Source of the DNA: Azospirillum lipoferum 4B
GTDB taxonomy: Bacteria > Pseudomonadota > Alphaproteobacteria > Azospirillales > Azospirillaceae
Length of the DNA: 64,000 nt
Assembly: GCF_000283655.1 (NCBI RefSeq)
Contig: NC_016587.1
Coordinates: 1 to 64,000, forward strand
Direction: 5' to 3'
The notes under the pieces are model-generated. The model was given only the letters and a program-made list of their open reading frames with translations. It was not told where the DNA came from and did no database searches. Made by a program: the position numbers and the translations under genes. Below, piece by piece: positions 1 through 64,000 of the stretch (within the stretch, counting starts at the first letter, position 1; each line of letters begins with the position of its first letter).

Positions 1-69
1 AGAGGGAACTCCGCCACCCTCGTACTTAACCCCCTCTCCCGCATAGCGGGGGAGGGTTGGGGAGGGGGC
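1..69. repeat. GC-rich intergenic inverted repeat, family A (truncated by window start)
   Basis: This segment shares most of its bases with 26836-26900: an agagggaactccgcc-type stretch, then ccccctctcccgc, a short variable loop, and gcgggggagggttggggaggg. The core is an imperfect inverted repeat of C-rich and G-rich arms. It sits beyond the 3' end of the first gene. Related copies occur at 26799-26900 and 30880-31006, always between genes. Function is unknown; such elements can act as weak terminators or mRNA stabilisers. Confidence 0.7.
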
Positions 70-91
70 GCGGCGTCAGCCGCATCCATCT

Positions 92-457
92 TCACCCCTT
101 CTTCACCGCCGCCTTCTCCCGATCCACCACCTCCAGAATCCGCTGCAACGCCTCCGTGCTCAGCGGCGACTCCATCGTCAGCCCATCGCCGAACTTGCGC
201 AGCGCGCCGATGGCGCGGCGCCGCGCGATGAACTCGTCGTCGCCCGGCTCGAAGGGCTCGACCACCGGACCCTTGTAATAACCGCCGCGGAAGCCCCACT
301 GGCGGCGCCCGTCGGCGCGCCATTCGCTGCCGTCGGACAGCACCATGCAGCGCCCGCCTTCGGTATAGCGCTCCACCGTTGCGGTGGATTGCGGAATGGA
401 CTGGCCGCTGCAGATCGTCACGCGGTCGCCGACGCGGAAGCTGGCGGCAGTGAACAT
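92..457 (-). CDS. hypothetical protein, 121 aa
   Basis: I do not recognise this family. The product is small and soluble, with no signal peptide or membrane segment. The N-terminal half (about residues 5-65) looks like a small beta-rich fold with alternating hydrophobic residues, ending in WRADGRRQWGFRGGYY. The C-terminal half is helical and charged and ends in KAAVKKG. The start is supported by a GGGGAG Shine-Dalgarno site about seven bases upstream. Codon use is normal for the host. It is the last gene before a family A repeat. The reading frame is well supported, the function is not. Confidence 0.6.
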   Translation of the reverse strand: MFTAASFRVGDRVTICSGQSIPQSTATVERYTEGGRCMVLSDGSEWRADGRRQWGFRGGYYKGPVVEPFEPGDDEFIARRRAIGALRKFGDGLTMESPLSTEALQRILEVVDREKAAVKKG

Positions 458-556
458 GCTGTCTCCCCAATTGGCGCCGGCCCTCTCAACCGGACCCGAG
501 CGCCGCAGAAATTCCGAAGACGCTGTTTTCCACCAGTTGCCCCGGCAAATCCAGCC

Positions 557-1528
557 CTACAGCGCGAAACTCGCCACCACCGGCGCGTGATAGCTGACGG
601 GGGAGGGCTCGTCGGCATGATCGACCTCGTCCGTCAGCTCCTCGTTGTGGATGGCGACCTCCCGCAGCCGTTCGGTCAGGCGCGGCGAGGCCATCAGATG
701 GTCGAGAAGCACCGGCGTGCCGGCGTGCAGGACGGTGTAGCGCCGCTCGTCCGGGATCGCCTGCTCCAGCGGCTCCAGCACGCGGTTCGCCAGCTCCGGG
801 TTGCCGGTGAAGTCGGGGCCGGCGCGGATGATGCGGACGGCGGTCTGCTCCAGGTCGGCGTTGCAGTCGCCGGCCACCACGATCAGCGCATCGGGATCGG
901 CGTCGAACAGCCGGTCGACCGCCAGACGCGTCTCCAGCGCCTGCCCCGTCCGCTTGATCGAGGCGAGATAGAAGCCCTCCGCCCAGCCGGCCGCCGTCTT
1001 CCAGCTCTGGGCGCCGGTCTTCTGCCCCGGCACCGGGGCGGCGATGGGGGCGCGCAGATGCAGGTCGAAGACATGCAGGATGCGGCCGTCCGGCATCTCC
1101 ACCTCGGCATGCAGCACCGGCCGGTCCCAGCCGACTTCGGTCTCCCTGTCCGAGGCCGGGTCGGCGGTGGCGAGGCGCACGCGGGCCGGCGGAACCAGAT
1201 GGTGGCGCAGCAGCCGCGCCGCCCTGATCGGCCAGCGGCTGACGATCACCGGGTTGTGGCGGTCGGCCGGCGACGGGGCATCGCCCGCGGTAATATGATA
1301 ATCCGCATAGCGCGTGCCCGCCAGAAGGCGGGTGAGCGCGCGCAAGCTCCGCGGCTCGCTCTTCACCGGGTGCTGGGCATCGACCTCCTGCAGGCAGAGG
1401 ATGTCGGCCTCCAGCCGCTCCAGCTGCGGGCGCAGGGTGGCGATCCGCGCCTCGAAGGGCGGCTCGTCGGCATCGTCGTCCAGGTTTTCCAGGTTGAAGG
1501 TGGCGATCCGGAACAGCGTGTCGACCAT
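557..1528 (-). CDS. endonuclease/exonuclease/phosphatase family protein
   Basis: This 323-residue protein has the EEP (DNase I-like, Mg-dependent phosphodiesterase) fold. Visible motifs in order are the N-terminal ATFNLENL strand, LCLQEVD with the metal-binding Glu (about residue 48), a central GDCNADL with the Asp-Asn pair, and the C-terminal LDHLMAS and SYHAPVVA segments carrying the His residues. There is no signal peptide, so it is probably cytoplasmic. The substrate may be nucleic acid, a phosphoinositide-like ester or another phosphodiester and cannot be told from sequence. A GGAG sequence lies upstream of the ATG. Neighbours do not indicate a pathway. Confidence 0.8.
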   Translation of the reverse strand: MVDTLFRIATFNLENLDDDADEPPFEARIATLRPQLERLEADILCLQEVDAQHPVKSEPRSLRALTRLLAGTRYADYHITAGDAPSPADRHNPVIVSRWPIRAARLLRHHLVPPARVRLATADPASDRETEVGWDRPVLHAEVEMPDGRILHVFDLHLRAPIAAPVPGQKTGAQSWKTAAGWAEGFYLASIKRTGQALETRLAVDRLFDADPDALIVVAGDCNADLEQTAVRIIRAGPDFTGNPELANRVLEPLEQAIPDERRYTVLHAGTPVLLDHLMASPRLTERLREVAIHNEELTDEVDHADEPSPVSYHAPVVASFAL

Positions 1529-1625
1529 GGCGGGCTCCGCGGAGGAACGGCGGGTGTCGGCGGCGCGCCCATGGATGAGGCCCGCGGATGAGGGCCGTGA
1601 ATTGGGGCGCCGCCGGTCGAGCCTA

Positions 1626-2276
1626 TCAGAACAGCTCGACGTCGCCTTCGATCCGCGTCCGGCCCAGATGTTCCATATAGGACGACTCGTTGCGGGCGAT
1701 GTCGTGCAGGGTGTCGTCGCCGATCAGCCGGCGCTGGCTGCGCCCGCTGGTGGGGAAGAAGCGCACGGCGCGGGGGCTGGCGCCGCCGACGTCCCAGCTG
1801 ACGGTGGGGATGCCTTCCGTCGCCAGATACTCCATCACGAACTCGACGTTGCGCTGGCCGATGTTGGCGGTGCGCAGCGTGGTCAGGTTCACGTTGGCGC
1901 CGCCGAACAGCTTGGCGCGCAGCCGGTCGCGCCGGCCGGTGACGGCAAGCAGACGGTTGATCAGTTGCTCCATCGCCGTGGCGCCGTAGCGGGACGACAG
2001 CGACAGCGTGTCCGTGCCGGCATCGGGCAGCAGGAAATGGTTCATCCCGCCGATCTCCGCCACCGGGTCGTACAGGCAGGCGGCGACGCAGGAACCCAGC
2101 GTGGTGGTGATGACGACGTTCGGGTCGTCGGTGACGACGCAGCCGCCGACGACGATGTTGACGATCTCCGCCCCCAGCCGCCGGTCATGGTAGCGGTTGG
2201 CGGCGACGTCCTGCCGTTCCAGCCTGCGGCGCAGGACGCTGCGCGCGGTCGAGGTGCGGGGACTGTCTGTCATCAT
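1626..2276 (-). CDS. cheD: chemoreceptor glutamine deamidase CheD
   Basis: CheD deamidates specific glutamines in chemoreceptor methylation helices and in many bacteria interacts with CheC. The 216-residue protein shows the CheD core: GGCVVTDDP, then TTTLGSCVAACLYD with the catalytic Cys (about residue 63), then GGMNHFLLP with the catalytic His (about residue 80), and KLFGGANV further on. I chose the MMTDSP start; the open frame extends 19 codons upstream without family similarity, and GAGGG precedes the chosen ATG pair. No other che gene adjoins it, so it acts in trans on receptors such as the MCPs in this window. The C-terminal tail is longer than in minimal CheD proteins. Confidence 0.9.
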   Translation of the reverse strand: MMTDSPRTSTARSVLRRRLERQDVAANRYHDRRLGAEIVNIVVGGCVVTDDPNVVITTTLGSCVAACLYDPVAEIGGMNHFLLPDAGTDTLSLSSRYGATAMEQLINRLLAVTGRRDRLRAKLFGGANVNLTTLRTANIGQRNVEFVMEYLATEGIPTVSWDVGGASPRAVRFFPTSGRSQRRLIGDDTLHDIARNESSYMEHLGRTRIEGDVELF

Positions 2277-2426
2277 CTGGCGGGGGACCCTCGCTGCTGA
2301 ATGCGGACGGATATGGAGCGTGGAGACCCTCAATCAATCGAAGCGGCGATCGTTCGGGTTGCAGCCAATCAATTTTGATTTGCATTTTACCATATGCTTC
2401 ATACTCCGTCCTATGACCTATGTCAG

Positions 2427-3869
2427 TCAATAGGTTAAAACCCACCGCTCCAATATCCCGCTCTGCAACGCACGGGCGTCCGCGGCCCAGACGCGTGCAT
2501 CGGATGGGATGGCGGTCACCCGGCGATCCAGCGCCGCGTCCATCGCCGCCCGGCGCCCGGCATCGGCGATGAACAGGACGAAGCCCAGCCGCCGGCCGCT
2601 GGCCGCCGTCAGCAGCCCGGCCAACCCCTTGACATAGGCCAGGGTCCCGGACTTGGCCCGGACGCCGGGGGGCAGCGCCTTTCCCTCCTCCTCCCCCGGC
2701 AGCAGGTCCCACAGCGCCGGCCCGCCGGCCCGCAGCAGCGCCGCCATCTGCCGCGGCGTGGCGCGCGACCCGGTGCCCAGCCCCGAATGGTTGGCCAGCC
2801 GCAACCCGCTCCACCCCTCCCCGTCCAGCGGCTGCCGCGCCAACAGGCCCTGCAGCAGCGCCGCGGAACGCCCGAGCGTCGCGACGGCCGGATCCAGCCG
2901 CCGCGCGGCGGCCAGCCCGATGGTCTCGGCCGACAGGTTGTTGGAATGGCGCAGAAGCCCGCGGACCAGCTCCGCCAGCGGCAAGCTGTCCAGGGTCGCA
3001 AACGGCATCGCAGCGGCCGGCGCCCGTCCCGGCAGGGGCGGCGGCAGGGCGATGCCGGCCTCGGCGGCCAACCGGCGGAACAGCGTGGCGGCGGCCAGTC
3101 CCGGCCGGGCCACCGGCACCCAGGCCGCCCCGGTCGCCCCGGTCGCCCCCGCTGCCGGCGCCGTCATGCGCCAACGATCCGCCCCATCCGGCAGCAGCGG
3201 AAAGCGGCCGCCCGCCGCCATCGGCAGGACGGTGACGCTGTCCAGCGGCAGCCGCCCGGCATCGGCGACGGTCAGCGCCTCCGGCCCGCCCCGGCCCCAA
3301 CTCAGCAGCGCGCGGTTGTAGTTCAGCGACAGCGCCCCGACGCCCGTGTTGTAGGGAGCGGCCCAGGGCTGGCCCGAATCGATCTCCGCCAGTTCGGGCA
3401 GCAGCGAGGCATCGAAGAGGAAGCGCCCCTCCACCCGGCGAAGTCCGGCGGCACGCGCCCGGTCGAGCAGCTGCAGCAGCCCCTCCGTCGCGAGCGCCGG
3501 GTCGCCGCCGCCCTGCAGGATCAGGTCGCCGCGCAGCACCCCGTCGGCTGACAGCCTGCCGGCAGACAGCTGGCCGCCGGATAGCCCACCGCCCAACAGC
3601 CGGGTTGCGAATCGGTGGTCCGGTCCCAGCAGGGCCAGCGCCGCCGAGGCGGTCGGCAGTTTCGCCACCGATGCCGGGATGAAGGGGGTGTCGGCCGCCC
3701 GCGCCTCCACCGCCCGGCCGCTGTCGGGATCGAACAGGATATAGCCGACCGCGGTGCCTTCCGGCCCCTCCCCTTCTAGATTTCCGGTTGCAGAATATGA
3801 AGGCCGCGCCACTGCGGGCAGAGCGAGGATACCGAGCAGGCCGAGGAACGGACGGCGGCCGAGCGGCAT
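2427..3869 (-). CDS. dacB: D-alanyl-D-alanine carboxypeptidase/endopeptidase, PBP4 (S13) family
   Basis: This periplasmic penicillin-binding protein trims peptidoglycan pentapeptides or cross-links. The 480-residue product begins with a Tat-like signal (GRRPFLGLLGILALP). The three active-site motifs follow: SVAK with Ser67 and Lys70, SNN in the RHSNNLSAETIG segment, and KSG in the AKSGTLAYVKG segment. A long insert between the first two motifs is typical of S13 peptidases. I chose the ATG at 3869; a GTG at 3908 would add 13 residues and is possible. It is divergent from the FHA-domain gene across about 160 bases. The frame runs open well upstream, but that extension lacks family similarity. 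Confidence 0.88.
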   Translation of the reverse strand: MPLGRRPFLGLLGILALPAVARPSYSATGNLEGEGPEGTAVGYILFDPDSGRAVEARAADTPFIPASVAKLPTASAALALLGPDHRFATRLLGGGLSGGQLSAGRLSADGVLRGDLILQGGGDPALATEGLLQLLDRARAAGLRRVEGRFLFDASLLPELAEIDSGQPWAAPYNTGVGALSLNYNRALLSWGRGGPEALTVADAGRLPLDSVTVLPMAAGGRFPLLPDGADRWRMTAPAAGATGATGAAWVPVARPGLAAATLFRRLAAEAGIALPPPLPGRAPAAAMPFATLDSLPLAELVRGLLRHSNNLSAETIGLAAARRLDPAVATLGRSAALLQGLLARQPLDGEGWSGLRLANHSGLGTGSRATPRQMAALLRAGGPALWDLLPGEEEGKALPPGVRAKSGTLAYVKGLAGLLTAASGRRLGFVLFIADAGRRAAMDAALDRRVTAIPSDARVWAADARALQSGILERWVLTY

Positions 3870-4032
3870 CGCGGGCAGGCGGCGCCTCAAATCGGGAAGG
3901 ACGGTCACGGGTCGGGTCTTTCCGCTTCTGATACAGGCTTTCATAAAGTATTTTAGGGAAAAATCGCTGGAAATCGCGAACAGGGACGTAGCCGGGCAGC
4001 AGTCCGACAGGGGCAGGCCAAAGGGGGGCGGT

Positions 4033-5904
4033 ATGGCAATGTCCAAGCGGCGCGAGGCGCGCTTCGAGGTGGTGGTCGAACAGGGCGGCAAACCGAACAT
4101 CGACGGCGTCTTCGATGACGAGAAGTCGGCGACGGAACGCGCCAACTTCCTGCTGCGCCTTGCCAAGTTCCCGGTGGTGCGGGTGGTGAAGGTCACCGGC
4201 ACCGGTCGGGAAGAGACGATCTTCCAGAAATCCTCCTCCGGCGGAACCAAGCTGACCACCATCTCGCCGATCGAGGAGGCCAGCCTCTGCACAAGCGTGC
4301 AGCAGGTCTTCTCCTTCGACAGCCGGATGACCCTGCTGCGGCTGCTGCGCGGTTATTGGGACGACCAGGGCGTCATTCCGGCGGAGCAGCTTCATCGCTA
4401 CTATCCGTTGCGCTATTTCGAGCGGGAGGCGCTGCTGTTCAACCCGGCGCTCAGCCGGCTCGCCGCCATCCAGGCGCCGATGCTCGGGCTGAAGCCGCAT
4501 GAACGCTACGACCAGATCGCCCGCCTGTTCGCCGGGCTGAAGGAACTCGCCCAGGCGTCCGACACGCTGGCGCCCTTCGATCAGGCGCTGATGCGCGGCG
4601 GCATATCCGGGCTGCTGCTCGCCGCCGTCGACCGCCCGGTGGAGGAGCGCGACCGCATCGTCACCCACGCCTTCGGCACGCTGCTGGAACCGCACCGCGA
4701 ATGGGGGGCCAAGCTGTCCGCGGTGCTGCGCCTGCACCAGGAGGGCGACGGCGAGAACAGCCGGCTGGTCGACGAGTTCACGGCGGAGATCGTCGACGGG
4801 CGGGAGCCGATCCGCGCGCTGATCGGCTACGCGCCCGACCTGGGATCGGCCATCCTGGCGCTGCTGGCCACCCTGCGCGGCGACCTGGACGACCGCCTGC
4901 CCCATACCGAACCGCTGCTGGCGCTGTCGAATGTGCTCGGGTCCGAGGGACCGACGACCGGCTTTCCCCGCACGCGGGAGGCGCTGCTCAACCGCATCCG
5001 CGGCGGGCTGGACGGGCTGACGCCGCTGACCCGCACCGGAGCGGCCAGCGACGCCCGCGCCTTCGGCGCCATCGTCGACGGGATGATCGCCTTCGACGGC
5101 TTCATGGGCGGTCCGGCCATGGCGGAATCGCTGACCCGCCGCGGCAAGACGGTGTGGGCGACCGGCGGCAGCGACCTGCCTTTCGAGGAAACGATGACAA
5201 GGCTGACCGGGCGCTTCGGCACGGCGGCCGGGCGGCTGGGCTATCTGCTGGATCTCGGCACCAGCGCCTATGGCCACCGCAAGATCAGCACCGTCATCCA
5301 GCGTGTCGCCGACGAGTTCAACCGGATTAAATCGGCCGCCGAGCTCGCCGCCCCCGGCGCCTCCCTCCAGGAGGTGCGCGAAGGTCTGGGCCGCCGGCTG
5401 CGGGCCGCCGGCATTCCCCGCGCCCTGGCCGACGGGCTGATCGCAAAGATCGCAGCCATCCCCGACGACCAGAGGATATCGGTGACCGGCAGCGGCGTCG
5501 TGACGGGGATGCGCTTCGCGTCTTCGACGGCGGAGGTGATGACGGTCGACATGCAGGCGCCGGCGGCGGCGGCGCTGCGCCTGACGCTGAGCTTCCAGGG
5601 CCGCACGGTCGCCCTGCCCGATTTCGGCGGCGACGTCGTCATCGGCCGCGCCGCCGAATGCGGCATCGTGCTGGACCATGCCTCCGCCTCGCGCCGCCAT
5701 GCGGTGGTGCGGCTGCGCGACGGCGCCTTCACGCTGGAGGATCTCAGCCGCAACGGCACCCGGCTGGTGCGGCAGACCGGCGAACAGCGCCTGCTGAAGA
5801 TGGGCGACGTGGTGCCACTGTCCGGCCGGGGGGAGATCGTAATCGGCTCCCTCGACCTCGGCGAACATCCGGCACGGATCGCCTGGGACGTGTCGGGACG
5901 CTAA
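4033..5904 (+). CDS. FHA domain-containing protein, 623 aa
   Basis: The C-terminal part (about residues 535-615) is a forkhead-associated domain that binds phosphothreonine peptides: GRAAECGIVLDHASASRRHAVV followed by LEDLSRNGTRL, with the conserved Arg, Ser, His and Asn-Gly. The N-terminal 70 residues form a small charged domain, and the long helical middle (about residues 80-500) resembles nothing I can name. No signal peptide or membrane segment is visible. The ATG has a strong AAGGGGGG ribosome site. FHA proteins often work with Ser/Thr kinases or type VI secretion, but neither is encoded nearby. The divergent neighbour is a PBP4 peptidase, so a role linked to the cell envelope is possible but unproven. 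Confidence 0.75.
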   Translation: MAMSKRREARFEVVVEQGGKPNIDGVFDDEKSATERANFLLRLAKFPVVRVVKVTGTGREETIFQKSSSGGTKLTTISPIEEASLCTSVQQVFSFDSRMTLLRLLRGYWDDQGVIPAEQLHRYYPLRYFEREALLFNPALSRLAAIQAPMLGLKPHERYDQIARLFAGLKELAQASDTLAPFDQALMRGGISGLLLAAVDRPVEERDRIVTHAFGTLLEPHREWGAKLSAVLRLHQEGDGENSRLVDEFTAEIVDGREPIRALIGYAPDLGSAILALLATLRGDLDDRLPHTEPLLALSNVLGSEGPTTGFPRTREALLNRIRGGLDGLTPLTRTGAASDARAFGAIVDGMIAFDGFMGGPAMAESLTRRGKTVWATGGSDLPFEETMTRLTGRFGTAAGRLGYLLDLGTSAYGHRKISTVIQRVADEFNRIKSAAELAAPGASLQEVREGLGRRLRAAGIPRALADGLIAKIAAIPDDQRISVTGSGVVTGMRFASSTAEVMTVDMQAPAAAALRLTLSFQGRTVALPDFGGDVVIGRAAECGIVLDHASASRRHAVVRLRDGAFTLEDLSRNGTRLVRQTGEQRLLKMGDVVPLSGRGEIVIGSLDLGEHPARIAWDVSGR

Positions 5905-6018
5905 GCAGGTTTCTCCAGATCGGGCCACAGGCCCGGCCTGGAGAAACCTGCGGACTCTATGGTTTTGCAGGTTTTCCGAGCCCGCCCATTCGTGGGCGGA
6001 GTTCGGAAAACCTGCTTA
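5902..6018. repeat. paired-hairpin (BIME-like) element with terminal inverted repeats
   Basis: The element is bounded by TAAGCAGGTTT at 5902-5912 and its exact reverse complement at 6008-6018; the left end includes the stop codon of the FHA gene. Inside are two stem-loops. The first (5905-5951) pairs GCAGGTTTCTCCAG with CTGGAGAAACCTGC and has an inner cgggcc/ggcccg stem. The second (5967-6015) begins GCAGGTTTTCCGA and ends with the matching GGAAAACCTGC, closing on a TTCG loop. It lies between convergent genes, so a bidirectional terminator role is plausible. The double-hairpin layout resembles REP/BIME elements. Confidence 0.7.
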
Positions 6019-6051
6019 GGGTCGGGGGGCCAGGGTCGGAACGTCGACCGC

Positions 6052-7296
6052 TCAGTCGCCGGCGCAGGCCTCGGCCAGCCGGGCGTCGGCGGCACGGCTG
6101 GCACGGTCGTCCAGCATCGCCACCGCCCACACCGCCAGACCGCCCAGCGCCAGCGCCGAACCGACCCAGGCGGTGGAGGTCCAGCCCCAGCCGGCGGCGA
6201 TCGCCATGCCGCCCAGCCAGGGGCCGAGTGCGTTGGCGGCGTTGAAGGCGCTGTGGTTCAGCGCGGCGGCCAGCGTCTGCGCGTCCTCCGCCACATCCAT
6301 CAGCCGGGCCTGCAAGGGCGTGCCCAGCCCGCCGCCGCAGCCGATCATGAACACCACGACCGACACCAGCCAGACATTGCCGGCGGCGAAGGGATAGAGC
6401 GCCAGCGAGCCGGCGCTCCACAGCAGGAGGAAGGCGACTGTCGGCATCAGGGCGCGGTCGGCCGCCCAGGCGCTGACCAGCGTGCCGACGGTCATGCCGG
6501 CGCCGAACACCGCCAGCACCACCGGCACCGCCGAGGGCGACACCTGCGTCACCTCCATCAGCGTCGAGGCGACATAGGTATAGACGGCGAACATGCCGCC
6601 GAAGCCGATGGCGCCGATGCCCAGCGTCAGCCAGACCTGCCGCCGCTTCAGCGCACCCAGCTCACGCAGCGGGCTGGCATTCGGATGCGGGCGGTCCTTG
6701 GGCGCGTAAATCCAGACCAGCAGCACGGTCAGCAGGGCCAGCAGCCCGACGACGCCAAAGCCCCAACGCCAGCCCAGCGCCTGGCCGATCCAGTTCGCCA
6801 TCGGCACACCGACGATGGTCGCCACCGTCAGCCCCAGCATGGTGCGCGCCACCGCCTGCGCCCGGCGCTGCGGCGGCACCAGCGACGCCGCGACCAGGGC
6901 GGCCACGCCGAAATAGGCGCCGTGCGGCAGGCCGCTCATGAATCGGAAGACCAGCATCCAGCCATAGGAGGGCGAAAAGGCGCTGGCCACATTGGCGGCG
7001 GCGAAGACCGCCATCAGCCCGATCAGCAGCGTCCGGCGCGACAGCCGTGCCGCCAGCACCGCGATCACCGGCGCGCCCACCACCACGCCCAGCGCATAGG
7101 CGCTGATGACGTGCCCGGCGGTCGGCTCGTCGATGCCGAGGCCGCGGGCGAAATAGGGCAGCAGGCTCATCGTCGCGAACTCGGTCGTTCCGATGGCGAA
7201 ACCGCCCATGGCGAGCGCCAGAAGCACCAGCCCGGGATGGGCCGAGGCCACCCGTGCCTCGGCACGCATGTCGCCGTGATGGCCGCCAGAAGCCAT
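6052..7296 (-). CDS. MFS transporter, DHA1 family (12 TM exporter)
   Basis: This 414-residue inner-membrane protein has about twelve hydrophobic segments starting near residue 22. The first reads ALAMGGFAIGTTEFATMSLLP, typical of the AraJ/YdhP/NepI group of drug, sugar or nucleoside exporters. The loop after TM2 has the ARLSRR motif, and the TM4-5 region has RFMSGLPHGAYFG. It presumably works as a proton antiporter; the substrate cannot be assigned. GGAG precedes the ATG. It is convergent with the FHA gene across the double-hairpin element and has no adjacent regulator gene. Confidence 0.85.
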   Translation of the reverse strand: MASGGHHGDMRAEARVASAHPGLVLLALAMGGFAIGTTEFATMSLLPYFARGLGIDEPTAGHVISAYALGVVVGAPVIAVLAARLSRRTLLIGLMAVFAAANVASAFSPSYGWMLVFRFMSGLPHGAYFGVAALVAASLVPPQRRAQAVARTMLGLTVATIVGVPMANWIGQALGWRWGFGVVGLLALLTVLLVWIYAPKDRPHPNASPLRELGALKRRQVWLTLGIGAIGFGGMFAVYTYVASTLMEVTQVSPSAVPVVLAVFGAGMTVGTLVSAWAADRALMPTVAFLLLWSAGSLALYPFAAGNVWLVSVVVFMIGCGGGLGTPLQARLMDVAEDAQTLAAALNHSAFNAANALGPWLGGMAIAAGWGWTSTAWVGSALALGGLAVWAVAMLDDRASRAADARLAEACAGD

Positions 7297-7479
7297 GGTC
7301 GTTTCTCCGCTGTCGCCGCTCGATGAAGGGATTCGGGAACCCGGCGGTCAGGGGACGGAAAACGACCGGGACAAGGTCAGGATATTTGCCTCACCCATGC
7401 TGAGGCAATCCGCCGCAGGCCGCCAATTCCGCAGATGCGAGATGAGCGGCGGGCATGGCTCGGGCGGGTGGGGGACAAT

Positions 7480-7610
7480 CCCCTCTCCCCCCGGGGAGAG
7501 GGTTAGGGTGAGGGGGATGCGTGGCGAGGAGTCCCGCAAAGGCACGCGGTGCATCCCTCTCACCCTCCCCACTTCGTGGGTCTCCTCCCTCTCCCGGGGC
7601 GGGAAAGGGC
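7480..7610. repeat. GC-rich intergenic inverted repeat, family B, copy 1
   Basis: A left arm (ccctctccccccggggagaggg, 7481 onward, then ttagggtgaggg) faces a right arm (ctcaccctccccac, then tcctccctctcccgg) across about 50 bases, forming a long imperfect hairpin with smaller hairpins in each arm. The same arrangement recurs at 10878-11022, 14931-15081 and 18824-18973. Together with 7297-7479, where I see only the MFS upstream region, it fills the 320-base gap between the two minus-strand genes. Confidence 0.75.
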
Positions 7611-7618
7611 ATTCATGC

Positions 7619-8323
7619 CTAAAGCAGATCCTTGAACAGCGGCATCTCCGGCGCTTTCGTGGCCTTGCCCTGCTTGCGGGGGGCGGACTTCCGTTTCGGC
7701 TTGTCCTCGGCCTTGGCGGGCTGCTCCACCGGCAGTTCCGGTGCGGCCATCGGCATGGGGAGTTCCGCCGCCGGTTCCGGCGCCTCCTGCGGCGGAGCGG
7801 GCTCAGGCTCCGGTGCGGCGGCAGCCTCCGGCACCACCTCCGGCTCCACTTCCGCCACCTCCTCCGCCACCGGTTCCGCAGGCGGTGCGGCCACCGGCGC
7901 CACTTCAGGCGCGGCTTCCGGCACGGCCTCCGCCTCCGGCTGCGCTGCTTTCTTCTTGCGCGGCGGCCGGCGCGGCGCGACGCCGACGCCGTCCTTCGCG
8001 CGTTGCTTGCCCATGTCGCGGGCTTGGGCTTCCGGTGCGGCGGCATCCTCGGTCAGCCATTTGCGGCGCTTGATGACCTCGTTCACCCGACCCTGGTTGA
8101 CGCCCAGCTGGAAGGCGATCTCCTGCTGGGTCATGTTGGTGGTTTCGTGCAGATGCAGGATCTCGGCGGCCAGTTCCGGCGTCATCTTGCGTCCGGTCAG
8201 GCGCCGGGCCGGGCGGATGGAGCGTTGGCTGCGGTCGCGCGCCCTCAGGGATTCCAGGATCTCCAGCGCCGCCGTGTTGCCCGCCGCCTTCAGCGCGTCC
8301 TCGAATTCCTTCAGCGTCGCCAT
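7619..8323 (-). CDS. HTH-containing protein with long Ala/Pro/Glu-rich tail
   Basis: This 234-residue protein has an N-terminal helical segment (ATLKEFEDALKAAG), then a helix-turn-helix-like region at about residues 45-80 (LAAEILHLHETTNMTQQEIAFQLGV followed by NQGRVNEVIKRRKW). The rest is low complexity: PRKKK patches, then a long run rich in Ala, Pro, Glu and Val, a basic stretch (KPKRKSAPRKQGK) and the terminal MPLFKDLL. It probably binds DNA; the family is not one I can name. I chose this start because GGGAGGGAAG lies just upstream of the ATG, although the frame runs open further. The product is cytoplasmic, with no signal peptide. Confidence 0.7.
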   Translation of the reverse strand: MATLKEFEDALKAAGNTAALEILESLRARDRSQRSIRPARRLTGRKMTPELAAEILHLHETTNMTQQEIAFQLGVNQGRVNEVIKRRKWLTEDAAAPEAQARDMGKQRAKDGVGVAPRRPPRKKKAAQPEAEAVPEAAPEVAPVAAPPAEPVAEEVAEVEPEVVPEAAAAPEPEPAPPQEAPEPAAELPMPMAAPELPVEQPAKAEDKPKRKSAPRKQGKATKAPEMPLFKDLL

Positions 8324-8462
8324 GAACTTCCCTCCCCCTGTCACCGGCCCCTGTTGCCGGCCGGTTCCCGCTGCAACCGGCAGGATCACAGATAGTTCAT
8401 GTCTTGGCGATGGAAAAGCCGTGGCATGTCCGTGTCCTTGCACGCGGGCTCCCCGCCGGGGC

Positions 8463-9494
8463 TCAGGCGGGAAAGCGCAGGTCGATCCGCGTGCCGGCGC
8501 CGTCGGCGGGGCCATAGCTCAGCTCGCCGGACAGCTGGGCGGCCAGGCTCTGGATGATCTTCCAGCCCAGGCTCGGCAGGCGCAGGACATCGACCCCTTC
8601 CGGCAAACCGACGCCGTCGTCGGTCACCCGCAGGTGCAGATGGCCGGGATGGTCCGGCACGGCATGCAGGTCGATGGCGACGATGCCGCCCTCGCGGCCG
8701 ACGAAGGCGTGCTTCAGGGCGTTGGTCAGTGCCTCCACGATCAGCAGGGCCAGGGCCAGCAGCCGTTCGGGCGACTGCGGCGCCGCCCCGACCGAGACGC
8801 GGCAGGTGACGTCGGGTTTGCCGGCGGCCTCCAGCATGTCCCGGCACAGCCCTTCGACGTGGCGGCCGAAATCGTCGCCCGACCGCGGATCGTGCAGGCG
8901 CCGGTGCACCCGCGCCATGGTGTCCAGCCGCCGCCCCGCCTCCTCCAGCGCCGCCATCGCCCCTTCCGGCGACCGGCCGACCGACCGCCTCTGCAGGTCG
9001 AGGACCGACGAGACGAACTGCATGTTGTTGGCGACCCGGTGCTGAAGCTCGTGGAACATGGTGGTCTGCGCCGCCAGCAGGGAGGCGGTGCGGGCACGCT
9101 CCTCGTGCAGGCGCGCCAGCGTCACCTGCATGCCGTGGATCAGCGCGATGTCCACCGCGACGATCACCGCATAGAAGGTCAGCGCCAGCCCGCTGGACGC
9201 GTTCAGCGTGAAGGTTTCGTAGGGCGGAATGAAGAAGTACCAGGCGGCCAGCCCGGAGAGCACCGCCGTCGCCACCCCCGGCCCCAGCCCGACGACGAAG
9301 GTGGTCAGGATCACCGCGGGAAAGAAGGTGAGATAGGGGAAGCCGGACGGAAGGATGCCGTCGACGCTCCAGCGCAGCAGCAGGGCGATGACAAAGGTCG
9401 ACAGCCCCGCGCCATAGCGCAGGGCGGGACCGCGCCGAAGCAGCGAAAAACGCGCCACCCGCTGCCAGACCGTCCACTCCGAACCCATCGACAT
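8463..9494 (-). CDS. orphan sensor histidine kinase, DUF4118 + HisKA_2/HWE type
   Basis: The 343-residue membrane kinase has an N-terminal four-helix membrane region (about residues 25-120) of the KdpD-like DUF4118 type, including FPYLTFFPAVILTTFVVGLGPG and WYFFIPPYETF. A short coil and the phospho-acceptor block FHELQHRVANNMQ follow, with His as the predicted phosphorylation site. The ATPase domain has IVEALTNALKHAF (N box), VTDDGVGLPEG (G1 box) and GAGTRIDLRF (G2 box). The acceptor sequence is typical of HisKA_2/HWE kinases. No response regulator is adjacent. It is divergent from aapJ. An ATG two codons downstream (9488) could also be used. Confidence 0.85.
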   Translation of the reverse strand: MSMGSEWTVWQRVARFSLLRRGPALRYGAGLSTFVIALLLRWSVDGILPSGFPYLTFFPAVILTTFVVGLGPGVATAVLSGLAAWYFFIPPYETFTLNASSGLALTFYAVIVAVDIALIHGMQVTLARLHEERARTASLLAAQTTMFHELQHRVANNMQFVSSVLDLQRRSVGRSPEGAMAALEEAGRRLDTMARVHRRLHDPRSGDDFGRHVEGLCRDMLEAAGKPDVTCRVSVGAAPQSPERLLALALLIVEALTNALKHAFVGREGGIVAIDLHAVPDHPGHLHLRVTDDGVGLPEGVDVLRLPSLGWKIIQSLAAQLSGELSYGPADGAGTRIDLRFPA

Positions 9495-9765
9495 CCCGTT
9501 CACGCAATACCGGCGCCAGCATAGCACCGGCAGCCGGCGCGTGTATGGGCAGTCTGCCGATGTCGCCCGAAAATTCCCGACGGCGCCGCCCTTGACCGGT
9601 ATCGGGCGAAGCGCAACCGCCGGCTTCGCCGCAGAAGAGGTGATTTGTCCAAAGCTGTTCACAACTCTGCCACGCCCGTTCAAGTCCGCGGGGCACTTTG
9701 TTCAATCCACTGAGCGATTGTCGGGATGCGCGGCGGCCGGGGACATGCCCCGACCCGGCGCCCCC

Positions 9766-9796
9766 CGAACGATCTCCGAACGATCTCCGAACGACC
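9766..9796 (+). repeat. three tandem copies of an 11-base unit upstream of aapJ
   Basis: CGAACGATCTC occurs twice head to tail (9766-9776 and 9777-9787), followed by a diverged third copy CGAACGACC (9788-9796), directly before the aapJ ribosome site. It lies in the 324-base intergenic region between the divergent histidine kinase and aapJ, which must hold both promoters. It may be a regulator-binding array or a simple slippage repeat. Confidence 0.55.
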
Positions 9797-9818
9797 TAGG
9801 CTGAAGGAGCCCCGCCCC

Positions 9819-10868
9819 GTGAAGACCCGTCCCGTGAAGTCCCGTCTGGGCGCGTTCGCCATCGCGGCCACCCTGTCCGTCTCCGCTCTCGCCCTGTCCG
9901 GCACCGCCCAGGCCGGCGCCACCTTCGACGGCGTGAAGCAGAAGGGCTACGTCCAGTGCGGTGTCAACCTGGGCCTCTACGGCTTCTCGTCGCCGGACGA
10001 CAAGGGCAAGTGGACGGGCCTGGACGTCGACATGTGCCGCGCCGTCGCCGCCGCCATGTTCGGCGATGCCGAAAAGGTGAAGTACACCCCGCTGTCGGCG
10101 CAGCAGCGCCTGCCGGCCCTGCAGTCCGGCGAGATCGACATCCTCGCCCGCAACACCACCCGCACCCTGACCCGCGACACCGCCAACGGCCTGAACTTCA
10201 CGCCGACCAATTACTATGACGGCCAGGGCTTCATGGTGTCGTCCAAGCTGGGGCTGAAGAGCGCCAAGCAGCTGAACGGCGCCACCGTCTGCGTCCTGCC
10301 CGGCACCACGACCGAGCAGAACGTGTCGGATTACTTCCGCGCCAACAAGATGACCTTCAAGCCGGTCGTCATCGAGAAGAACGAGGAGCTGAACAAGGCC
10401 TTCTTCGCCGGCCGCTGCGACGCCCTGACCTCCGACGCCTCGCAGCTGGCCGCCATCCGCGCCGCCGAGGTGCCGAACCCCAACGACTACGTCATCCTGC
10501 CCGAGCTGATCTCCAAGGAGCCGCTGTCCCCGGCCGTCCGCCAGGGCGACGAGGAATGGATGAATCTGGTCACCTGGGCCTTCTACGCCATGGTCCAGGC
10601 CGAGGAGAAGGGCATCACGTCGCAGACCGTCGACGCCGCCTTGACCTCTCCCGATCCCGACGTGAAGCGCCTGCTGGGCGTGACCGCCGGCAACGGCAAG
10701 GCGCTGGGCGTCGAGGAGAACTGGGCCTTCAACATCATCAAGCAGGTCGGCAACTACGCCCAGAGCTATGAGCGCAACGTCGGCGCCGGCTCCAAGCTGA
10801 AGATGCCGCGCGGCCAGAACGCCCTCTACACCGAAGGCGGCCTGATGTACGCCCCGCCGATGAAGTAA
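9819..10868 (+). CDS. aapJ: general L-amino-acid ABC transporter, periplasmic binding protein
   Basis: AapJ binds L-amino acids in the periplasm and delivers them to AapQMP. The 349-residue product has a signal peptide (basic start, hydrophobic core, cleavage probably after GTAQA), then the family 3 solute-binding fold: VKQKGYVQCGVN, GLDVDMCRAVAAAMFG, LLARNTTRTLTRD-like segment, GATVCVLPGTTTEQN and the terminal GGLMYAPPMK. The GTG at 9819 is chosen because GAAGGAG lies nine bases upstream; a second in-frame GTG at 9834 is less well placed. It heads the operon aapJQMP, separated from aapQ by a family B repeat that may tune the relative yield of the binding protein. Confidence 0.93.
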   Translation: MKTRPVKSRLGAFAIAATLSVSALALSGTAQAGATFDGVKQKGYVQCGVNLGLYGFSSPDDKGKWTGLDVDMCRAVAAAMFGDAEKVKYTPLSAQQRLPALQSGEIDILARNTTRTLTRDTANGLNFTPTNYYDGQGFMVSSKLGLKSAKQLNGATVCVLPGTTTEQNVSDYFRANKMTFKPVVIEKNEELNKAFFAGRCDALTSDASQLAAIRAAEVPNPNDYVILPELISKEPLSPAVRQGDEEWMNLVTWAFYAMVQAEEKGITSQTVDAALTSPDPDVKRLLGVTAGNGKALGVEENWAFNIIKQVGNYAQSYERNVGAGSKLKMPRGQNALYTEGGLMYAPPMK

Positions 10869-10877
10869 GCGAGTCAT

Positions 10878-11022
10878 CCCTCTCCCGCCCCGGGAGAGGG
10901 AAGGGGCCCATGCGGAGCATGGGAAGGGTGAGGGGTCAGGCAAGGATCGATAATCCATGTCTGGATCACCCCTCACCCTCCCGCCTTCGGCGGGTCCCTC
11001 CCTCTCCCGGGACGGGAGAGGG
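10878..11022. repeat. GC-rich intergenic inverted repeat, family B, copy 2
   Basis: The left arm ccctctcccgccccgggagaggg, followed by cccatgcggagcatggg, faces a right arm ending ccctctcccgggacgggagaggg. The inner parts gggtgaggg and ccctcaccc are also complementary. It lies within the aap operon between aapJ and aapQ and could form a stable mRNA hairpin that protects the aapJ message, as REP-type hairpins do in other binding-protein operons. Confidence 0.78.
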
Positions 11023-11049
11023 TAGTCATCTCCCGCACGGAGCAACACC

Positions 11050-12207
11050 ATGACAAACCCGGTCCAGGCGCTGAACTCCGCGCGCGTGCGGGGGTGGCTG
11101 TATCAGGCGCTGTTCCTGGCCTGCACCCTCGCCGTCGCCTGGTATCTCGTTTCCAACACGCTGACCAACCTCGCCACCCGCGGCGTCGCCACCGGGCTCG
11201 GCTTCCTGCAGCGCGAGGCCGGTTTCGAGATCGGCGAGAGCCTGCTGTCCTATTCCGCCTCCGACACCTATCTGAAGGCGCTGGTCGTCGGCCTGCTGAA
11301 CACGCTGTCGGTGTCGGCCACCGGCGTCGTGCTGGCGACCGTGCTGGGCGTGCTGATCGGCATCGGGCGGCTCTCCTCCAACTGGATGGTGAACCGCTTC
11401 GCCGCCCTGTATGTCGAGACGGTCCGCAACGTGCCGCTGCTGCTGCAGCTGGTGGTCTGGTACACCATCATGAACCGGCTCCCCAGCCCGCGCGAGGCGC
11501 TGGAAATCCTGCCGGGCATCTTCCTCAGCAACCGCGGCATGAAGTTCCCGGTCCTGGTGGAGCATGCCGGCCATGGCTGGGTCCTGCTGGCTCTGCTGGC
11601 CGGCATCGCCGCCGCCGTCGCCATCGTCCGCCACGGCCGCCGCCACCGCGAGACGACCGGCAAGCCCTTCCCCACCCTGCCGGCCGCCATCGCAGCGGTG
11701 CTGCTGCCGCCGGCCGCGGCGTTCGTCGCCACCGGCGCGCCGCTGGCCTTCGACGTGCCGGTCCTGGCCGGCTTCAACTTCGAGGGCGGCGGATCGGTCA
11801 CCCCGGAATTCACCGCGCTGCTGATCGGCCTGTCGGTCTACACCGCCGGCTTCATCGCCGAGATCGTGCGCTCCGGCATCCTCGCCGTGCCGCACGGCCA
11901 GACCGAGGCCGGCCTGGCGCTGGGGCTGTCGCCGGGCAAGATCCTGCGCCTGATCATCCTGCCGCAGGCGCTGCGCGTCATCGTGCCGCCGCTGACCAGC
12001 CAATATCTGAACCTGACCAAGAACAGCTCGCTGGCCGTCGCCATCGGCTATCCGGATCTGGTCAGCGTCTCCAACACATCGGCCAACCAGACCGGTCAGG
12101 TGGTGGAGGCGGTGGCGATGATGATGCTCGTCTACCTCGTCATCAGCCTCAGCATCTCCGCCTTCATGAACTGGTACAACCGCCGTGTGGCCCTGGTGAC
12201 GCGATGA
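11050..12207 (+). CDS. aapQ: general L-amino-acid ABC transporter, permease AapQ
   Basis: This 385-residue inner-membrane subunit forms the translocation channel with AapM. TM1 is near residues 18-38, an extra periplasmic/TM block sits between the HisM-like halves (about residues 150-250), and the ABC signature loop reads EAGLALGLSPGKILRLIILPQALRVIVPP (EAA motif). The family-typical VETVRNVPLLLQL helix is present. It follows aapJ after a repeat, and its stop overlaps the first possible ATG of aapM. The ribosome site is GGAG-like (cacggagcaacacc). Confidence 0.93.
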   Translation: MTNPVQALNSARVRGWLYQALFLACTLAVAWYLVSNTLTNLATRGVATGLGFLQREAGFEIGESLLSYSASDTYLKALVVGLLNTLSVSATGVVLATVLGVLIGIGRLSSNWMVNRFAALYVETVRNVPLLLQLVVWYTIMNRLPSPREALEILPGIFLSNRGMKFPVLVEHAGHGWVLLALLAGIAAAVAIVRHGRRHRETTGKPFPTLPAAIAAVLLPPAAAFVATGAPLAFDVPVLAGFNFEGGGSVTPEFTALLIGLSVYTAGFIAEIVRSGILAVPHGQTEAGLALGLSPGKILRLIILPQALRVIVPPLTSQYLNLTKNSSLAVAIGYPDLVSVSNTSANQTGQVVEAVAMMMLVYLVISLSISAFMNWYNRRVALVTR

Positions 12208-12215
12208 GGGACCCG

Positions 12216-13394
12216 ATGAGCACGCACTCCCCGGCCGACCGGGCCGCCATCCCCACCGGTCCCGTCCCCCCCGCCCGCTGGGCCGCCTCCTACGAGGAGG
12301 AGCCGAGCCAGGCCTCCGCCCCGCCGCAGGCCAACGGCATGACGGCGCTCAAGCCCTTCGGCTGGGCCAAGGACAACCTGTTCAACACGCCGCTGAACAC
12401 GGTCCTGACGCTGGCCTGCCTCGGCCTGCTGTGGCTGGTGGTTCCGCCGATGGCGAGCTGGCTTGTGCTGAACGCCAGCTGGTCCGCCACCGGCTCGGAG
12501 GCCTGCCGCGAGGCGGCCGGCGCCTGCTGGTCGGTGATCGCGGTCAAGCACCGGCTGATCTTCTTCGGCACCTACCCCTATGACGAGCAGTGGCGCCCCT
12601 TCCTGGCCTGCGCCCTGTTCGTGGCGATGCTGGGCGCCAGCGGCGTGCGCGCCTTCTGGCGGCCCTGGCTGGCCGGCGCCTGGGCGCTGACGCTGGTCGG
12701 CATGGGCGTGCTGATGTGGGGCGGCGTCGCCGGCCTCAGCTATGTGCCGAACGACCGCTGGGGCGGCCTGCCGATCACGCTGATGCTGTCGGTCTTCTCC
12801 ATCGCGCTGGCCTTCCCGCTGTCGATCCTGCTGGCTCTGGGCCGCCAGTCGTCGCTGCCGGCGATCCGCAGCTTCTGCGTCGGCTTCATCGAGCTGATGC
12901 GCGGCGTGCCGCTGATCAGCGTGCTGTTCATGGCCTCGGTGATGTTCCCGCTGTTCCTGCCGGAAGGCGTCACGGTGGACAAGCTGCTGCGCGCGCTGGC
13001 CGGCATGACCCTGTTCACCGCCGCCTATCTGGCCGAGGCCGTGCGCGGCGGGTTGCAGGCGATCCCCAGGGGCCAGTACGAGGCGGCCGATGCGCTCGGC
13101 CTCAGCTACTGGCAGAAGACGATGCTGATCGTCCTGCCGCAGGCCCTGCGCATCGTCATCCCGCCCATCGTCAACCAGTTCATCAGTGCCTTCAAGGACA
13201 CCTCGCTGGTCACCATCGTCGGCCTGTACGACCTGCTGACCGCCGCCACCGTGGCGACGACCGACCCCGAATGGCGCCCCTATTTCGCCGAGGTCTATAT
13301 CTTCGCCGGGCTGATGTTCTGGATCTTCTGCTTCAGCATGTCGCGCTACAGCCAGTGGCTGGAGCGTCTGGCCAACCGTTACACCAGCCGCTGA
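12216..13394 (+). CDS. aapM: general L-amino-acid ABC transporter, permease AapM
   Basis: AapM is the second channel subunit, about 392 residues. After a hydrophilic Pro/Ala/Glu-rich N-terminus of about 50 residues come the membrane segments ([14 protein letters not shown] is the first). The conserved [17 protein letters not shown] helix and the EAA loop [25 protein letters not shown] contact the ATPase. I chose the ATG at 12216 because GAGGG lies five bases upstream; an ATG at 12204 overlapping the aapQ stop (ATGA) is an alternative. Its own stop lies 20 bases before aapP. Confidence 0.92.
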
Positions 13395-13414
13395 CCGGCT
13401 CTGGAGACCGAGCA

Positions 13415-14158
13415 ATGACCGAAAACGCCATCATCGAACTCCGCAAGGTCGGCAAGTGGTACAACAGCTACCACGCGCTCCGCGACGTCAGCCTGTCGAT
13501 CGGCAAGGGCGAGAAGGTCGTCGTCTGCGGCCCGTCCGGGTCGGGCAAGTCGACGATGATCCGCTGCATAAACCGGCTCGAGGCGCACCAGACCGGCCAC
13601 ATCGTCGTCGACGGCATCGAGCTGACCGACGACGTCAAGGCGGTGGAGAAGATCCGCCGCAAGGTCGGCATGGTGTTCCAGAACTTCAACCTGTTCCCGC
13701 ACCTGACCGTGCTGCAGAACCTGACGCTGGCCCCCATCTGGGTCCGCGGCATGGCGAAGTCCGAGATCGAGGAGATCGCCATGATGTACCTGAAGCGGGT
13801 GCGCATCCCCGATCAGGCGCACAAGTTCCCCGGCCAGCTGTCGGGCGGCCAGCAGCAGCGCGTCGCCATCGCCCGCGCGCTCTGCATGCGGCCGGAGATC
13901 ATGCTGTTCGACGAGCCGACCTCGGCCCTCGACCCCGAGATGGTCAAGGAGGTGCTGGACGTCATGACCGAGCTGGCGGGCGAGGGCATGACCATGGTCT
14001 GCGTCACCCACGAAATGGGTTTCGCCCGGCAGGTCGCCGACTCTATTGTCTTCATGGCCGAAGGCTCGATCGTCGAGAGCGGGTCGCCGGCGCAATTCTT
14101 CGAGAACCCGAAAAGCGAGCGCACCCGCCAGTTCCTGGGCCAGATCCTGGAACATTGA
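13415..14158 (+). CDS. aapP: general L-amino-acid ABC transporter, ATP-binding protein AapP
   Basis: The 247-residue ATPase drives the AapQM channel. Motifs in order are Walker [10 protein letters not shown] (about residue 39), Q loop [12 protein letters not shown], signature [15 protein letters not shown], Walker [14 protein letters not shown] and the H loop [20 protein letters not shown] site precedes the ATG. It is the last clear member of the aap operon; the response regulator follows 59 bases later and may be cotranscribed. Confidence 0.95.
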
Positions 14159-14217
14159 GGCGAACATCGAGGCGGACCCGCCGGTAAGGCGGGGTGCGGA
14201 AGGCGGACGAGAGGGCC

Positions 14218-14925
14218 ATGCCGGCGACCATTGCCATCACCGACGACGACGCGGTGACGCGCGAGACGCTGAAGTCCTACCTGACGGACGAGGGCTTCGA
14301 CGTCCTGCTGGCCCGAAGTGCGGAGGAGCTGAAGGACCTGCTGGCGACCGCCGCGGTGGACGTCGTGCTGCTCGACATCCGGCTGCCGCGCCAGGACGGG
14401 CTGACCCTGACCCGCGAGCTTCGCGCGGTGTCGGAGATCGGCATCATCCTGGTCAGCAGCCGGGCGGAGAAGCTGGACCGCATCATCGGGCTGGAGATGG
14501 GGGCCGACGACTACATCGCGAAGCCCTTCGAACCGCGCGAGATCCTGGCACGGTTGCGGAACCTGCTGCGCCGGCTGAAGGCGCCGGGCGATCAGCGCGA
14601 CGACCGCCGGCGCTGCTTCGCCGGCTGGACCCTGTGGCTGGACCGCATGCGCCTGACCGACCCGCAGGGCCGGCCGGTGCGGCTGACGGGGGCGGAGTTC
14701 GAACTGCTGTCGACCTTCGTCTGCAACCCCGGCCGGGTGATGAACCGCGACTATCTTCTGACGGCGACGACCCGGCGGAAGACGGACGCGACCGACCGCA
14801 CCATCGACAGCCTGGTCCGCCGCCTGCGCCGCCTGATCGAGACCGACGCCGCCGACCCCCGGCTGATCGTGACCGTCCACGGCACGGGCTACCTGTTCGC
14901 CGGCGACGTCACCCAGGACGGGTGA
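14218..14925 (+). CDS. OmpR/PhoB-family response regulator
   Basis: The 235-residue protein has a receiver domain (residues 5-120) with acidic residues ITDDD, phospho-acceptor Asp53 in LLDIRLP and Lys102 in YIAKPF. A winged-helix transcriptional domain (about 135-230) follows, with LTGAEFELLSTF and the recognition region TDRTIDSLVRRLRRLIE, then VTVHGTGYLF. The sequence is closest in style to TorR/OmpR regulators. GAGAGGG precedes the ATG; an upstream GTG adds eight residues. No kinase adjoins it, but the orphan kinase at 8463-9494 is a possible, unproven partner. The location right after aapP suggests a link to amino-acid availability. Confidence 0.9.
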   Translation: MPATIAITDDDAVTRETLKSYLTDEGFDVLLARSAEELKDLLATAAVDVVLLDIRLPRQDGLTLTRELRAVSEIGIILVSSRAEKLDRIIGLEMGADDYIAKPFEPREILARLRNLLRRLKAPGDQRDDRRRCFAGWTLWLDRMRLTDPQGRPVRLTGAEFELLSTFVCNPGRVMNRDYLLTATTRRKTDATDRTIDSLVRRLRRLIETDAADPRLIVTVHGTGYLFAGDVTQDG

Positions 14926-14930
14926 AAACT

Positions 14931-15081
14931 CCCTCTCCCGTCCCGGGAGAGGGAAGGGGCCCAAGCGGAGCTTGGGAAGGGTGAGGGATAAGACAAGGAT
15001 CAAAAATCCATGTCCGGATAGCCCCTCACCCTCCCCGCGCCTCCGGCGCGGGTCCCCTCCCTCTCCCGAGGCGGGAGAGGG
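14931..15081. repeat. GC-rich intergenic inverted repeat, family B, copy 3
   Basis: The layout matches the other family B copies: ccctctcccgtcccgggagaggg, then cccaagcggagcttggg, gggtgaggg, a linker, and the facing arm ccctcaccctccccgcg ending in gcgggagagggc. The linker includes aaggatcaaaaatccatgtccgga, close to the linker of copy 2. It follows the response-regulator stop codon by five bases. Confidence 0.78.
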
Positions 15082-15150
15082 CCATACACCGAACCCCGAG
15101 CAAACTCCCCCGTCGCTTCAGTCTCGCGGCGGCCACGCGCTCGGCAACCT

Positions 15151-15201
15151 GGGCCACGGAAATCGCGAAAATTTTTCGCCGGCTTCCGTGGCCCATTTTT
15201 T
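15151..15201 (+). terminator. candidate intrinsic terminator
   Basis: GGGCCACGGAA (15151-15161) pairs exactly with TTCCGTGGCCC (15184-15194); the enclosed GCGAAAA/TTTTCGC can extend the stem. The downstream arm is followed by ATTTTTT, the usual shape of a Rho-independent terminator reading rightward. It would end transcripts from the aap/response-regulator operon. In the remaining 270 bases to the MCP start I see nothing but upstream region of that gene, with AT-rich patches suited to a promoter. Confidence 0.6.
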
Positions 15202-15473
15202 ATGCATCGACGCAGGCAATCGGCCTTTTCCGAAGTCAATCCGCCACATCCGGTTGCTTTTCGTCTTGCATCATTCCTCCATAGGAAAGTCCTGGACGGC
15301 CGACCAGTCAGAAAATCCGCCCTTTCCTTTGTCTGCGATAGTCCTGCTTGTCTCAAATGCAAACGAAAAGACACGAGCTGTTCACAAATGGACGCTAAAC
15401 CGTTCAAAGGGCCCTGCGACGATGTGCGCGTAGCAATCCGTGAAACCGGTCTGTGGCGGCGGGGGGTTTGGGC

Positions 15474-17702
15474 ATGACGGCAATCTCGAAGACGGCGGGC
15501 GGAATCACGGACGACGGCGGCACGCGCCACCGCTTCTGGACCCTGCGCCGCGCCATGGTGTCGGTGGTGGGCGTTCTGGTGGCGGCGCTGATCGCCAGCC
15601 AGGCCTGGGTGTCGCAACGCTACACCGACTTCGCGCTGACCACCTTCAACAGCAGTGCCGCGGCGACCCTGCGGGTGCTGGCCAACGACCGCATCCGCAA
15701 GAACTACACCGAATGGCTCCAGGGCCACGCCAACGAATGGAGCCGCGACTCCTTCCTGGTCGACAGCATCAACCAGAAGGACCCGGCCAAGACGATGCTG
15801 GCGCTGAAGAACATCAACGCCCGCCCCGTCGTGGTCGACCGCGAGGTCCGGCTGGTCTCGGTCGCCGTCTATGACGCCGACATGGCGCGCATCGCCGCGA
15901 CCGGCGGGGAGCAGGACAGCGTCGCCACCGTCGCCCCGCTGTTCGAGGCGCTGAAGTCGCGCGACCTCGCCGACAAGCGCCGCCCGGCCAGCCTGCTGTG
16001 GCGCGACGGCCAGGGCCGGCCGCTCTACAGCATGATCGTGCCCATCGGCGGTTTCCGCGTGCTGGGCTTCCTGGAGGTGGTGACCGATCCGCTGCCGGCC
16101 CTGTCCAGCCTCGGCGCCGTGCTGGATGCCGACATCCGCTTCACCGACGCCAAGGGCGGCGTGCTTTTCGAATCCAAGGGCAGCGCGCCCTCGGACCATG
16201 CGCAGCTGTCCAGCACCACGGTGGCGCTCGGCGGCGACGGCGGGCTGCCCTGGGCGACGGCGGAAATCTCGCGCGACGTCGCCGAATTCGTCGACGCCAC
16301 CGAGGAACTCCGCAACGACGCCCTCAAGATGGTTGCGGCCTTCGCGCTGGCCGTCGCCATCGCCGCCACCCTGCTTCTGCGCGTCGCCGTCTTCGCCACC
16401 CTGCGCAAATTCGCCCGCGCCATGGAGCAGATCGCCGCCGGCGACCTTTCCATCGAAATCCCCCGCACCGGCCGCGACGAGCTGGCGGTGATGGCGGCGG
16501 CGCTGCGCCATCTGCGCGGCAGCGTCGAACAGGTTCTGCTGATGAAGCGGATGGTCGACAGCAGCCCGGTGCCGACCGCCCTGCTGCGCACCGATGGCCC
16601 GAATGGAGAAGGACAGGTGGGATTCGTCAATCCGGCAGCCCGCGCCTTCTGCGAGGCGCACGGCATCGACCCGACCGGCCCCGACCTGCTGGCCCAGGGT
16701 CCTGACTTCACCGCCGACTGCACCGACCCCACCCGCCCGCCGATCCCGCGCCGCACCCTGACGGTCGGCGAGACCACGGTGGAGGCCCATGTCGACACCG
16801 TGTTCGACGACCAGGGCAATGTGCTGGGCAAGACGCTGTCCTGGACCGACGTGACCGACCAGATGCGCTCGGCTGCGCTCGCCCGCCAGTTGATGGAGGA
16901 TGTGCATCAGGTGGCGTCGGGCGTCGCCACCCAGTCGGGCCAGCTGCGCGAGTTGGCCGACGCGCTGCGCCAGCAGTCGGCCGGCACCATCGACAGCACG
17001 GTCAGCGCCGGCAACTTCGTCGCCGAGAGCACCCGCAACGCCACCACCTGCAACGACAGCGCCGAGGTGCTGATGGACACCATCGGCAGCGTCTCCAGCC
17101 TCGCGACTGAAGCCGCGGGGGTGGTCGGCGCCACGCTGGGCGAGCTGACCGCCGCCCGCGAGGTGGTCGGCCAACTGGGCGAGAACACCGAGCAGATCCG
17201 CCGCATCGTCGACGTCATCACCGGCATCGCCCACCAGACCAAGCTGCTGGCGCTGAACGCCACCATCGAGGCGGCGGCGGCCGGCGTGGCGGGCCGCGGC
17301 TTCGCCGTGGTGGCGGCGGAGGTGAAGAAGCTGGCGGAGGAGACCGCCAACGCCACCGTGCAGATCGCCAGTTCGGTCAGCGCCATCAACGGCAGCATCC
17401 AGAACACCGTCGGCACCTTCGCCCGCATCTCCGGCTCGGTCGAGCGCATCAACGAGGTGCAGGATCTGATCGGCGAGGCGGTGGCGCGCCAGACCCAATC
17501 CTCCACCGACATCCGCAACCGGGTCGGCGTGATCGCCGGCAACACCGGCGAGGTGGCGGCACTGATCGACGGGGTCAGCGCCCAGGCCGCAAGGACCGGC
17601 GACATCGCCGGCTCGCTGACCCTGACGGCGAACACGCTGGCCGAGGAAGCCGCTTCGCTGCATAGTCTGCTCGGCACGCTGCGCGCCCAGCAGGCGGCCT
17701 GA
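15474..17702 (+). CDS. methyl-accepting chemotaxis protein with periplasmic sensor and PAS-like region
   Basis: The 742-residue receptor has TM1 at about residues 27-47, a periplasmic sensor of about 230 residues, TM2 near 285-305 (MVAAFALAVAIAATLLLRVAVF), a HAMP region (FARAMEQIAAGDLSIEIPRTGRDELAVMAAAL), a PAS-like segment (about 345-455) and a C-terminal coiled-coil signalling domain. The hairpin tip reads [20 protein letters not shown]: compared with the usual EAARAGExGRGF it lacks the conserved Arg and Glu that stabilise receptor trimers. The adjacent amino-acid binding-protein paralogue suggests sensing of a bound ligand. The ATG has an adequate GGGGGG-type ribosome site; an upstream GTG in frame is less likely. 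Confidence 0.88.
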   Translation: MTAISKTAGGITDDGGTRHRFWTLRRAMVSVVGVLVAALIASQAWVSQRYTDFALTTFNSSAAATLRVLANDRIRKNYTEWLQGHANEWSRDSFLVDSINQKDPAKTMLALKNINARPVVVDREVRLVSVAVYDADMARIAATGGEQDSVATVAPLFEALKSRDLADKRRPASLLWRDGQGRPLYSMIVPIGGFRVLGFLEVVTDPLPALSSLGAVLDADIRFTDAKGGVLFESKGSAPSDHAQLSSTTVALGGDGGLPWATAEISRDVAEFVDATEELRNDALKMVAAFALAVAIAATLLLRVAVFATLRKFARAMEQIAAGDLSIEIPRTGRDELAVMAAALRHLRGSVEQVLLMKRMVDSSPVPTALLRTDGPNGEGQVGFVNPAARAFCEAHGIDPTGPDLLAQGPDFTADCTDPTRPPIPRRTLTVGETTVEAHVDTVFDDQGNVLGKTLSWTDVTDQMRSAALARQLMEDVHQVASGVATQSGQLRELADALRQQSAGTIDSTVSAGNFVAESTRNATTCNDSAEVLMDTIGSVSSLATEAAGVVGATLGELTAAREVVGQLGENTEQIRRIVDVITGIAHQTKLLALNATIEAAAAGVAGRGFAVVAAEVKKLAEETANATVQIASSVSAINGSIQNTVGTFARISGSVERINEVQDLIGEAVARQTQSSTDIRNRVGVIAGNTGEVAALIDGVSAQAARTGDIAGSLTLTANTLAEEAASLHSLLGTLRAQQAA

Positions 17703-17757
17703 CCGCGGCCCGCCCGGTGCCGGACGCTGTGCGGATGGGCGCCGGACGGTTCGGGAG

Positions 17758-18804
17758 ATGGATGTCACGATGAGGCTGGTCGGGACCCTCCGGCGTTTCG
17801 CTGCCGGGATGCTGCTGGCGCTGCTGGCGGCCTCACCGGTTTTCGCCGACGACGGCGAAACGCTGGAGCGCATCCACGGCCGCGGCTTCCTGATCTGCGG
17901 GCTGCGCAGCGGGGTCAGCGGGATTTCCTTTTCCGACCCGCAGGGGCACCTGGACGGTTTCCTCGTCGACGTCTGCCGCGTCTTCGCCGCGGCGACTCTC
18001 GGAAACGCCCAGGCGATCCGCGTCGTCCGCCTGCCGGAGAAGCCACAGGAATTCTCGGCGGTGGAGAAACACGAGGTCGACATCGCGCTGACCACCACGA
18101 CCTGGACCTTCAGCCGCGACCTGTCCCACGACATCGAGTTCCTGATGCCGCTGCTGCATGACGGCCAGGGCTTCGCCATCCACGGCGACGGAACGCCGCC
18201 GCCGCTCGACCGGCTGGGCGCGCGCACCGTCTGCGTCAAGACGGCGACCACCACGGTCCGCAACCTGGAGGACCATATCCGCAAGTCCGACCTGCCCTGG
18301 ACGATGCGGACCTTCCAGACGCTGGACGAGGCGCTGCAGGCCTTCCTCGCCCATGAATGCGACCTGCTGACCACCGACCGCACGGTGCTGGTCACCTCGC
18401 TCGCCGGCTACCGCAAGGCGGGGATGGGCATCCACATCTACCCGGACGTGATCTCGCGCGAGCCGCTGACCCCCTATATCGCGCGCGGCGACCGCAACTG
18501 GTACGACATCGCCCGCTGGGTCCTCCACGCCATCGTGCTGGCCGACGCCAGGGGCGTCACCTCCGCCGACGTGCAGGCGGGCCGCATCCCCGACGATTCC
18601 GAACTGCACCGCATGCTGGGCCATGCCGGCACCGCCGCCCGCAACCTGGGCCTGCCCGACGACTGGGCCCTGCAGGTGCTGGCGCAGGTCGGGAACTACG
18701 GCGAGATCTTCGAGCGCAACCTGGGAATCCCCTACGGCATGGACCGCGGCCTGAACAAGCCCTGGACCCAGGGCGGGCTGCTGTACGCGCCGCCGTTCAG
18801 GTAG
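17758..18804 (+). CDS. AapJ-like amino-acid-binding periplasmic protein (solitary paralogue)
   Basis: The 348-residue protein has an N-terminal signal peptide (MLLALLAASPVFA, then DDGETLERIHGRGFLICGL). It parallels AapJ through most of its length: GFLVDVCRVFAAATLG, VDIALTTTTWTFSRD, RTVCVKTATTTVRNLEDH, WALQVLAQVGNYGEIFERNLG and the terminal GGLLYAPPFR. It has no permease or ATPase genes of its own. It starts 55 bases after the MCP stop and may form an operon with it, so it could present amino acids to the MCP or feed AapQMP. The start could be 17758 or the ATG at 17770. Confidence 0.85.
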   Translation: MDVTMRLVGTLRRFAAGMLLALLAASPVFADDGETLERIHGRGFLICGLRSGVSGISFSDPQGHLDGFLVDVCRVFAAATLGNAQAIRVVRLPEKPQEFSAVEKHEVDIALTTTTWTFSRDLSHDIEFLMPLLHDGQGFAIHGDGTPPPLDRLGARTVCVKTATTTVRNLEDHIRKSDLPWTMRTFQTLDEALQAFLAHECDLLTTDRTVLVTSLAGYRKAGMGIHIYPDVISREPLTPYIARGDRNWYDIARWVLHAIVLADARGVTSADVQAGRIPDDSELHRMLGHAGTAARNLGLPDDWALQVLAQVGNYGEIFERNLGIPYGMDRGLNKPWTQGGLLYAPPFR

Positions 18805-18823
18805 GAGCGCCGACATGAATACT

Positions 18824-18973
18824 CCCTCTCCCGCCCCGGGAGAGGGAAGGGGCCCATGCGGAGCATGGGAAGGGTGAGGGGTTAGACAAGGAGCCATGCG
18901 GTTCGGGATGCTCGGATCACCCCTCACCCTCCCGCCTGCGGCGGGTCCCTCCCTCTCCCGGGACGGGAGAGGG
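18824..18973. repeat. GC-rich intergenic inverted repeat, family B, copy 4
   Basis: This copy has the same architecture as the other family B elements: ccctctcccgccccgggagaggg, cccatgcggagcatggg, gggtgaggg, a linker, ccctcaccctcccgcctgcggcggg, and the terminal ccctctcccgggacgggagaggg. It separates the convergent binding-protein gene and livF, where a bidirectional terminator would be useful; a T run follows it on the right (tattttt). Confidence 0.78.
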
Positions 18974-18979
18974 TATTTT

Positions 18980-19693
18980 TTACGCCGCCAGCGCCACGCC
19001 CAGATGGCGTTCCAGCAGCGCCGCATCCGCCTTCGCCTGCGCCGCCGGCCCGGCATGCACCACCCGGCCGCGGTCGAGGAAGACCACGCGGTCGGCGAAC
19101 TCCAGCGCGCGGTCGACCTGCTGCTCCACCAGCAGGATGGTCATGTCGAGCTTCGACAGCGCCGCCATCAGCATGTCGCAGATCACCGGGGCCAGCCCCT
19201 CCAGCGGTTCGTCCAGCAGAAGCACCGTCGGCTTGCCGAGCAGCGCGCGGGCGACCGACAGCATCTGCTGCTCGCCGCCCGACAGCTCGCCGCCGCCGTT
19301 GCGCCGCCGCTCGGCCAGCCGCGGGAACAGCTCATACGCCTCCTCCAACGCCGAGCGCGGACGGCCCTTCAGCCCGGTGACGAGATTCTCCTCCACCGTC
19401 AGCGACTTGAAGATGTCGCGCGTCTGCGGGACATAGCCCAGCCCTGCCGCCGCCCGCGCCGAGCTGCTCATCCCGCCGAGCTCCACCCCGTCCAGCCGGA
19501 TGGTGCCGCCATGGCGGGTGGTCTGGCCGACCAGCGTCGCCAGCGTCGTCGTCTTACCCACCCCGTTGCGGCCGAGCAGGGCCAGCCGCCCGCCGGCCGG
19601 CACGCTGAAGGAGATGCCGTCGAGGATCAGCGTCTTGCCGTAGCCGGCGCGCAGATCCGCGACCTCCAGGCTTCCGACCGCTTCAGTGGGCAT
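18980..19693 (-). CDS. livF: branched-chain/aromatic-type ABC transporter ATP-binding protein LivF
   Basis: The 237-residue ATPase of a HAAT-family importer has Walker A LLGRNGVGKTTT, the Q-loop VPQTRDIFKSLTVEENL, signature LSGGEQQMLSVARAL, Walker B VLLLDEPLEGLAP and ILLVEQQVD. It overlaps livG by 11 bases, so the start MPTEAVGS is supported by translational coupling. It is the last gene of the transporter operon livKHMGF. The family is named for branched-chain amino acids, but many members import aromatic acids or amides. Confidence 0.9.
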   Translation of the reverse strand: MPTEAVGSLEVADLRAGYGKTLILDGISFSVPAGGRLALLGRNGVGKTTTLATLVGQTTRHGGTIRLDGVELGGMSSSARAAAGLGYVPQTRDIFKSLTVEENLVTGLKGRPRSALEEAYELFPRLAERRRNGGGELSGGEQQMLSVARALLGKPTVLLLDEPLEGLAPVICDMLMAALSKLDMTILLVEQQVDRALEFADRVVFLDRGRVVHAGPAAQAKADAALLERHLGVALAA

Positions 19694-20438
19694 TGGTCCG
19701 GCTCCCCAGATAGACTTCGCGCACGCGCGGGTCGGCGACGATCTCCTTGGCGGTGCCGGTGCACAGCAGCCGCCCCTGCGCCAGCACAACGATCGAACTG
19801 GCGAAGCGGAAGACGAGGTCCATGTCGTGCTCGATCATCAGCACCGCCAGATCCTTGGGCAGCCGGTCGATGGCGTCGAGGATGCGCTGGCTTTCCGAAT
19901 GGGGCACGCCGGCCGCCGGCTCGTCGAGGATCAGCACCTTCGGCTTCATGGCAAGCGCCAGCGCGATCTCCAGCAGCCGCTGCTGCCCATAAGCCAGCGA
20001 GCCGACCGCCGTGTGCGCCACATGGGTCAGCCCCATGGTGCCCAGCAGATCCGCCACCTCGTCGGCCAGACCGGCCACCTTGGCGACATTGGCGAACAGG
20101 CGGAAGGTGCGGCGGTCGCGCTGCAGGACCGCCAGCTCCAGATGCTCGCGCACCGTCATCGACTTGAACAGCCGCGCCACCTGGAAGCTGCGGATCAGCC
20201 CCAGCCGCACCCGCTCCGCCGCCGACAGCCTGGTCACGTCGCGGCCGTCCAGCCGGATGGTGCCGGCGCTGGGCGGAATCACCCCGGTGACGAGGTTGAC
20301 GAAGGTGGTCTTCCCCGCCCCGTTCGGCCCGATCAGGGCGCAGCGGTCACCCGCCTTCAGCGTCATGGAGATGTCGGACGACACCTGGAGGCCACCGAAA
20401 TTCTTGGACAGCCCCTCCACCTCCAGCAGCGTCGTCAT
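19683..20438 (-). CDS. livG: branched-chain/aromatic-type ABC transporter ATP-binding protein LivG
   Basis: The 251-residue ATPase has Walker A LIGPNGAGKTTFVNLVTG, the LivG-typical RSFQVARLF Q-loop region, a signature in the form SLAYGQQRLLEIALAL, Walker B VLILDEPAAGVPHSE and the H loop VLMIEHDMDLVF. The start overlaps the livM stop by four bases (ATGA), and AAAGGAGG lies upstream, a strong ribosome site. The signature LAYGQQR replaces LSGGQQ, which is normal for LivG. Confidence 0.92.
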   Translation of the reverse strand: MTTLLEVEGLSKNFGGLQVSSDISMTLKAGDRCALIGPNGAGKTTFVNLVTGVIPPSAGTIRLDGRDVTRLSAAERVRLGLIRSFQVARLFKSMTVREHLELAVLQRDRRTFRLFANVAKVAGLADEVADLLGTMGLTHVAHTAVGSLAYGQQRLLEIALALAMKPKVLILDEPAAGVPHSESQRILDAIDRLPKDLAVLMIEHDMDLVFRFASSIVVLAQGRLLCTGTAKEIVADPRVREVYLGSRTNAH

Positions 20439-21457
20439 GCGCCGCCCTCCTTTCCGCGCCGCAGCCCGCCCAGCCGTTCCGCCACCGACACGATGCCGCC
20501 GGGCAGGAACAGGACGATGCCGATCAGGAACAGGCCGATGAAGGCCATCCAGTGATAGGGGTCGTTGGCGGCCAGGATGTGGTGGACGCCCATGAAGGCC
20601 GCCGTGCCGATCACCGCGCCATAGAGCCGCCCGGTGCCGCCCAGCACCAGCATGACCAGCGCCTCCGCCGACCAGGAGAAGCCGGTGCTGTCCAGCCCGA
20701 CGATGCCGCTGGTCACCGCGGTCAGGGCGCCCGCCACCCCGGCGAAGACGCCGGCCACCGCATAGAGCGCCACCAGATAGGATTTCGGCGAACCGCCGAT
20801 GGCGGAGATCCGCAGCGGGTCCTCCTTCACCCCGCGGCAGGCCAGCCCGAAGGGCGAGCGCACGATCCGCCGCGCCACCGCCAGCCCGACCACCAGAACC
20901 GCCAGCGCGAACAGGTAGGAGGTGTGGCCGAACATGTCGAAGCGGAACATCCCCAGCACCGGCGCCGGGTCGATGCCCGACAGGCCGTCGCTGCCGCCGG
21001 TCCAGTCGCGCGCCTTGTTGGCGACCTCCTGAACGATTTGCGCCACGGCGATGGTCAGCATCAGCAGGGTCAGCCCGCGGGCATGCAGGATCAGGGCGCC
21101 GGTCGCCAGCGCGATCAGACCGCCGGCCAGCCCGCCGACCGCCAGCATGGCGAAGGGGTCGTTGTTCCAGTTGACCGCGAGGATGCCGGCGGCATAGGCG
21201 CCGGTGCCGAACATCGCCGCCTGCCCCAGCGTGGCGATCCCGCCATAGCCGAGCACGAGGTCGAGGGACAGCACGAACAGGGCCGAGGCGGCGATGCGGG
21301 TCAGCAGCGCCAGATCGTCCGGCAGCAGCCAATAGGCGGCCAGCCCGACCGCGGCGATCAGCGGGATGCCGATCCAGTCCAGCTCGCGGCGGGCCGCCAG
21401 CGGCAGGCGTCGGGTCATGGCGCCGGCCTTTCCGTCAGGTTCCGCGACGCTCGTCAT
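20435..21457 (-). CDS. livM: branched-chain/aromatic-type ABC transporter permease LivM
   Basis: This 340-residue inner-membrane channel subunit has about eight to ten hydrophobic segments and the LivM-typical LSLDLVLGYGGIATLGQAAMFGTGAY region near residues 60-90. The cytoplasmic EAA-like loop is SPFGLACRGVKEDPLRISAIGGSPKSYLVALYAVAGVFAGVAGAL. It overlaps livH (4 bases) and livG (4 bases), so the order livH-livM-livG is tightly coupled. The N-terminus up to MTRRLPLAARRELDW is hydrophilic. Confidence 0.92.
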   Translation of the reverse strand: MTSVAEPDGKAGAMTRRLPLAARRELDWIGIPLIAAVGLAAYWLLPDDLALLTRIAASALFVLSLDLVLGYGGIATLGQAAMFGTGAYAAGILAVNWNNDPFAMLAVGGLAGGLIALATGALILHARGLTLLMLTIAVAQIVQEVANKARDWTGGSDGLSGIDPAPVLGMFRFDMFGHTSYLFALAVLVVGLAVARRIVRSPFGLACRGVKEDPLRISAIGGSPKSYLVALYAVAGVFAGVAGALTAVTSGIVGLDSTGFSWSAEALVMLVLGGTGRLYGAVIGTAAFMGVHHILAANDPYHWMAFIGLFLIGIVLFLPGGIVSVAERLGGLRRGKEGGA

Positions 21458-22323
21458 GCCGTCCTCCCTTTGAAGAAGCCGTGGGGCCAGCGGAACAGGA
21501 TCAGGATCAGCGCGGCGTAGAAGAAGAACTCGCCGAAATTCGGGATCAGGTATTTGCCGGCGGTGTCGACGATCCCCAGTGCCAGCGCCGCCGCGGCCGA
21601 GCCGAAGATGCTGCCCGCCCCGCCGACCGCCACCACCGCCAGGAACAGCACGATGTAGCGGATGGCGTAATAGGGTTCCAGCGGCAGAAGCTCCGCCCCC
21701 AGCACGCCGCCCAGCGCCGCCAGCCCGGTGCCGAGCGCGAAGGTCGCCAGATAGAGCCGCTCGGTGCGGATGCCCAGCGCCGCCGCCATGGCCGGGTCAT
21801 CGACCGCCGCGCGCAGCCGGATGCCGAAATCGGTGCGCTCCAGCAGCCACCACAGCCCCAGCAGGGTCGCGGCCCCGGCGGCGATGACGAAGGCACGGTG
21901 GGTCGGGATCGCCTTCGGCCCCAGCTCCACCGTGCCGGTCAGCAGCTCCGGCAGCGGGATCCGCTTCAGCGTCGGGCCGAACAGGTAGTTCATGCCGGCG
22001 ACGATGACGAAGGTCAGGCCGATGGTCAGCAGCACCTGCGCCAGCTCGTTGGCGGAGCCGTAGATGCGGCGGTACAGCAGCCGTTCCAGCGGCAGCGTCG
22101 CCAGCACCGTCAGCGCCACCGCCACCGCCAGCGCCGCCCCATAGGGCAGCCCGGCGCCCTGCGCCGCATAGGACGCGACATAGCCGCCGACCATGGCGAA
22201 GGCGCCATGCGCCAGATTGACCACCCGCATCAGCCCCAGCGTCACCGACAGCCCGACGGAGATGATGAAGAGGATCATCCCATAGGCGACCCCGTCGACC
22301 GCGATTCCGAAGATGCTTTCCAT
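21454..22323 (-). CDS. livH: branched-chain/aromatic-type ABC transporter permease LivH
   Basis: This 289-residue membrane protein pairs with LivM. It starts IFGIAVDGVAYGMILFIISVGLSVTLGLMRVVNLAHGAFAMVGGYVA, the hallmark N-terminal region of LivH. The conserved loop near the middle is ERTDFGIRLRAAVDDPAMAAALGI, with the EAA-type contact. The start lies 60 bases after the livK stop, and the stop overlaps livM. The size matches the family. Confidence 0.93.
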   Translation of the reverse strand: MESIFGIAVDGVAYGMILFIISVGLSVTLGLMRVVNLAHGAFAMVGGYVASYAAQGAGLPYGAALAVAVALTVLATLPLERLLYRRIYGSANELAQVLLTIGLTFVIVAGMNYLFGPTLKRIPLPELLTGTVELGPKAIPTHRAFVIAAGAATLLGLWWLLERTDFGIRLRAAVDDPAMAAALGIRTERLYLATFALGTGLAALGGVLGAELLPLEPYYAIRYIVLFLAVVAVGGAGSIFGSAAAALALGIVDTAGKYLIPNFGEFFFYAALILILFRWPHGFFKGRTA

Positions 22324-22383
22324 GCCGTCTCTCCGCCGTCCCGCTTCCCGGCCGGGAAGAGGGACGGATTGCGGGATACCCCC

Positions 22384-23568
22384 TTACTTCGCCAGCTTGT
22401 ACCCATAGTCCGGCTGTTTCTCGAACGCCGCCTTCTCGACATTCTCCAGCCGGTTCCCGACCTTCTCGACCGTGCGCAGATAGATGGTCTGGGTGATGTG
22501 GCGGCTGTTCGGATCGATGGTCACCGGCCCGCGCGGGCTTTCCCAGCTCAGCCCCTTCACCGACTCCACCGCCTTGGCGCCGTCGATCTTGCCGCCGCCG
22601 TTCTTGATCATCTGATAGATCAGGTGGGTGCCGTCATAGGCGCCGACCGTGGTGAAGGTGGCGTTGTCGTCGTTGCCGAACAGCTCCTTGTGCTTGGCGA
22701 GGAACGCCTTGTTCACCGCCGAGTCGTGGGCGCGGCTGTAATGGAAGCTGGTGGTCATGCCCAGCACCGCGTCGCCCAGCGCCGGCAGGTCGGGCTCCTG
22801 CGTGATGTCGCCGGGCCCGAACAGCTTGACGCCCTTTTCCTTCAGCCCGTTGTCGGCGAAGGCCTTGGCGAAGGCCAGCGTGGTCGGGCCGGCGGGCAGG
22901 AAGGCATAGACCGCCTCGGCGCCGGTGTCCTTGATCCGCTGCATGAAGGGCGCGAAGTCGTTCGACTTCAGCGGCATGCGGATGGTGTCGGCCACCTTGC
23001 CGCCATTCTTCTCGAAGGTCGCCTTGAAGGCCGCCTCGCCGTCCAGGCCGGGACCGTAGTCGCTGACCGCGGTCACCGCGGTCTTGATGCCCTGCTTGGC
23101 CATATGCTCGGCCAGCGGAACCGTGTTCTGCCACAGGGTGAAGGAGGTGCGGACGAAGCGCGGCGACTTCTCGGTGATGGCGGAGGTGGCGGCGTTGAAC
23201 ACCACGGCCGGGATGTTCGCCTCGTCGATCAGCGGGGCGACCGCCATGGCGTCGGGCGTGAAGGCGAAGCCGGCCAGGAAGGACACCCGCTCCTTGACGA
23301 TCAGCTCCTGCGCCAGCGCCTTGGCCTGGGCCGGGTTGGTCTGCTCCAGGTCGCGGAAGACGAACTCCACCGTATCGGCACCGACCGTCTTGCCATGTTC
23401 GGCCTGGTATTGGGCGATGCCTTCCTTGAAGGTCTTGCCGAACATCGCGAACGGCCCGGAGAAGGGAGCGATGACGCCGACCTTGATGGTGGCGGCGCCG
23501 GCCGGACCGGCCGCCAGCGCCAGACCGAACGCCGCACCCAGCAGCGCGTTGCGCAGAGTCCTCGTCAT
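22384..23568 (-). CDS. livK: branched-chain/aromatic-type ABC transporter substrate-binding protein LivK-like
   Basis: The 394-residue periplasmic protein has a signal peptide (RTLRNALLGAAFGLALAAGPAGA, cleavage about residue 25), then the family 6 binding fold: TIKVGVIAPFSGPFAMFG, VEFVFRDLEQTNPAQAKALAQELI, TSFTLWQNTVPLAEHM and SWESPRGPVTIDPNSRHITQ. GGGAGG lies directly upstream of the ATG. It heads the operon and faces pcaI across a 340-base region with PcaR-like boxes, so an aromatic acid such as protocatechuate or a related compound is a good candidate ligand. That ligand assignment is inference from position only. Confidence 0.9.
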   Translation of the reverse strand: MTRTLRNALLGAAFGLALAAGPAGAATIKVGVIAPFSGPFAMFGKTFKEGIAQYQAEHGKTVGADTVEFVFRDLEQTNPAQAKALAQELIVKERVSFLAGFAFTPDAMAVAPLIDEANIPAVVFNAATSAITEKSPRFVRTSFTLWQNTVPLAEHMAKQGIKTAVTAVSDYGPGLDGEAAFKATFEKNGGKVADTIRMPLKSNDFAPFMQRIKDTGAEAVYAFLPAGPTTLAFAKAFADNGLKEKGVKLFGPGDITQEPDLPALGDAVLGMTTSFHYSRAHDSAVNKAFLAKHKELFGNDDNATFTTVGAYDGTHLIYQMIKNGGGKIDGAKAVESVKGLSWESPRGPVTIDPNSRHITQTIYLRTVEKVGNRLENVEKAAFEKQPDYGYKLAK

Positions 23569-23635
23569 TGTCCCTCCCACATGTGACCATATGCCGGTGC
23601 CGGACGCTTTGTCCCGGTCGTTGACTGTTTGGTAC

Positions 23636-23664
23636 ACCGTACTGAGGGATGCCCGAACCGTCAA
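23636..23664 (-). promoter_or_regulatory. candidate sigma70 promoter of livK
   Basis: On the minus strand TTGACG (23664-23659) is followed after 17 bases by TACGGT (23641-23636), about 65 bases upstream of the livK start codon. The -35 box immediately adjoins the PcaR-like region at 23665-23698. Confidence 0.55.
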
Positions 23665-23698
23665 GTGCGATATTTGATGATACGTTCTATAATCGCAC
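23665..23698. promoter_or_regulatory. PcaR-like operator region between livK and pcaI
   Basis: GTTCTATAATCGCAC at 23684-23698 matches 14 of 15 bases of the Pseudomonas PcaR box GTTCGATAATCGCAC as I recall it. An inverted half, GTGCGAT, lies at 23665-23671, so the outer ends form a GTGCGAT/ATCGCAC dyad. It directly adjoins the predicted -35 box of livK. PcaR is an IclR-family activator responding to beta-ketoadipate; no such gene lies in this window. Confidence 0.55.
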
Positions 23699-23776
23699 AA
23701 ACTCCAGTGTCACCACAAGCCCCTGAAAAGCTGAGATTTATAGCGCAAATCTGGGAATGATTTTCGCGTATTCCTG

Positions 23777-23793
23777 ATATTGCACCGCAATAT
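23777..23793. promoter_or_regulatory. perfect 17-base palindrome in the liv-pca intergenic region
   Basis: ATATTGC and GCAATAT are perfect inverted arms separated by ACC. The size and symmetry fit a dimeric regulator site, distinct from the GTGCGA-type boxes on either side. The binding protein is unknown. Confidence 0.5.
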
Positions 23794-23828
23794 GGGCGAT
23801 TAACGAACTTGCACTAGCTTTTTCGCCC

Positions 23829-23858
23829 TTGACACGGAGCGAACAGCGTCGCCACTCT
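23829..23858 (+). promoter_or_regulatory. candidate promoter of the pca operon
   Basis: A consensus -35 hexamer TTGACA at 23829-23834 is followed 18 bases later by the weak -10 CACTCT (23853-23858). The poor -10 fits a promoter that needs an activator. The pcaI start lies about 50 bases downstream. Confidence 0.4.
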
Positions 23859-23878
23859 GTGCTGAAAGACGAACATTC

Positions 23879-23893
23879 GTGCGATTTTCGCAC
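23879..23893. promoter_or_regulatory. PcaR-like box before pcaI
   Basis: GTGCGATTTTCGCAC has perfect GTGCGA/TCGCAC arms around TTT and matches 12 of 15 bases of the recalled PcaR box. It lies just before the pcaI ribosome site (GGGAGGG). It repeats the half-site seen at 23665-23671 and 23692-23698. Confidence 0.45.
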
Positions 23894-23908
23894 ACACGGG
23901 AGGGTCAT

Positions 23909-24769
23909 ATGGCGAAGATCACGCCCCTGCGCGACGCGGTGGCGAGCCTCGTGCAAGACGGCGACACGGTCGCACTGGAAGGTTTCACCCACCTGATCCC
24001 CCATGCCGCCGGGCATGAGATCATCCGGCAGGGCCGGCGCGACCTGACTCTGGTCCGCATGACGCCCGACCTGATCTATGACCAGATGATCGGCATGGGC
24101 TGCGCGAGAAAGCTGATCTTCTCCTGGGGCGGCAATCCCGGCGTCGGCTCCCTCCACCGCTTCCGCGACGCGGTCGAGCAGGGCTGGCCCCACCGGCTGG
24201 AGACCGAGGAGCACAGCCATGCCGGCATGGCCAACGCCTATGTCGCCGGCGCCTCCAACCTGCCCTTCGCCCTGCTGCGCGGCTACACCGGCTCCGACCT
24301 GCCGAAGGTCAATCCCAACATCCGCTTCGTCGAATGCCCCTTTACGGGCGAGAAGCTGGCCGCCATCCCCTCCGTCCGCCCCGACGTGACGGTGATCCAC
24401 GCCCAGAAGGCCGACCGCCGCGGCAATGTCCTGCTCTGGGGCATCCTCGGCGTCCAGAAGGAGGCGGTGCTGGCGGCCAAGCGCTCCATCGTCACCGTGG
24501 AGGAGATCGTCGACGATCTGGAAGCGCCGCCGAACGCCTGCGTCCTGCCGGCCTGGGCGCTCTCCGCCGTCTGTCACGTCCCCGGCGGCGCCTATCCGTC
24601 CTATGCGCAGGGCTATTCGGAGCGCGACAACCGCTTCTACAAGGCCTGGGACCCCATTGCCCGCTCGCGCGAGACCTTCCAGGCCTGGATGCAGCGCCAT
24701 GTCCTGGACACCGACGATTTCGCCGGCTTCCGCCGCGTGCTGGCCGAAAGCATGAAGGAGGTTGCGTGA
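23909..24769 (+). CDS. pcaI: 3-oxoadipate CoA-transferase subunit A
   Basis: PcaI and PcaJ transfer CoA from succinyl-CoA to 3-oxoadipate, the penultimate step of the beta-ketoadipate pathway. The 286-residue subunit starts AKITPLRDAVASLVQDGDTVALEGFTHLIPHAA, a CoA-transferase family I N-terminus. It continues with LTLVRMTPDLIYDQMIGMG and SWGGNPGVGSLHRFRDAVEQGWP, and it is of the longer CatI/PcaI type. A strong GGGAGGG site supports the ATG at 23909, although the frame is open ten codons earlier. The stop overlaps the pcaJ start by one base. It is the first gene of an eight-gene pca operon. Confidence 0.92.
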   Translation: MAKITPLRDAVASLVQDGDTVALEGFTHLIPHAAGHEIIRQGRRDLTLVRMTPDLIYDQMIGMGCARKLIFSWGGNPGVGSLHRFRDAVEQGWPHRLETEEHSHAGMANAYVAGASNLPFALLRGYTGSDLPKVNPNIRFVECPFTGEKLAAIPSVRPDVTVIHAQKADRRGNVLLWGILGVQKEAVLAAKRSIVTVEEIVDDLEAPPNACVLPAWALSAVCHVPGGAYPSYAQGYSERDNRFYKAWDPIARSRETFQAWMQRHVLDTDDFAGFRRVLAESMKEVA

Positions 24770-25578
24770 TGAGCAGCCCTGAGACCACTGGCGAAACCCT
24801 CGATTTCACCGCGACCGAGATCATGACGGTGGCGGCCAGCCGCCTGCTGCAGAACGGCACCGTCTGCTTCGTCGGCATCGGCCTGCCCTCGACCGCCGCC
24901 AACCTCGCCCGGCTGACCCATGCGCCGGACGTGGTGCTGATCTATGAATCCGGCCCCATCGGCGCCAAGCCGACCGTGCTGCCGCTGTCGATCGGCGACG
25001 GCGACCTTGCGCTGACCGCCGACACCGTGGTCGGCACGCCGGAGATCTTCCGCTACTGGCTGCAGGGCGGGCGGATCGATGTCGGCTTCCTCGGCGCCGC
25101 CCAGGTCGACCGCTTCGCCAACATCAACACCACCGTCATCGGTCCCTATGACGCGCCGAAGGTGCGGCTGCCCGGTGCCGGCGGCGCGCCGGAGATCGCC
25201 TCCCAGGCCAAGGAGGTGTTCATCGTGCTGAAGCAGAGCCCGAAGGCCTTCGTCGCCAAGCTGCCCTTCGTCACCTCGGCGGGCTATCTCGACGGCGGGG
25301 ACGCACGGGCCAAGGCCGGCATCCCCGGCGCCGGCCCGACCGCGGTCATCACCGATCTCGGCATCCTCACCCCCGACCCGGTGACCAAGGAACTGACCCT
25401 GACCAGCATCCACCCCGGCGTGACGGTGGAGCAGGTGAAGGCGGCCACCGGCTGGGACCTGAAGATCTCGCCCGACCTGAAGACCACCGAAATCCCGGAC
25501 GCCGGCGCGCTCGCCGCCCTGCGCGACCTCCAGGCCCGCACCGCCGCCGCCCACGGGCAAGTTGGCGGGGAAGGATAA
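24769..25578 (+). CDS. pcaJ: 3-oxoadipate CoA-transferase subunit B
   Basis: The 269-residue subunit carries the catalytic Glu: [21 protein letters not shown], with Glu60 in the YESG motif expected to form the CoA thioester. The N-terminal [38 protein letters not shown] and the C-terminal [28 protein letters not shown] are typical of the B subunit. It overlaps pcaI by one base (TGATG), with GAAGGAGG upstream, and overlaps no functional part of pcaF. It works as a complex with PcaI in the cytoplasm. Confidence 0.93.
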
Positions 25579-25582
25579 GATC

Positions 25583-26782
25583 ATGCGTGACGCCTATATC
25601 TGCGACGCCATCCGCACCCCCATCGGCCGCTATGCGGGATCCCTGTCGTCGGTGCGCGCCGACGATCTCGGCGCCGTGCCGATCCGCGCGCTGATGCAGC
25701 GCAACCCGTCGGTCGACTGGGCCGCAGTGGACGACGTCATCTATGGCTGCGCCAATCAGGCCGGCGAGGACAACCGCAACGTCGCCCGCATGGCGGCCCT
25801 GCTGGCGGGCCTGCCCGACGCGGTGCCGGGCACGACGATGAACCGGCTCTGCGGCTCCGGCCTCGACGCCGTCGCCACCGCCGCCCGCGCCATCAAGGCG
25901 GGCGAGGCCGATCTGATGATCGCCGGCGGGGTGGAGAGCATGAGCCGCGCCCCCTTCGTCATGGGCAAGGCCGACACCCCCTTCTCCCGCTCCGCCGAAA
26001 TCTTCGACACCACCATCGGCTGGCGCTTCGTCAACCCGGCGATGAAGGCGGCCTACGGTGTCGATTCGATGCCGGAGACGGCGGAGAATGTCGCCGACGA
26101 CTGGAAGATTTCGCGCGCCGACCAGGATGCCTTCGCGCTGCGCAGCCAGGAGCGCGCCGCCCGCGCCATCGCCGACGGCAGCATGGCCCGCGAGATCGTC
26201 CCCGTCACCGTCAAGTCCCGCAAGGGCGAGACGGTGGTGACCACCGACGAGCATCCCCGCGCCACGACCATCGAGGCGCTGTCGGCGCTGAAGCCGATCG
26301 TCCGCCCCGGCGGCACCATCACCGCCGGCAACGCCTCGGGCGTCAACGACGGTTCGGCCGCGCTGCTGATCGCGTCCGAAGCGGCGGTGAAGCGTTACGG
26401 CCTGACCCCGCGCGCCCGCATCGTCGGCGGCGCCACCGCCGGCGTGCCGCCGCGCGTCATGGGCATCGGCCCGGCGCCCGCGACCCGCAAGCTGCTGGAG
26501 CGGCTCGGCCGGACCGTCGCCGACATCGACCTGATCGAGCTGAACGAGGCCTTCGCCGCCCAGGCGCTGGCCGTCCTGCGCGAGCTTGGCCTGCCGGATG
26601 ACGCCGCCCATGTGAACCCGAACGGCGGCGGCATCGCGCTCGGCCATCCGCTGGGAGCCAGCGGCGCCCGTCTGGCGACCACTGCGGTCTACCAGCTCGA
26701 ACAGTCCGGCGGCCGGACGGCGCTCTGCACCATGTGCATCGGCGTCGGCCAGGGCATCGCCGTGATGATCGAGCGGGTGTAG
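25583..26782 (+). CDS. pcaF: 3-oxoadipyl-CoA thiolase
   Basis: PcaF cleaves 3-oxoadipyl-CoA with CoA to succinyl-CoA and acetyl-CoA. The 399-residue thiolase has the acyl-accepting Cys90 in [24 protein letters not shown], the active-site His in [16 protein letters not shown] and the second Cys in [10 protein letters not shown]. The length and start ([21 protein letters not shown]) agree with PcaF. The longer frame from 25562 overlaps pcaJ and is less likely. AAGGA precedes the ATG. It follows pcaJ by four bases and is separated from pcaD by a family A repeat. Confidence 0.95.
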
Positions 26783-26798
26783 CCTCACGCTTCGAATG

Positions 26799-26900
26799 CC
26801 CCCTCCCTACCCCTCCCCCACCTTCGGTGGGAGAGGGAACTCCGCCGCCCTTGCACTTAACCCCCTCTCCCGCGGAGCGGGGGAGGGTTGGGGAGGGGGC
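26799..26900. repeat. GC-rich intergenic inverted repeat, family A, copy 2
   Basis: Gccccctccctacccctccccc on the left is complementary to gggggagggttggggagggggc on the right. Inner hairpins are formed by caccttcggtg and ctctcccgcggagcgggggag. It is inserted inside the pca operon between pcaF and pcaD without breaking either gene. Confidence 0.75.
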
Positions 26901-26940
26901 AAGAGCACTCCATCAATCCGGAACCGTCAGCGGACCCCCC

Positions 26941-27738
26941 ATGCCCTTCATCGAAGCCGCCGGCATCACCCAGCACTACGACCTGACCGGCCCGGCCGGC
27001 GCGCCGGTGCTGCTGTTCGCCAACTCCATCGGCACCAGCCTCCAGATCTGGGACGCCGTGGTGCCGCACCTGTCGGACCGCTACCGCGTGCTGCGCTATG
27101 ACATGCGCGGCCATGGGCTGACCCAGGTGACGCCGGTCACCGAAGAGGTCGGCTACAGCATGGACACGCTCGCCGACGACGCCGCCGGCCTGCTCGACGC
27201 GCTGGGCATCGCGCGCGCCCATGTCTGCGGCCTGTCCATCGGCGGCATGATGGCGCAGCGCCTCGCCGTCAAGGCGCCGGACCGCGTGCATGGGCTGATC
27301 CTGTGCGACACCGCCGGCATGATCGGCCCGCCCTCCATCTGGGCAGACCGCATTGCCGCCATCCGCGCCCGCGGCATGGGCGCCATCGCCGACGGGGTGA
27401 TGGCCCGCTGGTTCACCCAAGCCTTCCGCGACAGCCGGCCCGAACAGATCCGCGGCTACACCGCCATGGTCGCCCGCACCACCGAGGACGGCTATGTCGG
27501 CTGCTCGATGGCGATCCGCGACGCCGACCTGCGTGCAGACAATGCCGCCATCGCCGCCCCGACCCTGGCGATCTGCGGCGAGGAAGATGTGGCGACCCCG
27601 CCCGACACCGTCCGCGATCTCGCCGCCGGCATCCCCGGCGCCCGGTTCGAGCTGCTGCCCGGCGCCGCCCACATCCCCGGCGTCGAGAAGCCGGCGGAGC
27701 TGGCCGCCCTGATCGACGGCTTCCTGAGGGATCTGTGA
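26941..27738 (+). CDS. pcaD: 3-oxoadipate enol-lactonase
   Basis: PcaD hydrolyses 3-oxoadipate enol-lactone to 3-oxoadipate. The 265-residue alpha/beta hydrolase has an oxyanion segment near FANSIGTSLQIWD, the RYDMRGHGL strand-turn, the nucleophile Ser99 in CGLSIGG, the acid Asp in GEEDVATPP and the His in GAAHIPGVE. The family-typical GYSMDTLADDAAGLLDALGI is present. The ATG follows the repeat and has only a weak ribosome site. The stop overlaps the pcaC ATG (TGATG). PcaD and PcaC are separate proteins here, not the PcaL fusion. Confidence 0.93.
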   Translation: MPFIEAAGITQHYDLTGPAGAPVLLFANSIGTSLQIWDAVVPHLSDRYRVLRYDMRGHGLTQVTPVTEEVGYSMDTLADDAAGLLDALGIARAHVCGLSIGGMMAQRLAVKAPDRVHGLILCDTAGMIGPPSIWADRIAAIRARGMGAIADGVMARWFTQAFRDSRPEQIRGYTAMVARTTEDGYVGCSMAIRDADLRADNAAIAAPTLAICGEEDVATPPDTVRDLAAGIPGARFELLPGAAHIPGVEKPAELAALIDGFLRDL

Positions 27739-28151
27739 TGGCCGACCGTGAAATAAAGGACAAGGATCTGTACGACCGCGGCATGGCGGTGCGCCGTTCG
27801 GTGCTGGGCGACGCCCATGTCGACCGCTCGCTGGAGCGCGCCACCGATTTCGACGCCGATTTCCAGGAGTTCATCACCAAGACCGCCTGGGGCCAGATCT
27901 GGACCCGGCCGGGGCTGGACATCCGGACGCGCAGCATGCTGACCATCGCCATGCTGGCGGCGCTGGGCAAGGACGGCGAGCTGAAGCTGCACATCCGCGC
28001 CACCCGCAACACCGGCGTCACCCGCGACGAGGTGAAGGAAATCCTGATGCAGGCCGCCGTCTATGCCGGCATCCCCGCCGCCAACCACGCCATCGCGCTG
28101 GCCCGCGCCGTCTATGCCGAGATGGACGAAGAGGACGCCCGCAAGGGCTGA
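27738..28151 (+). CDS. pcaC: 4-carboxymuconolactone decarboxylase
   Basis: PcaC decarboxylates 4-carboxymuconolactone to 3-oxoadipate enol-lactone. The 137-residue protein has the AhpD-like helical fold: YDRGMAVRRSVLGDAHVDRSL, then TKTAWGQIWTRPGLDIRTRSMLTIAMLAALG, then ELKLHIRATRNTGVTRDEVKEILMQAAVYAGIPAAN. The length is standard. It overlaps pcaD by one base and is followed closely by pcaB. No anomalies are visible. Confidence 0.94.
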   Translation: MADREIKDKDLYDRGMAVRRSVLGDAHVDRSLERATDFDADFQEFITKTAWGQIWTRPGLDIRTRSMLTIAMLAALGKDGELKLHIRATRNTGVTRDEVKEILMQAAVYAGIPAANHAIALARAVYAEMDEEDARKG

Positions 28152-28170
28152 CATGCAAGGGGTGAAGCCC

Positions 28171-29544
28171 ATGACCGCCGACCGCCATTCCGATCCGCTG
28201 CTCGACCCGCTCTTCACCAGCGACGCGGCGGCCGATGCCTTCTCCCCCACGGCACGGCTGCAGGGCATGCTGGATTTCGAGGCGGCGCTGGCGCGGGCGG
28301 AAGCGGCGGTGGGCGTCATCCCCGCCCATGCCGTCCCGGCCATCGAAGCGGCCTGCAAGGCTCATCTCTACGAGCTCGACGCGCTGGGGGCGGAGGCGGC
28401 GCTGGCCGGCAACACCGCCATCCCGATGGTCAAGCACCTGACCCGTGCCGTGAAGGCCGCCGACGAGGAGTCCTCCCGCTACGTCCATTGGGGCGCCACC
28501 AGCCAGGATGCGATGGACAGCGGCCTGATGCTTCAGCTGCGCCGTTTCCTCGACGGGCTGGATGCCGATCTGGCGGCGCTGGCCGACGGCCTGGCCGAGC
28601 TCGCCGACCGCCACCGCGCCACGCTGATGGTCGCCCGCACCTGGCTGCAGCACGCCCTTCCCACCACCTTCGGCCTGAAGGCCGCCGGCTGGCTCGACGC
28701 GCTGGGCCGCGACCGCCAGCGGATCGCCGCCGCCCGCACCCGCCTCGCCCTGCAATTCGGCGGCGCAGCCGGGACGCTGGCAGCCCTGGGCGAGGCCGGC
28801 CCGGCGGTGGCGGAGGCGCTGGCGACGGAGCTGGACCTCCCCCTGCCCGCCCTGCCCTGGCATGCCAGCCGCGACCGCATCACCGAACTGGCCTCCTCCC
28901 TCGGCATTCTCGCCGGCACGCTCGGCACGCTGGGCCGCGACATTTCGCTGATGATGCAGATGGAGGTCGCCGAGGCGTTCGAGCCCGCCGGCCCCGGCCG
29001 CGGCGGCTCCTCCACCATGCCGCACAAGCGCAACCCGGTGTCCTGCGCCGTCCTGCTTTCCACCGCCATCCGTGCCCCGGCGCTCGTCGGCGGGCTGCTG
29101 GCGGCACAGGTGCAGGAACACGAACGCGGCCTCGGCGGCTGGCATGCCGAATGGCAGGCGCTGCCCGACCTCTGCCGCCTCGTCGCCGGGGCCGCCCGCC
29201 ATGCCCGCGAGACCATCGCCGGCCTGACCGTGGATGCGGAGCGCATGCGCGCCAACCTGGACCTCACCCGCGGCCTGATCCTGGCCGAGGCGGTGACCAT
29301 GGCGCTGGGCGACCGCATGGGCCGCATGGCCGCCCATTCCCGCGTGGCCGACGCCAGCCGCCGCGCCGCCGAAGCCGCCCGTCCGCTGCGCGACGTGCTG
29401 GCCGAGGATGCCGAGGTGGTGCGGGCGCTGGGCATCGACGGCCTCGACCGCCTGTTCGACCCGCTGCGCTACACCGGCGCAGCCTCCCATTTCATCGACC
29501 GCGTTCTGGCACTCCACAGGCACCAACGGCGTCAGCAGAACTGA
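28171..29544 (+). CDS. pcaB: 3-carboxy-cis,cis-muconate cycloisomerase
   Basis: PcaB lactonises 3-carboxymuconate to 4-carboxymuconolactone. The roughly 457-residue protein belongs to the fumarase/aspartase superfamily, with YVHWGATSQDAMDSG, ARTWLQHALPTTFGLK and the signature GGSSTMPHKRNPVSC. C1-type substrate contacts include the flexible loop around Ser in SSTMPHK. I chose the ATG at 28171, with AAGGGG eight bases upstream; an ATG at 28153 would add six residues. It sits 19 bases after pcaC. Confidence 0.93.
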   Translation: MTADRHSDPLLDPLFTSDAAADAFSPTARLQGMLDFEAALARAEAAVGVIPAHAVPAIEAACKAHLYELDALGAEAALAGNTAIPMVKHLTRAVKAADEESSRYVHWGATSQDAMDSGLMLQLRRFLDGLDADLAALADGLAELADRHRATLMVARTWLQHALPTTFGLKAAGWLDALGRDRQRIAAARTRLALQFGGAAGTLAALGEAGPAVAEALATELDLPLPALPWHASRDRITELASSLGILAGTLGTLGRDISLMMQMEVAEAFEPAGPGRGGSSTMPHKRNPVSCAVLLSTAIRAPALVGGLLAAQVQEHERGLGGWHAEWQALPDLCRLVAGAARHARETIAGLTVDAERMRANLDLTRGLILAEAVTMALGDRMGRMAAHSRVADASRRAAEAARPLRDVLAEDAEVVRALGIDGLDRLFDPLRYTGAASHFIDRVLALHRHQRRQQN

Positions 29545-29568
29545 CTGCCCCCAAGGAGGACTCCCGAG

Positions 29569-30291
29569 ATGGACACAGCCGTTCACGAAGCGGCGGGCGA
29601 CTTCCGCCCCCGCGATTGGGCGCAACACCCGCCCTACCTGTCGCCGGACTACAAATCGACGGTGCTGCGCTCGCCGTCCAAGCCGCTGATCCCGATGAAG
29701 CAATGCCTGTCGGTCCGCACCGGCCCGGTCTTCGGCCATGACAGCCTGGCGCCGCTGGACAGCGACCTGACGAAGAACGGCCGCGTCAACGGCGAGCCGG
29801 TCGGCGAGCGCATCATCGTCACCGGCCGCGTGCTGGACGAGAATGGCCGGCCGGTGCCGCACACGCTGCTGGAGATCTGGCAGGCCAACGCCTGCGGGCG
29901 CTACGTCCATCGCTGGGACCAGCATGACGCGCCGCTCGACCCCAATTTCTTCGGGGCCGGCCGCTGCATCACCGACGCGGAGGGCCGCTACCGCTTCACC
30001 ACGATCAAGCCCGGCGCCTATCCCTGGGGCAACCACCACAATGCCTGGCGCCCGGCGCACATCCATTTCTCGCTGTTCGGGCCGTCCTTCCTGACCCGTC
30101 TGGTCACCCAGATGTATTTCCCGGGCGATCCGCTGCTGCCGCTCGATCCCATCTACAACGGGGTGCCGGAGGGGGCGCGCGAGCTGCTGATCTCCCGCTT
30201 CTCCATCGACGTGACCGAGCCGCTGTGGGCGCTCGGCTATGAGTTCGACATCGTCCTGCGCGGACGCCAAGCCACGCCGATGGAGGGCTGA
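29569..30291 (+). CDS. pcaH: protocatechuate 3,4-dioxygenase beta subunit
   Basis: PcaH is the iron-binding subunit of the ring-cleaving intradiol dioxygenase. The 240-residue protein starts with the lid-like region PRDWAQHPPYLSPDYKSTVLRSP. The expected ferric ligands are the Tyr in NACGRYVHRW, the Tyr in GAYPWGNHHNAW and the His pair in WRPAHIHFSLFG. ILVTGRVLDE-type strands (VTGRVLDENGRPVP) and TLLEIWQANA match the beta-sandwich core. AAGGAGG precedes the ATG. It pairs with pcaG, five bases downstream. Confidence 0.95.
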   Translation: MDTAVHEAAGDFRPRDWAQHPPYLSPDYKSTVLRSPSKPLIPMKQCLSVRTGPVFGHDSLAPLDSDLTKNGRVNGEPVGERIIVTGRVLDENGRPVPHTLLEIWQANACGRYVHRWDQHDAPLDPNFFGAGRCITDAEGRYRFTTIKPGAYPWGNHHNAWRPAHIHFSLFGPSFLTRLVTQMYFPGDPLLPLDPIYNGVPEGARELLISRFSIDVTEPLWALGYEFDIVLRGRQATPMEG

Positions 30292-30296
30292 CCCCC

Positions 30297-30854
30297 ATGA
30301 GCCAGATGCTGAAACAGACGCCGTCCCAGACCGTCGGCCCCTATTTCGCCTATGCCTGGACGCCGGAACTCTACGGGCGCCGCCCGCTGGCGACCAACCG
30401 GCTGGCGACCCGCGACCTGCCGGGCGAGCATATCCGCATCGAAGGCGTCGTCACCGACGGCGAGGGTGCGCCGATCCGCGACTGCGTGGTGGAGATCTGG
30501 CAGGCCGGCGCCGACGGCAGCCATGCTCCCGGTGCGGCGGGCTTCGGCCGCTGCGGCACCACCGATGCCGGCTATTACTTCTTCGACACGGTGAAGCCCG
30601 GCGCCTGCGAGCCGGGCCACGCCCCGCACATCGCGGTGACGGTGTTCGCCCGCGGCATGCTGAGCCACGCCTTCACCCGCCTGCACTTCTCGGATGAGGC
30701 CGCGGCGAACGAGGCCGACCCGGTGCTGGCGAGCGTCCCGGCCGACCGCCGCGACACCCTGATCGCCCAGCGCGCCGAGGCTCCGGGCGGCGTGGTCTAC
30801 CGTTTCGATATCCGGCTGCAGGGCGAGGGGGAGACGGTGTTTTTTGATTGCTGA
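30297..30854 (+). CDS. pcaG: protocatechuate 3,4-dioxygenase alpha subunit
   Basis: The 185-residue alpha subunit complements PcaH in the (alpha-beta-Fe) dioxygenase. It starts KQTPSQTVGPYFAYAW, a hallmark of PcaG. IEGVVTDGEGAPIRDCVVEIWQAGADG parallels the PcaH core but lacks the iron ligands, as expected. HIAVTVFARGMLSHAFTRLHFSDE follows. It is the last gene of the pca operon; a family A repeat lies 26 bases after the stop codon. Confidence 0.95.
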   Translation: MSQMLKQTPSQTVGPYFAYAWTPELYGRRPLATNRLATRDLPGEHIRIEGVVTDGEGAPIRDCVVEIWQAGADGSHAPGAAGFGRCGTTDAGYYFFDTVKPGACEPGHAPHIAVTVFARGMLSHAFTRLHFSDEAAANEADPVLASVPADRRDTLIAQRAEAPGGVVYRFDIRLQGEGETVFFDC

Positions 30855-30879
30855 GGGTGAGGAGTCGTCGGCTTCGATT

Positions 30880-31006
30880 GCCCCCACCCTAACCCTCCCC
30901 CACCTTCGGTGGGAGAGGGGACTGCCGCTGCTTCGGCATTGAAGCAGCTTAGACAAGCGTCCTGCCCCCTCTCCCACCGAAGGTGGGGGAGGGATGGGGG
31001 AGGGGG
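30880..31006. repeat. GC-rich intergenic inverted repeat, family A, copy 3
   Basis: Two family A arms face one another: gcccccaccctaaccctcccccacc with ttcggtgggagagggg, and ccccctctcccaccgaa with ggtgggggagggatgggggaggggg. The central part has its own cttcggcattgaag hairpin. It separates the convergent pcaG and MCP genes, the position expected for a bidirectional terminator. Confidence 0.75.
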
Positions 31007-31024
31007 CACCACGCAGGCGCCTCC

Positions 31025-33109
31025 TCACCCCTCCCGGATCGTCGCCACGAAGCGCTGCACTTCGCTGCGCAGCTGGGCCGACTGGTGCGACAGCGTGTCG
31101 GCAGCCGCCCGCGCCTGGGAGGCCATGCTGCCGGTCTCGCTGGCGGCGCGGGTGACGCCCTCGATGTTGCTCGACACCTCGCGGGTGCCGGCGGCGGCCT
31201 GCTGGACGTTGCGGCTGATCTCGCGCGTCGCCGCCCCCTGCTCCTCCGCCGCGGCGGCGACGGCGGTGACCGTCTCGCTGATGCCCAGGATGGTGCGGCC
31301 GATGGCCTGGATGGCGCCGACGGCGCTGCCGCTGACCGACTGGATCTCGGCGATCTGGGCGGCAATCTCCTCCGTCGCCTTGGCGGTCTGGCTGGCGAGG
31401 TTCTTCACCTCCTGCGCCACGACGGCGAAGCCCTTGCCGGCCTCGCCCGCGCGGGCCGCCTCGATGGTGGCATTCAGCGCCAGCAGGTTGGTCTGGCCGG
31501 CGATGGACTGGATCAGGTTCACCACGTCGCCGATCTTCTGCGCCGCTTCGGCCAGACCGGCAACGGTGCCGTTGGTCTTCTCGACCTCGCCCACCGCATC
31601 GTTCGCCATGCGCGACGAGGCGGCGATGCGCTGGTTGATCTCCTCGATGGAATGGGCCAGCTCCTCCGCCGCGGCGGCCACCGTCTGCACGTTGCTGCTG
31701 GCGACGTCGGCGGCGCTGGCGACGGCCGCGGCCTGGGCGTTGGTCTGCTCGGCGATGGCCGACAGCCCTTCCGAATCGGTGCGGATCATTTCCGCCTGCT
31801 GGGCCACATTGGCGACCACGCCGCCGACGGTGCCCTCGAACCGGTCGGCCATCCGGGCCAGTTCCTGCTTGCGCAGTTCGGCGGCGCGCTGCTCGTCCAG
31901 ACGGCGCTGCTCCTCCATCTCGGCGACGCGGCCGGCATTCTCCTTGAACAGCTGAAGCGCCTTGTTGATGGCGCCGATCTCGTCGGCACGGTCGCGGTCA
32001 CCGACCTCCACGTCGCGCCGGCCGGCGGTCAGTGCCCCGATGGTTGCAACGATCCGCCGCAGCGGCTGGCCGACCACCAGACGGCTGGTCAGCCACAGCG
32101 CCAGCAGAAGCCCGGTGCTCAGCAGCACCGCGCCCACCGCGATGAAGGTGGTCAATTCCTGCTTCGGCACTTCGATCCTGTTGATCGGCAGGTTGACCAG
32201 GATCGACCAGGGCGTGCCGGTGCTGCCGACGACGACCGGGACGAACAGCTGCTTCACCTCGGTCTTCAGGCTGGCCGACACCGAGTAATGTGCGAAGGTC
32301 CTGCCTTCGCGGATGGCGGGCAAGGCATCCTTCAGCCGCTGGTTGGTCTCCATGATCGGCTTGCCCAGATGGTCGGGGTTGCTGTAGGCCGCCCACGCCC
32401 CGCCGTTGGAGATCAGGAAGACCGATCCGGTCTCGAACGGCTTGGCCACCTTCAGCTCGTTCCAAATCTCGTCGTTGGCGATGTCCACGCCGGCAACGCC
32501 GATGAACTTGCCGTCCTCCATGATCGGAACGACAAGCGACACCATCAGCACGTTCTTGCCGGCGACAAGATAGGTATAGGGTTCGACGATGACTTCGCGC
32601 TTCTGACGTTTGGGTTCATTGTAATAGAAGCCATCCGCACCGGATCCCTCGTAATTGGACAGCGGCTGGTAATTGATCTTGTCTCCGACCCGGTTCCAAT
32701 AAGGGATGAAACGCCCGGTGGCATCTCCGGTGGGGGCGTTGACGAAATCCTTGTCTCTTCCGTCGAGTGCGTTGGGCTCCATGCCCACCCAGACACCCAG
32801 CAGTTTGGGATTGGCGACCAGCAGGCTTCTGAGCCACTGGCTCAACTTGTCGCGGTCGACGACACCCTGCTGCTTCATGGAGAGTACGGTGGTGCCCATG
32901 AAGCGGCTGATGTTCATGGCCTCGTTCAACCGCCGTTCGACGACGGCGGCGTGGTACTTGCCCAGCTCCTCTCCGACCTTGAAGGACAGCTCGTCGGTAT
33001 CCGCCCCGCTCTTGACGGAGATCACGAGCGACCCTGCCCCCAGCCCGATCATCAGGACCAGGCCGATCGCCAGCACCAGCTTGGTCACCAAAGGCAGCTT
33101 TTTGAACAT
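31025..33109 (-). CDS. methyl-accepting chemotaxis protein, dCache-type sensor
   Basis: The 694-residue receptor has TM1 ([21 protein letters not shown]), a large periplasmic double-Cache sensor (about residues 35-310) with [37 protein letters not shown] and [17 protein letters not shown], then TM2 ([19 protein letters not shown]). HAMP and the signalling coiled coil follow, with the canonical tip [30 protein letters not shown]. Methylation helices are present; no C-terminal CheR-binding pentapeptide is seen. It neighbours the pca operon convergently, so aromatic-acid sensing is possible but unsupported beyond location. A decayed relative of its sensor lies just upstream. Confidence 0.92.
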
Positions 33110-33345
33110 CGATTCCCCCGCAACACGTCGAATATCAGGCTTGCATCCCTAGACTGTCCCGCAGTTGGGTTAAATTCGCGTAAATTGCCCATTGGCATGA
33201 TCCCCAGTTTTAAAAATACTAAGAAGCATTCTCAGTAAAAGCATGCCAAAACCGAATTCTATCTTTGGATCATACTTTAGGACCAGCACCACAGAATGCC
33301 CGATATCGGCAACCTCTATTCTCTCAAAACCCTATCTCTTCATCC
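33110..33345. other. intergenic region upstream of the dCache MCP
   Basis: I see no gene here. The segment is richer in A and T than its surroundings (for example 33171-33240) and presumably holds the MCP promoter. No clear operator was found. Confidence 0.4.
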
Positions 33346-33675
33346 CTAGGGGCGAGGATTGATCAGCACCGACCGGCGGGGGGCGCCGGTGCTGCCGACG
33401 AAGACCGGCTGGAACAGTGGCTTGACCTCGCTCCGCAGGCTGGCCGACATCGCCGCTTCCTGGTGCCGCTTGGTCTGAAGGAGCGGCCAGGGGATGAGGC
33501 GGCCGCTGCCGGCGCTGTTGACCAGGGCGTCATCATCGCCGTCCAGTGCCGCACGCTCCAGCAGGTGCGCCTTGTCTTCCACGGAGAGCGGATGGCTTCC
33601 CCGCTTCCGCGAGCCGGGCGCTCCGGCCAGATGGAAGAAACCCATCCCTGCGGACCGTTTTCGCGGCAACGGCAC
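33346..33675 (-). pseudogene. remnant of an MCP sensor region
   Basis: The last 34 codons of this short frame read MSASLRSEVKPLFQPVFVGS, then TGAPRRSVLINPRP and stop. They align with [20 protein letters not shown] and [15 protein letters not shown] of the MCP at 31025-33109 (about residues 272-306), and the DNA of 33365-33460 is visibly similar to that of 32180-32280. No start, TM2, HAMP or signalling domain remains. It is best read as a decayed partial duplication of the neighbouring receptor, cut off after the end of the Cache region. The upstream half of the frame shows no similarity that I can see. Confidence 0.6.
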
Positions 33676-34007
33676 TCCATTGCATCTTTATACGGGAATT
33701 TTATCGAAACAGCGCCTCTATGGATTTGATTCCATCCCGCGTCTGAGTCATAGTCATCCACAGACGAGAACAAATAAAACTTAGAAGCCTAACGATCGAA
33801 ACCCGTCATCGAACCCTTCCACAACAAAGGTTTCAATATGAAGGGTTGGAGGCAGGCGGATAAGCCTGTCTTCAGGCGAATCGGGATGGAAGACAAGCAG
33901 CCGGATCTTTTTCAAGATCCGGCAATGAACTTCAAAGGAAACGGCGACTCCATGACGCCGACCGCCGGAATTCACCTGATTGGACTGCCATTTTGACAAG
34001 AGGAATC
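33676..34007. other. intergenic region with one strong hairpin
   Basis: GCCGGATCTT (33900-33909) pairs with AAGATCCGGC (33914-33923) across a four-base TTTC loop. A smaller gcctg/caggc hairpin precedes it. No convincing gene is present; a 72-codon minus-strand frame over 33781-33999 has no good start signal. The promoter of the secreted protein downstream should lie here. Confidence 0.45.
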
Positions 34008-34442
34008 ATGAGGATCATGAACGTGAAGCTACTCGGAATTCTCTGCGCCGGCGCCTTGGTCGGCTTCACCAGCGCCGCCTCGGCCCAGAGCGCCGTGACG
34101 GTTACGGTGAACAACACGACGCCCGTATTAACCAACTTCTCGTCCCCTTCGGGATGTCAAGGATCTTCGGGATTGGGAGCGCTGTCTGCAGGAGGCAGTG
34201 CAATCTCAAGCATTCAAAGCCCTTACTCGACATCCAACGGATGCTCTATTCGCTACACGCGGGCTGATAACTCTCGCTACTGCAATTGGGTACTCTCGCG
34301 CACTCGCAGTTCCTTGAGCGGCCCCTGGAATTATCCGACCGTCAACACGACAAAAAGCTCGTCCGGAGTCACCTGCACCGCGACCATTACCTCAGTCAGT
34401 GCCAGCGGCGACTGGAGCGTCTCACTCAAAATTGCACCTTAA
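34008..34442 (+). CDS. small secreted protein of unknown function, 144 aa
   Basis: The product begins with a clear signal peptide (MRIMNVKLLGILCAGALVGFTSAASA, cleavage likely before QSAVTV). The mature part of about 118 residues is rich in Ser, Thr and Asn and poor in charge. It contains four cysteines (in SGCQGSSG, NGCSIRY, YCNWVL and VTCTAT), enough for two disulfide bonds, and ends in SGDWSVSLKIAP. It looks like a periplasmic or surface-exposed beta protein. AGAGGA lies upstream of the ATG. Codon use is less GC-biased than that of the neighbours. No family is recognised. Confidence 0.7.
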   Translation: MRIMNVKLLGILCAGALVGFTSAASAQSAVTVTVNNTTPVLTNFSSPSGCQGSSGLGALSAGGSAISSIQSPYSTSNGCSIRYTRADNSRYCNWVLSRTRSSLSGPWNYPTVNTTKSSSGVTCTATITSVSASGDWSVSLKIAP

Positions 34443-34579
34443 CCGACCTGCGCCAGCGATCCGGAGAGGGGCGATTCAGAAAACGCGCTTCGCTCCCCAA
34501 AGCCGAGCGCATCGGCATCGCATCCAAATGCAATGGAACCGCCACGAAGCCGGACATCGCCGGGACAGGAGCTCCCATT

Positions 34580-35341
34580 ATGATGAACATCGCCGCTACT
34601 CCTTCCGCGTCCTCCCTCCTGCCGTTGGCCCAGGGCAAGGCGAAGGCGCTCCAAACCGCAGCGCAAACACAATCCACGACCAAAGCCGAAGGAACGGCGT
34701 CCGCCAGCGCCGCACGGACAACGGATGATGGCAAGAAGGACTTCGCGACCGTCGCCAAGGATGCTCGCGCTGCTCTGGACGCCGGATATCAGAAACTGGG
34801 CAAGACCGGCGATATCTACACCTCTTTCAACGATTGGCAGAGTGTTCTCGGCGGTCTCGACCGCCGTTCCCTCCATGCCATCGCCAGTAACGAGGGCGGA
34901 CAATTCAATGAAAGCGAACGGGTTGGCGCTCAGAACGTCATGGACAAGCAGTTGAATGACGCCATGGGTCTTGACCAGGCGACAGCGGCGGCAGGCAAGC
35001 TCACATCGGACATGTTCCTGAAGGGCGTCCGGTTCATGGACAGTGTGAGCGACGAAGAAAAGACCAGCATGGTCTGGGCGGAAAAGCGCGCGGCGCTGCA
35101 ATTTTCCTATGAAGGCCGTTCCCGTCAGGAGGGCAAGGAGCCGGAGGCTGTGGACAGCGAAAGCCCATTGGCGAAGCTGATCAAGGGCGGTCTGGAAAAT
35201 CTGCGGCGGACGGGCGATCCCTCCCGCCAGCTCAAGGACACGCCGGAATACCGGCAGGCGGTCCAGCTCTCCGAACAGCTCAAGGCCGGATTGGCGGCCA
35301 AGTCGGCATCCGGCGGACGGGCCGTCGACCTCACGGCGTGA
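34580..35341 (+). CDS. hypothetical protein, 253 aa, helical
   Basis: I do not recognise this gene. The N-terminal 50 residues are low complexity (Ala, Ser, Thr, Gln; SLLPLAQGKAKALQTAAQTQ). The body contains KDFATVAKDARAALDAGYQKLG, DIYTSFNDWQSVLGGLDRRSLHAIASNEGGQFNESERVGAQNVMDKQLNDAMG and a Lys/Glu-rich C-terminal helical part. There is no signal peptide or membrane segment. The pattern of a disordered start plus regular helices recalls flagellar or secreted accessory proteins, but nothing firm supports that. AGGAG precedes the ATG pair. It is followed by the convergent TRAP genes. Confidence 0.65.
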   Translation: MMNIAATPSASSLLPLAQGKAKALQTAAQTQSTTKAEGTASASAARTTDDGKKDFATVAKDARAALDAGYQKLGKTGDIYTSFNDWQSVLGGLDRRSLHAIASNEGGQFNESERVGAQNVMDKQLNDAMGLDQATAAAGKLTSDMFLKGVRFMDSVSDEEKTSMVWAEKRAALQFSYEGRSRQEGKEPEAVDSESPLAKLIKGGLENLRRTGDPSRQLKDTPEYRQAVQLSEQLKAGLAAKSASGGRAVDLTA

Positions 35342-35413
35342 ACGCCGCGCCCTGAAGGCGGAGGGCGGGACCGGCCGCCGCCGATCCACGCCCCACTCCC
35401 ACCGGTCTGCCGC

Positions 35414-36433
35414 TTACTTGCGGGCGGCAGCGATGGCGGCCTGAATCTCCTTCAGGATCTCCGCACCGCCATCGGCGGCGTACTTGTCGAAGGCGGGCTT
35501 AACCATCTCGCGCATGCGGTCCAGCTCGGCCGGGCTCAGCTCGTTGATCTGCATGCCCTTTTCCTTCAGATAGGCCACGCTCTGGGCCGAGGCCTCGCGG
35601 CTGTCCTTGCGCTCGAACTCGCGCGAGGCGGCGGCGGCCTCGTGGACGATCTTCTTCTCGTCGGCCGACAGGCCGTCGTACCAGCGCTTGCTGGCCAGCA
35701 CGATCCACGGGCTGTAGACGTGGCGGGAAATGGTCAGGTACTTCTGCACCTCATAGAACTTGGACGACTGGATGGTCGTGACCGGGTTTTCCTGGCCGTC
35801 GACCGTGCCGGTCTCCAGCGCGGTGAACAGCTCGGAGAAGGCCAGCGGCACCGCGTTGGCGCCGAAGCGGTTGAACATGTCGATGTAGACCGGGTTCTGC
35901 ATCACGCGCAGCTTGATGCCGCCCATGTCTTCAAGCTTGGTGATCGGCCGCTTGCTGTTGGTCAGGTTGCGGAAGCCGTTCTCCCAATAGACCAGCCCGA
36001 CCAGCCCCTTGTCGTTCAGCGCCTTCAGCAGCTTCTCGCCGAACGGGCCGTCCAGGACGGCGTCGGCCTCCTTCTCGTTGTTGAACAGGAAGGGCAGGTC
36101 GTAGACGCCGAAATCCTTGACGATGCCGACGAGCGTGGCGGTGGAGCCCACCATCATCTCCTGCGCGCCGCCGATCAGGGCGTTCTGCATCTGGATGTCG
36201 TTGCCCAGGCTGGCGTCGCCGAAGCCCTTCATCTTGAACTTGCCGCCGCTGCGCTTGGACAGCTCCTCGGCGAAATACTTGACGGCGCGGCCCTGGTTGC
36301 TGCTTTCCGACAGGCCATAGCCGAAGCGGATGATGCGGGTCTTCACCTCCTGGGCGGAGGCGCTGGTGGCGGCGACGACCGGGGCGAGCAGGGCGGCGGC
36401 GATGCCGGTGGCGAGAAGCAGTTTGCGGAACAT
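35414..36433 (-). CDS. dctP: TRAP transporter substrate-binding protein (DctP family)
   Basis: The 339-residue periplasmic receptor has a signal peptide (RKLLLATGIAAALLAPVVAATSASA) followed by a DctP fold: IIRFGYGLSESSNQGRAVKYFAEELSKRSGGKFKMKGFG, then NGFRNLTNSKRPITKLEDMGGIKLRVMQNPVYIDMFNRFGANAVPLAFSELFTALETGTVDGQENP, the core TRAP signature. The Arg in KLRVMQNP normally binds a substrate carboxylate. GGAAGG precedes the ATG. It is downstream of dctM in the operon gntK-dctQ-dctM-dctP; the linked gluconokinase suggests a sugar-acid substrate. Confidence 0.93.
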   Translation of the reverse strand: MFRKLLLATGIAAALLAPVVAATSASAQEVKTRIIRFGYGLSESSNQGRAVKYFAEELSKRSGGKFKMKGFGDASLGNDIQMQNALIGGAQEMMVGSTATLVGIVKDFGVYDLPFLFNNEKEADAVLDGPFGEKLLKALNDKGLVGLVYWENGFRNLTNSKRPITKLEDMGGIKLRVMQNPVYIDMFNRFGANAVPLAFSELFTALETGTVDGQENPVTTIQSSKFYEVQKYLTISRHVYSPWIVLASKRWYDGLSADEKKIVHEAAAASREFERKDSREASAQSVAYLKEKGMQINELSPAELDRMREMVKPAFDKYAADGGAEILKEIQAAIAAARK

Positions 36434-36498
36434 GGTGTCGGTCTTCCTTCCTTGGGCGTTTCGTTGTGGTTGGCGTTCGGGCGTTTGGTGTTCGGGCG

Positions 36499-37776
36499 TC
36501 AGTGGAAGAAATGCAGCGGCGCGGTGACGATCTCCGGCACGGCGATCAGCAGGCCGAGCAGCACGATGTAGGTCAGCAGGAAGGGCCAGATTCCCTTGGT
36601 GGCGCTTTCCAGCGAGATGCGGGCGACGCCGCACACCACGTTCAGCACCGTGCAGACCGGCGGATGGATCAGGCCCAGCGTGCCGACCAGGACGAACATC
36701 ACGCCGAAATAGGCGGGGTCGATGCCGGCCTTGATCGCCAGCGGCGTCAGCACCGGGCCAAGCACCAGGATGGTCGGCGTCAGGTCCATCACCGTGCCGA
36801 CGGCCAGCAGCAGGCAGGCGATGGCCAGCATCAGCAGCTTCGGATTGTCCATCAGCGGCGCCAGCAGCTCCGTCATCTGCTGCGGCAGGTCGGCCAGCGT
36901 CACCATGTAGGACGACACCAGCGCCGCGGCGCACAGGAACATCACGGTGCTGGTGGTGCGCGCCGCCTGGACCAGCAGCGGCACCAGCTGCGCCAGCGTG
37001 ACCTGCCGGTAGACGAACAGCGCGACGAACAGCGAATAGACGGCGGCGACCACCGCGGCCTCGGTCGGCGTGAAGATGCCGCCGCGCAGGCCGCCGATGA
37101 TGATGACCGGCAGGGCCAGTGCCCAGATGCCGTCGCCCAGCGCCTTCAGCCGCTCCCGCCCGCTCGCCTTCGGCTGCAGCTTCACCGTCATGTCGCGGAC
37201 GACGAACATCCAGGCGCAGACCAGACCGATGCCCATCAGCAGGCCGGGCACGATGCCGGCCATGAACAGCGAGCTGATCGAGGTGTTGGTGGTCACGCCG
37301 AAGATGATGAAGGGCATGCTGGGCGGGATGATCGGGGCGATGATGCCCCCCGATGCGATCAGCCCGGCCGAGCGCGGCACCGGATAGCCATGGTCGCGCA
37401 TCATCGGGATCAGCAGCGTGGCGAGCGCGGCGGTGTCGGCGATGGCCGATCCCGACAGGCTGGCCAGCATCACCGAGGCGCCGATGGTGACGTATCCCAG
37501 CCCGCCCTTGATGTGGCCGACGAGGCTGACCGCGAGGTTGATGATGCGCTGGGAAATGCCGCCGGCATTCATCAGCTCGCCGGCCAGGATGAAGAAGGGC
37601 ACCGCCATCAGCGGGTAGTTGTCGGCGCCGCTCAGCATGTTCTGGGCGACCAGCTGGGCGTCGAAGAAATCCAGGTGAACCATCAGCGCGACGCCGGTCA
37701 GCATCAGCGCGAAGGCGATGGGCATGCCGAGCAGCATCAGGCCGAACAGCGAGCCCAGGAAAATGGTCAGGGTCAT
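36499..37776 (-). CDS. dctM: TRAP transporter large permease (DctM family)
   Basis: The 425-residue inner-membrane protein has about twelve hydrophobic segments, starting with MTLTIFLGSLFGLMLLGMPIAFALMLTGVALM. It includes YPLMAVPFFILAGELMNAGGISQRIINLA and IPPSMPFIIFGVTTNTSISSLFMAG, both typical of DctM. It uses the sodium gradient with DctQ. I chose the MTLT start because GGAG lies nine bases upstream; the longer frame reaches into dctQ. The gap to dctQ is 34 bases. Confidence 0.94.
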   Translation of the reverse strand: MTLTIFLGSLFGLMLLGMPIAFALMLTGVALMVHLDFFDAQLVAQNMLSGADNYPLMAVPFFILAGELMNAGGISQRIINLAVSLVGHIKGGLGYVTIGASVMLASLSGSAIADTAALATLLIPMMRDHGYPVPRSAGLIASGGIIAPIIPPSMPFIIFGVTTNTSISSLFMAGIVPGLLMGIGLVCAWMFVVRDMTVKLQPKASGRERLKALGDGIWALALPVIIIGGLRGGIFTPTEAAVVAAVYSLFVALFVYRQVTLAQLVPLLVQAARTTSTVMFLCAAALVSSYMVTLADLPQQMTELLAPLMDNPKLLMLAIACLLLAVGTVMDLTPTILVLGPVLTPLAIKAGIDPAYFGVMFVLVGTLGLIHPPVCTVLNVVCGVARISLESATKGIWPFLLTYIVLLGLLIAVPEIVTAPLHFFH

Positions 37777-37810
37777 GGCGGAAACTCCGTCCGCAGGAGG
37801 TCGTCTGGGC

Positions 37811-38392
37811 TCAGTGCTTGGCGACGGCGGCGCTGCCGTGCGGGGCGGGTGCCGGCGGCGCAACCGCGGGGCCGTGCGACTCCGGATGGTCCATCGTCGT
37901 GTCGGGATCGCCGGGGATGCGGGCGCCGGGCTGGTTGGTGACGATCCGCAGCAGGTTCGCCAGCACGATCAGCGCCATGGCGATGGCCGGGAAGAAGCCC
38001 GCCGCGGCGTAGAAGGCCATGGGGAAGCGCAGGACGGTGGAGAAGGTGTCCATGCCGATCAGCAGCTGGATCCAGCTGCCCTGAACGAACAGCCACAGGG
38101 CATAGAGCATCATCAGGTGGGCGATCACCGCGCAGACGCGGCGGACCCTGGCCGGCAGGCGGCTCTGCACGATCTCCAGGCCCAGATGCCGCTGGTGCCG
38201 CAGCGCGACGGTGGCGCCCAGGAACACCAGCCAGACGAACATCAGCCGCGCGATCTCCTCCGCCGCGACGATGCCGCTGTTGAAGATGTAGCGCAGGACG
38301 ACGTTGCCGAAGACGAGACCGACCATGATCGCCAGCATCAGCGCCATGATCCATTCGGTGATCCGCTCCAGCAGATCCGCCACGCGTTTCAT
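37811..38392 (-). CDS. dctQ: TRAP transporter small permease (DctQ family)
   Basis: The 193-residue protein has four membrane helices: IMALMLAIMVGLVFGNVVLRYIF, ARLMFVWLVFLGATVALRHQRHLGLEIV, VIAHLMMLYALWLFVQGSW, and AAAGFFPAIAMALIVLANLLRIV. The conserved EEIARLMFVWLVFLGA and RHLGLE segments identify DctQ. A hydrophilic Pro/His/Ala-rich tail of about 35 residues is longer than usual. The start overlaps the stop of gntK by four bases. Confidence 0.93.
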   Translation of the reverse strand: MKRVADLLERITEWIMALMLAIMVGLVFGNVVLRYIFNSGIVAAEEIARLMFVWLVFLGATVALRHQRHLGLEIVQSRLPARVRRVCAVIAHLMMLYALWLFVQGSWIQLLIGMDTFSTVLRFPMAFYAAAGFFPAIAMALIVLANLLRIVTNQPGARIPGDPDTTMDHPESHGPAVAPPAPAPHGSAAVAKH

Positions 38393-38979
38393 GCGGTCCT
38401 CCCAATTTTCTCTCCGCCGGTCAGGCGGGCGCAGGCGTCGGCGACGATGGCGTCCGCCGGCAGCGTCACCTCATAGGACAGCACCGCCTCGTCGTCGGCG
38501 GGCATCTCAAGGTCGGCGAACTGGCTGTCGACCAGGGCGGTGGGCATGAAATGGGCGGTCCGCGCCCCCATGCGAGAGGCGATCAGCGCCTTGTCGCCGT
38601 GCAGATGCAGGAAGACGACCCGCTCGCAATCGCCGCGCAGCCGGTCGCGGTAACGCCGCTTCAGCGCCGAACAGGCGACCACCAGCCCGCGCCCTTCGCG
38701 ATGCGCATCGGCGATGAAGCCGGCCAGCGTGGCCAGCCAGCCGTCGCGGTCGTCGTCGGTCAGCGGGATGCCCGACGACATCTTCGCGATGTTGGCGGGC
38801 GGATGGTGCGCATCGCCTTCGATGAAGGCATGGCCCAGCGCCGCGGCAAGGCTCTGGCCGACGCTGGACTTGCCGCAGCCGGCGACGCCCATCACCACGA
38901 CGACCGGCGGTGCCGAGGACAGGCTGTCCGGCGGGCGGGCGCTGGCGGCGGGAGACGGCGCGATGGAGGGACCGTTCAT
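38389..38979 (-). CDS. gntK: gluconokinase
   Basis: GntK phosphorylates D-gluconate to 6-phosphogluconate, which enters the Entner-Doudoroff or pentose phosphate routes. The 196-residue protein has Walker A GVAGCGKSSVG (about residues 31-41), then EGDAHHPPANIAKMSSGIPLTDDDRDGWL, CSALKRRYRDRLRG and LDSQFADLE-type (LVDSQFADLEMPADDEAV), all typical of GntK. The first 24 residues are an extra Ser/Pro/Ala-rich leader. It is first in the operon with the TRAP transporter, with an operator-like palindrome about 80 bases upstream. Confidence 0.94.
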   Translation of the reverse strand: MNGPSIAPSPAASARPPDSLSSAPPVVVVMGVAGCGKSSVGQSLAAALGHAFIEGDAHHPPANIAKMSSGIPLTDDDRDGWLATLAGFIADAHREGRGLVVACSALKRRYRDRLRGDCERVVFLHLHGDKALIASRMGARTAHFMPTALVDSQFADLEMPADDEAVLSYEVTLPADAIVADACARLTGGEKIGRTA

Positions 38980-39059
38980 GAGGCTCGTGTTCCCGATTCC
39001 CGGTGCAGGGCGGCATCCGCGCCCTCGCAGGTCACGGCGGCCAAGCCCTACAAAAATGT

Positions 39060-39071
39060 GTTAGCGCTATC
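39060..39071. promoter_or_regulatory. LacI/GntR-type operator before gntK
   Basis: GTTAGCGCTATC matches 11 of 12 bases of the perfect palindrome GTTAGCGCTAAC found 87 bases away. TGTTA-N4-TAACA is the general form of GntR operators. It lies in the divergent region between gntK and the LacI-family gene. Confidence 0.6.
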
Positions 39072-39146
39072 ATTGCCGGACCAAAGGCACATCCGCGACC
39101 CTATGGCCCGAATGCACGGATGACGCCGACACGAGATGACGATACT

Positions 39147-39158
39147 GTTAGCGCTAAC
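39147..39158. promoter_or_regulatory. LacI/GntR-type operator before the regulator gene
   Basis: GTTAGCGCTAAC is a perfect 12-base palindrome with a central CG, typical of LacI-family sites. A TTGACG (39160-39165) immediately follows and could be the -35 box of the regulator gene, implying autoregulation. No clear -10 follows. The 388-base divergent region (38980-39367) otherwise shows only a roughly 200-base untranslated leader. Confidence 0.6.
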
Positions 39159-39367
39159 CTTGACGGGCGTAAAGAGTTTTGTTTGAGTTGCGTACGAACG
39201 GATTGGCGAGACGATCGAATGGCCGCGGGGTTCAGGCGATGGCCTTGCGGAACAGGCGGCTCTTGCCCGCCATGCTACACAACGCTAATCAGCGATCCTG
39301 CGTGGCGCTTCGTCGCGCCTGCGCCAACAGGCCGGAAATCCGGCCGGTATCGGAAGGACGGAGCCCT

Positions 39368-40432
39368 GTGACGACACGTGGCGGTGATCGGCCTGCATCC
39401 CCGACGGTCAAGACGCGCAAGCCGCGCTCCTCGCGCACCGGGCGGGCGACGATGGCGGACGTGGCGGAGCGGGTCGGCGTCAGCGCCATCACCGTGTCGC
39501 GCGCCTTCAAGCGGCCGGAGCTGGTCGGGCCGGAGCTTCGCCAGCGCATCCTCGACACCGCCCAGTCGATGGGCTACGTGCCGAACCAGGCGGCCAGCGC
39601 GCTGGCGTCGGCGCGGTCGATGACGGTGGCCGTGCTGATCCCGTCGATGACCAACATGGTCTTCGTCGAGACGCTGGCCGGCATCCACGACATGCTGCTG
39701 CCGCGCGGCTATCGCGCCCTGATCGGCGTCACCCACTATTCCCCGGAGGAGGAGGAGCGGCTGATCCGCACCTACCTTCAGTTCCAGCCCGACGGCATCC
39801 TGCTGACCGGCACCGACCACACCGACGTCACCCGCACCTACCTGTCGGCATTGAGCAGCCCGACCGTCCACATGATGGAGCTGCTGGACGATCCCGAAAG
39901 CCTCAGCGTCGGCTGTTCGCAGGAGGAAGGCGGGCGGCTGATGACCACCCATTTGCTGGAGCGCGGCTACCGCCGCATCGGCTTCGTCGCCGTGCAGCTC
40001 GACCCCCGCACGCTCTCCCGCCTGGACGGCTACCGCCACGCGCTGGAGGAGGCCGGGCTGTATGACGAGACGCGGGTGTGGCGCCTGCCCGACCCGTCCT
40101 CCATCCATCTGGGTGCGGCGATGATCGACCGGCTGATGGCCGAGAACACCGACTGCGACGCCATATTCTTCTGCAACGACGATCTGGCGCAGGGTGCGCT
40201 GTTCCAATGCCAGCGCCGCGGCATCCGGGTGCCGGACCAGCTCGCCATCGCCGGCTTCAACGACCTGCCGGCGTCGGCCTGGACCACCCCCACCCTGACC
40301 ACCGTCGCCACGCCGCGCTACGCCATCGGCCGCCACGCCGCGGCCATGCTGCTCGACCTGATGGAGGGCAAGGAACCGCCGCGGCGGCGCGTCGACCTGG
40401 GCCTGACCTTCATCGCGCGGGAGAGCACCTGA
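39368..40432 (+). CDS. gntR: LacI-family transcriptional regulator, GntR-like
   Basis: The 354-residue repressor has a basic N-terminal extension (RGGDRPASPTVKTRKPRSSRTGR), a LacI helix-turn-helix (MADVAERVGVSAITVSRAFKRPELV followed by LRQRILDTAQSMGYVPNQAASALAS) and a periplasmic-binding-like effector domain with TVAVLIPSMTNMVF, CSQEEGGRLMTTHLLERGYRRIGFV and DLAQGALFQCQRRGIRVPDQLAIAGFNDL. I chose the GTG at 39368, with GAAGGACGGAG upstream; an ATG at 39452 would remove the extension. Placement opposite gntK with two shared operators makes gluconate or its phosphate the likely effector. Confidence 0.88.
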   Translation: MTTRGGDRPASPTVKTRKPRSSRTGRATMADVAERVGVSAITVSRAFKRPELVGPELRQRILDTAQSMGYVPNQAASALASARSMTVAVLIPSMTNMVFVETLAGIHDMLLPRGYRALIGVTHYSPEEEERLIRTYLQFQPDGILLTGTDHTDVTRTYLSALSSPTVHMMELLDDPESLSVGCSQEEGGRLMTTHLLERGYRRIGFVAVQLDPRTLSRLDGYRHALEEAGLYDETRVWRLPDPSSIHLGAAMIDRLMAENTDCDAIFFCNDDLAQGALFQCQRRGIRVPDQLAIAGFNDLPASAWTTPTLTTVATPRYAIGRHAAAMLLDLMEGKEPPRRRVDLGLTFIAREST

Positions 40433-40493
40433 GCAGGAACCGCGCGCGGGTTCACAGGACAATCGTATTTGGATTTCAGCCGCATACAAAGCC

Positions 40494-40516
40494 CCTCTCC
40501 CCTTGCGGGAGAGGGG
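40494..40516. repeat. short GC-rich hairpin between convergent genes
   Basis: Gcccctctcccc pairs with gggagaggggc across a short ttgc loop. It is related to the arms of the larger intergenic repeats and may serve as a bidirectional terminator between the regulator and MCP genes. Confidence 0.55.
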
Positions 40517-40577
40517 CATTCGACACGGAACGTCGCCGCTCCGGTTCGATATGCGATTACCCCACCTTGGCGGCGCC

Positions 40578-42629
40578 TTACGCCGCCCGCACCGTCGCGA
40601 TGAAGGTCCCGACCTCCCGGCGCAGCCGCTCCGCCTCGACGGCCAGTTCGTGCGAGGTGCCGTGGACGCGGCCGGCGGCGTCGCCGGTCTCGTGAACGGC
40701 GGAGCTGACGCCGGCGATGTTGCTCGACACCTCTTCGGTGCCCTGGGCGGCCTGGGTGACGCTGCTGGCGATCTCCCGCGTGGCGGCGGCCTGTTCCTCG
40801 ATGGCGGCGGCGATGGCGGTGGTGATCTCGCTCATCTGGCCGATGGTCCGGCCGATGCCGCCGATGGCCTTCTGGGCGCCGCCGGTCGTCTGCTGGATTT
40901 CCTGCACCTTGGCCTGGATCTCGTCCGTCGCCTTGGCGGTCTGGGTGGCCAGCGCCTTCACCTCGCTCGCCACGACGGCGAAGCCCTTGCCGGCCTCGCC
41001 CGCCCGCGCCGCCTCGATGGTGGCGTTCAGCGCCAGCAGGTTGGTTTGCGCTGCGATGCCGCTGATCAGCTCCACCACCGCGCCGATCTGCTCGGCGGCG
41101 GTCACCAGGTCGCGCATGGTGCGGTCGGCCCCGTCGGCATCGGCCACCGCCTGGGTGGCGATGCGGGTGGAGTTCTCCACCTGCTGGCCGATCTCGGCGA
41201 TGGAGGCCGACAGCTCCTCCGTCGCGGTGGCGACGGTCTGCACGTTGGCCGAGGCCTGTTCCGACGCGCTGGCGACCAGCAGCGAACGCTCGCTCGCCTC
41301 ATGCGCGGTGGCGGTCAGCGCGGTGGCGGCGTCGCGCATGCCGGTGGCGGCGTTGGCGACGGTGTCGACGATGCCCTTCACCGTGCTTTCGAAGGTGTCG
41401 GCCATCTGCATCATGGTCTCGCGGCGATGCTCGGCGGCCTTGCGTTCGCTCTCCTCATGCGCCTTGCGCAGGCGCTCCACCTCCAGCGCATTGGTCTTGA
41501 AGACCTGGAGCGAGCGGGCGAGAGCGCCGATCTCGTCCCGGCGCTCGCCATCGGTGACGGCAACGCTCAGGTCGCCCTGGGCCAGACGCCCCATCGCCCC
41601 GGTGATGGCACCGAGCGGCCGGGTGATGGCGCGCGAGATCGCCCAGGCCAGCAGCAGGCCGGCCAGCAGGGCGACCACGGTCACCGCCGTGCCGCGCGAT
41701 TCGGCCGCTTTGACCTCGGCGGCGGCGCTGCGTTCCAGCTGCGCCAGGAATTCGGCGGACTGGCTGCGGATCATGCCGATCTTGTCGCCGATTTCCTTGC
41801 CAGCCTTGCCCAGCGTCTGGCTGTTCAGCGACTTCAGATCGGCGCTCAACACCGCGATGCGCTCGATCCCCGTGCGGTAGGCGGGCAGCTTGGCGACGGC
41901 CGCGGCCAGCTTGGTCTTGACCGGACCGTCCGCCATCCCGTCGCGCAGCGCCTCTGCCTTCGCGGTCACGTCGGTCAGATCCTTGCGGATGCGCTCCAGA
42001 TCCTCCGCCTTGGTTTCCGCCACGAAGCGGGCGACCAGCACGCGGACCAGCAGGTACTGTTCGCTGACCTCGGCCGCGCGCACGGTGCGGTCCAGGTTGC
42101 CGCCGTCCTTCTCGGCCTTGACGGTATCGCTCAGGGTGCGGCGGATGTCGGCGCCCAGCGTGTTCACCACCGAGGCGACGATCTGGTCGCGCTCCGTCCG
42201 CGCGGCGACGAGACGGTCGAAACCGCCGGTCAGCGTCTGGCGCAGCGCGGCGATCTCCTGCGCCGCCTGAAGGTCGGAGGCACGGGTCATCCGCGCGGTG
42301 GCGGCGTCCAGTTTCTGGCGGAACTTCTCGACGTCGCTGCGGAAGCGGTCGGCCACCGCGGGGGAGCCGCTGGACACGAATTCCTCCGCCGAGCCCAGGG
42401 CGTCGGCCATGTTGGTGTCCGCCTCCGCCACCGTCATGGCGACGTGCGACTGCCCCGCATATTGGCGGAGCGCGTCGTCGCTGGACTGCAAGCCCGTCCA
42501 GGATACCGCCCCGAGCCCGACCAGAAGCGCCAGTGTGACGCCGAAGCCTGTGTAGATCTTGGTCGCCGTCCGCAGGTTGGCGAAGGGGCCGGCTTTGGCG
42601 GAATGGCTCTGGCTGGTGGCGTTCATCAT
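40578..42629 (-). CDS. methyl-accepting chemotaxis protein with helical periplasmic sensor
   Basis: The 683-residue receptor has TM1 ([20 protein letters not shown]), a long all-helical periplasmic domain (about residues 45-315) resembling HBM-type sensors with no Cache motifs, TM2 ([22 protein letters not shown]), HAMP ([31 protein letters not shown]) and the signalling domain with the tip [33 protein letters not shown] sensors bind organic acids or sugars in other receptors, and the nearby gluconate-type genes are suggestive only. I chose the ATG at 42629 (MMNATS); a GTG six codons upstream is possible. Confidence 0.9.
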
Positions 42630-42863
42630 GGTGACCCCGGCTTCCACTGGCGACGGAGCGGTCTTTGATCAGGCCGCTGATTGGTCAGTCACGTTACAAG
42701 AACAATGCCAAAGGACCATTAATGGCCGGTTTGCTTTTCTACCCTGCGAAAACGCCGCCGGTTGCCTGCAAACACGCCGGCGGCATTTCGCATTTCGCCA
42801 ACACATGTGACGCTGCTTTGCATTTTGCCAGTTCCGCCGCTCCGAAACTGCGAAACCCGGCCG

Positions 42864-43664
42864 TCAGTTATAGAACTGTCCTCCATTCACCTCGATCACC
42901 TGCCCGGTGATGTAGCCGGCCAGCCGTCCGGAGGCGAGGAACAGATAGGCGCCGACGCAATCCTGCGCCGTGCCCAGCCGCTTCAGCGGGATGCGCGCCG
43001 CGGTTTGCGCCAGCTTGTCCGGGGTCGAGTAGCGTTGGTGGAAATCGGTGTCGACGGTGCCGGGAGACACGGCGTTGACGCGGATGCCGTGCGGCGCCAG
43101 CTCCGTCGCCAGCGAGCGGGCGAGGCTGGCCTGGAAGGCCTTGGCGGCACTGTAGAGCGACGACCCCGCGCTGCCCCCGGTCCTGCCGGAGATGGAGCCG
43201 GTGTTGACGATTGCCCCCGTCGACGCGACCAGCGCCGGCAGCGCCGTCCGGCTGGCGATGAGGGCGGAGGCGGCGTTCAGGTCGAACTGCCGCTGCAGGA
43301 AGTCGTCGTCGATGTCGCCCAGCGCCACCCGGCCCAGCATGGTGCCGGCATTGTTGATCAGCACGTCCAGCCCGCCCAGCCGGTCGACCGCGCTTTCCAC
43401 CACCCGGCGGACCTCCGCCTTGTCGGCGAAGTCGCCGGCCAGCGGGACCACTTCCGCCCCCATGCCCGCCCCCATCCCCGCCGCCACGGCCTCCAGCGCC
43501 GCCGCGTCGCGGCCGTGGATGGCGACATGGGCGCCGAGCCGGGCGAAGGCCGCCGCCACCGCGGCGCCGATGCCGCGGCTGCTGCCGGTCACCAGAACCC
43601 GCTTGCCGCGGAACTCCTGCGCCAGCAGGTCGGCGGGCCAATCGGCAAATTCGGTCGCGGTCAT
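42864..43664 (-). CDS. short-chain dehydrogenase/reductase
   Basis: The 266-residue NAD(P)-dependent oxidoreductase has the Rossmann motif TGSSRGIGAAVAAAFARLG, the NNAG motif (VLINNAGTMLGR), catalytic Ser in VNTGSISGRTGG, the YSAAK catalytic Tyr-Lys pair, and the C-terminal TGQVIEVNGGQFYN. Size and motifs match classical SDRs; the substrate is unknown. I chose the MTATEF start because GGGGAG lies about ten bases upstream. The 234-base gap before it contains only a gccgccgg/ccggcggc hairpin (42754-42784) and the upstream region of the MCP. Confidence 0.88.
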   Translation of the reverse strand: MTATEFADWPADLLAQEFRGKRVLVTGSSRGIGAAVAAAFARLGAHVAIHGRDAAALEAVAAGMGAGMGAEVVPLAGDFADKAEVRRVVESAVDRLGGLDVLINNAGTMLGRVALGDIDDDFLQRQFDLNAASALIASRTALPALVASTGAIVNTGSISGRTGGSAGSSLYSAAKAFQASLARSLATELAPHGIRVNAVSPGTVDTDFHQRYSTPDKLAQTAARIPLKRLGTAQDCVGAYLFLASGRLAGYITGQVIEVNGGQFYN

Positions 43665-44093
43665 GAACGCGTGCTCCCCTGATGGCAGGCCGCCCCGGCC
43701 GATGTTCGGAATCGAAAGGCAGCCTGATTGTTCGTGTTCCAATCCGATCATAGGGGGCGCCGCTTCCCCCCGTCAATCCAGGGTCCGGCGGCAGGTCCGG
43801 CGACAATGGGCCGATTGTCGTTTCCAGGCGAATAGTGTTGTCGGAACTGCCGGATTTATCCGGCTGCGGCAGACGGTTAACTCTGTGTTCACGGCCGACG
43901 CTCCCCGGCGCCGACCGGACGTCAACCTCCAGCCCCGCCCCGCGCCCGGTGACGAATCCCCCGTCGCCGGGCGCATCCCCCGGCAGGGCGGTTTCCGCCT
44001 GAAAGCACAGCAGTCTTCACGCAGGCATCCGCCGCCGCCCCGTTTCGCGAGAAACCTGTCGAAGACGGCCGGCCTTCGGGCTATGTAGGCGGG
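43665..44093. other. 429-base intergenic region between divergent genes
   Basis: This must hold the promoters of the SDR gene and the methyltransferase gene. CGACAAT (43801-43807) and ATTGTCG (43814-43820) form a perfect short palindrome with a six-base centre. Otherwise I see nothing specific. Confidence 0.4.
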
Positions 44094-45311
44094 ATGAACA
44101 CCGACCCCGACCATATCGACCAGAATTTCGAGATTTTCCTGGTGGCCGCCCCCGGCCTGGAAGCCGTGCTGTGCGCGGAGGCCGCCGACCGCGGCTTCGC
44201 GAACCCCACCGCGGTGAAGGGCGGCGTGACGGTCACCGGCGGCTGGCCGGAGGTCTGGCGGGCAAATCTGGAGCTGCGCGGCGCCACCCGCGTGCTGGCG
44301 CGCATCGCCTCCTTCCGCGCCTTCCATCTGGCGCAGCTGGACAAGCGGGCGCGCCGCGTTCCCTGGGCGCAAATCCTGCGCGCCGACGTGCCGGTGCGGG
44401 TCGAGGCCTCCTGCAAGGGCTCGCGCATCTACCACGCCGGCGCCGCCGCCCAGCGCATCGAACGCGCCATCGCCGAGGAGCTGGGCGCCCCCATCGTCAA
44501 GGCCGCGCCCAAGCCCACAGGCAAATCCACCGGCCGGAACGCCCCGAAGGATACGGAGGCGGAGGACACCCGCCCCCTGGAGGAGATCGCCGTCCAGATC
44601 AAGGCGCGCATCGACGACGACCTCTGCACCATCAGCGTCGACAGCTCCGGCGAGTCGCTGCACAAGCGCGGCCACAAGGAAGCGGTCAACAAGGCGCCGA
44701 TGCGCGAGACGCTGGCCGCCCTGTTCCTGCGCCAATGCGGCTATGACGGGCGCGAGCCGGTCCCGGTGGTCGATCCGATGTGCGGCTCCGGCACCTTCGT
44801 GATCGAGGCGGCCGAGATCGCCGCCGGCCTGAAGCCCGGCCGGTCCCGTTCCTTCGCCTTCGAACAGCTCGCCAACTTCGACCCCGCCGTCTGGCGGAGC
44901 CTGCGCGGCGACGCCACGGCCACCGCGCCCGCCGTCCGCTTCTACGGCAGCGACCGCGACGCCGGCGCCATCGCCATGAGCCGCGCCAATGCCGAACGGG
45001 CCGGCGTCTCCGCCTGGACCGACTTCGCCCACCACGCCATCAGCGACCTGACCCCGCCCGAGGGTCCCCCCGGCCTCGTCATCGTCAACCCGCCCTACGG
45101 CGCCCGCATCGGCGAGGGCAAGTCCCTGATCCCGCTCTACCACGCCATGGGCCAGACGCTGAAAAGCCGCTTTGGCGGTTGGCGGGTGGGCATCGTCACC
45201 AACGAAGCGGCCCTGGCCAAGGCGACGGAGTTGCCGTTCGGGGAGAACGGGATGTCGGTGTCGAACGGGGGGATCAGGGTGACGCTGTATCGGACAGGGG
45301 TGTTGGGGTAG
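44094..45311 (+). CDS. THUMP-domain class I RNA methyltransferase (RlmL/YpsC family)
   Basis: The 405-residue SAM-dependent enzyme is expected to form N2-methylguanine in rRNA. The N-terminal FEIFLVAAPGLEAVLCAEAADRGF and the THUMP region (about residues 60-190, ASCKGSRIYHAGAAAQRIERAI) bind RNA. KRGHKEAVNKAPMRETLAAL leads into the methyltransferase domain, with DPMCGSGTFVIEAAEIA (SAM binding), FYGSDRDAGAIAMSRANAERAG and the catalytic NPPYGARIGEG. A charged insert (KPTGKSTGRNAPKDTEAEDTR) lies between the domains. It lacks the second methyltransferase of E. coli RlmKL. It is the last host gene before the retron. Confidence 0.9.
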   Translation: MNTDPDHIDQNFEIFLVAAPGLEAVLCAEAADRGFANPTAVKGGVTVTGGWPEVWRANLELRGATRVLARIASFRAFHLAQLDKRARRVPWAQILRADVPVRVEASCKGSRIYHAGAAAQRIERAIAEELGAPIVKAAPKPTGKSTGRNAPKDTEAEDTRPLEEIAVQIKARIDDDLCTISVDSSGESLHKRGHKEAVNKAPMRETLAALFLRQCGYDGREPVPVVDPMCGSGTFVIEAAEIAAGLKPGRSRSFAFEQLANFDPAVWRSLRGDATATAPAVRFYGSDRDAGAIAMSRANAERAGVSAWTDFAHHAISDLTPPEGPPGLVIVNPPYGARIGEGKSLIPLYHAMGQTLKSRFGGWRVGIVTNEAALAKATELPFGENGMSVSNGGIRVTLYRTGVLG

Positions 45312-45410
45312 CATTGCACCCGTCTCGGTATTACTTCCAACAAAGTTGAGCGATCTCAATATCTTGCGCAGGAGTGCCCATTGCTTTCTGCTCTGCGCAG
45401 ATGCTCGGAC

Positions 45411-45556
45411 TCGGCGTATCAGCGAGCGAGAGCTTTATTAACCATAAAAAATTTTGGTTCGCTGGCAGCGAACTATGTTGACCAATCTCTGAACCCACAC
45501 TATCTTCGTACTTAGTTGGTGACGTTAATGGAGATAAGCCCATTCGCTGAGTGAAT
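45411..45556 (+). ncRNA. candidate retron msr-msd RNA
   Basis: TCAGCGA (45419-45425) is the reverse complement of TCGCTGA (45544-45550), giving a candidate a1/a2 stem. Just inside comes GCGAGAGCTTTATTAACC, resembling the start of the Ec86 msr as I recall it; G at 45426 is the candidate branching guanosine. The msr part holds GTTCGCT/AGCGAAC (45457-45473, three-base loop) and an alternative AACCA/TGGTT hairpin. The msd part can form an imperfect stem from ATCTC (45485-45489) to GAGAT (45531-45535). A strong hairpin with arms GAGTGAATC/GATTCACTC (45549-45570) follows. Location upstream of the accessory and RT genes fits retron layout. The boundaries are inferred by eye. Confidence 0.5.
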
Positions 45557-45648
45557 CTCTCGATTCACTCGTGGGAGATATATAAATCTCCTAACATCCT
45601 GCACGGGTGGTCCGGCGACGCGGCGACGCGGCGGCGGCCGTCCGCAGG

Positions 45649-45680
45649 CGGCGCGGGGCCGGGGCACCGGCCCCGCGCCG
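45649..45680 (+). other. very stable 14-base-pair hairpin in the retron leader
   Basis: CGGCGCGGGGCCGG (45649-45662) is perfectly complementary to CCGGCCCCGCGCCG (45667-45680), with GGCA as the loop. It lies in a short GC-rich block between the AT-rich candidate ncRNA and the peptide gene, preceded by gcgacgcg-type direct repeats (45615-45635). There is no following T run, so it is unlike a standard terminator. Confidence 0.65.
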
Positions 45681-45702
45681 GGTCAAGCTGGGTAAAGCCG
45701 TC

Positions 45703-45771
45703 GTTCTCCACTTCTCTTTGGGGGCAGAAGCGTTCTGCAATCCCGCAGGCGCTTGCAATGAGAAGGAGAAC
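45703..45771 (+). promoter_or_regulatory. leader stem predicted to hide the ribosome site of the 51-aa gene
   Basis: GTTCTCC (45703-45709) is the exact complement of GGAGAAC (45765-45771), which contains the Shine-Dalgarno sequence of the small gene. Pairing continues, after a two-base bulge, between TTCTC (45712-45716) and GAGAA (45760-45764), giving 12 pairs. The enclosed loop holds another hairpin, GCAGAA/TTCTGC (45724-45738). Translation of the peptide would thus need this stem to open. Confidence 0.55.
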
Positions 45772-45777
45772 TCCGTC

Positions 45778-45933
45778 ATGTCGGTGGTCGATTCACGTTC
45801 CAACCAGCGACGGCGGCGGCAGATCCTTACGCAGGTGTTGCGCATACTGTGCAACCCCTGGACGGCGCGGTTTTTGATCGCAGTCGCACGATTCGTCGCG
45901 AAGGTGATCGAACACTTCGACGATAGGAACTGA
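45778..45933 (+). CDS. 51-aa cationic amphipathic peptide, putative retron-associated effector
   Basis: The start is supported by a near-perfect AAGGAGA ribosome site. The N-terminal part is hydrophilic and strongly basic (SNQRRRRQ), followed by ILTQVLRILCNPWTARFLIAVARFVAKVIEHF, a long amphipathic or membrane-seeking helix with Arg31, Arg38 and Lys42 on one face, then DDRN. Such size and character are typical of membrane-active toxins and small regulators. It lies between the candidate ncRNA and the HTH gene, 45 bases before the latter, in the same direction. The toxin role is inference. A longer frame from 45607 reads through the GC-rich hairpin and is unlikely. Confidence 0.5.
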   Translation: MSVVDSRSNQRRRRQILTQVLRILCNPWTARFLIAVARFVAKVIEHFDDRN

Positions 45934-45978
45934 CGCCACCCAGCCTTGTTACCCTGGGATGCATTCGAGGAGGTAACC

Positions 45979-46308
45979 GTGTTGAACGAAGCCTTGCGAC
46001 TGCTCCGGGTCTTTCATGACTTGTCGCAGAAGGATTTGGCAGCAAAACTTGGCGTGACGAAGTCGTATATCTCGGAGATTGAGGCAGGAAAGAAGGTGCC
46101 TACGTTGCAATTACTTGAGCGATACGCTCAGGTATACAACATTCCATTGTCTTCGATTATGTTCTTTTCCGAGAATATAGGAAAAGAAGGTACGGCTGAG
46201 AAAACGCGCCAATTTGTATCCGAAAAAGTCTTGCGACTGATGGCGTTCATTGCAGAGCGGTCGGGGAAGCAGGGTGATGACGAAGAAGATCAAAAGTTAT
46301 CCGCTTGA
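45979..46308 (+). CDS. XRE-family helix-turn-helix protein associated with the retron
   Basis: The 109-residue protein has a Cro/C1-type domain at about residues 3-60 (LRLLRVFHDLSQKDLAAKLG, then VTKSYISEIEAGKKVPTLQLLERYAQVYNIPLSSIMFF) and a charged helical tail (AEKTRQFVSEKVLRLMAFIAERSGKQ). The GTG start at 45979 has a strong GAGGAGGT site. Codon use is much more AT-rich than in host genes. It overlaps the RT start by 32 bases, so the two are coupled. HTH proteins are the accessory partner in one of the recognised retron types; here it may repress the operon or bind the msDNA. Confidence 0.88.
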   Translation: MLNEALRLLRVFHDLSQKDLAAKLGVTKSYISEIEAGKKVPTLQLLERYAQVYNIPLSSIMFFSENIGKEGTAEKTRQFVSEKVLRLMAFIAERSGKQGDDEEDQKLSA

Positions 46309-47215
46309 TCAATCACCCTTTTATAAGCTGACTACCAAGCGAAAGCTTGCTGAACTTCTTCGACTTCCGCTGGGCAGGCTCAAGAGAATCGCTCTCTTGT
46401 CACCCAATATGTATAATGAGTGGATACAAGAAAACGCGAAAGGAAAAAAAAGGCAAATTGAAGATCCTGCGCGCCCTCTTAAGCTGGCGCAAGGAAGGAT
46501 TGCAAATATACTATCGTCCATCTCAGCGCCGAATTATCTTCATTGTCCGGTCAAGGGCCGGTCCTATATTTCAAACGCGGCTGAGCATATCGGTGCAAAG
46601 CATATAAGGAATATAGACATTAGTAATTACTTTCCATCTACCAAATCAACTCGCGTTTACTGGTTCTTTAATACTATTCTAAAGTGCACACCTGATGTCT
46701 CTGGCATTCTAACCGCCCTAACTACTTACAAGGGGCATCTGCCGTGTGGAAGTCCAGCCAGCTCTATCTTAGCATACTTTGCTCACTACGATATGTGGCA
46801 GAGTATTGATCAAATCGTTTCGGAGAATGGCTGCAAATTATCTGTATACATGGATGATATCACTGTCTCTGGCGAGATGGTTACAGAGCGCGTTATATTC
46901 CAAGTGCGCAGATGTATATTTCGCGCGGGCCTTCAGCCAAAGAAGGAAAAGGAAAGGTGGTATCGCCATGGTATTGGCATTGTCACAGGCATTGTCGTTC
47001 GACCCAGCGGTCTATCTGCCCCAAACTCAGCCCACCTAAAGCGCTTCACTTTGCGGCGCCAGATAGCATCTTCATGCAACGAATCTGAGAAATCTTCTTT
47101 GCGAAGAAGTCTCAAGGGCATAGAAGGACAGCAGTCTCAAATTGACCGTTGGAATAGACGATTGCACAATTCTAAATCAAATGCAAAAGAGCATGTGAAT
47201 TTGAAGCCAAATTAG
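46277..47215 (+). CDS. retron-type reverse transcriptase
   Basis: The 312-residue RT shows all retron hallmarks. The region X motif is NAAEH (residues 100-104, fitting NAxxH). RNIDISNYFPS (about 111-121) carries the first catalytic Asp, LPCGSPASS (155-163) matches the conserved Gly-Ser-Pro box, YMDD (191-194) is the catalytic pair, and VTG (236-238, in GIGIVTGIV) is the region Y signature. The length is typical and no fused domain is present. One sample line of the gene (46621-46680) has 19 G or C in 60 bases, far below the host genes. The start lies inside the HTH gene; GTG at 46274 is an alternative. It would synthesise msDNA from the adjacent RNA. Confidence 0.95.
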   Translation: MTKKIKSYPLDQSPFYKLTTKRKLAELLRLPLGRLKRIALLSPNMYNEWIQENAKGKKRQIEDPARPLKLAQGRIANILSSISAPNYLHCPVKGRSYISNAAEHIGAKHIRNIDISNYFPSTKSTRVYWFFNTILKCTPDVSGILTALTTYKGHLPCGSPASSILAYFAHYDMWQSIDQIVSENGCKLSVYMDDITVSGEMVTERVIFQVRRCIFRAGLQPKKEKERWYRHGIGIVTGIVVRPSGLSAPNSAHLKRFTLRRQIASSCNESEKSSLRRSLKGIEGQQSQIDRWNRRLHNSKSNAKEHVNLKPN

Positions 47216-47257
47216 GTAGACTATGTTTGGAAATTACAGTTGATTTATCCTAGAAAA

Positions 47258-47333
<76 letters not shown>

Positions 47334-47394
47334 GTTGTAACCCTCAACTCGCGCTCAAAAAACGCATCCGACTGCTTGGATGGCAGGGCGTGGA

Positions 47395-47470
47395 TGGCGT
47401 CCCCTAGGGGATTCGAACCCCTGTTACCGCCGTGAGAGGGCGGTGTCCTAGGCCTCTAGACGAAGGGGAC
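47395..47470 (-). tRNA. tRNA-Glu (anticodon CUC), first copy
   Basis: The 76-base gene includes an encoded CCA. The acceptor GTCCCCT pairs with AGGGGAC, the anticodon loop is CTCTCAC (CUC), and the T arm is GGTTCGAA. The D arm GTCTAGAGGCCTAGGAC is identical in all three tRNAs here. Confidence 0.95.
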
Positions 47471-47537
47471 GTCTGGTCCCGATGCATGCTGCGGCGGTGG
47501 AGGCTGCCACCGGCCGCTCGACCCAACCTTGGAAGGT

Positions 47538-47613
47538 TGGCGTCCCCAAGGGGAGTCGAACCCCTGTTACCGCCGTGAGAGGGCGGTGTCCTAGGCCTCT
47601 AGACGATGGGGAC
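47538..47613 (-). tRNA. tRNA-Glu (anticodon CUC), second copy
   Basis: The 76-base gene includes an encoded CCA. The acceptor GTCCCCA pairs with TGGGGAC and the anticodon loop is CTCTCAC (CUC). It differs from the first CUC copy mainly in the acceptor and one T-loop position. It is the most upstream of the three in the transcription direction and lies about 40 bases after the aldolase gene. Confidence 0.95.
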
Positions 47614-47656
47614 GTCATCGGCGTGGGCGGGTTTCTAACCAAGCCCGCCCCGGCGA

Positions 47657-48691
47657 TCAAGCCTTTTCTTGGAGTCGGCGCAAAATACCCAGCAAACCGT
47701 CCACCGCCGCCGCCGGGGTGTCGAACGCCGTCACGAACCGCGCGCTGCCGTCGTCCCAGCGGTAGAAGCCGTAGCCGGCCCCCTCCAGCGCCTCGGCGTA
47801 AGCGTCCGGCAGGCGGATGAACAGCTCGTTGGCCTCGACCGGGTGGGCCAGCTCGACGCCGGGAAGCGCCGTCAGCCCGGCGGCCAGACGGTCGGCCATG
47901 GCGTTGGCGTGGGCGGCCAGACGCAGCCACAGCCCGTCCTCCAGCCAGGCGTCGAGCTGCGCCGACAGGAAGCGCATCTTCGACACCAGATGGCCGCCGC
48001 GCTTGCGGCCGAAGCCGAAATCCTCGGCCATCGCCGGGTTGAAGAACACCACCGCCTCGGCGGCGAGGCAGCCGCCCTTGGTGCCGCCCAGCGTCAGCAC
48101 ATCGACCCCGGCGCGCCACGTCACGTCGGCCGGGGCGCAGCCCAGCCGGGCGATGGCGTTGGCGAAGCGGGCGCCGTCCATATGCACGGCCATGCCGTTG
48201 GAATGGGCGGTCTCGACCAGCGCCTCGACCTCCGCAGGGGTATAGACGGTGCCGGCCTCCGTCGCCTGGGTCAGGCTGAGGGCGGCGGGCTGGACGCGGT
48301 GGACGACGCCGACGCCAGCCCGGGCGATGTGGCGCGACACCGCGTCGGGCGTCAGCTTGCCGTGCGCGCCGGCCAGCGGGACCAGCTTGGCGCCGCCGGT
48401 GAAGAACTCCGGCGCGCCGCATTCGTCGATGGTGATGTGGGCCTCGTCATGGCACAGCACGGCGCCATAGGGCGGCACCAGCGCCGACAGCGCCAGCGAG
48501 TTGGCCGCCGTGCCGGTGGCGACCGGGAAGACCGCGACCTCGGTCTCGAAGATCGCGCAGAGCCGCTCGGTCACCCGCGCGGTCCAGGGATCGTTGCCGT
48601 AGGGGGAGGCGGTGCCGGACGATGCCGCCGCCAGCGCCGTCATCACCTGCGGGGCGGCACCGGCGACGTTGTCGCTGCGGAAGTCATACAT
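47657..48691 (-). CDS. ltaE: low-specificity L-threonine aldolase
   Basis: The PLP enzyme cleaves L-threonine or L-allo-threonine to glycine and acetaldehyde. The 344-residue protein begins with the hallmark YDFRSDNVAGAAPQVMTAL and has SPYGNDPWTARVTERLCAIFE, FPVATGTAANSLALSALVPPYGAVLCHDEAHI, HMDGARFANAIARLGCAPAD and DVLTLGGTKGG with the PLP-binding Lys. It is a fold-type I enzyme, cytoplasmic and probably tetrameric. It lies directly upstream of the tRNA-Glu cluster on the same strand. Confidence 0.92.
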   Translation of the reverse strand: MYDFRSDNVAGAAPQVMTALAAASSGTASPYGNDPWTARVTERLCAIFETEVAVFPVATGTAANSLALSALVPPYGAVLCHDEAHITIDECGAPEFFTGGAKLVPLAGAHGKLTPDAVSRHIARAGVGVVHRVQPAALSLTQATEAGTVYTPAEVEALVETAHSNGMAVHMDGARFANAIARLGCAPADVTWRAGVDVLTLGGTKGGCLAAEAVVFFNPAMAEDFGFGRKRGGHLVSKMRFLSAQLDAWLEDGLWLRLAAHANAMADRLAAGLTALPGVELAHPVEANELFIRLPDAYAEALEGAGYGFYRWDDGSARFVTAFDTPAAAVDGLLGILRRLQEKA

Positions 48692-48709
48692 GATCGGAAA
48701 CCCCGTTCT

Positions 48710-49048
48710 TCAAGGAGCAGCCCTGCCGGAGACGGGGCCGGCGGTGATGGTGGCGGCGACGGCGCCGGTGCGCGGGTCCATCAGGTACAGGCGGTCCGGC
48801 CCCTGCGGCAGGCTCACCTTGAACAGGACGCGGTTGCCGACGACCACGAGCTCGCCGATGCGGGAACCGGCCGGGACGTCCAGCGTCACGTCGACGGCGG
48901 GCTCGGCCGGAGCGGGCGAAGGCGCGATGGCGGTCAGGGAGGCGCGGTTGGGGTCCGACATCCGCTTGTACAGCTCCACCCCCAGAAAGGTGAAGCCGGC
49001 GAGGATCAGAACGCCCATGATGACGACGAGTGCCTTGAGGATCTGCAC
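48710..49048 (-). CDS. small single-pass membrane protein of unknown function
   Basis: The roughly 112-residue product has an N-terminal membrane helix (ALVVIMGVLILAGFTFLGVELY), a short Ser/Ala/Pro linker (SLTAIAPSPAPAEPAV) and a periplasmic beta-type domain (VTLDVPAGSRIGELVVVGNRVLFKVSLPQGPDRLYLMDPRTGAVAATI). I chose the GTG at 49048, where GGGAG lies upstream; the longer frame runs into the promoter of rluD. DUF-type proteins of this form sit next to rluD in related bacteria as far as I recall. It is divergent from rluD. Confidence 0.7.
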   Translation of the reverse strand: MQILKALVVIMGVLILAGFTFLGVELYKRMSDPNRASLTAIAPSPAPAEPAVDVTLDVPAGSRIGELVVVGNRVLFKVSLPQGPDRLYLMDPRTGAVAATITAGPVSGRAAP

Positions 49049-49100
49049 GGTTTGGGGTCCACTCCCGGACGATTGAAACAGGACGCGATACGCAAAGCCG

Positions 49101-50162
49101 ATGGCCGCCAACATGCCGGACGACACCAACCCGGACGACCTGTCCGACGATTTCCTCGATCCGGACGACGACGCCGGTTCGCCTGCCCGCGCCCTCGCCT
49201 ACACGGTTCCCGACGAGGCGGCGGGCCAGCGGCTGGACAAGGCGTTGGCGGCGGGCCTGCCGGACCTGTCGCGGTCGCGCGTGCAGGCCCTGCTGGAACA
49301 GGGCTGCGTGCGCGGCGACGGGCGGACGATAACGGACCCGTCCCTGAGGGTCAAACCCGGCCAGACCTTCGAGGTCGAGGTTCCCGGCGCGGAGGCCGCC
49401 GAACCGGTGGCGCAGGACATCCCGATCGACGTGGTGTTCGAGGATGCCGACGTGCTGGTGATCGACAAGCCGGCCGGCCTCGTCGTGCATCCCGCCGCCG
49501 GCAACCCGGACGGCACGCTGGTCAACGCCCTGCTCGCCCATTGCGGCGACAGCCTGTCCGGCATCGGCGGGGTGAAGCGGCCGGGCATCGTCCACCGGCT
49601 GGACAAGGACACCAGCGGCCTGATGGTGGTCGCCAAGAACGACCGCGCCCACCATGGCCTGTCGGAGCAATTCTCCGACCGCACGCTCAGCCGCACCTAT
49701 CTGGCGCTGGTCTGGGGCGTGCCCAACCCGACGCAGGGCCGGATCGAGGGCAACATCGGCCGCAGCAGCGCCGACCGCAAGAAGATGGCGGTGGTGACCG
49801 GCGGCGGGAAGCACGCCGCCACCAAGTACCGCGTGGTGAAGAGCTTCGGCATGGCGGCCTCGCTGGTCGAATGCGTGCTGGAGACCGGGCGCACCCACCA
49901 GATCCGCGTCCACCTGACCCATATCGGCCATCCGCTCGTCGGCGACCCGCTTTATGGCCGCGGGCGGTCGGGGCGGCCCGGCGGCAAATTCGCCTCGCTG
50001 CTGCCGGAACCGGTGCGAGGCAGCCTTGTTGGCTTTCCGCGACAGGCGCTGCATGCCGCGGCGCTGACCTTCCGTCATCCGGTCAGTGGCGAGATCGTGA
50101 CCTTCCGCTCACCAATCCCGGCGGATATTCATGAACTAATTGTCACCTTGGAGACGGGTTAA
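49101..50162 (+). CDS. rluD: 23S rRNA pseudouridine synthase RluD
   Basis: RluD makes the pseudouridines of 23S rRNA helix 69. The 353-residue protein has an acidic N-terminus, an S4 RNA-binding domain (about residues 35-95; GQRLDKALAAGLPDLSRSRVQALLEQGCVRGDG), then the catalytic domain with VIDKPAGLVVHPAAGN, the active-site Asp in IVHRLDKDTSGLMVVAK, and ETGRTHQIRVHLTHIGHPLVGDPLYG. Adjacent rpoH follows, a gene pair conserved in alphaproteobacteria. The start could be 49101 or the ATG at 49113. Confidence 0.94.
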   Translation: MAANMPDDTNPDDLSDDFLDPDDDAGSPARALAYTVPDEAAGQRLDKALAAGLPDLSRSRVQALLEQGCVRGDGRTITDPSLRVKPGQTFEVEVPGAEAAEPVAQDIPIDVVFEDADVLVIDKPAGLVVHPAAGNPDGTLVNALLAHCGDSLSGIGGVKRPGIVHRLDKDTSGLMVVAKNDRAHHGLSEQFSDRTLSRTYLALVWGVPNPTQGRIEGNIGRSSADRKKMAVVTGGGKHAATKYRVVKSFGMAASLVECVLETGRTHQIRVHLTHIGHPLVGDPLYGRGRSGRPGGKFASLLPEPVRGSLVGFPRQALHAAALTFRHPVSGEIVTFRSPIPADIHELIVTLETG

Positions 50163-50325
50163 AACGATACACCGGGAAATCTTTCTTGGTTAGACTCCCG
50201 GTCAATGGCGAGGTTCCGCCGCCCGCTCATTGAGAGGGGCCTATGGAACCCGCGCTGAAGAACGGCAGTGTGCGCATGAATTCATGTCGGCGCGCACCGG
50301 CCGTCATAAAGGGGGTTTTAGAACC

Positions 50326-51216
50326 ATGGCGACGGCGTCCAACCTTCCGGCTATCGGGTCCGAAAGCAATCTGTCCCGCTATCTCCAGGAAATCCGCAAG
50401 TTCCCGATGCTGGAGCCGGAGCGGGAATACATGCTGGCCAAGCGGTGGCAGCAGCATGAGGATTCCGGCGCCGCCCACCAGCTCGTCACCAGCCACCTGC
50501 GGCTGGTCGCCAAGATCGCCATGGGCTACCGCGGCTACGGCCTGCCTTTGTCGGAACTGATCTCCGAAGGCAATGTCGGCATGATGCAGGCGGTCAAGCG
50601 CTTCGATCCCGACCGCGGCTTCCGGCTGGCGACCTACGCCATGTGGTGGATTCGCGCGGCGATCCAGGAATACATCCTGCACAGCTGGTCGCTGGTGAAG
50701 ATGGGCACCACCGCCGCGCAGAAGAAGCTGTTCTTCAACCTGCGCCGGCTGAAGGGCCAGATGCAGGCAATCGAGGAGGGCGACCTGTCGCCCGAGCAGG
50801 TCCAGGCCATCGCCACCAAGCTGGACGTGCCGGAACAGGACGTCGTCAACATGAACCGGCGCCTTGCCAGCCCCGACCATTCGCTGAACGCGCCCCTGCG
50901 CGCCGAAAGCGAGGGCGAATGGCAGGATTTCCTGGTCGACGAGACCGCCAGCCAGGAAATCACGCTGGCCGACCGCGAGGAGCTGGGCAAGCGCCGCAAG
51001 CTGCTGGCGAACGCCATGACCGCGCTGAACGAGCGCGAGCGCGACATCCTGACCGAACGCCGCCTGCGCGAGGCGCCGACGACGCTGGAGGATCTGTCGC
51101 AGAAATACGGCATCAGCCGCGAGCGTGTCCGCCAGATCGAGGTCCGCGCCTTCGAAAAGCTGCAGAAGGCGATCAAGGCCGCCGCGGTGGAACAGAGGAT
51201 GGAGACGGAGGCGTAA
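50326..51216 (+). CDS. rpoH: RNA polymerase heat-shock sigma factor RpoH (sigma 32)
   Basis: The 296-residue sigma factor has region 1.2 (SNLSRYLQEIRKFPMLEPEREYMLAKRW), region 2 (LVTSHLRLVAKIAMGYRGYGLPLSELISEGNVGMMQAVKRFDPDRGFRLATYAMWWIRAAIQEYI), the RpoH box (AAQKKLFFNLRRLKGQ) and region 4 (LEDLSQKYGISRERVRQIEVRAFEKLQKA). The ATG at 50326 follows AAGGGGG. A 160-base leader after rluD may form structure controlling translation, as in other rpoH genes, but I did not resolve one. Confidence 0.95.
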   Translation: MATASNLPAIGSESNLSRYLQEIRKFPMLEPEREYMLAKRWQQHEDSGAAHQLVTSHLRLVAKIAMGYRGYGLPLSELISEGNVGMMQAVKRFDPDRGFRLATYAMWWIRAAIQEYILHSWSLVKMGTTAAQKKLFFNLRRLKGQMQAIEEGDLSPEQVQAIATKLDVPEQDVVNMNRRLASPDHSLNAPLRAESEGEWQDFLVDETASQEITLADREELGKRRKLLANAMTALNERERDILTERRLREAPTTLEDLSQKYGISRERVRQIEVRAFEKLQKAIKAAAVEQRMETEA

Positions 51217-51245
51217 GGGGCGAACCCGACCGCCGACAGCGCGTT

Positions 51246-51779
51246 ATGACCAGGACCAAGCAGGACGGCGAGGTTGCCCTCGCGACCGTCGATCCCGGCG
51301 ATCTGCCGGCCTTCAAGGCGGTTATGGAGGCGTCCTTCGCGGTCGCCGTCATCGAGGAGTTCGGCTCCGTTGAGGAGGGCTCGATCCCCTCGGGCAGCGA
51401 TCTCGACGAATCCATGACGGCGCCGGGCACCGAGCTTCTGCATATCCTTTGCGACGGCCAAAGGGTCGGCGGCGCCGTCGTCGTGATCGACGAGGCGACG
51501 CAGCGCAATTCGCTGGACCTCTTCTTCCTGTCGCCGGCACAGCATGGCCGGGGACTGGGCTTCAAGGCCTGGATGGCGATCGAGCGGCGCTATCCCAAGA
51601 CGCGCGTCTGGCAGACCCACACGCCCTATTTCGAGAAGCGCAACATCCACTTCTATGTGAACAAGTGCGGCTTCAGGATCGTCGAGTTCTTCAGCGACCG
51701 CCACCCGGATCCGCACCACCCCGGCCCGTCCGGCCTGCCCGGCGGCGGCGAGATGTTCCGCTTCGAGAAGGTGATGTAG
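51246..51779 (+). CDS. GNAT-family N-acetyltransferase
   Basis: The 177-residue protein has the GNAT core: VDPGDLPAFKAVMEASFAVAVI, then GAVVVIDEATQRNSLDLFFLSPAQHGRGLGFKAWMAIERRYP with the acetyl-CoA pyrophosphate loop QHGRGLG, and WQTHTPYFEKRNIHFYVNKCGFRIVEFF. The substrate is unknown. It starts 29 bases after rpoH and could share its transcript. The ribosome site is weak. Confidence 0.85.
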   Translation: MTRTKQDGEVALATVDPGDLPAFKAVMEASFAVAVIEEFGSVEEGSIPSGSDLDESMTAPGTELLHILCDGQRVGGAVVVIDEATQRNSLDLFFLSPAQHGRGLGFKAWMAIERRYPKTRVWQTHTPYFEKRNIHFYVNKCGFRIVEFFSDRHPDPHHPGPSGLPGGGEMFRFEKVM

Positions 51780-51792
51780 GCCCCCTCCGGGC

Positions 51793-52419
51793 CTACAGCT
51801 TCTCCGCGATCAGCCGGAGGCCGAAGGCCGCCAGGACCGAACCGATGGCGCGCTCGATCCACTGGCCGAACCGCTCGAACGCCGCCCGCGCCGCACGCGA
51901 GGACAGCAGGAAGATCACCGCCCCATACCAGAGGAGTTCCACGGCGAACCCACCGCCGAGAATGACGATCTTGGCCCATAGCGCCGTCTCCGTCGGGATG
52001 GCGACGGCGTAGAGTCCGATGAAGAAGGTGATGCCCTTCGGGTTGGCCAGATTGACGACCGCCCCCATCCGCAAGCCGCGCCAGGCACCGACGGACGCGA
52101 CCACGCCCTGCTGTGCCGCGGCAGCCGGCCGGGAGGCGAACCAGGCCATCACCCCGAGATAGATCAGGTAACAGCCGCCGACGATCTGGACGAGGCTGGC
52201 GAACCAACCGATCCGCGTCAGCACCAGAGCCAGCCCCGTCATGGTCAGGACGGCGTAAACGAAGGAGGCGACCGCAAAGCCCAAGGTCGCCCCCAGGGCG
52301 GCGGGACGCGCCCCGGAAATGGCGAGCCGGGAAATGAGCGCGAAATTCGGACCCGGGCTCACGACCACAGCCGTGTACAGCCCGAGAGCTGTTGCAATGA
52401 CGAAAAGCTCTTGAGTCAT
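51793..52419 (-). CDS. LysE/RhtB-family amino-acid exporter
   Basis: The 208-residue inner-membrane protein has about six hydrophobic segments. The N-terminal TALGLYTAVVVSPGPNFALISRLAISGARPAALGATLGFA is the hallmark LysE/RhtB region with the VSPGPNF motif, and GAVVNLANPKGITFFIGLYAV is a second family signature. It likely exports a small amino acid or derivative. It is convergent with the GNAT gene, 13 bases apart. Confidence 0.9.
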   Translation of the reverse strand: MTQELFVIATALGLYTAVVVSPGPNFALISRLAISGARPAALGATLGFAVASFVYAVLTMTGLALVLTRIGWFASLVQIVGGCYLIYLGVMAWFASRPAAAAQQGVVASVGAWRGLRMGAVVNLANPKGITFFIGLYAVAIPTETALWAKIVILGGGFAVELLWYGAVIFLLSSRAARAAFERFGQWIERAIGSVLAAFGLRLIAEKL

Positions 52420-52468
52420 GGCTGGCTCCCAATAGATGCCGTGCCTTTATCCAAGGCGGCTGAACGCT

Positions 52469-52813
52469 CTACGCCTTCACATACACCCAGGCCTCGGCCC
52501 CCGACTTCAGGCGGACCATGACGCGCCTGTAATCGGCGACCTCATAGGAATCGGCGGCGGCCAGCTCCGCCGCGGTGATCTCGAACAGGGTGCCGGCCAC
52601 CTCGTCGGCCGGGTCGCCGCTCTCGACGACCACGGGGTGGAAGCGCTTGCCGCTGGTGCGGATCACCTCCGGGTCGGTGATCTCCAGCATGTCGCAGCGA
52701 TAGCCCGGCATGGCATCCGCCCGCCCGGCCAGCAGCCGGCCGAAGGACGCCAGTTGCACAGTCTCCTGCTGCAGGGTGCCGTAGGAGAAGAGGCGCACGG
52801 AATTGTCGGACAT
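52469..52813 (-). CDS. gamma-glutamylcyclotransferase family protein
   Basis: The 114-residue protein begins SVRLFSYGTLQQETVQLASFGRLLAG, with the YGTL motif that binds the glutamyl group. ADEVAGTLFEITAAELAAADSYEVADYRRV contains the catalytic-type Glu (EITAAEL). The size fits the small AIG2/GGCT branch. The substrate is unknown; family members act on gamma-glutamyl amino acids or amines. It is followed closely on the same strand by the PhzF gene upstream (18-base gap), suggesting a pair. Confidence 0.82.
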   Translation of the reverse strand: MSDNSVRLFSYGTLQQETVQLASFGRLLAGRADAMPGYRCDMLEITDPEVIRTSGKRFHPVVVESGDPADEVAGTLFEITAAELAAADSYEVADYRRVMVRLKSGAEAWVYVKA

Positions 52814-52831
52814 GGATGATCCTCCCCCGCA

Positions 52832-53650
52832 TCACACCAGGATCGAGCCTTCGAGATACAGCACCGCCTGCCCGCCGATCTTCACCCGGTCGCCGGCCAG
52901 CTCGCACAGCAGCTCGCCGCCGCGGGCCGAGACCTGACGCGCCGTCAGCACCGTCTTGCCCAGCCGCTCCGCCCAGTAAGGCGTCAGCATGCAGTGGGTT
53001 GAGCCGGTGACCGGATCCTCCGGGATGCCCTGGGCCGGGGCGAACAGGCGTGACACGAAATCGACCCCGCCCTCTCCCGAAGCATCGCCGGGCGCGGTGA
53101 CGCAGACCGCCCACTTGTCCAGCTTCGACAGAAGCGCCATGTCCGGCGCCAGCGCCCGCACCGCATCGGCCGACTCGTAGACCACCAGATAGTCGCGCCC
53201 GCTCAGGATCGCGACCGGCGCCGGCCCGCCCAGCGCCGCCAGCAGGGTCGGATCGGGGGTCTCCGCCGGCTGGGGCGGGCGGTTGGGAAAGTCCAGCGTG
53301 TAGCGGTCGCCGTCGCGGGTGACCGTCAGCGTGCCGGCCTGCCGGGTGGCGAAGTCCATACGCCCGCGGCCGGGCTCCAGGATGGTGGCGATGACGAAGG
53401 CGGTCGCCAGCGTGGCGTGGCCGCACAGATCGACCTCCACCGCCGGGGTGAACCAGCGCAGCTCATAGCCCTCACCATTTCGGATGAAGAAGGCGGTCTC
53501 CGCCAGATTGTTCTCCGCCGCGATGGCCTGGAGCTGCGGATCGGGCAGCCAGGACTCCAGCGGCACGACCGCCGCCGGATTGCCGGCGAAGACGCGGTCG
53601 GTGAAGGCATCGACCTGATAGATGGGCAGGCGCATGGCTTTCCCGGTCAT
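52832..53650 (-). CDS. PhzF-family isomerase/epimerase
   Basis: The 272-residue protein begins with LPIYQVDAFTDRVFAGNPAAVVPL, then NNLAETAFF with the catalytic Glu, ELRWFTPAVEVDLCGHATLATAFV, and DPVTGSTHCMLTPYWAERLGK. These are the duplicated diaminopimelate-epimerase-like halves typical of PhzF/YddE proteins. No phenazine genes are nearby, so a role in phenazine synthesis is unlikely. I used the ATG at 53650, which has AAGGGA upstream; the ATG at 53635 (MRLPIYQ) is an alternative matching the usual family start. Confidence 0.85.
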   Translation of the reverse strand: MTGKAMRLPIYQVDAFTDRVFAGNPAAVVPLESWLPDPQLQAIAAENNLAETAFFIRNGEGYELRWFTPAVEVDLCGHATLATAFVIATILEPGRGRMDFATRQAGTLTVTRDGDRYTLDFPNRPPQPAETPDPTLLAALGGPAPVAILSGRDYLVVYESADAVRALAPDMALLSKLDKWAVCVTAPGDASGEGGVDFVSRLFAPAQGIPEDPVTGSTHCMLTPYWAERLGKTVLTARQVSARGGELLCELAGDRVKIGGQAVLYLEGSILV

Positions 53651-53701
53651 TGTAGGGATCCCTTACGTCTTGGGGGAATTCGATTCGGAGAAAACGGGAG
53701 T

Positions 53702-54730
53702 TCAGCCCGCCTGCACCAGCGCGGAGAAGCGGGAAAGATCGACGTTGCCGCCGGTGACGACGATGCCGACGCGCTTGCCGCGCACGTCGATCTTGCCGGA
53801 CAGCACCGCGGCGGCGGCGAGGCAGCCGGTCGGCTCGACCAGCATCTTCATCCGGCTGGCGAAGAAACGCATGGCGTCGACCAGCTGCTCGTCGGTGACG
53901 GTGTCGATGTCGTCGACCAGCCGCTGAATCACCGGGAAGGTCAGCTGGCCGACCGCGCGGCTCTGGGCGCCGTCGGCGATGGTCTTGGGCGCGTCGATGC
54001 GGACGATTTCGCCGCTGCGCAGGCTCTGCTGGGCGTCGTTGCCGGCCTCCGGCTCGACGCCGATCACGCGGCAGCCGGGATTGAGGGTCTTGGCGGCAAC
54101 GACGCAGCCGGACAGCAGACCGCCGCCGCCGGTCGGCACGACCAGCAGGTCCAGCGGTGCCCCGCCTCCCGCCAGAACCTCCTCGATCAGTTCCTTGGCG
54201 ACGGTGCCCTGGCCGGCCATCACATGGGGATGGTCGAAGGGCGGGATCAGGACGCCGCCCCGCTCCTCCAGCACACGGGCGACAGCGGCGTCGGGCGGCT
54301 CGGCATAGCGGTCGTACAGAACCACGTCGGCACCATAGCCGCGCGTCGCCGCCAGCTTGGCCGCCGGGGCGTCCTGCGGCATGACGATGGTGGACCTCAC
54401 CCGCAGCATCGACGCGGCCAACGCCAACGCCTGGGCATGGTTGCCCGACGAATAGGCGACGACGCCCAGCGCGCGCTGGAGCGGGGTGAAGCGCGATACG
54501 GCGTTGTAGGCGCCCCGGATCTTGAAGGCGCCGGTGCGCTGGAAATTCTCGCACTTGAACAGCAGCTCACCGCCGGTCAGCGTGTCGGCGGTGCGGCTGG
54601 TCAGCATCGGCGTGCGGTGGGCGACGCCGGCGATCCGCTCCGCCGCCCCCGCCACGTCGGCGTAGGAGATGGCGAGGCCCGCGGTGTCGATCCTGCTGTC
54701 GGCCCCGCTGCTGATGATCGTATCGGGCAT
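53702..54730 (-). CDS. threonine dehydratase/serine racemase-like PLP lyase
   Basis: The 342-residue fold-type II PLP enzyme has the PLP Lys in FQRTGAFKIRGAYNAV, SSGNHAQALALAASM that holds the phosphate-side substrate, and the Gly loop VVPTGGGGLLSG. The absence of a C-terminal ACT regulatory domain separates it from biosynthetic IlvA, so it may be a catabolic threonine/serine dehydratase, a threo-3-hydroxyaspartate dehydratase or a serine racemase. VEPTGCLAAAAVLSGK near the end is typical of this group. It lies 51 bases upstream of the PhzF gene on the same strand. Confidence 0.85.
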   Translation of the reverse strand: MPDTIISSGADSRIDTAGLAISYADVAGAAERIAGVAHRTPMLTSRTADTLTGGELLFKCENFQRTGAFKIRGAYNAVSRFTPLQRALGVVAYSSGNHAQALALAASMLRVRSTIVMPQDAPAAKLAATRGYGADVVLYDRYAEPPDAAVARVLEERGGVLIPPFDHPHVMAGQGTVAKELIEEVLAGGGAPLDLLVVPTGGGGLLSGCVVAAKTLNPGCRVIGVEPEAGNDAQQSLRSGEIVRIDAPKTIADGAQSRAVGQLTFPVIQRLVDDIDTVTDEQLVDAMRFFASRMKMLVEPTGCLAAAAVLSGKIDVRGKRVGIVVTGGNVDLSRFSALVQAG

Positions 54731-54755
54731 GGCGGCGGTGCTCCTCCCGGATGTC

Positions 54756-55190
54756 TTAGTCCAGATCGGTGAACAGGAAGGCCTGCCCGTGCCGCGTCAG
54801 CCCGGCCTGCTCATAGAAGCTGACGGCCTTGGGTGCGGACAGCAGCAGGCACATGGTGCCCGGCCCCATCGCGTCGCGGGTGCGGCGCATCAATTCTTTG
54901 CCGATGCCGCGCCCCTGCAGGGCGCGGTCGACGGCGAGGTCGGACAGGTAGCAGCAATAGACGAAGTCGGTGATCGACCGGGCGACGCCGACCAGCCGGC
55001 CGTCGGCCCTTGCGGTGACGATCAGGCCGGCGTTGCGCAGCATCGCCTCCACCCGCGGGCGGTCGCCCACGGGCCGGCGTTCCGCCAGCCCGGAGCGTTC
55101 CAGAACGTCGATGAACGCATCCGCGCTCAGCTCCGGTTCCACCGCGTAGTCGATCCGCATGGCGTCGCCGTGAACGGATTTGTCGGCCAT
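54756..55190 (-). CDS. GNAT-family N-acetyltransferase
   Basis: The 144-residue protein has the acetyl-CoA-binding motif DLAVDRALQGRGIGKELMRRTRDAMG and the C-terminal SAPKAVSFYEQAGLTRHGQAFLFTDLD, typical of small GNAT enzymes. The target is unknown. An ATG ten codons downstream (MRIDYAVEPEL) could also be the start. It lies between the dehydratase-like gene and a DUF1127 gene, all on the minus strand. Confidence 0.85.
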   Translation of the reverse strand: MADKSVHGDAMRIDYAVEPELSADAFIDVLERSGLAERRPVGDRPRVEAMLRNAGLIVTARADGRLVGVARSITDFVYCCYLSDLAVDRALQGRGIGKELMRRTRDAMGPGTMCLLLSAPKAVSFYEQAGLTRHGQAFLFTDLD

Positions 55191-55194
55191 CGTC

Positions 55195-55446
55195 TCATCC
55201 CCGCCAGAACGGCTTCGTCACTTCCTGTTCCACCTGGGACCGGCTGAGGCCGATGTCCTTCAGCTGATGGTCGTCGAGGTGCATCAGCGCATAGCGTTGT
55301 TTGCGCCGTTCCAGCGCGGAGAACAACAGGTCGAGCATCCGCCAGAGGGGGCGCGAGGCGACACGGGTGACGCGGTCGGCGGCCGGGACGGCGCCCGGGG
55401 CTGCCGTGAAAGTGCCGGAACTGCGGGTCACGTCTGTGTGGCGCAT
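55195..55446 (-). CDS. DUF1127 (YjiS-like) small protein
   Basis: The 83-residue protein carries the C-terminal DUF1127 motif: LERRKQRYALMHLDDHQLKDIGLSRSQVEQE, ending TKPFWRG. Family members in alphaproteobacteria are small Arg-rich proteins, some binding RNA and affecting phosphate or carbon metabolism. The start MRHTDVT is chosen because GGAGG lies six bases upstream of the ATG. It stops four bases before the GNAT gene. The intergenic region beyond it (55447-55705) shows no clear gene. Confidence 0.88.
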   Translation of the reverse strand: MRHTDVTRSSGTFTAAPGAVPAADRVTRVASRPLWRMLDLLFSALERRKQRYALMHLDDHQLKDIGLSRSQVEQEVTKPFWRG

Positions 55447-55705
55447 CGGATCCTCCATAATCTGGCGCACATCGCTCGAACAATCGAGACAATCAGGATT
55501 ATGAAGACGTAATCGGCGGGGTCAAACGGAACATTGTCACCATTACATTTCCGATATCGGATGTATCTTTTCGGCCACAGGGAGGATTCCGCCACCGGCG
55601 GACCGGAGAAACCCCTTGGAATACAAAGAGGTCCAACGATCCGCCCGGAATGGCTCGCCCGTCCGAATGCTTTGTGTGACAAGCGTCACTGCAATGGCGG
55701 GATTG

Positions 55706-57172
55706 TCATGGCTGCATTGTCTCGCCACGAGGCGCGGCAGGGGGCGCTGCAGGGGGCGCTTGCCGAACCGCTCCCCAGGCGATGGCGAGCGCCACGGCCG
55801 CCAGCGCGGCCCCGACGGCGAAGGTCATGCGGGTGCCCGCCGCGACGGCGTCCGGCGCAGCGGCGGCGGCGTCCGTCCCCACCCCCAGCGCGAACACCAT
55901 CCCCATTGCCGAGGCGCCGGTGACGAGCCCCAGATTGCGCGAGAGACTGAGCAGCCCCGACACCACGCCGCGCCGGTCCTTCTCCACACCCGCCATCACC
56001 GCCGTGTTGTTGGCGGTCTGGAACAGCGCGTAACCCGCGGTGACCACGGCAATCGGTACACTATACCCGGCCACGCCAAGCGTCGCCGGCAGCAGCGCGA
56101 GCAGGATGCAGCCGCCCGCCACGGCACTCAGCCCCAGGATCGTCATGCCCGGCGCACCGAACCGGTCGACCAGCCGGCCGGCCGGAACGCCGGTCAGCGC
56201 CGCCACCAGCGGACCCGCCGACATGGCGATCCCCACCGCCGCCGTTCCCAGCCCCAGGGCGCGGGCGAGGTGGAACGGTCCCACCACCAGCGTCGCCATC
56301 AGCACGGTCGCCACCAGCATGCTCATCAACAGACGGCCGCTCAGCCCCCGGTCACGCAGCATGTCGGTCCGCAGCAGCGGCGACGCCATCGCCTTCTCCA
56401 CTGCCCTCTCCACCGCCAGGAACAGCCCCGCCCCGCCGGCCGCCGCCAGCAGCAGCACGGAGTCGAGCCAACCGTGCCCGCCGGTCATCGCCAGCGCATA
56501 GGCCGCCAACGTCAGCGCGAGGATCAGCGTGCCGGCGATGTCGAACCTCCCCTGCCCGCTTCCCGCCGCCACCCGGTCGGCCGGCAGGCCATGCCGCGCC
56601 AGCAGGAAGGCCGCCACGCCCGGCGGCACGATGACGAGGAAGATCGCCGGCCAGCCGAACGCGGCGATCAGCGCGCCGCCCAGCGTCGGGCCGAGCGCGG
56701 TGCCGATGGCCGACATGGTCCCCATCAGCCCCATCGCCCGGCCGATCCGCGCCTTGGGCACCGTATCGCCGACGAAGGCGGTGGCGAGCGCCATCATCGC
56801 CGCCGCCCCCAGCCCCTGCACCGCCCTTGCGGCGACCAGCATCCACAGGCCGGACGCCGCGGCGGCCACCGCCGACGCCGCCGTGAACAGCGCGATTCCC
56901 GCCAGCAGCAGGCGCCGCCGTCCGACGATGTCCCCCAGCCGCCCGACGCCGACGATCAGCGTGGTGATCGCCAGCAGATAGGCCAGCACCACCCACTGCA
57001 CCTCGCGGAACGGCACCTCGAACGCCGACGCCAGCGCCGGCAGGCCGACATTGGCGATGCTGATGCCGAGCGAGGACAGCAGCATCGCCAGCGCCAGCCC
57101 GGCCAGGCCCCACCGGACCGTCCCGCCCGCCGCCTCCGCGTCCGCATCGCCCTGCGCAACCGCTTGCCTCAT
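55706..57172 (-). CDS. MFS transporter, DHA2 family (14 TM drug exporter type)
   Basis: The 488-residue membrane protein has about fourteen hydrophobic segments. The first reads LAGLALAMLLSSLGISIANVGLPALASAF, followed by VQWVVLAYLLAITTLIVGVGRLGDIVGRRRLLLAG (motif A in GRLGDIVGRR) and ALGPTLGGALIAAFGWPAIFLVIVP (motif C-like). It belongs to the EmrB/QacA group. It is divergent from a LysR-type regulator, which probably controls it. The C-terminus is a Pro/Ala-rich cytoplasmic tail. Confidence 0.9.
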   Translation of the reverse strand: MRQAVAQGDADAEAAGGTVRWGLAGLALAMLLSSLGISIANVGLPALASAFEVPFREVQWVVLAYLLAITTLIVGVGRLGDIVGRRRLLLAGIALFTAASAVAAAASGLWMLVAARAVQGLGAAAMMALATAFVGDTVPKARIGRAMGLMGTMSAIGTALGPTLGGALIAAFGWPAIFLVIVPPGVAAFLLARHGLPADRVAAGSGQGRFDIAGTLILALTLAAYALAMTGGHGWLDSVLLLAAAGGAGLFLAVERAVEKAMASPLLRTDMLRDRGLSGRLLMSMLVATVLMATLVVGPFHLARALGLGTAAVGIAMSAGPLVAALTGVPAGRLVDRFGAPGMTILGLSAVAGGCILLALLPATLGVAGYSVPIAVVTAGYALFQTANNTAVMAGVEKDRRGVVSGLLSLSRNLGLVTGASAMGMVFALGVGTDAAAAAPDAVAAGTRMTFAVGAALAAVALAIAWGAVRQAPPAAPPAAPRGETMQP

Positions 57173-57315
57173 GACACTCCTCCATTTTCAGGTCAGGCGC
57201 CAAGGCTAGGACGCGGGATGACATGGCGGAATGCGCAGCGGTTGCACTGTATTCGTGCATCCGACGCCATGTCCCGACAGAGGTGATCGGGACAAATCAT
57301 GGTACGATCCGGCGC

Positions 57316-58245
57316 ATGACCGCACCCGACCTGAACATGCTCGTCACCCTGGACGCCCTGCTGGCGGAGGGCAGCGTCGCCGGCGCGGCGCGGCGGCTGA
57401 GGCTCAGCCCGTCGGCGATGAGCCGGGCGCTGGCGCGGCTGCGCGCGGCGACCGGCGATCCGCTGCTGGTCAGGGCCGGGCGCGGCCTCGTCCCCACGCC
57501 GCGCGCGCTCGACCTGCGCGACCGCGTGCGCCTGCTGGTGCAGGAGGCGGAGGCGGCGCTGCGCCCGGCCGAGAACCTCGACCTCGGCCAACTCACCCGG
57601 ACCTTCACCCTGCGAACCAGCGACGGCTTCGTCGAGAGCTACGGCGCCGCCCTGCTGACCCGCGTCGCGAGCGAGGCGCCCGGCGTCCGCATCCGCTTCC
57701 TGTCGAAATCGGACAAGGACAGCGGCCCCTTGCGCGACGGCTCGGTCGATCTCGAAACCGGGGTCGTGGTCCAGGACAGCGGACCGGAGCTGCGGGTCCA
57801 GGCCCTGTTCCACGACCGCTTCATCGGCGTCGTCCGCCCCGGCCATCCCTTGTGCGAAGGCGGGATCACCGCCGCCCGTTTCGCCGCCGGGCGCCATGTG
57901 CTGGTGTCGCGGCGCGGCGACGACCGCGGGCTGGTGGACGAGGCGCTGGAGCGGCTGGGGCTGCGGCGCAGCGTCGTCGCGACCGTCGGCGGCTTCGCCG
58001 CGGCGCTGGCGCTGGTGCGCGGCACCGACCTGATCGTCAGCGTGCCCGAACGGCACAGCGCCGGCCTACGCGCCGGCCTCCACAGCTTCGCCCTGCCCTT
58101 CCCCGCCCCGGAGGTGACCGTTTCGCTGCTGTGGCACCCCCGGCTGGACGCCGACGCCGCCCATCGTTGGCTGCGCGGCTGCCTCAGGGACGTAACCGCC
58201 CTCTTCCGGGGCGGCGGCGGAAGCCAGACACGCGATTGCATATGA
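57316..58245 (+). CDS. LysR-family transcriptional regulator
   Basis: The 309-residue protein has the LysR helix-turn-helix (LNMLVTLDALLAEGSVAGAARRLRLSPSAMSRALARLRAATGDPLLVRAGRG) and an effector domain with FTLRTSDGFVESYGAALL and a conserved VSRRGDDRGLVDEALERLGLRRSVVATV. Translation from 57316 (MTAPDLN) is preferred; the frame is open 31 codons further. It is divergent from the DHA2 exporter by about 140 bases, the usual arrangement for a local LysR regulator. Confidence 0.9.
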   Translation: MTAPDLNMLVTLDALLAEGSVAGAARRLRLSPSAMSRALARLRAATGDPLLVRAGRGLVPTPRALDLRDRVRLLVQEAEAALRPAENLDLGQLTRTFTLRTSDGFVESYGAALLTRVASEAPGVRIRFLSKSDKDSGPLRDGSVDLETGVVVQDSGPELRVQALFHDRFIGVVRPGHPLCEGGITAARFAAGRHVLVSRRGDDRGLVDEALERLGLRRSVVATVGGFAAALALVRGTDLIVSVPERHSAGLRAGLHSFALPFPAPEVTVSLLWHPRLDADAAHRWLRGCLRDVTALFRGGGGSQTRDCI

Positions 58246-58322
58246 CCGGCCGCGCCATTGCGCAGCCTCCCACCGGCGCCCTATGCTGATATATCACTAG
58301 AACTCAACATCGGGAGAACGCC

Positions 58323-59381
58323 ATGCAGCCGCCCTACCTTGCCGCCGATCAGCGATACGAGGGCATGAGCTATCGCCGCACCGGCCGCAGCGGGCTCGAC
58401 CTGCCGGCCATCTCACTGGGGCTGTGGCAGAATTTCGGCGGCACCGACGTGTTCGCGACCGGGCGCGCCGTGCTGCGCCGGGCCTTCGACCGCGGCGTCA
58501 CCCATTTCGACCTCGCCAACAATTACGGTCCGCCGCCGGGCTCGGCGGAGGAGAATTTCGGCCGCATCCTCGCCACCGATTTCCGCCCCTACCGCGACCA
58601 GATGGTGATCTCGACCAAGGCCGGCTACGAGATGTGGCCCGGCCCCTACGGCAACTGGGGCTCCCGCAAATATCTGGTCTCCAGCCTGGACCAGAGCCTG
58701 AAGCGGATGGGCCTCGATTACGTCGACATCTTCTATTCGCACCGCGTCGACCCGCGCACGCCGCTGGAGGAGACGATGGGCGCGCTCGACCACATCGTCC
58801 GCCAGGGCAAGGCGCTCTATGTCGGCATCTCCTCCTACTCGCCGGAGATGACGCGGCGGGCGGCCGGCATCCTGAAGGAGCTCGGCACCCCCTGCCTGAT
58901 CCACCAGCCCTCCTACTCCATGCTGAACCGCTGGATCGAGGGCGGATTGCTCGACACGCTGGACGATCTCGGCATGGGCTGCATCGCCTTCTCGCCGATG
59001 GCCCAGGGCATGCTGACCAACAAGTATCTGGGCGGCCAGTCGCAAGGTGAAATGCCTGCCGACGCCCGCGCCGCCAAGGGCGGCACCCTGCGGGCGCATT
59101 TCCTGTCGCCGGAAAACCTGGAGCGCATCCGCGCCCTGGACGCCATCGCCCAGCGGCGCGGCCAGACGCTGGCGCAGATGGCCGTCGCCTGGGTCCTGCG
59201 CGACCCGCGCGTGACCTCCGCCCTGATCGGCGCCCGCAACGTCGAGCAGCTCGACAACTCGCTGGACGCGCTGAACAATCTGTCCTTCACACCGGAGGAA
59301 CTGGCGGAGATCGACACCCACGCCGTCGCCGACGCCGGCATCAACCTGTGGAGCGCCTCCTCCGCCGCGGAAGCCGGCTGA
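58323..59381 (+). CDS. aldo/keto reductase, YghZ/Gpr-like
   Basis: The 352-residue NADPH-dependent reductase begins MSYRRTGRSGLDLPAISLGLWQNFGG and has FDLANNYGPPPGSAEENFGRIL (catalytic Asp and Tyr), VISTKAGYEMWPGPYGNWGSRKYLVSSLDQSLKRM, and the NADP-binding SALIGARNVEQLDNSLDAL. The WPGPYGNWGSRK segment is typical of the YghZ group, which reduces L-glyceraldehyde 3-phosphate and methylglyoxal in E. coli. It has its own upstream region 77 bases after the LysR gene. Confidence 0.9.
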   Translation: MQPPYLAADQRYEGMSYRRTGRSGLDLPAISLGLWQNFGGTDVFATGRAVLRRAFDRGVTHFDLANNYGPPPGSAEENFGRILATDFRPYRDQMVISTKAGYEMWPGPYGNWGSRKYLVSSLDQSLKRMGLDYVDIFYSHRVDPRTPLEETMGALDHIVRQGKALYVGISSYSPEMTRRAAGILKELGTPCLIHQPSYSMLNRWIEGGLLDTLDDLGMGCIAFSPMAQGMLTNKYLGGQSQGEMPADARAAKGGTLRAHFLSPENLERIRALDAIAQRRGQTLAQMAVAWVLRDPRVTSALIGARNVEQLDNSLDALNNLSFTPEELAEIDTHAVADAGINLWSASSAAEAG

Positions 59382-59449
59382 GCATCGCCGCCTGAGAAGA
59401 CGGTTGGGAGGGGCGGCCCCGGCCGCCCTCCCCCACCCTCCGGCCGATC

Positions 59450-60862
59450 TCAGTCCGCCCGCCCGGCCGCCAAGCGCCCCAAAATGGCCGCATGGCTGCG
59501 GATGCCGTTGCGCAGGCATTTCAGCTCGAACTTCTCGTTCGGCGAATGGATGCGGTCGTCGTCCAGCCCGAAGCCGACCAGGATGGTGTCGAGCCCCAGA
59601 TGCTCGCGGAACCAGCCGACGATGGGGATCGACCCGCCGCCGCCGATCAGCACGCCGTCGCGCCCCGTCGCCTCCTTCAGCCCGCCGCGCACCGCCTGCA
59701 TCCACGGCGTATCGGTCGGCACCTCGATGCCGGGGGAGGAGCTGAAGCGGCGGAAGCCGACCGTGCAGTCGGCCGGCAGCCGCTCCTCGAAGAAGCGCCG
59801 GACCGACGCCTCGACGGCCGCCGGGTCCTGGCCGGGCACCAGACGGCAGCTGAGCTTGCACGACGCCTTGGCCGGGATGACCGTCTTCGATCCCTCGCCG
59901 GTGTAGCCGCCCCAGACGCCGTTGATGTCGCAGGTCGGCCGGGTCCAGATGCGTTCCAGCAGCGTCCGCCCCGCCTCGCCATGGCTGCGGGTCAGGCCGA
60001 GCGCACCCAGGAACTGCGCCTCGTCCAGCGGCAGGCCGCGGATCTGCGCCAGCAGTTCGTCGGGCAGCTCGCGCACGCCGTCATAGAAGCCGTCGAAGCG
60101 CACCCGTCCGTCGGCGTCGTGGATCTGGCCCAGGATGCCGCTCAGCACATTCAGCGGGTTGGGCACCGCGCCGCCGAACAGGCCGGAATGCAGGTCGTGG
60201 CTCGGCCCGGTGACGGTGGCTTCCAGATAGAGCAGCCCGCGCAGCCGCGTGGTGATCGCCGGGGTGTCGACGTCCCAGGCGTTGGTGTCGGTGACGAGGC
60301 AGAAGTCGGCCTGCAGCTCCGCCGCATGCTCCTTCAGGAAGCGCGGCAGCGACGGGCTGCCGGTCTCCTCCTCGCCCTCCAGCAGCACGGTGGCGCGGAT
60401 GGGGATGCTGCCGTGGACGGCGTGCCAGGCCTCGAAGGCTTCCATGAAGGTCATGGTCTGGCCCTTGTCGTCGGCGGCACCGCGGGCGACGACGCGGCGC
60501 CCGCGCTCGGCCTCGACGATCGCCGGCTCGAAGGGCGGGCTGTTCCACAGCTCCACCGGATCGGCGGGCTGGACGTCGTAATGGCCGTAATAGAGCACAT
60601 GCGGCGTCTCCGCCCCCGCCGGCCCCGGCCCCGGCCCCGGATGATGGGCGACCAGGATGGGATGACCGGGGGTTTCATGGATGGTGACGCTGAATCCCAT
60701 CGCCGCCAGCCTGTCGGCGCACCATCGGGCGGCACGGCGGACATCGCCGGCATAGGCGGGGTCGGTGCTGACCGAGGGAATGCGCAGAAGCTCGCAAAGC
60801 CGGCCGACCGACTCCTCGAAGGACTCGTCCACCTTGCGCAGCACGGCATCGACAGGAAGCAT
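59450..60862 (-). CDS. M20-family metallopeptidase (dipeptidase)
   Basis: The 470-residue dizinc hydrolase has HVLYYGHYDVQPADP (first His and the following Asp), ARGAADDKGQTMTFMEAFEA (bridging Asp), LEGEEETGSPSLPRFL (catalytic Glu pair) and VTDTNAWD. The last zinc ligand lies in the C-terminal half (DRIHSPNEKFELKCL, with the His in IHSPNE). It is probably a cytosolic dipeptidase or carnosinase-type enzyme. It overlaps no neighbour and lies 51 bases downstream of the ParA-like gene on the same strand. Confidence 0.9.
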   Translation of the reverse strand: MLPVDAVLRKVDESFEESVGRLCELLRIPSVSTDPAYAGDVRRAARWCADRLAAMGFSVTIHETPGHPILVAHHPGPGPGPAGAETPHVLYYGHYDVQPADPVELWNSPPFEPAIVEAERGRRVVARGAADDKGQTMTFMEAFEAWHAVHGSIPIRATVLLEGEEETGSPSLPRFLKEHAAELQADFCLVTDTNAWDVDTPAITTRLRGLLYLEATVTGPSHDLHSGLFGGAVPNPLNVLSGILGQIHDADGRVRFDGFYDGVRELPDELLAQIRGLPLDEAQFLGALGLTRSHGEAGRTLLERIWTRPTCDINGVWGGYTGEGSKTVIPAKASCKLSCRLVPGQDPAAVEASVRRFFEERLPADCTVGFRRFSSSPGIEVPTDTPWMQAVRGGLKEATGRDGVLIGGGGSIPIVGWFREHLGLDTILVGFGLDDDRIHSPNEKFELKCLRNGIRSHAAILGRLAAGRAD

Positions 60863-60913
60863 GATGGTCTCTTCTTGAAATTGATTTGCGCGTGAGCGGG
60901 GAGAGGGAAAATC

Positions 60914-61999
60914 CTACCCCCCCAGACCCGCCAGCAGCTTGCCCAGAAACGGCTGCCCGACAAAGGCACCCAGCGCGAAGCCGGCGATCAGCCCGATGAC
61001 CAGCCCCACAAGCCCCGCCCCCATGCCGCCGCGGCCGGACTGCGCGCGCTCCGCCTGCCGGGCGCCGTTGCCCGCGCCCGACGGCTCGTCCGCCTCGTCG
61101 AGGGAGGAGGCGCGCCGGGCACTGTAGGAGGTGTCGGTCGCCTCGTGCCACGCCTGGATGCGCTCCAGCGCCGGCTTCAGCTGGGCGTCGTCGGGCGCGC
61201 TGCCGCGGCCATGGACGATCTCCCAGGCCAGCGCCGCGAAACGGGAGGTGGTCCGCCCCTCCGGCGTGAAGATCGCCGCCGGCATGCGGCGATAGGTCGC
61301 CTTCACCACATCCACGTCATAGGGGAAGGCGGTGCGGAACATCAGGTCGGGGAATTCGGCGCGCAGCTGGGTCATCGACTCGCGCCCCACCTCGTCGTTG
61401 GTGATCGACATCATGAGGATGCCGGCCAGCGACAGGTTGGGGTTCAGCCCGTTCTGGATATGCTCCACCACCTGCAGGGTGCGGCGCAGCCCGTCCAGCG
61501 CGTAGCGGCCGGGGAACACCGGCACCACCAGCCGGTCCGACGCCGCCAGCGCGCCGGCCGCCAGATGGCCGAGAGCCGGCGGGCAGTCGATGACGACATA
61601 GTCGGGCGGGTTGCGCGAGAAATGCAGCGCCTTGCGCAGGCCGCGCTGCGACCCGCCACGGCTGTCCAGCGCATGCTCCAGCGAATAGAGCTTGCGCGCG
61701 CCGACGATCATCGACAGCCCGTCGAAGGCGGTCGGGGTGATGGCGTCCTCGACGAAGGTCTCCTGCCGCAGCAGGTCGTTGATGCCGACCTTCGCCTTGT
61801 CGCGCAGCAGGAAGTTGCTGGTGGCGCTGCTCTGCGGGTCGAAATCGATCAGGACGACGCTCTTGCCCATGGCTGCAAGCGCCAAGGCCAGATTGACCGA
61901 GGTGGTCGTTTTGCCGACGCCGCCCTTCTGGTTGTAGACCGACAGAATGGTCGGCTGCCGTGTCTGCGGCGTGTCGAAAACGTCTTCGTGACTGGTCAT
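60914..61999 (-). CDS. ParA/MinD-like ATPase with C-terminal membrane tail
   Basis: The 361-residue protein has an N-terminal ParA-type P-loop with deviant Walker A (VYNQKGGVGKTTTSVNLALALA), the Walker A' region LIDFDPQSSATSNFLL, and VVIDCPPALGHLAAGALAASDRLVVPVFPGRYALDGL. A partly disordered linker (about 275-320, SARRASSLDEADEPSGAGNGARQAERAQSGRGG) is followed by a glycine-rich hydrophobic tail GLVGLVIGLIAGFALGAFVG that is likely to enter the membrane. Start MTSHEDV is chosen over an upstream GTG. No ParB follows, so chromosome partitioning is unlikely; positioning of an envelope or chemotaxis complex is possible. Confidence 0.8.
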   Translation of the reverse strand: MTSHEDVFDTPQTRQPTILSVYNQKGGVGKTTTSVNLALALAAMGKSVVLIDFDPQSSATSNFLLRDKAKVGINDLLRQETFVEDAITPTAFDGLSMIVGARKLYSLEHALDSRGGSQRGLRKALHFSRNPPDYVVIDCPPALGHLAAGALAASDRLVVPVFPGRYALDGLRRTLQVVEHIQNGLNPNLSLAGILMMSITNDEVGRESMTQLRAEFPDLMFRTAFPYDVDVVKATYRRMPAAIFTPEGRTTSRFAALAWEIVHGRGSAPDDAQLKPALERIQAWHEATDTSYSARRASSLDEADEPSGAGNGARQAERAQSGRGGMGAGLVGLVIGLIAGFALGAFVGQPFLGKLLAGLGG

Positions 62000-62183
62000 G
62001 TTGGTTCCGCTTCGCCGTTCTGCGGCAATCCCCACCTCCCGCACCGGATGGCCCGGCCCGGAAGCGAGGGCGCACTATAAGCGCCGCGACGCCGCAAGTC
62101 TTCCCGCACGTTCGGGTGTTCCCCAAGCGGTCCTGCGCGGCGCCGGGCCCGTCACGAAACCGTCACTTGTCCGGCTTCCATAT

Positions 62184-62199
62184 TTCGACTATATTCGAA
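62184..62199. promoter_or_regulatory. candidate ArsR operator
   Basis: TTCGA and TCGAA are inverted arms with a six-base centre (ctatat), three bases before the arsR start codon and within an AT-rich patch. The position would allow ArsR to block its own transcription. Confidence 0.5.
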
Positions 62200-62201
62200 G
62201 C

Positions 62202-62558
62202 ATGGAAATGAAAGCAGCCACCAACGCCTTCGCCGCCCTCGCCCAGGAAACCCGCCTTGCCGTGTTCCGCCTGCTGATCGCGGTCGGGCCGAACGGGCTG
62301 ACGGCCGGCGATCTCGCCCAGCAGGTGGGGGTCCCCGCCTCCACCCTGTCTCATCATCTGGCGACGCTGGAACGCGCCGGCCTGCTCCGCTCCTGGCGGG
62401 TGCAGCGGCAGATCTTCTACGCGTCCGATTACGAGGGCACCCGCCGGCTAATCGCCTTCCTGATGGAGGATTGCTGCCAGGGCCGCCCGGAACTCTGCTC
62501 CACCGACCTGACCCTGGCCGTCCCTTGCGGTCCCGACGGATGCGACCACGAGGCCTGA
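62202..62558 (+). CDS. arsR: ArsR-family arsenic-responsive repressor
   Basis: The 118-residue winged-helix protein has FAALAQETRLAVFRLLIAVGPNGLTAGDLAQQVGVPASTLSHHLATLERAGLL, with the recognition helix around STLSHHL. The C-terminal part has a Cys pair in MEDCCQGRPELCS, which could bind As(III), as well as a further Cys in PCGPDGCDHEA. These Cys positions lie after the wing, as in some atypical ArsR proteins. It heads the ars operon followed by two arsenate reductases and acr3. Confidence 0.92.
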   Translation: MEMKAATNAFAALAQETRLAVFRLLIAVGPNGLTAGDLAQQVGVPASTLSHHLATLERAGLLRSWRVQRQIFYASDYEGTRRLIAFLMEDCCQGRPELCSTDLTLAVPCGPDGCDHEA

Positions 62559-62611
62559 ACCCCCGACCCCAACCGCCGCGCGCGCCGCGGCATGGATAAG
62601 GCGACCCAGCG

Positions 62612-63130
62612 ATGACCGACCGCGTCTACAATGTCCTGTTCCTGTGCACCCACAACAGTGCCCGCAGCGTCATGGCGGAATGCCTGCTGAACCGCGAGGG
62701 CAAGGGTCGCTTCCGCGGCTTCAGCGCCGGCAGCCAGCCCTCCGGCCGCATCAACCCCTATGTCCATGACCTGCTGGTGCGGCTGGGCTTCCCGACCGCG
62801 GACCTCCGCTCCAAGACCTGGGACGAATTCGCGACGGCGGACGCCCCGCACATGGATTTCGTCTTCACCGTCTGCGACAACGCCGCGGGCGAGGTCTGCC
62901 CGATCTGGCCCGGCCAGCCGATGACCGCCCATTGGGGCTTCCCCGACCCGTCGAGCGCCCAGGGCACCGACGCGGAGAAGGCCGCCTTCACCGCCACGGT
63001 GTTCGGGCAGATCCAGCGCCGCATCCAGGCCTTCGTCAGCCTGCCCATCGCCTCGCTCGACCGTCTGGCGCTGAAGCGCAAGCTGGACGACATGGGCAAG
63101 ACGTCCGCCACCACGGAGGCGGCGCGATGA
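62612..63130 (+). CDS. arsC: arsenate reductase, low-molecular-weight phosphatase (thioredoxin-linked) type
   Basis: The 172-residue protein starts with VLFLCTHNSARSVMAECLL, the CX5R phosphatase loop (Cys12 and Arg18). The downstream SAGSQPSGRINPYVHDLL and FVFTVCDNAAGEVCPIWPGQPMTAHWGFPDPS have additional Cys residues usable in the reduction cycle. It reduces As(V) to As(III) for export by Acr3. It is 53 bases after arsR and overlaps the next gene by four bases. Confidence 0.92.
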   Translation: MTDRVYNVLFLCTHNSARSVMAECLLNREGKGRFRGFSAGSQPSGRINPYVHDLLVRLGFPTADLRSKTWDEFATADAPHMDFVFTVCDNAAGEVCPIWPGQPMTAHWGFPDPSSAQGTDAEKAAFTATVFGQIQRRIQAFVSLPIASLDRLALKRKLDDMGKTSATTEAAR

Positions 63131-63561
63131 CGCCCGTCACCATCTATCACAACCCGGCCTGCGGCACCTCGCGCAACACGCTGGCGCTGATCCGCAACAG
63201 CGGCGTCGAGCCGACGGTGGTCGAGTATCTGAAGACGCCGCCGACCCGCGGCGAGCTGGCCGACCTGATCCGCCGCATGGGCGTGCCGGTGCGTGCCGTT
63301 TTGCGCGAGAAGGGCACGCCCTTTGCCGAACTCGGGCTCGGCGACCCGGCGCTCGGCGACGACCAACTGCTCGACGCCATGATGGCGCACCCGATCCTGA
63401 TCAACCGGCCGATCGTGGTGACGCCGCTCGGCGTGCGGCTGTGCCGCCCGTCCGAAGCGGTGCTCGACATCCTCCCCGATGCCCAGCGCGGCGCCTTCGC
63501 CAAGGAAGACGGCGAGCAGGTCGTCGACGCCGCCGGACAGCGCATCGACAAAGCCTCCTGA
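63127..63561 (+). CDS. arsC: arsenate reductase, glutaredoxin-linked type
   Basis: The 144-residue protein has VTIYHNPACGTSRNTLALIRNSG with the catalytic Cys12 and the CGTSRN motif, LREKGTPFAELGLGD and PILINRPIVVTPLGVRLCRPSEAVLDIL, hallmarks of the E. coli R773-type ArsC. It is structurally unrelated to the preceding reductase. The start overlaps the stop of the previous gene (ATGA), showing tight coupling in the operon arsR-arsC-arsC-acr3. Confidence 0.93.
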   Translation: MTPVTIYHNPACGTSRNTLALIRNSGVEPTVVEYLKTPPTRGELADLIRRMGVPVRAVLREKGTPFAELGLGDPALGDDQLLDAMMAHPILINRPIVVTPLGVRLCRPSEAVLDILPDAQRGAFAKEDGEQVVDAAGQRIDKAS

Positions 63562-63573
63562 CGGACACCGATC

Positions 63574-64000
63574 ATGACAACCGACATCCACGCCGCCCCG
63601 GCGGCCCGCCCCGCCATGGGGCTTTTCGAGCGCTATCTCAGCGTCTGGGTCGCCCTGTGCATCGTCGCCGGCATCGCGCTCGGCCATCTGGTGCCCGGCG
63701 TCTTCCAGGCCATCGCCACGGCGGAGGTCGCCAAGGTCAACTTGCCGGTGGCGGTGCTGATCTGGCTGATGATCGTGCCGATGCTGCTGAAGATCGACCT
63801 CGGCGCGCTGGGGCGGGTCGGCGAGCATTGGCGCGGCGTCGGCGTGACGCTGTTCATCAACTGGGCGGTCAAGCCCTTCTCGATGGCCCTGCTCGGCACG
63901 CTGTTCATCGGCAACCTGTTCGCCCCGCTGCTGCCGCAGGACCAGATTTCCTCCTACATCGCCGGGCTGATCCTGCTGGCCGCCGCCCCCTGCACCGCCA
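63574..64000 (+). CDS. acr3: arsenite efflux transporter ACR3 (partial, runs off the window)
   Basis: About 142 codons are visible. The N-terminus MTTDIHAAPAARPAMGLFERYLSVWVALCIVAGIALGHLVPG matches the start of Acr3. Further segments include VNLPVAVLIWLMIVPMLLKID, INWAVKPFSMALLGTLF and IAGLILLAAAPCTA, the last leading into the conserved Cys of the Acr3 transport site. It should export As(III) produced by the two reductases. It begins 12 bases after the preceding gene and continues beyond the window. Confidence 0.93.
   Translation, partial: MTTDIHAAPAARPAMGLFERYLSVWVALCIVAGIALGHLVPGVFQAIATAEVAKVNLPVAVLIWLMIVPMLLKIDLGALGRVGEHWRGVGVTLFINWAVKPFSMALLGTLFIGNLFAPLLPQDQISSYIAGLILLAAAPCTA

Follow-up and report, generated by a model that had tools for sequence, protein, structure and literature searches.

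A type VI retron in Azospirillum lipoferum 4B with an operator-like palindrome, a structured leader and a conserved small peptide

Introduction

The first 64,000 nucleotides of contig NC_016587.1 of Azospirillum lipoferum 4B (the window) contain an intact type VI retron at 45438-47215, assigned to its type by gene content and profiles. Comparison with related loci establishes, at the level of sequence, its gene content and type, the conservation of its peptide, an operator-like palindrome, the msr hairpins and a structure ahead of the peptide. The reading that we favor, at a probability of a little over one half (about 0.55), is that of a toxin module under a double lock. By binding the palindrome next to the promoter, the HTH protein would repress its own operon, whose transcript would carry at its front the retron ncRNA (a1, msr, msd and a2), serving as 5' leader of the message for the peptide. 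A hairpin adjoining a2 would hide the Shine-Dalgarno (SD) sequence of the peptide, which for this reason would not be made while the HTH protein and the reverse transcriptase (RT) are. The RT would bind the ncRNA and produce msDNA right beside this lock. Phage infection, upsetting the HTH protein, the RT or the msDNA, may then derepress the operon and open the lock, upon which the cationic two-helix peptide would be made and attack the membrane of its own cell, so that the infected cell stops. Repression, membrane action, msDNA synthesis, the trigger and the role in defence are parts that we infer.

Retron types are reportedly classified by Mestre et al. 2020. The effectors of retrons Ec86, Eco2 (Ec67), Ec78 and Eco8 are larger proteins. 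The RTs of these four retrons, whose structures are solved, share fold and motifs with the RT of the window, whereas the candidate effector here is a short peptide whose gene follows the ncRNA and apparently shares a transcript with it. In type I toxin-antitoxin systems, short hydrophobic or amphipathic membrane peptides are translated from a ribosome-binding site locked by the leader. The likeness is one of mechanism only, a short peptide and a buried ribosome-binding site; unlike those systems, the locus has a candidate retron ncRNA as its leader and HTH and RT genes downstream.

Type VI retrons as defined in PADLOC (RT_VI plus HTH_VI) agree with the window locus in their RT and HTH families, in gene order, in the overlap of the HTH and RT genes and in having a small upstream protein, and no gene-level difference was seen. 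Elements resembling type VI are described (PMC8541194) in the phages Klebsiella ST147-VIM1phi7.1, Escherichia P2_2H1, Burkholderia KS5 and Shewanella MuM16-1; they share the HTH and RT genes, the small ORF ahead of them and a hairpin before the small-ORF start, but sit in phage genomes, whereas the Azospirillum locus lies beside tRNA-Glu genes. The type is little studied: its gene list is known, and the literature searched yielded no mechanism for it, nor any description for type VI of the operator-like palindrome, the two-hairpin msr, or the SD hairpin and its place by a2. This anatomy gives the type as a whole a set of parts open to experiment: an operator, a leader lock and a family of peptides unmatched in four profile libraries. 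The related loci suggest that the retron RNA may double as a switch controlling peptide synthesis, and a coupling of reverse transcription to translation, if true, would give retrons a new means of holding a toxin.

Loci and Tests

Eighty-six loci were oriented, 76 of them with an HTH gene; some of the other 10 are cut by a contig end. Peptide genes were counted in the 74 loci with enough upstream sequence, near-identical loci included. Removal by hand of near-identical loci and of those without a clear peptide start left 53, which were used for the SD, operator, promoter, hairpin, msr, msDNA-word and recognition-helix tests, with peptide starts chosen by hand. A hold-out set comprised 14 stretches, of which 13 were used (the upstream stretch is too short in L120); since L117 repeats L072, it was dropped from the SD-burial hold-out, leaving 12 loci. 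The Fisher, shuffle and permutation tests ignore shared descent.

Results and Discussion

Type and setting of the locus

The RT carries the three hallmarks of retron RTs noted in the preliminary description: NAAEH at residue 100, YMDD at residue 191 and VTG at residue 236. Its assignment to the type VI clade is one of profile scores alone (PADLOC RT_VI, 294.4 bits, E 1.9e-88; next family RT_III-A, 137.9 bits), and the Ec86 RT matches it at E 1.6e-17. The fold of the predicted structure is that of a retron RT. Among the best 50 structural matches the first 13 are all retron RTs, followed by a diversity-generating retroelement (DGR) RT at rank 14, the group II-like G2L4 RT at rank 17 and, beginning at rank 29, group II intron RTs; the grouping with group II intron or DGR RTs that the preliminary description named as a refutation is thus not what these matches show. 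Directly upstream, and overlapping the RT gene by 32 bases, lies the gene for a protein that matches HTH_VI of PADLOC (E 8.2e-36) and Pfam HTH_3 (E 2.1e-15), which supports the proposed HTH-associated type VI arrangement. A scan of viral contigs using the RT found no relative, and a nucleotide search of plasmids gave one weak RT match.

The left end of the unit is taken as 45438 because similarity to L002, a copy in another genomic context, begins there (Table 1). In 200-base bins, GC content is 42-49% over 45400-45600 and most of the HTH and RT genes and about 69-75% in the flanking bins, so that the base composition does differ from that of the host; the description of the locus as AT-rich holds for those parts and fails for 45600-45800, at 69% GC. 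The candidate ncRNA extends from about 45512 up to the start of the peptide gene and therefore takes in this GC-rich interval. The reported adjacency to tRNA-Glu genes was reproduced with ARAGORN. Inspected by eye, the ORFs between 42000 and 51000 include none recognised as a phage gene.

Table 1. Positions of the retron parts and of the flanking tRNA genes in the window
Feature	Position	Strand	Basis or remark
Palindrome TTCGCTGGCAGCGAA, candidate HTH operator	45458-45472	.	core conservation, recognition-helix association
Promoter-like TTGACC / 17 bases / TATCTT	45478-45483, 45501-45506	+	sequence
Candidate a1 (TGGAGA)	45529-45534	+	complementary to a2
Candidate branching G, ATAAGCC context, putative msDNA priming	45538	+	same G in L022 and L002
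Candidate msr: two hairpins, 45548-45571 and 45573-45592, joined by a linker	45548-45592	+	compensatory changes; motif
Candidate msd template region, GC-rich hairpin 45650-45679	45593-45704	+	between msr and a2; fold
Candidate a2 (TCTCCA), here also predicted SD partner	45705-45710	+	a1/a2 test, pairing probabilities
Predicted lock hairpin: 5' arm 45703-45720, 3' arm 45756-45771	45703-45771	+	buries SD 45763-45768
Cationic amphipathic peptide, 51 aa, candidate effector	45778-45933	+	ATG start
XRE/HTH protein, HTH_VI family, 109 aa, candidate autorepressor	45979-46308	+	GTG start; HTH_VI, Pfam HTH_3
Retron RT, type VI, 312 aa	46277-47215	+	RT_VI, Ec86 RT match, predicted structure, fold search
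Three tRNA-Glu genes	47258-47613	-	ARAGORN; flank insertion place, outside retron

The retron is sporadic in the genus, occurring in 2 of 45 Azospirillum species, as would be expected of a decayed or silent element that is functionless in its host. We regard this as very improbable: all three ORFs (peptide, HTH and RT) are intact, the msr shows compensatory changes, and the 16 base differences between the peptide genes of the window and L022 fall at third (8), first (7) and second (1) codon positions, the scarcity at the second position being a weak sign of selection.

An operator-like palindrome associated with the HTH protein

The palindrome TTCGCTnnnAGCGAA sits by the promoter. Its core, TCGC-N5-GCGA, is exact in 35 of the 53 representative loci (mean 0.5 and maximum 4 in 300 shuffled sets), in none of the 53 in a control stretch, and in 7 of the 13 hold-out loci, one of which repeats a discovery locus. 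When the region was widened, the exact site was found in 36 of 45 loci with a Glu at one position of the recognition helix and in 1 of 8 loci without it (Fisher p 5e-4), a split that was seen first and then tested by a method that ignores shared descent. Because of this association with the recognition helix, the palindrome is probably the operator of the HTH protein. The role of a repressor fits this protein, since it is a lone XRE domain accompanied by a conserved candidate operator. Many of the 53 loci have a TTGAC about 20 bases on from where the palindrome begins, and transcription in the window would start at about 45513.

A small peptide in nearly all loci examined

A peptide ORF is present in 71 of the 74 related HTH loci (6.2 expected) and in all 13 hold-out loci, which come from plasmids and phages. 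The amphipathic peptide ahead of the HTH gene is thus conserved, as had been surmised, and so common in the loci examined that the proposal made at the same time, of a third component that would make the system unusual, is not supported. It had also been published: a 2021 paper that cites the retron classification (PMC8541194) ascribes to type VI "genes encoding small auxiliary proteins". The peptide is accordingly not a new component of the type, in distinction from the regulatory anatomy, which was not found in the literature searched.

The window peptide has a net charge of +6 and a best 18-residue hydrophobic moment of 0.66, and is modelled with modest confidence (mean pLDDT 70.6) as two helices. 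An NPxTL[RK]-like stretch is common to most of 20 aligned peptides, and searches of PADLOC, Pfam, PHROGs and NCBIfam gave no significant match. The peptide is probably a self-poison. The very basic character of its N-terminal half, which has four consecutive Arg residues in the window copy, and the modest peak hydropathy (0.56-0.68) of the peptides of L075, L110, L114 and L115 would also suit binding to DNA or RNA as a cofactor of the RT or the HTH protein, in which case the peptide would be no membrane toxin and the effector would be the HTH protein itself or a factor in trans. This we consider improbable, given that in most loci the peptide has a C-terminal stretch of hydrophobic or amphipathic character and that the HTH protein, as noted above, fits a repressor.

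A predicted hairpin over the peptide Shine-Dalgarno

The preliminary description also predicted a leader hairpin over the peptide SD, and the related loci support it. In the window the SD has a predicted unpaired probability of 0.04 (burial p 0.06 for the window alone). Over the 53 loci, a shuffle test gives p 1.5e-7 for burial of the peptide SD versus p 0.52 for the HTH start as control; it supersedes a first comparison of peptide and HTH starts, in which the peptide value was lower in 36 of 53 loci (Wilcoxon p 0.011). Support from the 12 hold-out loci is weak (one-sided p 0.065). Burial is a statistical tendency: taken singly, 37 of the 53 loci are not significant and about 10 show none beyond that of shuffles; of the four cyanobacterial loci, three are weak in this respect. 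Burial in every lineage is supported, though less strongly than the presence of a structure ahead of the peptide. A hairpin with a 5' bulge is found at p<=0.05 in 28 of 53 loci (about 2.6 expected), the best match in at least L078 not being the hairpin before the start; the window and L002 fail a strict hairpin descriptor.

The absence of burial from some lineages would be accommodated if the peptide were constitutive and held inactive by a complex of RT and msDNA, with or without the HTH protein, and the leader hairpin merely set a low rate of translation. Other retrons do keep an effector in an RT-msDNA complex (PMC12548924; PMC13405049). A mere low rate, however, would not need the similar bulged hairpin that is found ahead of the peptide gene across several phyla, and from our analysis this arrangement appears doubtful, if still a serious competitor to the locked toxin.

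A candidate retron ncRNA as leader

The leader RNA (45512-45780) has a fold z of -5.8, equalled by none of 200 shuffles, and its msr hairpins recur in related loci, as expected from the structured RNA previously placed upstream of the peptide. A retron covariance-model match did not materialise: Rfam gave no family at gathering score for the leader, and its matches at E<=5 include no retron RNA. The ncRNA is therefore called by comparison across loci. Compensatory changes in the msr among the window, L001/L022 and L002 are GAGTGAATC:GATTCACTC, GAGTGAACC:GGTTCACTC and GAGTAAGTC:GACTTACTC. The two-hairpin motif reaches p<=0.05 against single-base shuffles in 36 of 53 loci; since the best match in 7 of these (the window, L006, L050, L073, L075, L081 and L093) is another hairpin pair, 29 of 53 is the safer count. 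A MAFFT alignment of the msr pieces was structurally poor and was left out of the counts. In the msd hairpin of L002, one G:C becomes A:U and one G:U. In retrons the msDNA is linked to RNA through a 2',5' bond, and branch sites have an NGC context, on account of which the G at 45538 is the candidate branching residue.

The a1/a2 stem is supported but weaker, by one of two tests. In narrow windows, own-locus pairing beats all 20000 permutations (p<=5e-5, 41 loci), in a test designed once the pairing had been noticed on inspection. Its anchors were placed by hand for 42 of the 53 loci, and L025 was then excluded for an msr too near the edge of the cut region. Wider, looser windows gave no significant result (p 0.19, 32 loci). 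The best a1 begins 18-25 bases ahead of hairpin 1 in 34 of 41 loci, and the best a2 ends at most 3 bases from the 5' arm of the lock in 32 of 41 and at most 1 base from it in 19 of 41. With a2 so near a hairpin in which the peptide SD tends to be buried, the ncRNA would be the leader of the peptide message. We tentatively extend this to the type: the type VI ncRNA, instead of being an RNA of its own, may be a regulatory toxin-message leader in which RT assembly or reverse transcription directly gates translation of a membrane-active peptide while the HTH protein gates transcription. With the same reserve, a2 may close the retron stem and also adjoin or pair with the toxin SD, and the operator may be conserved from Azospirillum to Staphylococcus and Clostridia.

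A variant of the locked toxin, and compatible with it, is an RNA switch in which RT binding or reverse transcription turns translation on. Because a2 is shared in the window lineage, the a1/a2 stem of the RT-bound, msDNA-making state would free the SD from a2. The predicted pairing in the window (a2:SD P 0.79, a1:a2 P 0.00) is of the kind that such a switch would need, and forcing a1:a2 raises the unpaired probability of the SD from 0.04 to 0.16 in the window, from 0.10 to 0.34 in L002 and from 0.05 to 0.51 in L037. The forced state, which costs 4.8 kcal/mol in the window, nevertheless keeps the SD there mostly paired, and in other loci a2 and the lock are neighbours rather than shared, with a1:a2 costing 1.4 kcal/mol or less in 9 of 19. 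We rate this variant as rather unlikely.

Two further relations of the msd region were looked at in the 53 loci. The msDNA as antisense to the peptide start, which would call for direct repeats shared by the msd and the start region, was rejected, the longest shared word averaging 6.28 versus 6.35 in shuffles; inverted words between the msd and the peptide start region gave 6.94 versus 6.26. Operator half-sites, which bear on the idea of msDNA as a decoy operator, are in excess in the msd region, 33 with 18.5 expected.

Locus and retron type

The window locus is a type VI retron, as assigned by profile matches; it is intact and unexceptional for its kind, which is known but little understood. 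Its reverse transcriptase (RT), which carries the NAAEH, YMDD and VTG motifs, scores 294.4 bits against the PADLOC model RT_VI (runner-up RT_III-A, 137.9), and the XRE-type (HTH) gene matches HTH_VI at 8.2e-36. The seven PDB sequences returned by phmmer with the RT comprise Ec86 (three), Ec67 (two), Kva2 and one other RT chain. Among the best 50 fold-search matches of the predicted RT structure (mean pLDDT 87.6), ranks 1-13 are all retron RTs; a DGR RT comes next, followed by a group II-like RT (rank 17) and, from rank 29 onward, group II intron RTs. The peptide, HTH and RT genes sit between a methyltransferase-like ORF and a trio of tRNA-Glu genes. GC content is 49% across 45438-47215 versus 68% for the whole window, with a GC-rich exception within the retron unit at 45600-45800 (69%).

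Features of the retron locus and its flanks, in window coordinates
Feature	Position	Strand	Remark
Methyltransferase-like ORF, left flank	44094-45311		read by eye
Palindrome (candidate operator)	45458-45472		followed by TTGACC and TATCTT, spacing 17 bases
Candidate a1, TGGAGA	45529-45534		complementary to a2
Candidate a2, TCTCCA	45705-45710		complementary to a1
Peptide gene, 51 aa	45778-45933	plus	
XRE/HTH gene	45979-46308	plus	
RT gene	46277-47215	plus	
Three tRNA-Glu genes, right flank	47258-47613	minus	

The small peptide

The HTH gene was located in 76 of 86 oriented retron loci. A peptide-type ORF (30-95 aa long and positively charged, with a Shine-Dalgarno and with a hydrophobic stretch that ends near the HTH start) was found in 71 of the 74 loci with sufficient upstream sequence, where shuffles predict 6.2, and in all 13 hold-out loci (plasmid and phage copies kept apart from discovery), these loci being partly non-independent; comparable ORFs are visible by eye in the three misses, L069, L076 and L077. 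The preliminary description suggested that the peptide, as a third component, would help to make the system unusual. The component is known, since a published passage on type VI retrons, in PMC8541194, already names small auxiliary proteins. The peptide is unannotated in three of six phage records (KS5, MuM16-1 and Pmp14); its absence from plasmid annotation carries little weight, given gaps in the gene table for plasmids.

In an alignment of 20 peptides, most are basic in their first half and continue with an NPxTL[RK]-like stretch, in which Pro alone is nearly invariant, and an amphipathic helix. The window peptide is modeled as helices 5-24 and 27-50 (mean pLDDT 70.6) and has no significant match in PADLOC, Pfam, PHROGs or NCBIfam; a Pfam Amanitin match (E 0.09) was taken as chance. 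A peptide of this build would, in the reading preferred below, harm the membrane; a rival reading makes it a nucleic-acid binder. In Shewanella phage MuM16-1, an unannotated 48-aa ORF resembling type VI peptides lies directly 5' of the HTH gene (L116, 980-1126). The small MuM16-1 protein discussed in the relevant passage of PMC8541194 is p31, which in the phage record is farther from the HTH gene than this ORF and on the opposite strand.

The leader RNA and the proposed lock

The leader at 45512-45780 folds with z = -5.8, and two hairpins in it, connected by a G[TCA]GG linker, co-vary among the window and related loci L022 and L002. A two-hairpin descriptor reached p<=0.05 in 36 of 53 representative loci, in 29 of these at the msr place. 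Complementarity of the candidate stem ends a1 and a2 was 14.37 within own loci (n=41) versus 12.37 (sd 0.36) with loci permuted, a value reached by 0 of 20000 permutations; runs of at least 6 pairs occurred in 26 of 41 loci (17.4 expected). With looser settings, in 32 loci, the test fell short of significance (p 0.19). In 34 of the 41 the first base of the best a1 lies 18-25 bases 5' of hairpin 1; the best a2 ends no more than 1 base from the lock's 5' arm in 19 and no more than 3 bases from it in 32. In the best fold of the window, the 5' end of the leader, GUGACG (45519-45524), pairs with the start-codon region, CGUCAU (45774-45779).

The lock is a predicted hairpin that would bury the Shine-Dalgarno of the peptide. 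Median accessibility of this site in the 53 loci was 0.22 versus 0.38 with upstream bases shuffled (Wilcoxon p 1.5e-7), burial being significant singly (p<=0.05) in 16; for the HTH-gene Shine-Dalgarno of the same loci the values were 0.29 versus 0.30 (p 0.52; 2 loci at p<=0.05). At p<=0.05, 28 of the 53 loci have a two-stem hairpin with a 5' bulge, often GGCGA or GGCAA, where about 2.6 would be expected. Burial was not seen in about 10 of the 53, three of four cyanobacterial loci lay near shuffled values, and the hold-out test (n=12) gave a one-sided p of 0.065.

The descriptor search found the strict hairpin form neither in the window nor in L002. The window Shine-Dalgarno is predicted to be unpaired with a probability of 0.04, and its predicted partner is a2 itself (P 0.79), so that a2 would be contested between a1 and the Shine-Dalgarno. 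Imposing a1:a2 pairing costs 4.8 kcal/mol here and 0.5 to 9.4 kcal/mol across 19 loci (<=1.4 in 9). A rival scheme is a switch, in which RT binding would open the lock.

In the cyanobacterial loci L023, L025, L027 and L045 the msr is set farther back, at -309 to -444 relative to the start of the peptide. The msr-to-peptide stretch holds tandem repeats with 11- and 34-base units in L027 (region 2165-2321) and one short tandem repeat in L025 (region about 2030-2480); the msd of these relatives may be a repeat array.

The candidate operator and the HTH protein

TCGC-N5-GCGA occurs near the promoter (-450 to -150 relative to the peptide start) in 35 of the 53 loci; 300 dinucleotide-shuffled sets averaged 0.5 such loci and never exceeded 4, and a control stretch of the same loci had none. 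Widening the region to -600 gave 37. The consensus, AAATTCGCTnnnAGCGAATTT, occurs in genomes as far apart as Azospirillum, a Staphylococcus (L087) and a member of the Clostridia (L101), and variants occupy the same place in some loci that lack the exact site, such as L002 (TTCTCTGGCAGCGAA) and L035 (TTCTCTGTCAGAGAA). Hold-out loci had the exact site in 7 of 13 cases, or 6 of 12 without a repeat of L072.

In the putative recognition helix, placed by analogy with other XRE proteins, loci with Glu in an S-E-[ILV]-E motif have the exact operator in 36 of 45 cases, versus one of eight where Glu is replaced (L050, Asp; Fisher p 5e-4, in a test that ignores shared descent and followed our noticing the split). 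Near-exact sites gave 38 of 45 versus 0 of 8.

By eye, a GCGAA half-site follows the first by 20-21 bases in 10 of 53 loci (L026, L028, L030, L032, L034, L049, L063, L072, L091 and L093) and may be a second operator half. The msd region (-230 to -60) of the 53 loci holds 33 TTCGC/GCGAA half-sites versus 18.5 expected from single-base shuffles; binding of msDNA to the HTH protein is one possible reading.

Proposed mechanism

Most likely, the HTH protein would repress the operon at the palindrome, and the retron ncRNA with its lock would form the leader of the operon transcript, a reading whose anatomy comes from sequence comparison. RT and msDNA would then most likely be positioned on the leader, beside the lock; phage disturbance would free promoter and Shine-Dalgarno, and the peptide would be made and harm the membrane. 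Alternatively, the peptide itself could be kept by the RT-msDNA complex. The literature searched, outside which lie most subscription papers and many preprints, yielded no paper on type VI mechanism, and the lock or operator may thus have been described before. The retron classification paper is reportedly that of Mestre et al. 2020. Passages of PMC12548924 treat II-A, III-A and two untyped retrons. A leader and operator anatomy common to the type VI family is worth testing.

Distribution and mobility

The window belongs to an Azospirillum-like genome and has 31% of sampled words in common with the nearest genome. Across 45 species of the genus, each represented by a single genome, 2 carry the retron, and the closest RT relative, at 78% identity, is that of A. 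oryzae A2P (L022). The copy in genome G022 occupies the same place by the tRNA-Glu genes; L002, in genome G004, lies elsewhere, and because its similarity to the window is confined to 45438-47157, the mobile unit is taken to comprise palindrome, promoter, leader and three genes. By blastn, no retron sequence lies between the equivalent flanks in G001 (where an N interrupts the tRNA side), G003, G004 or G005. The gap between methyltransferase-like ORF and tRNA-Glu genes varies in length among these congeners (L103, L105, L106 and L104 in G001, G003, G004 and G005, respectively) and may be a site where cargo varies. The retron RT on a plasmid of Microvirga terrae has a TIR-domain gene directly 3' of it (L108, 2468-3427).
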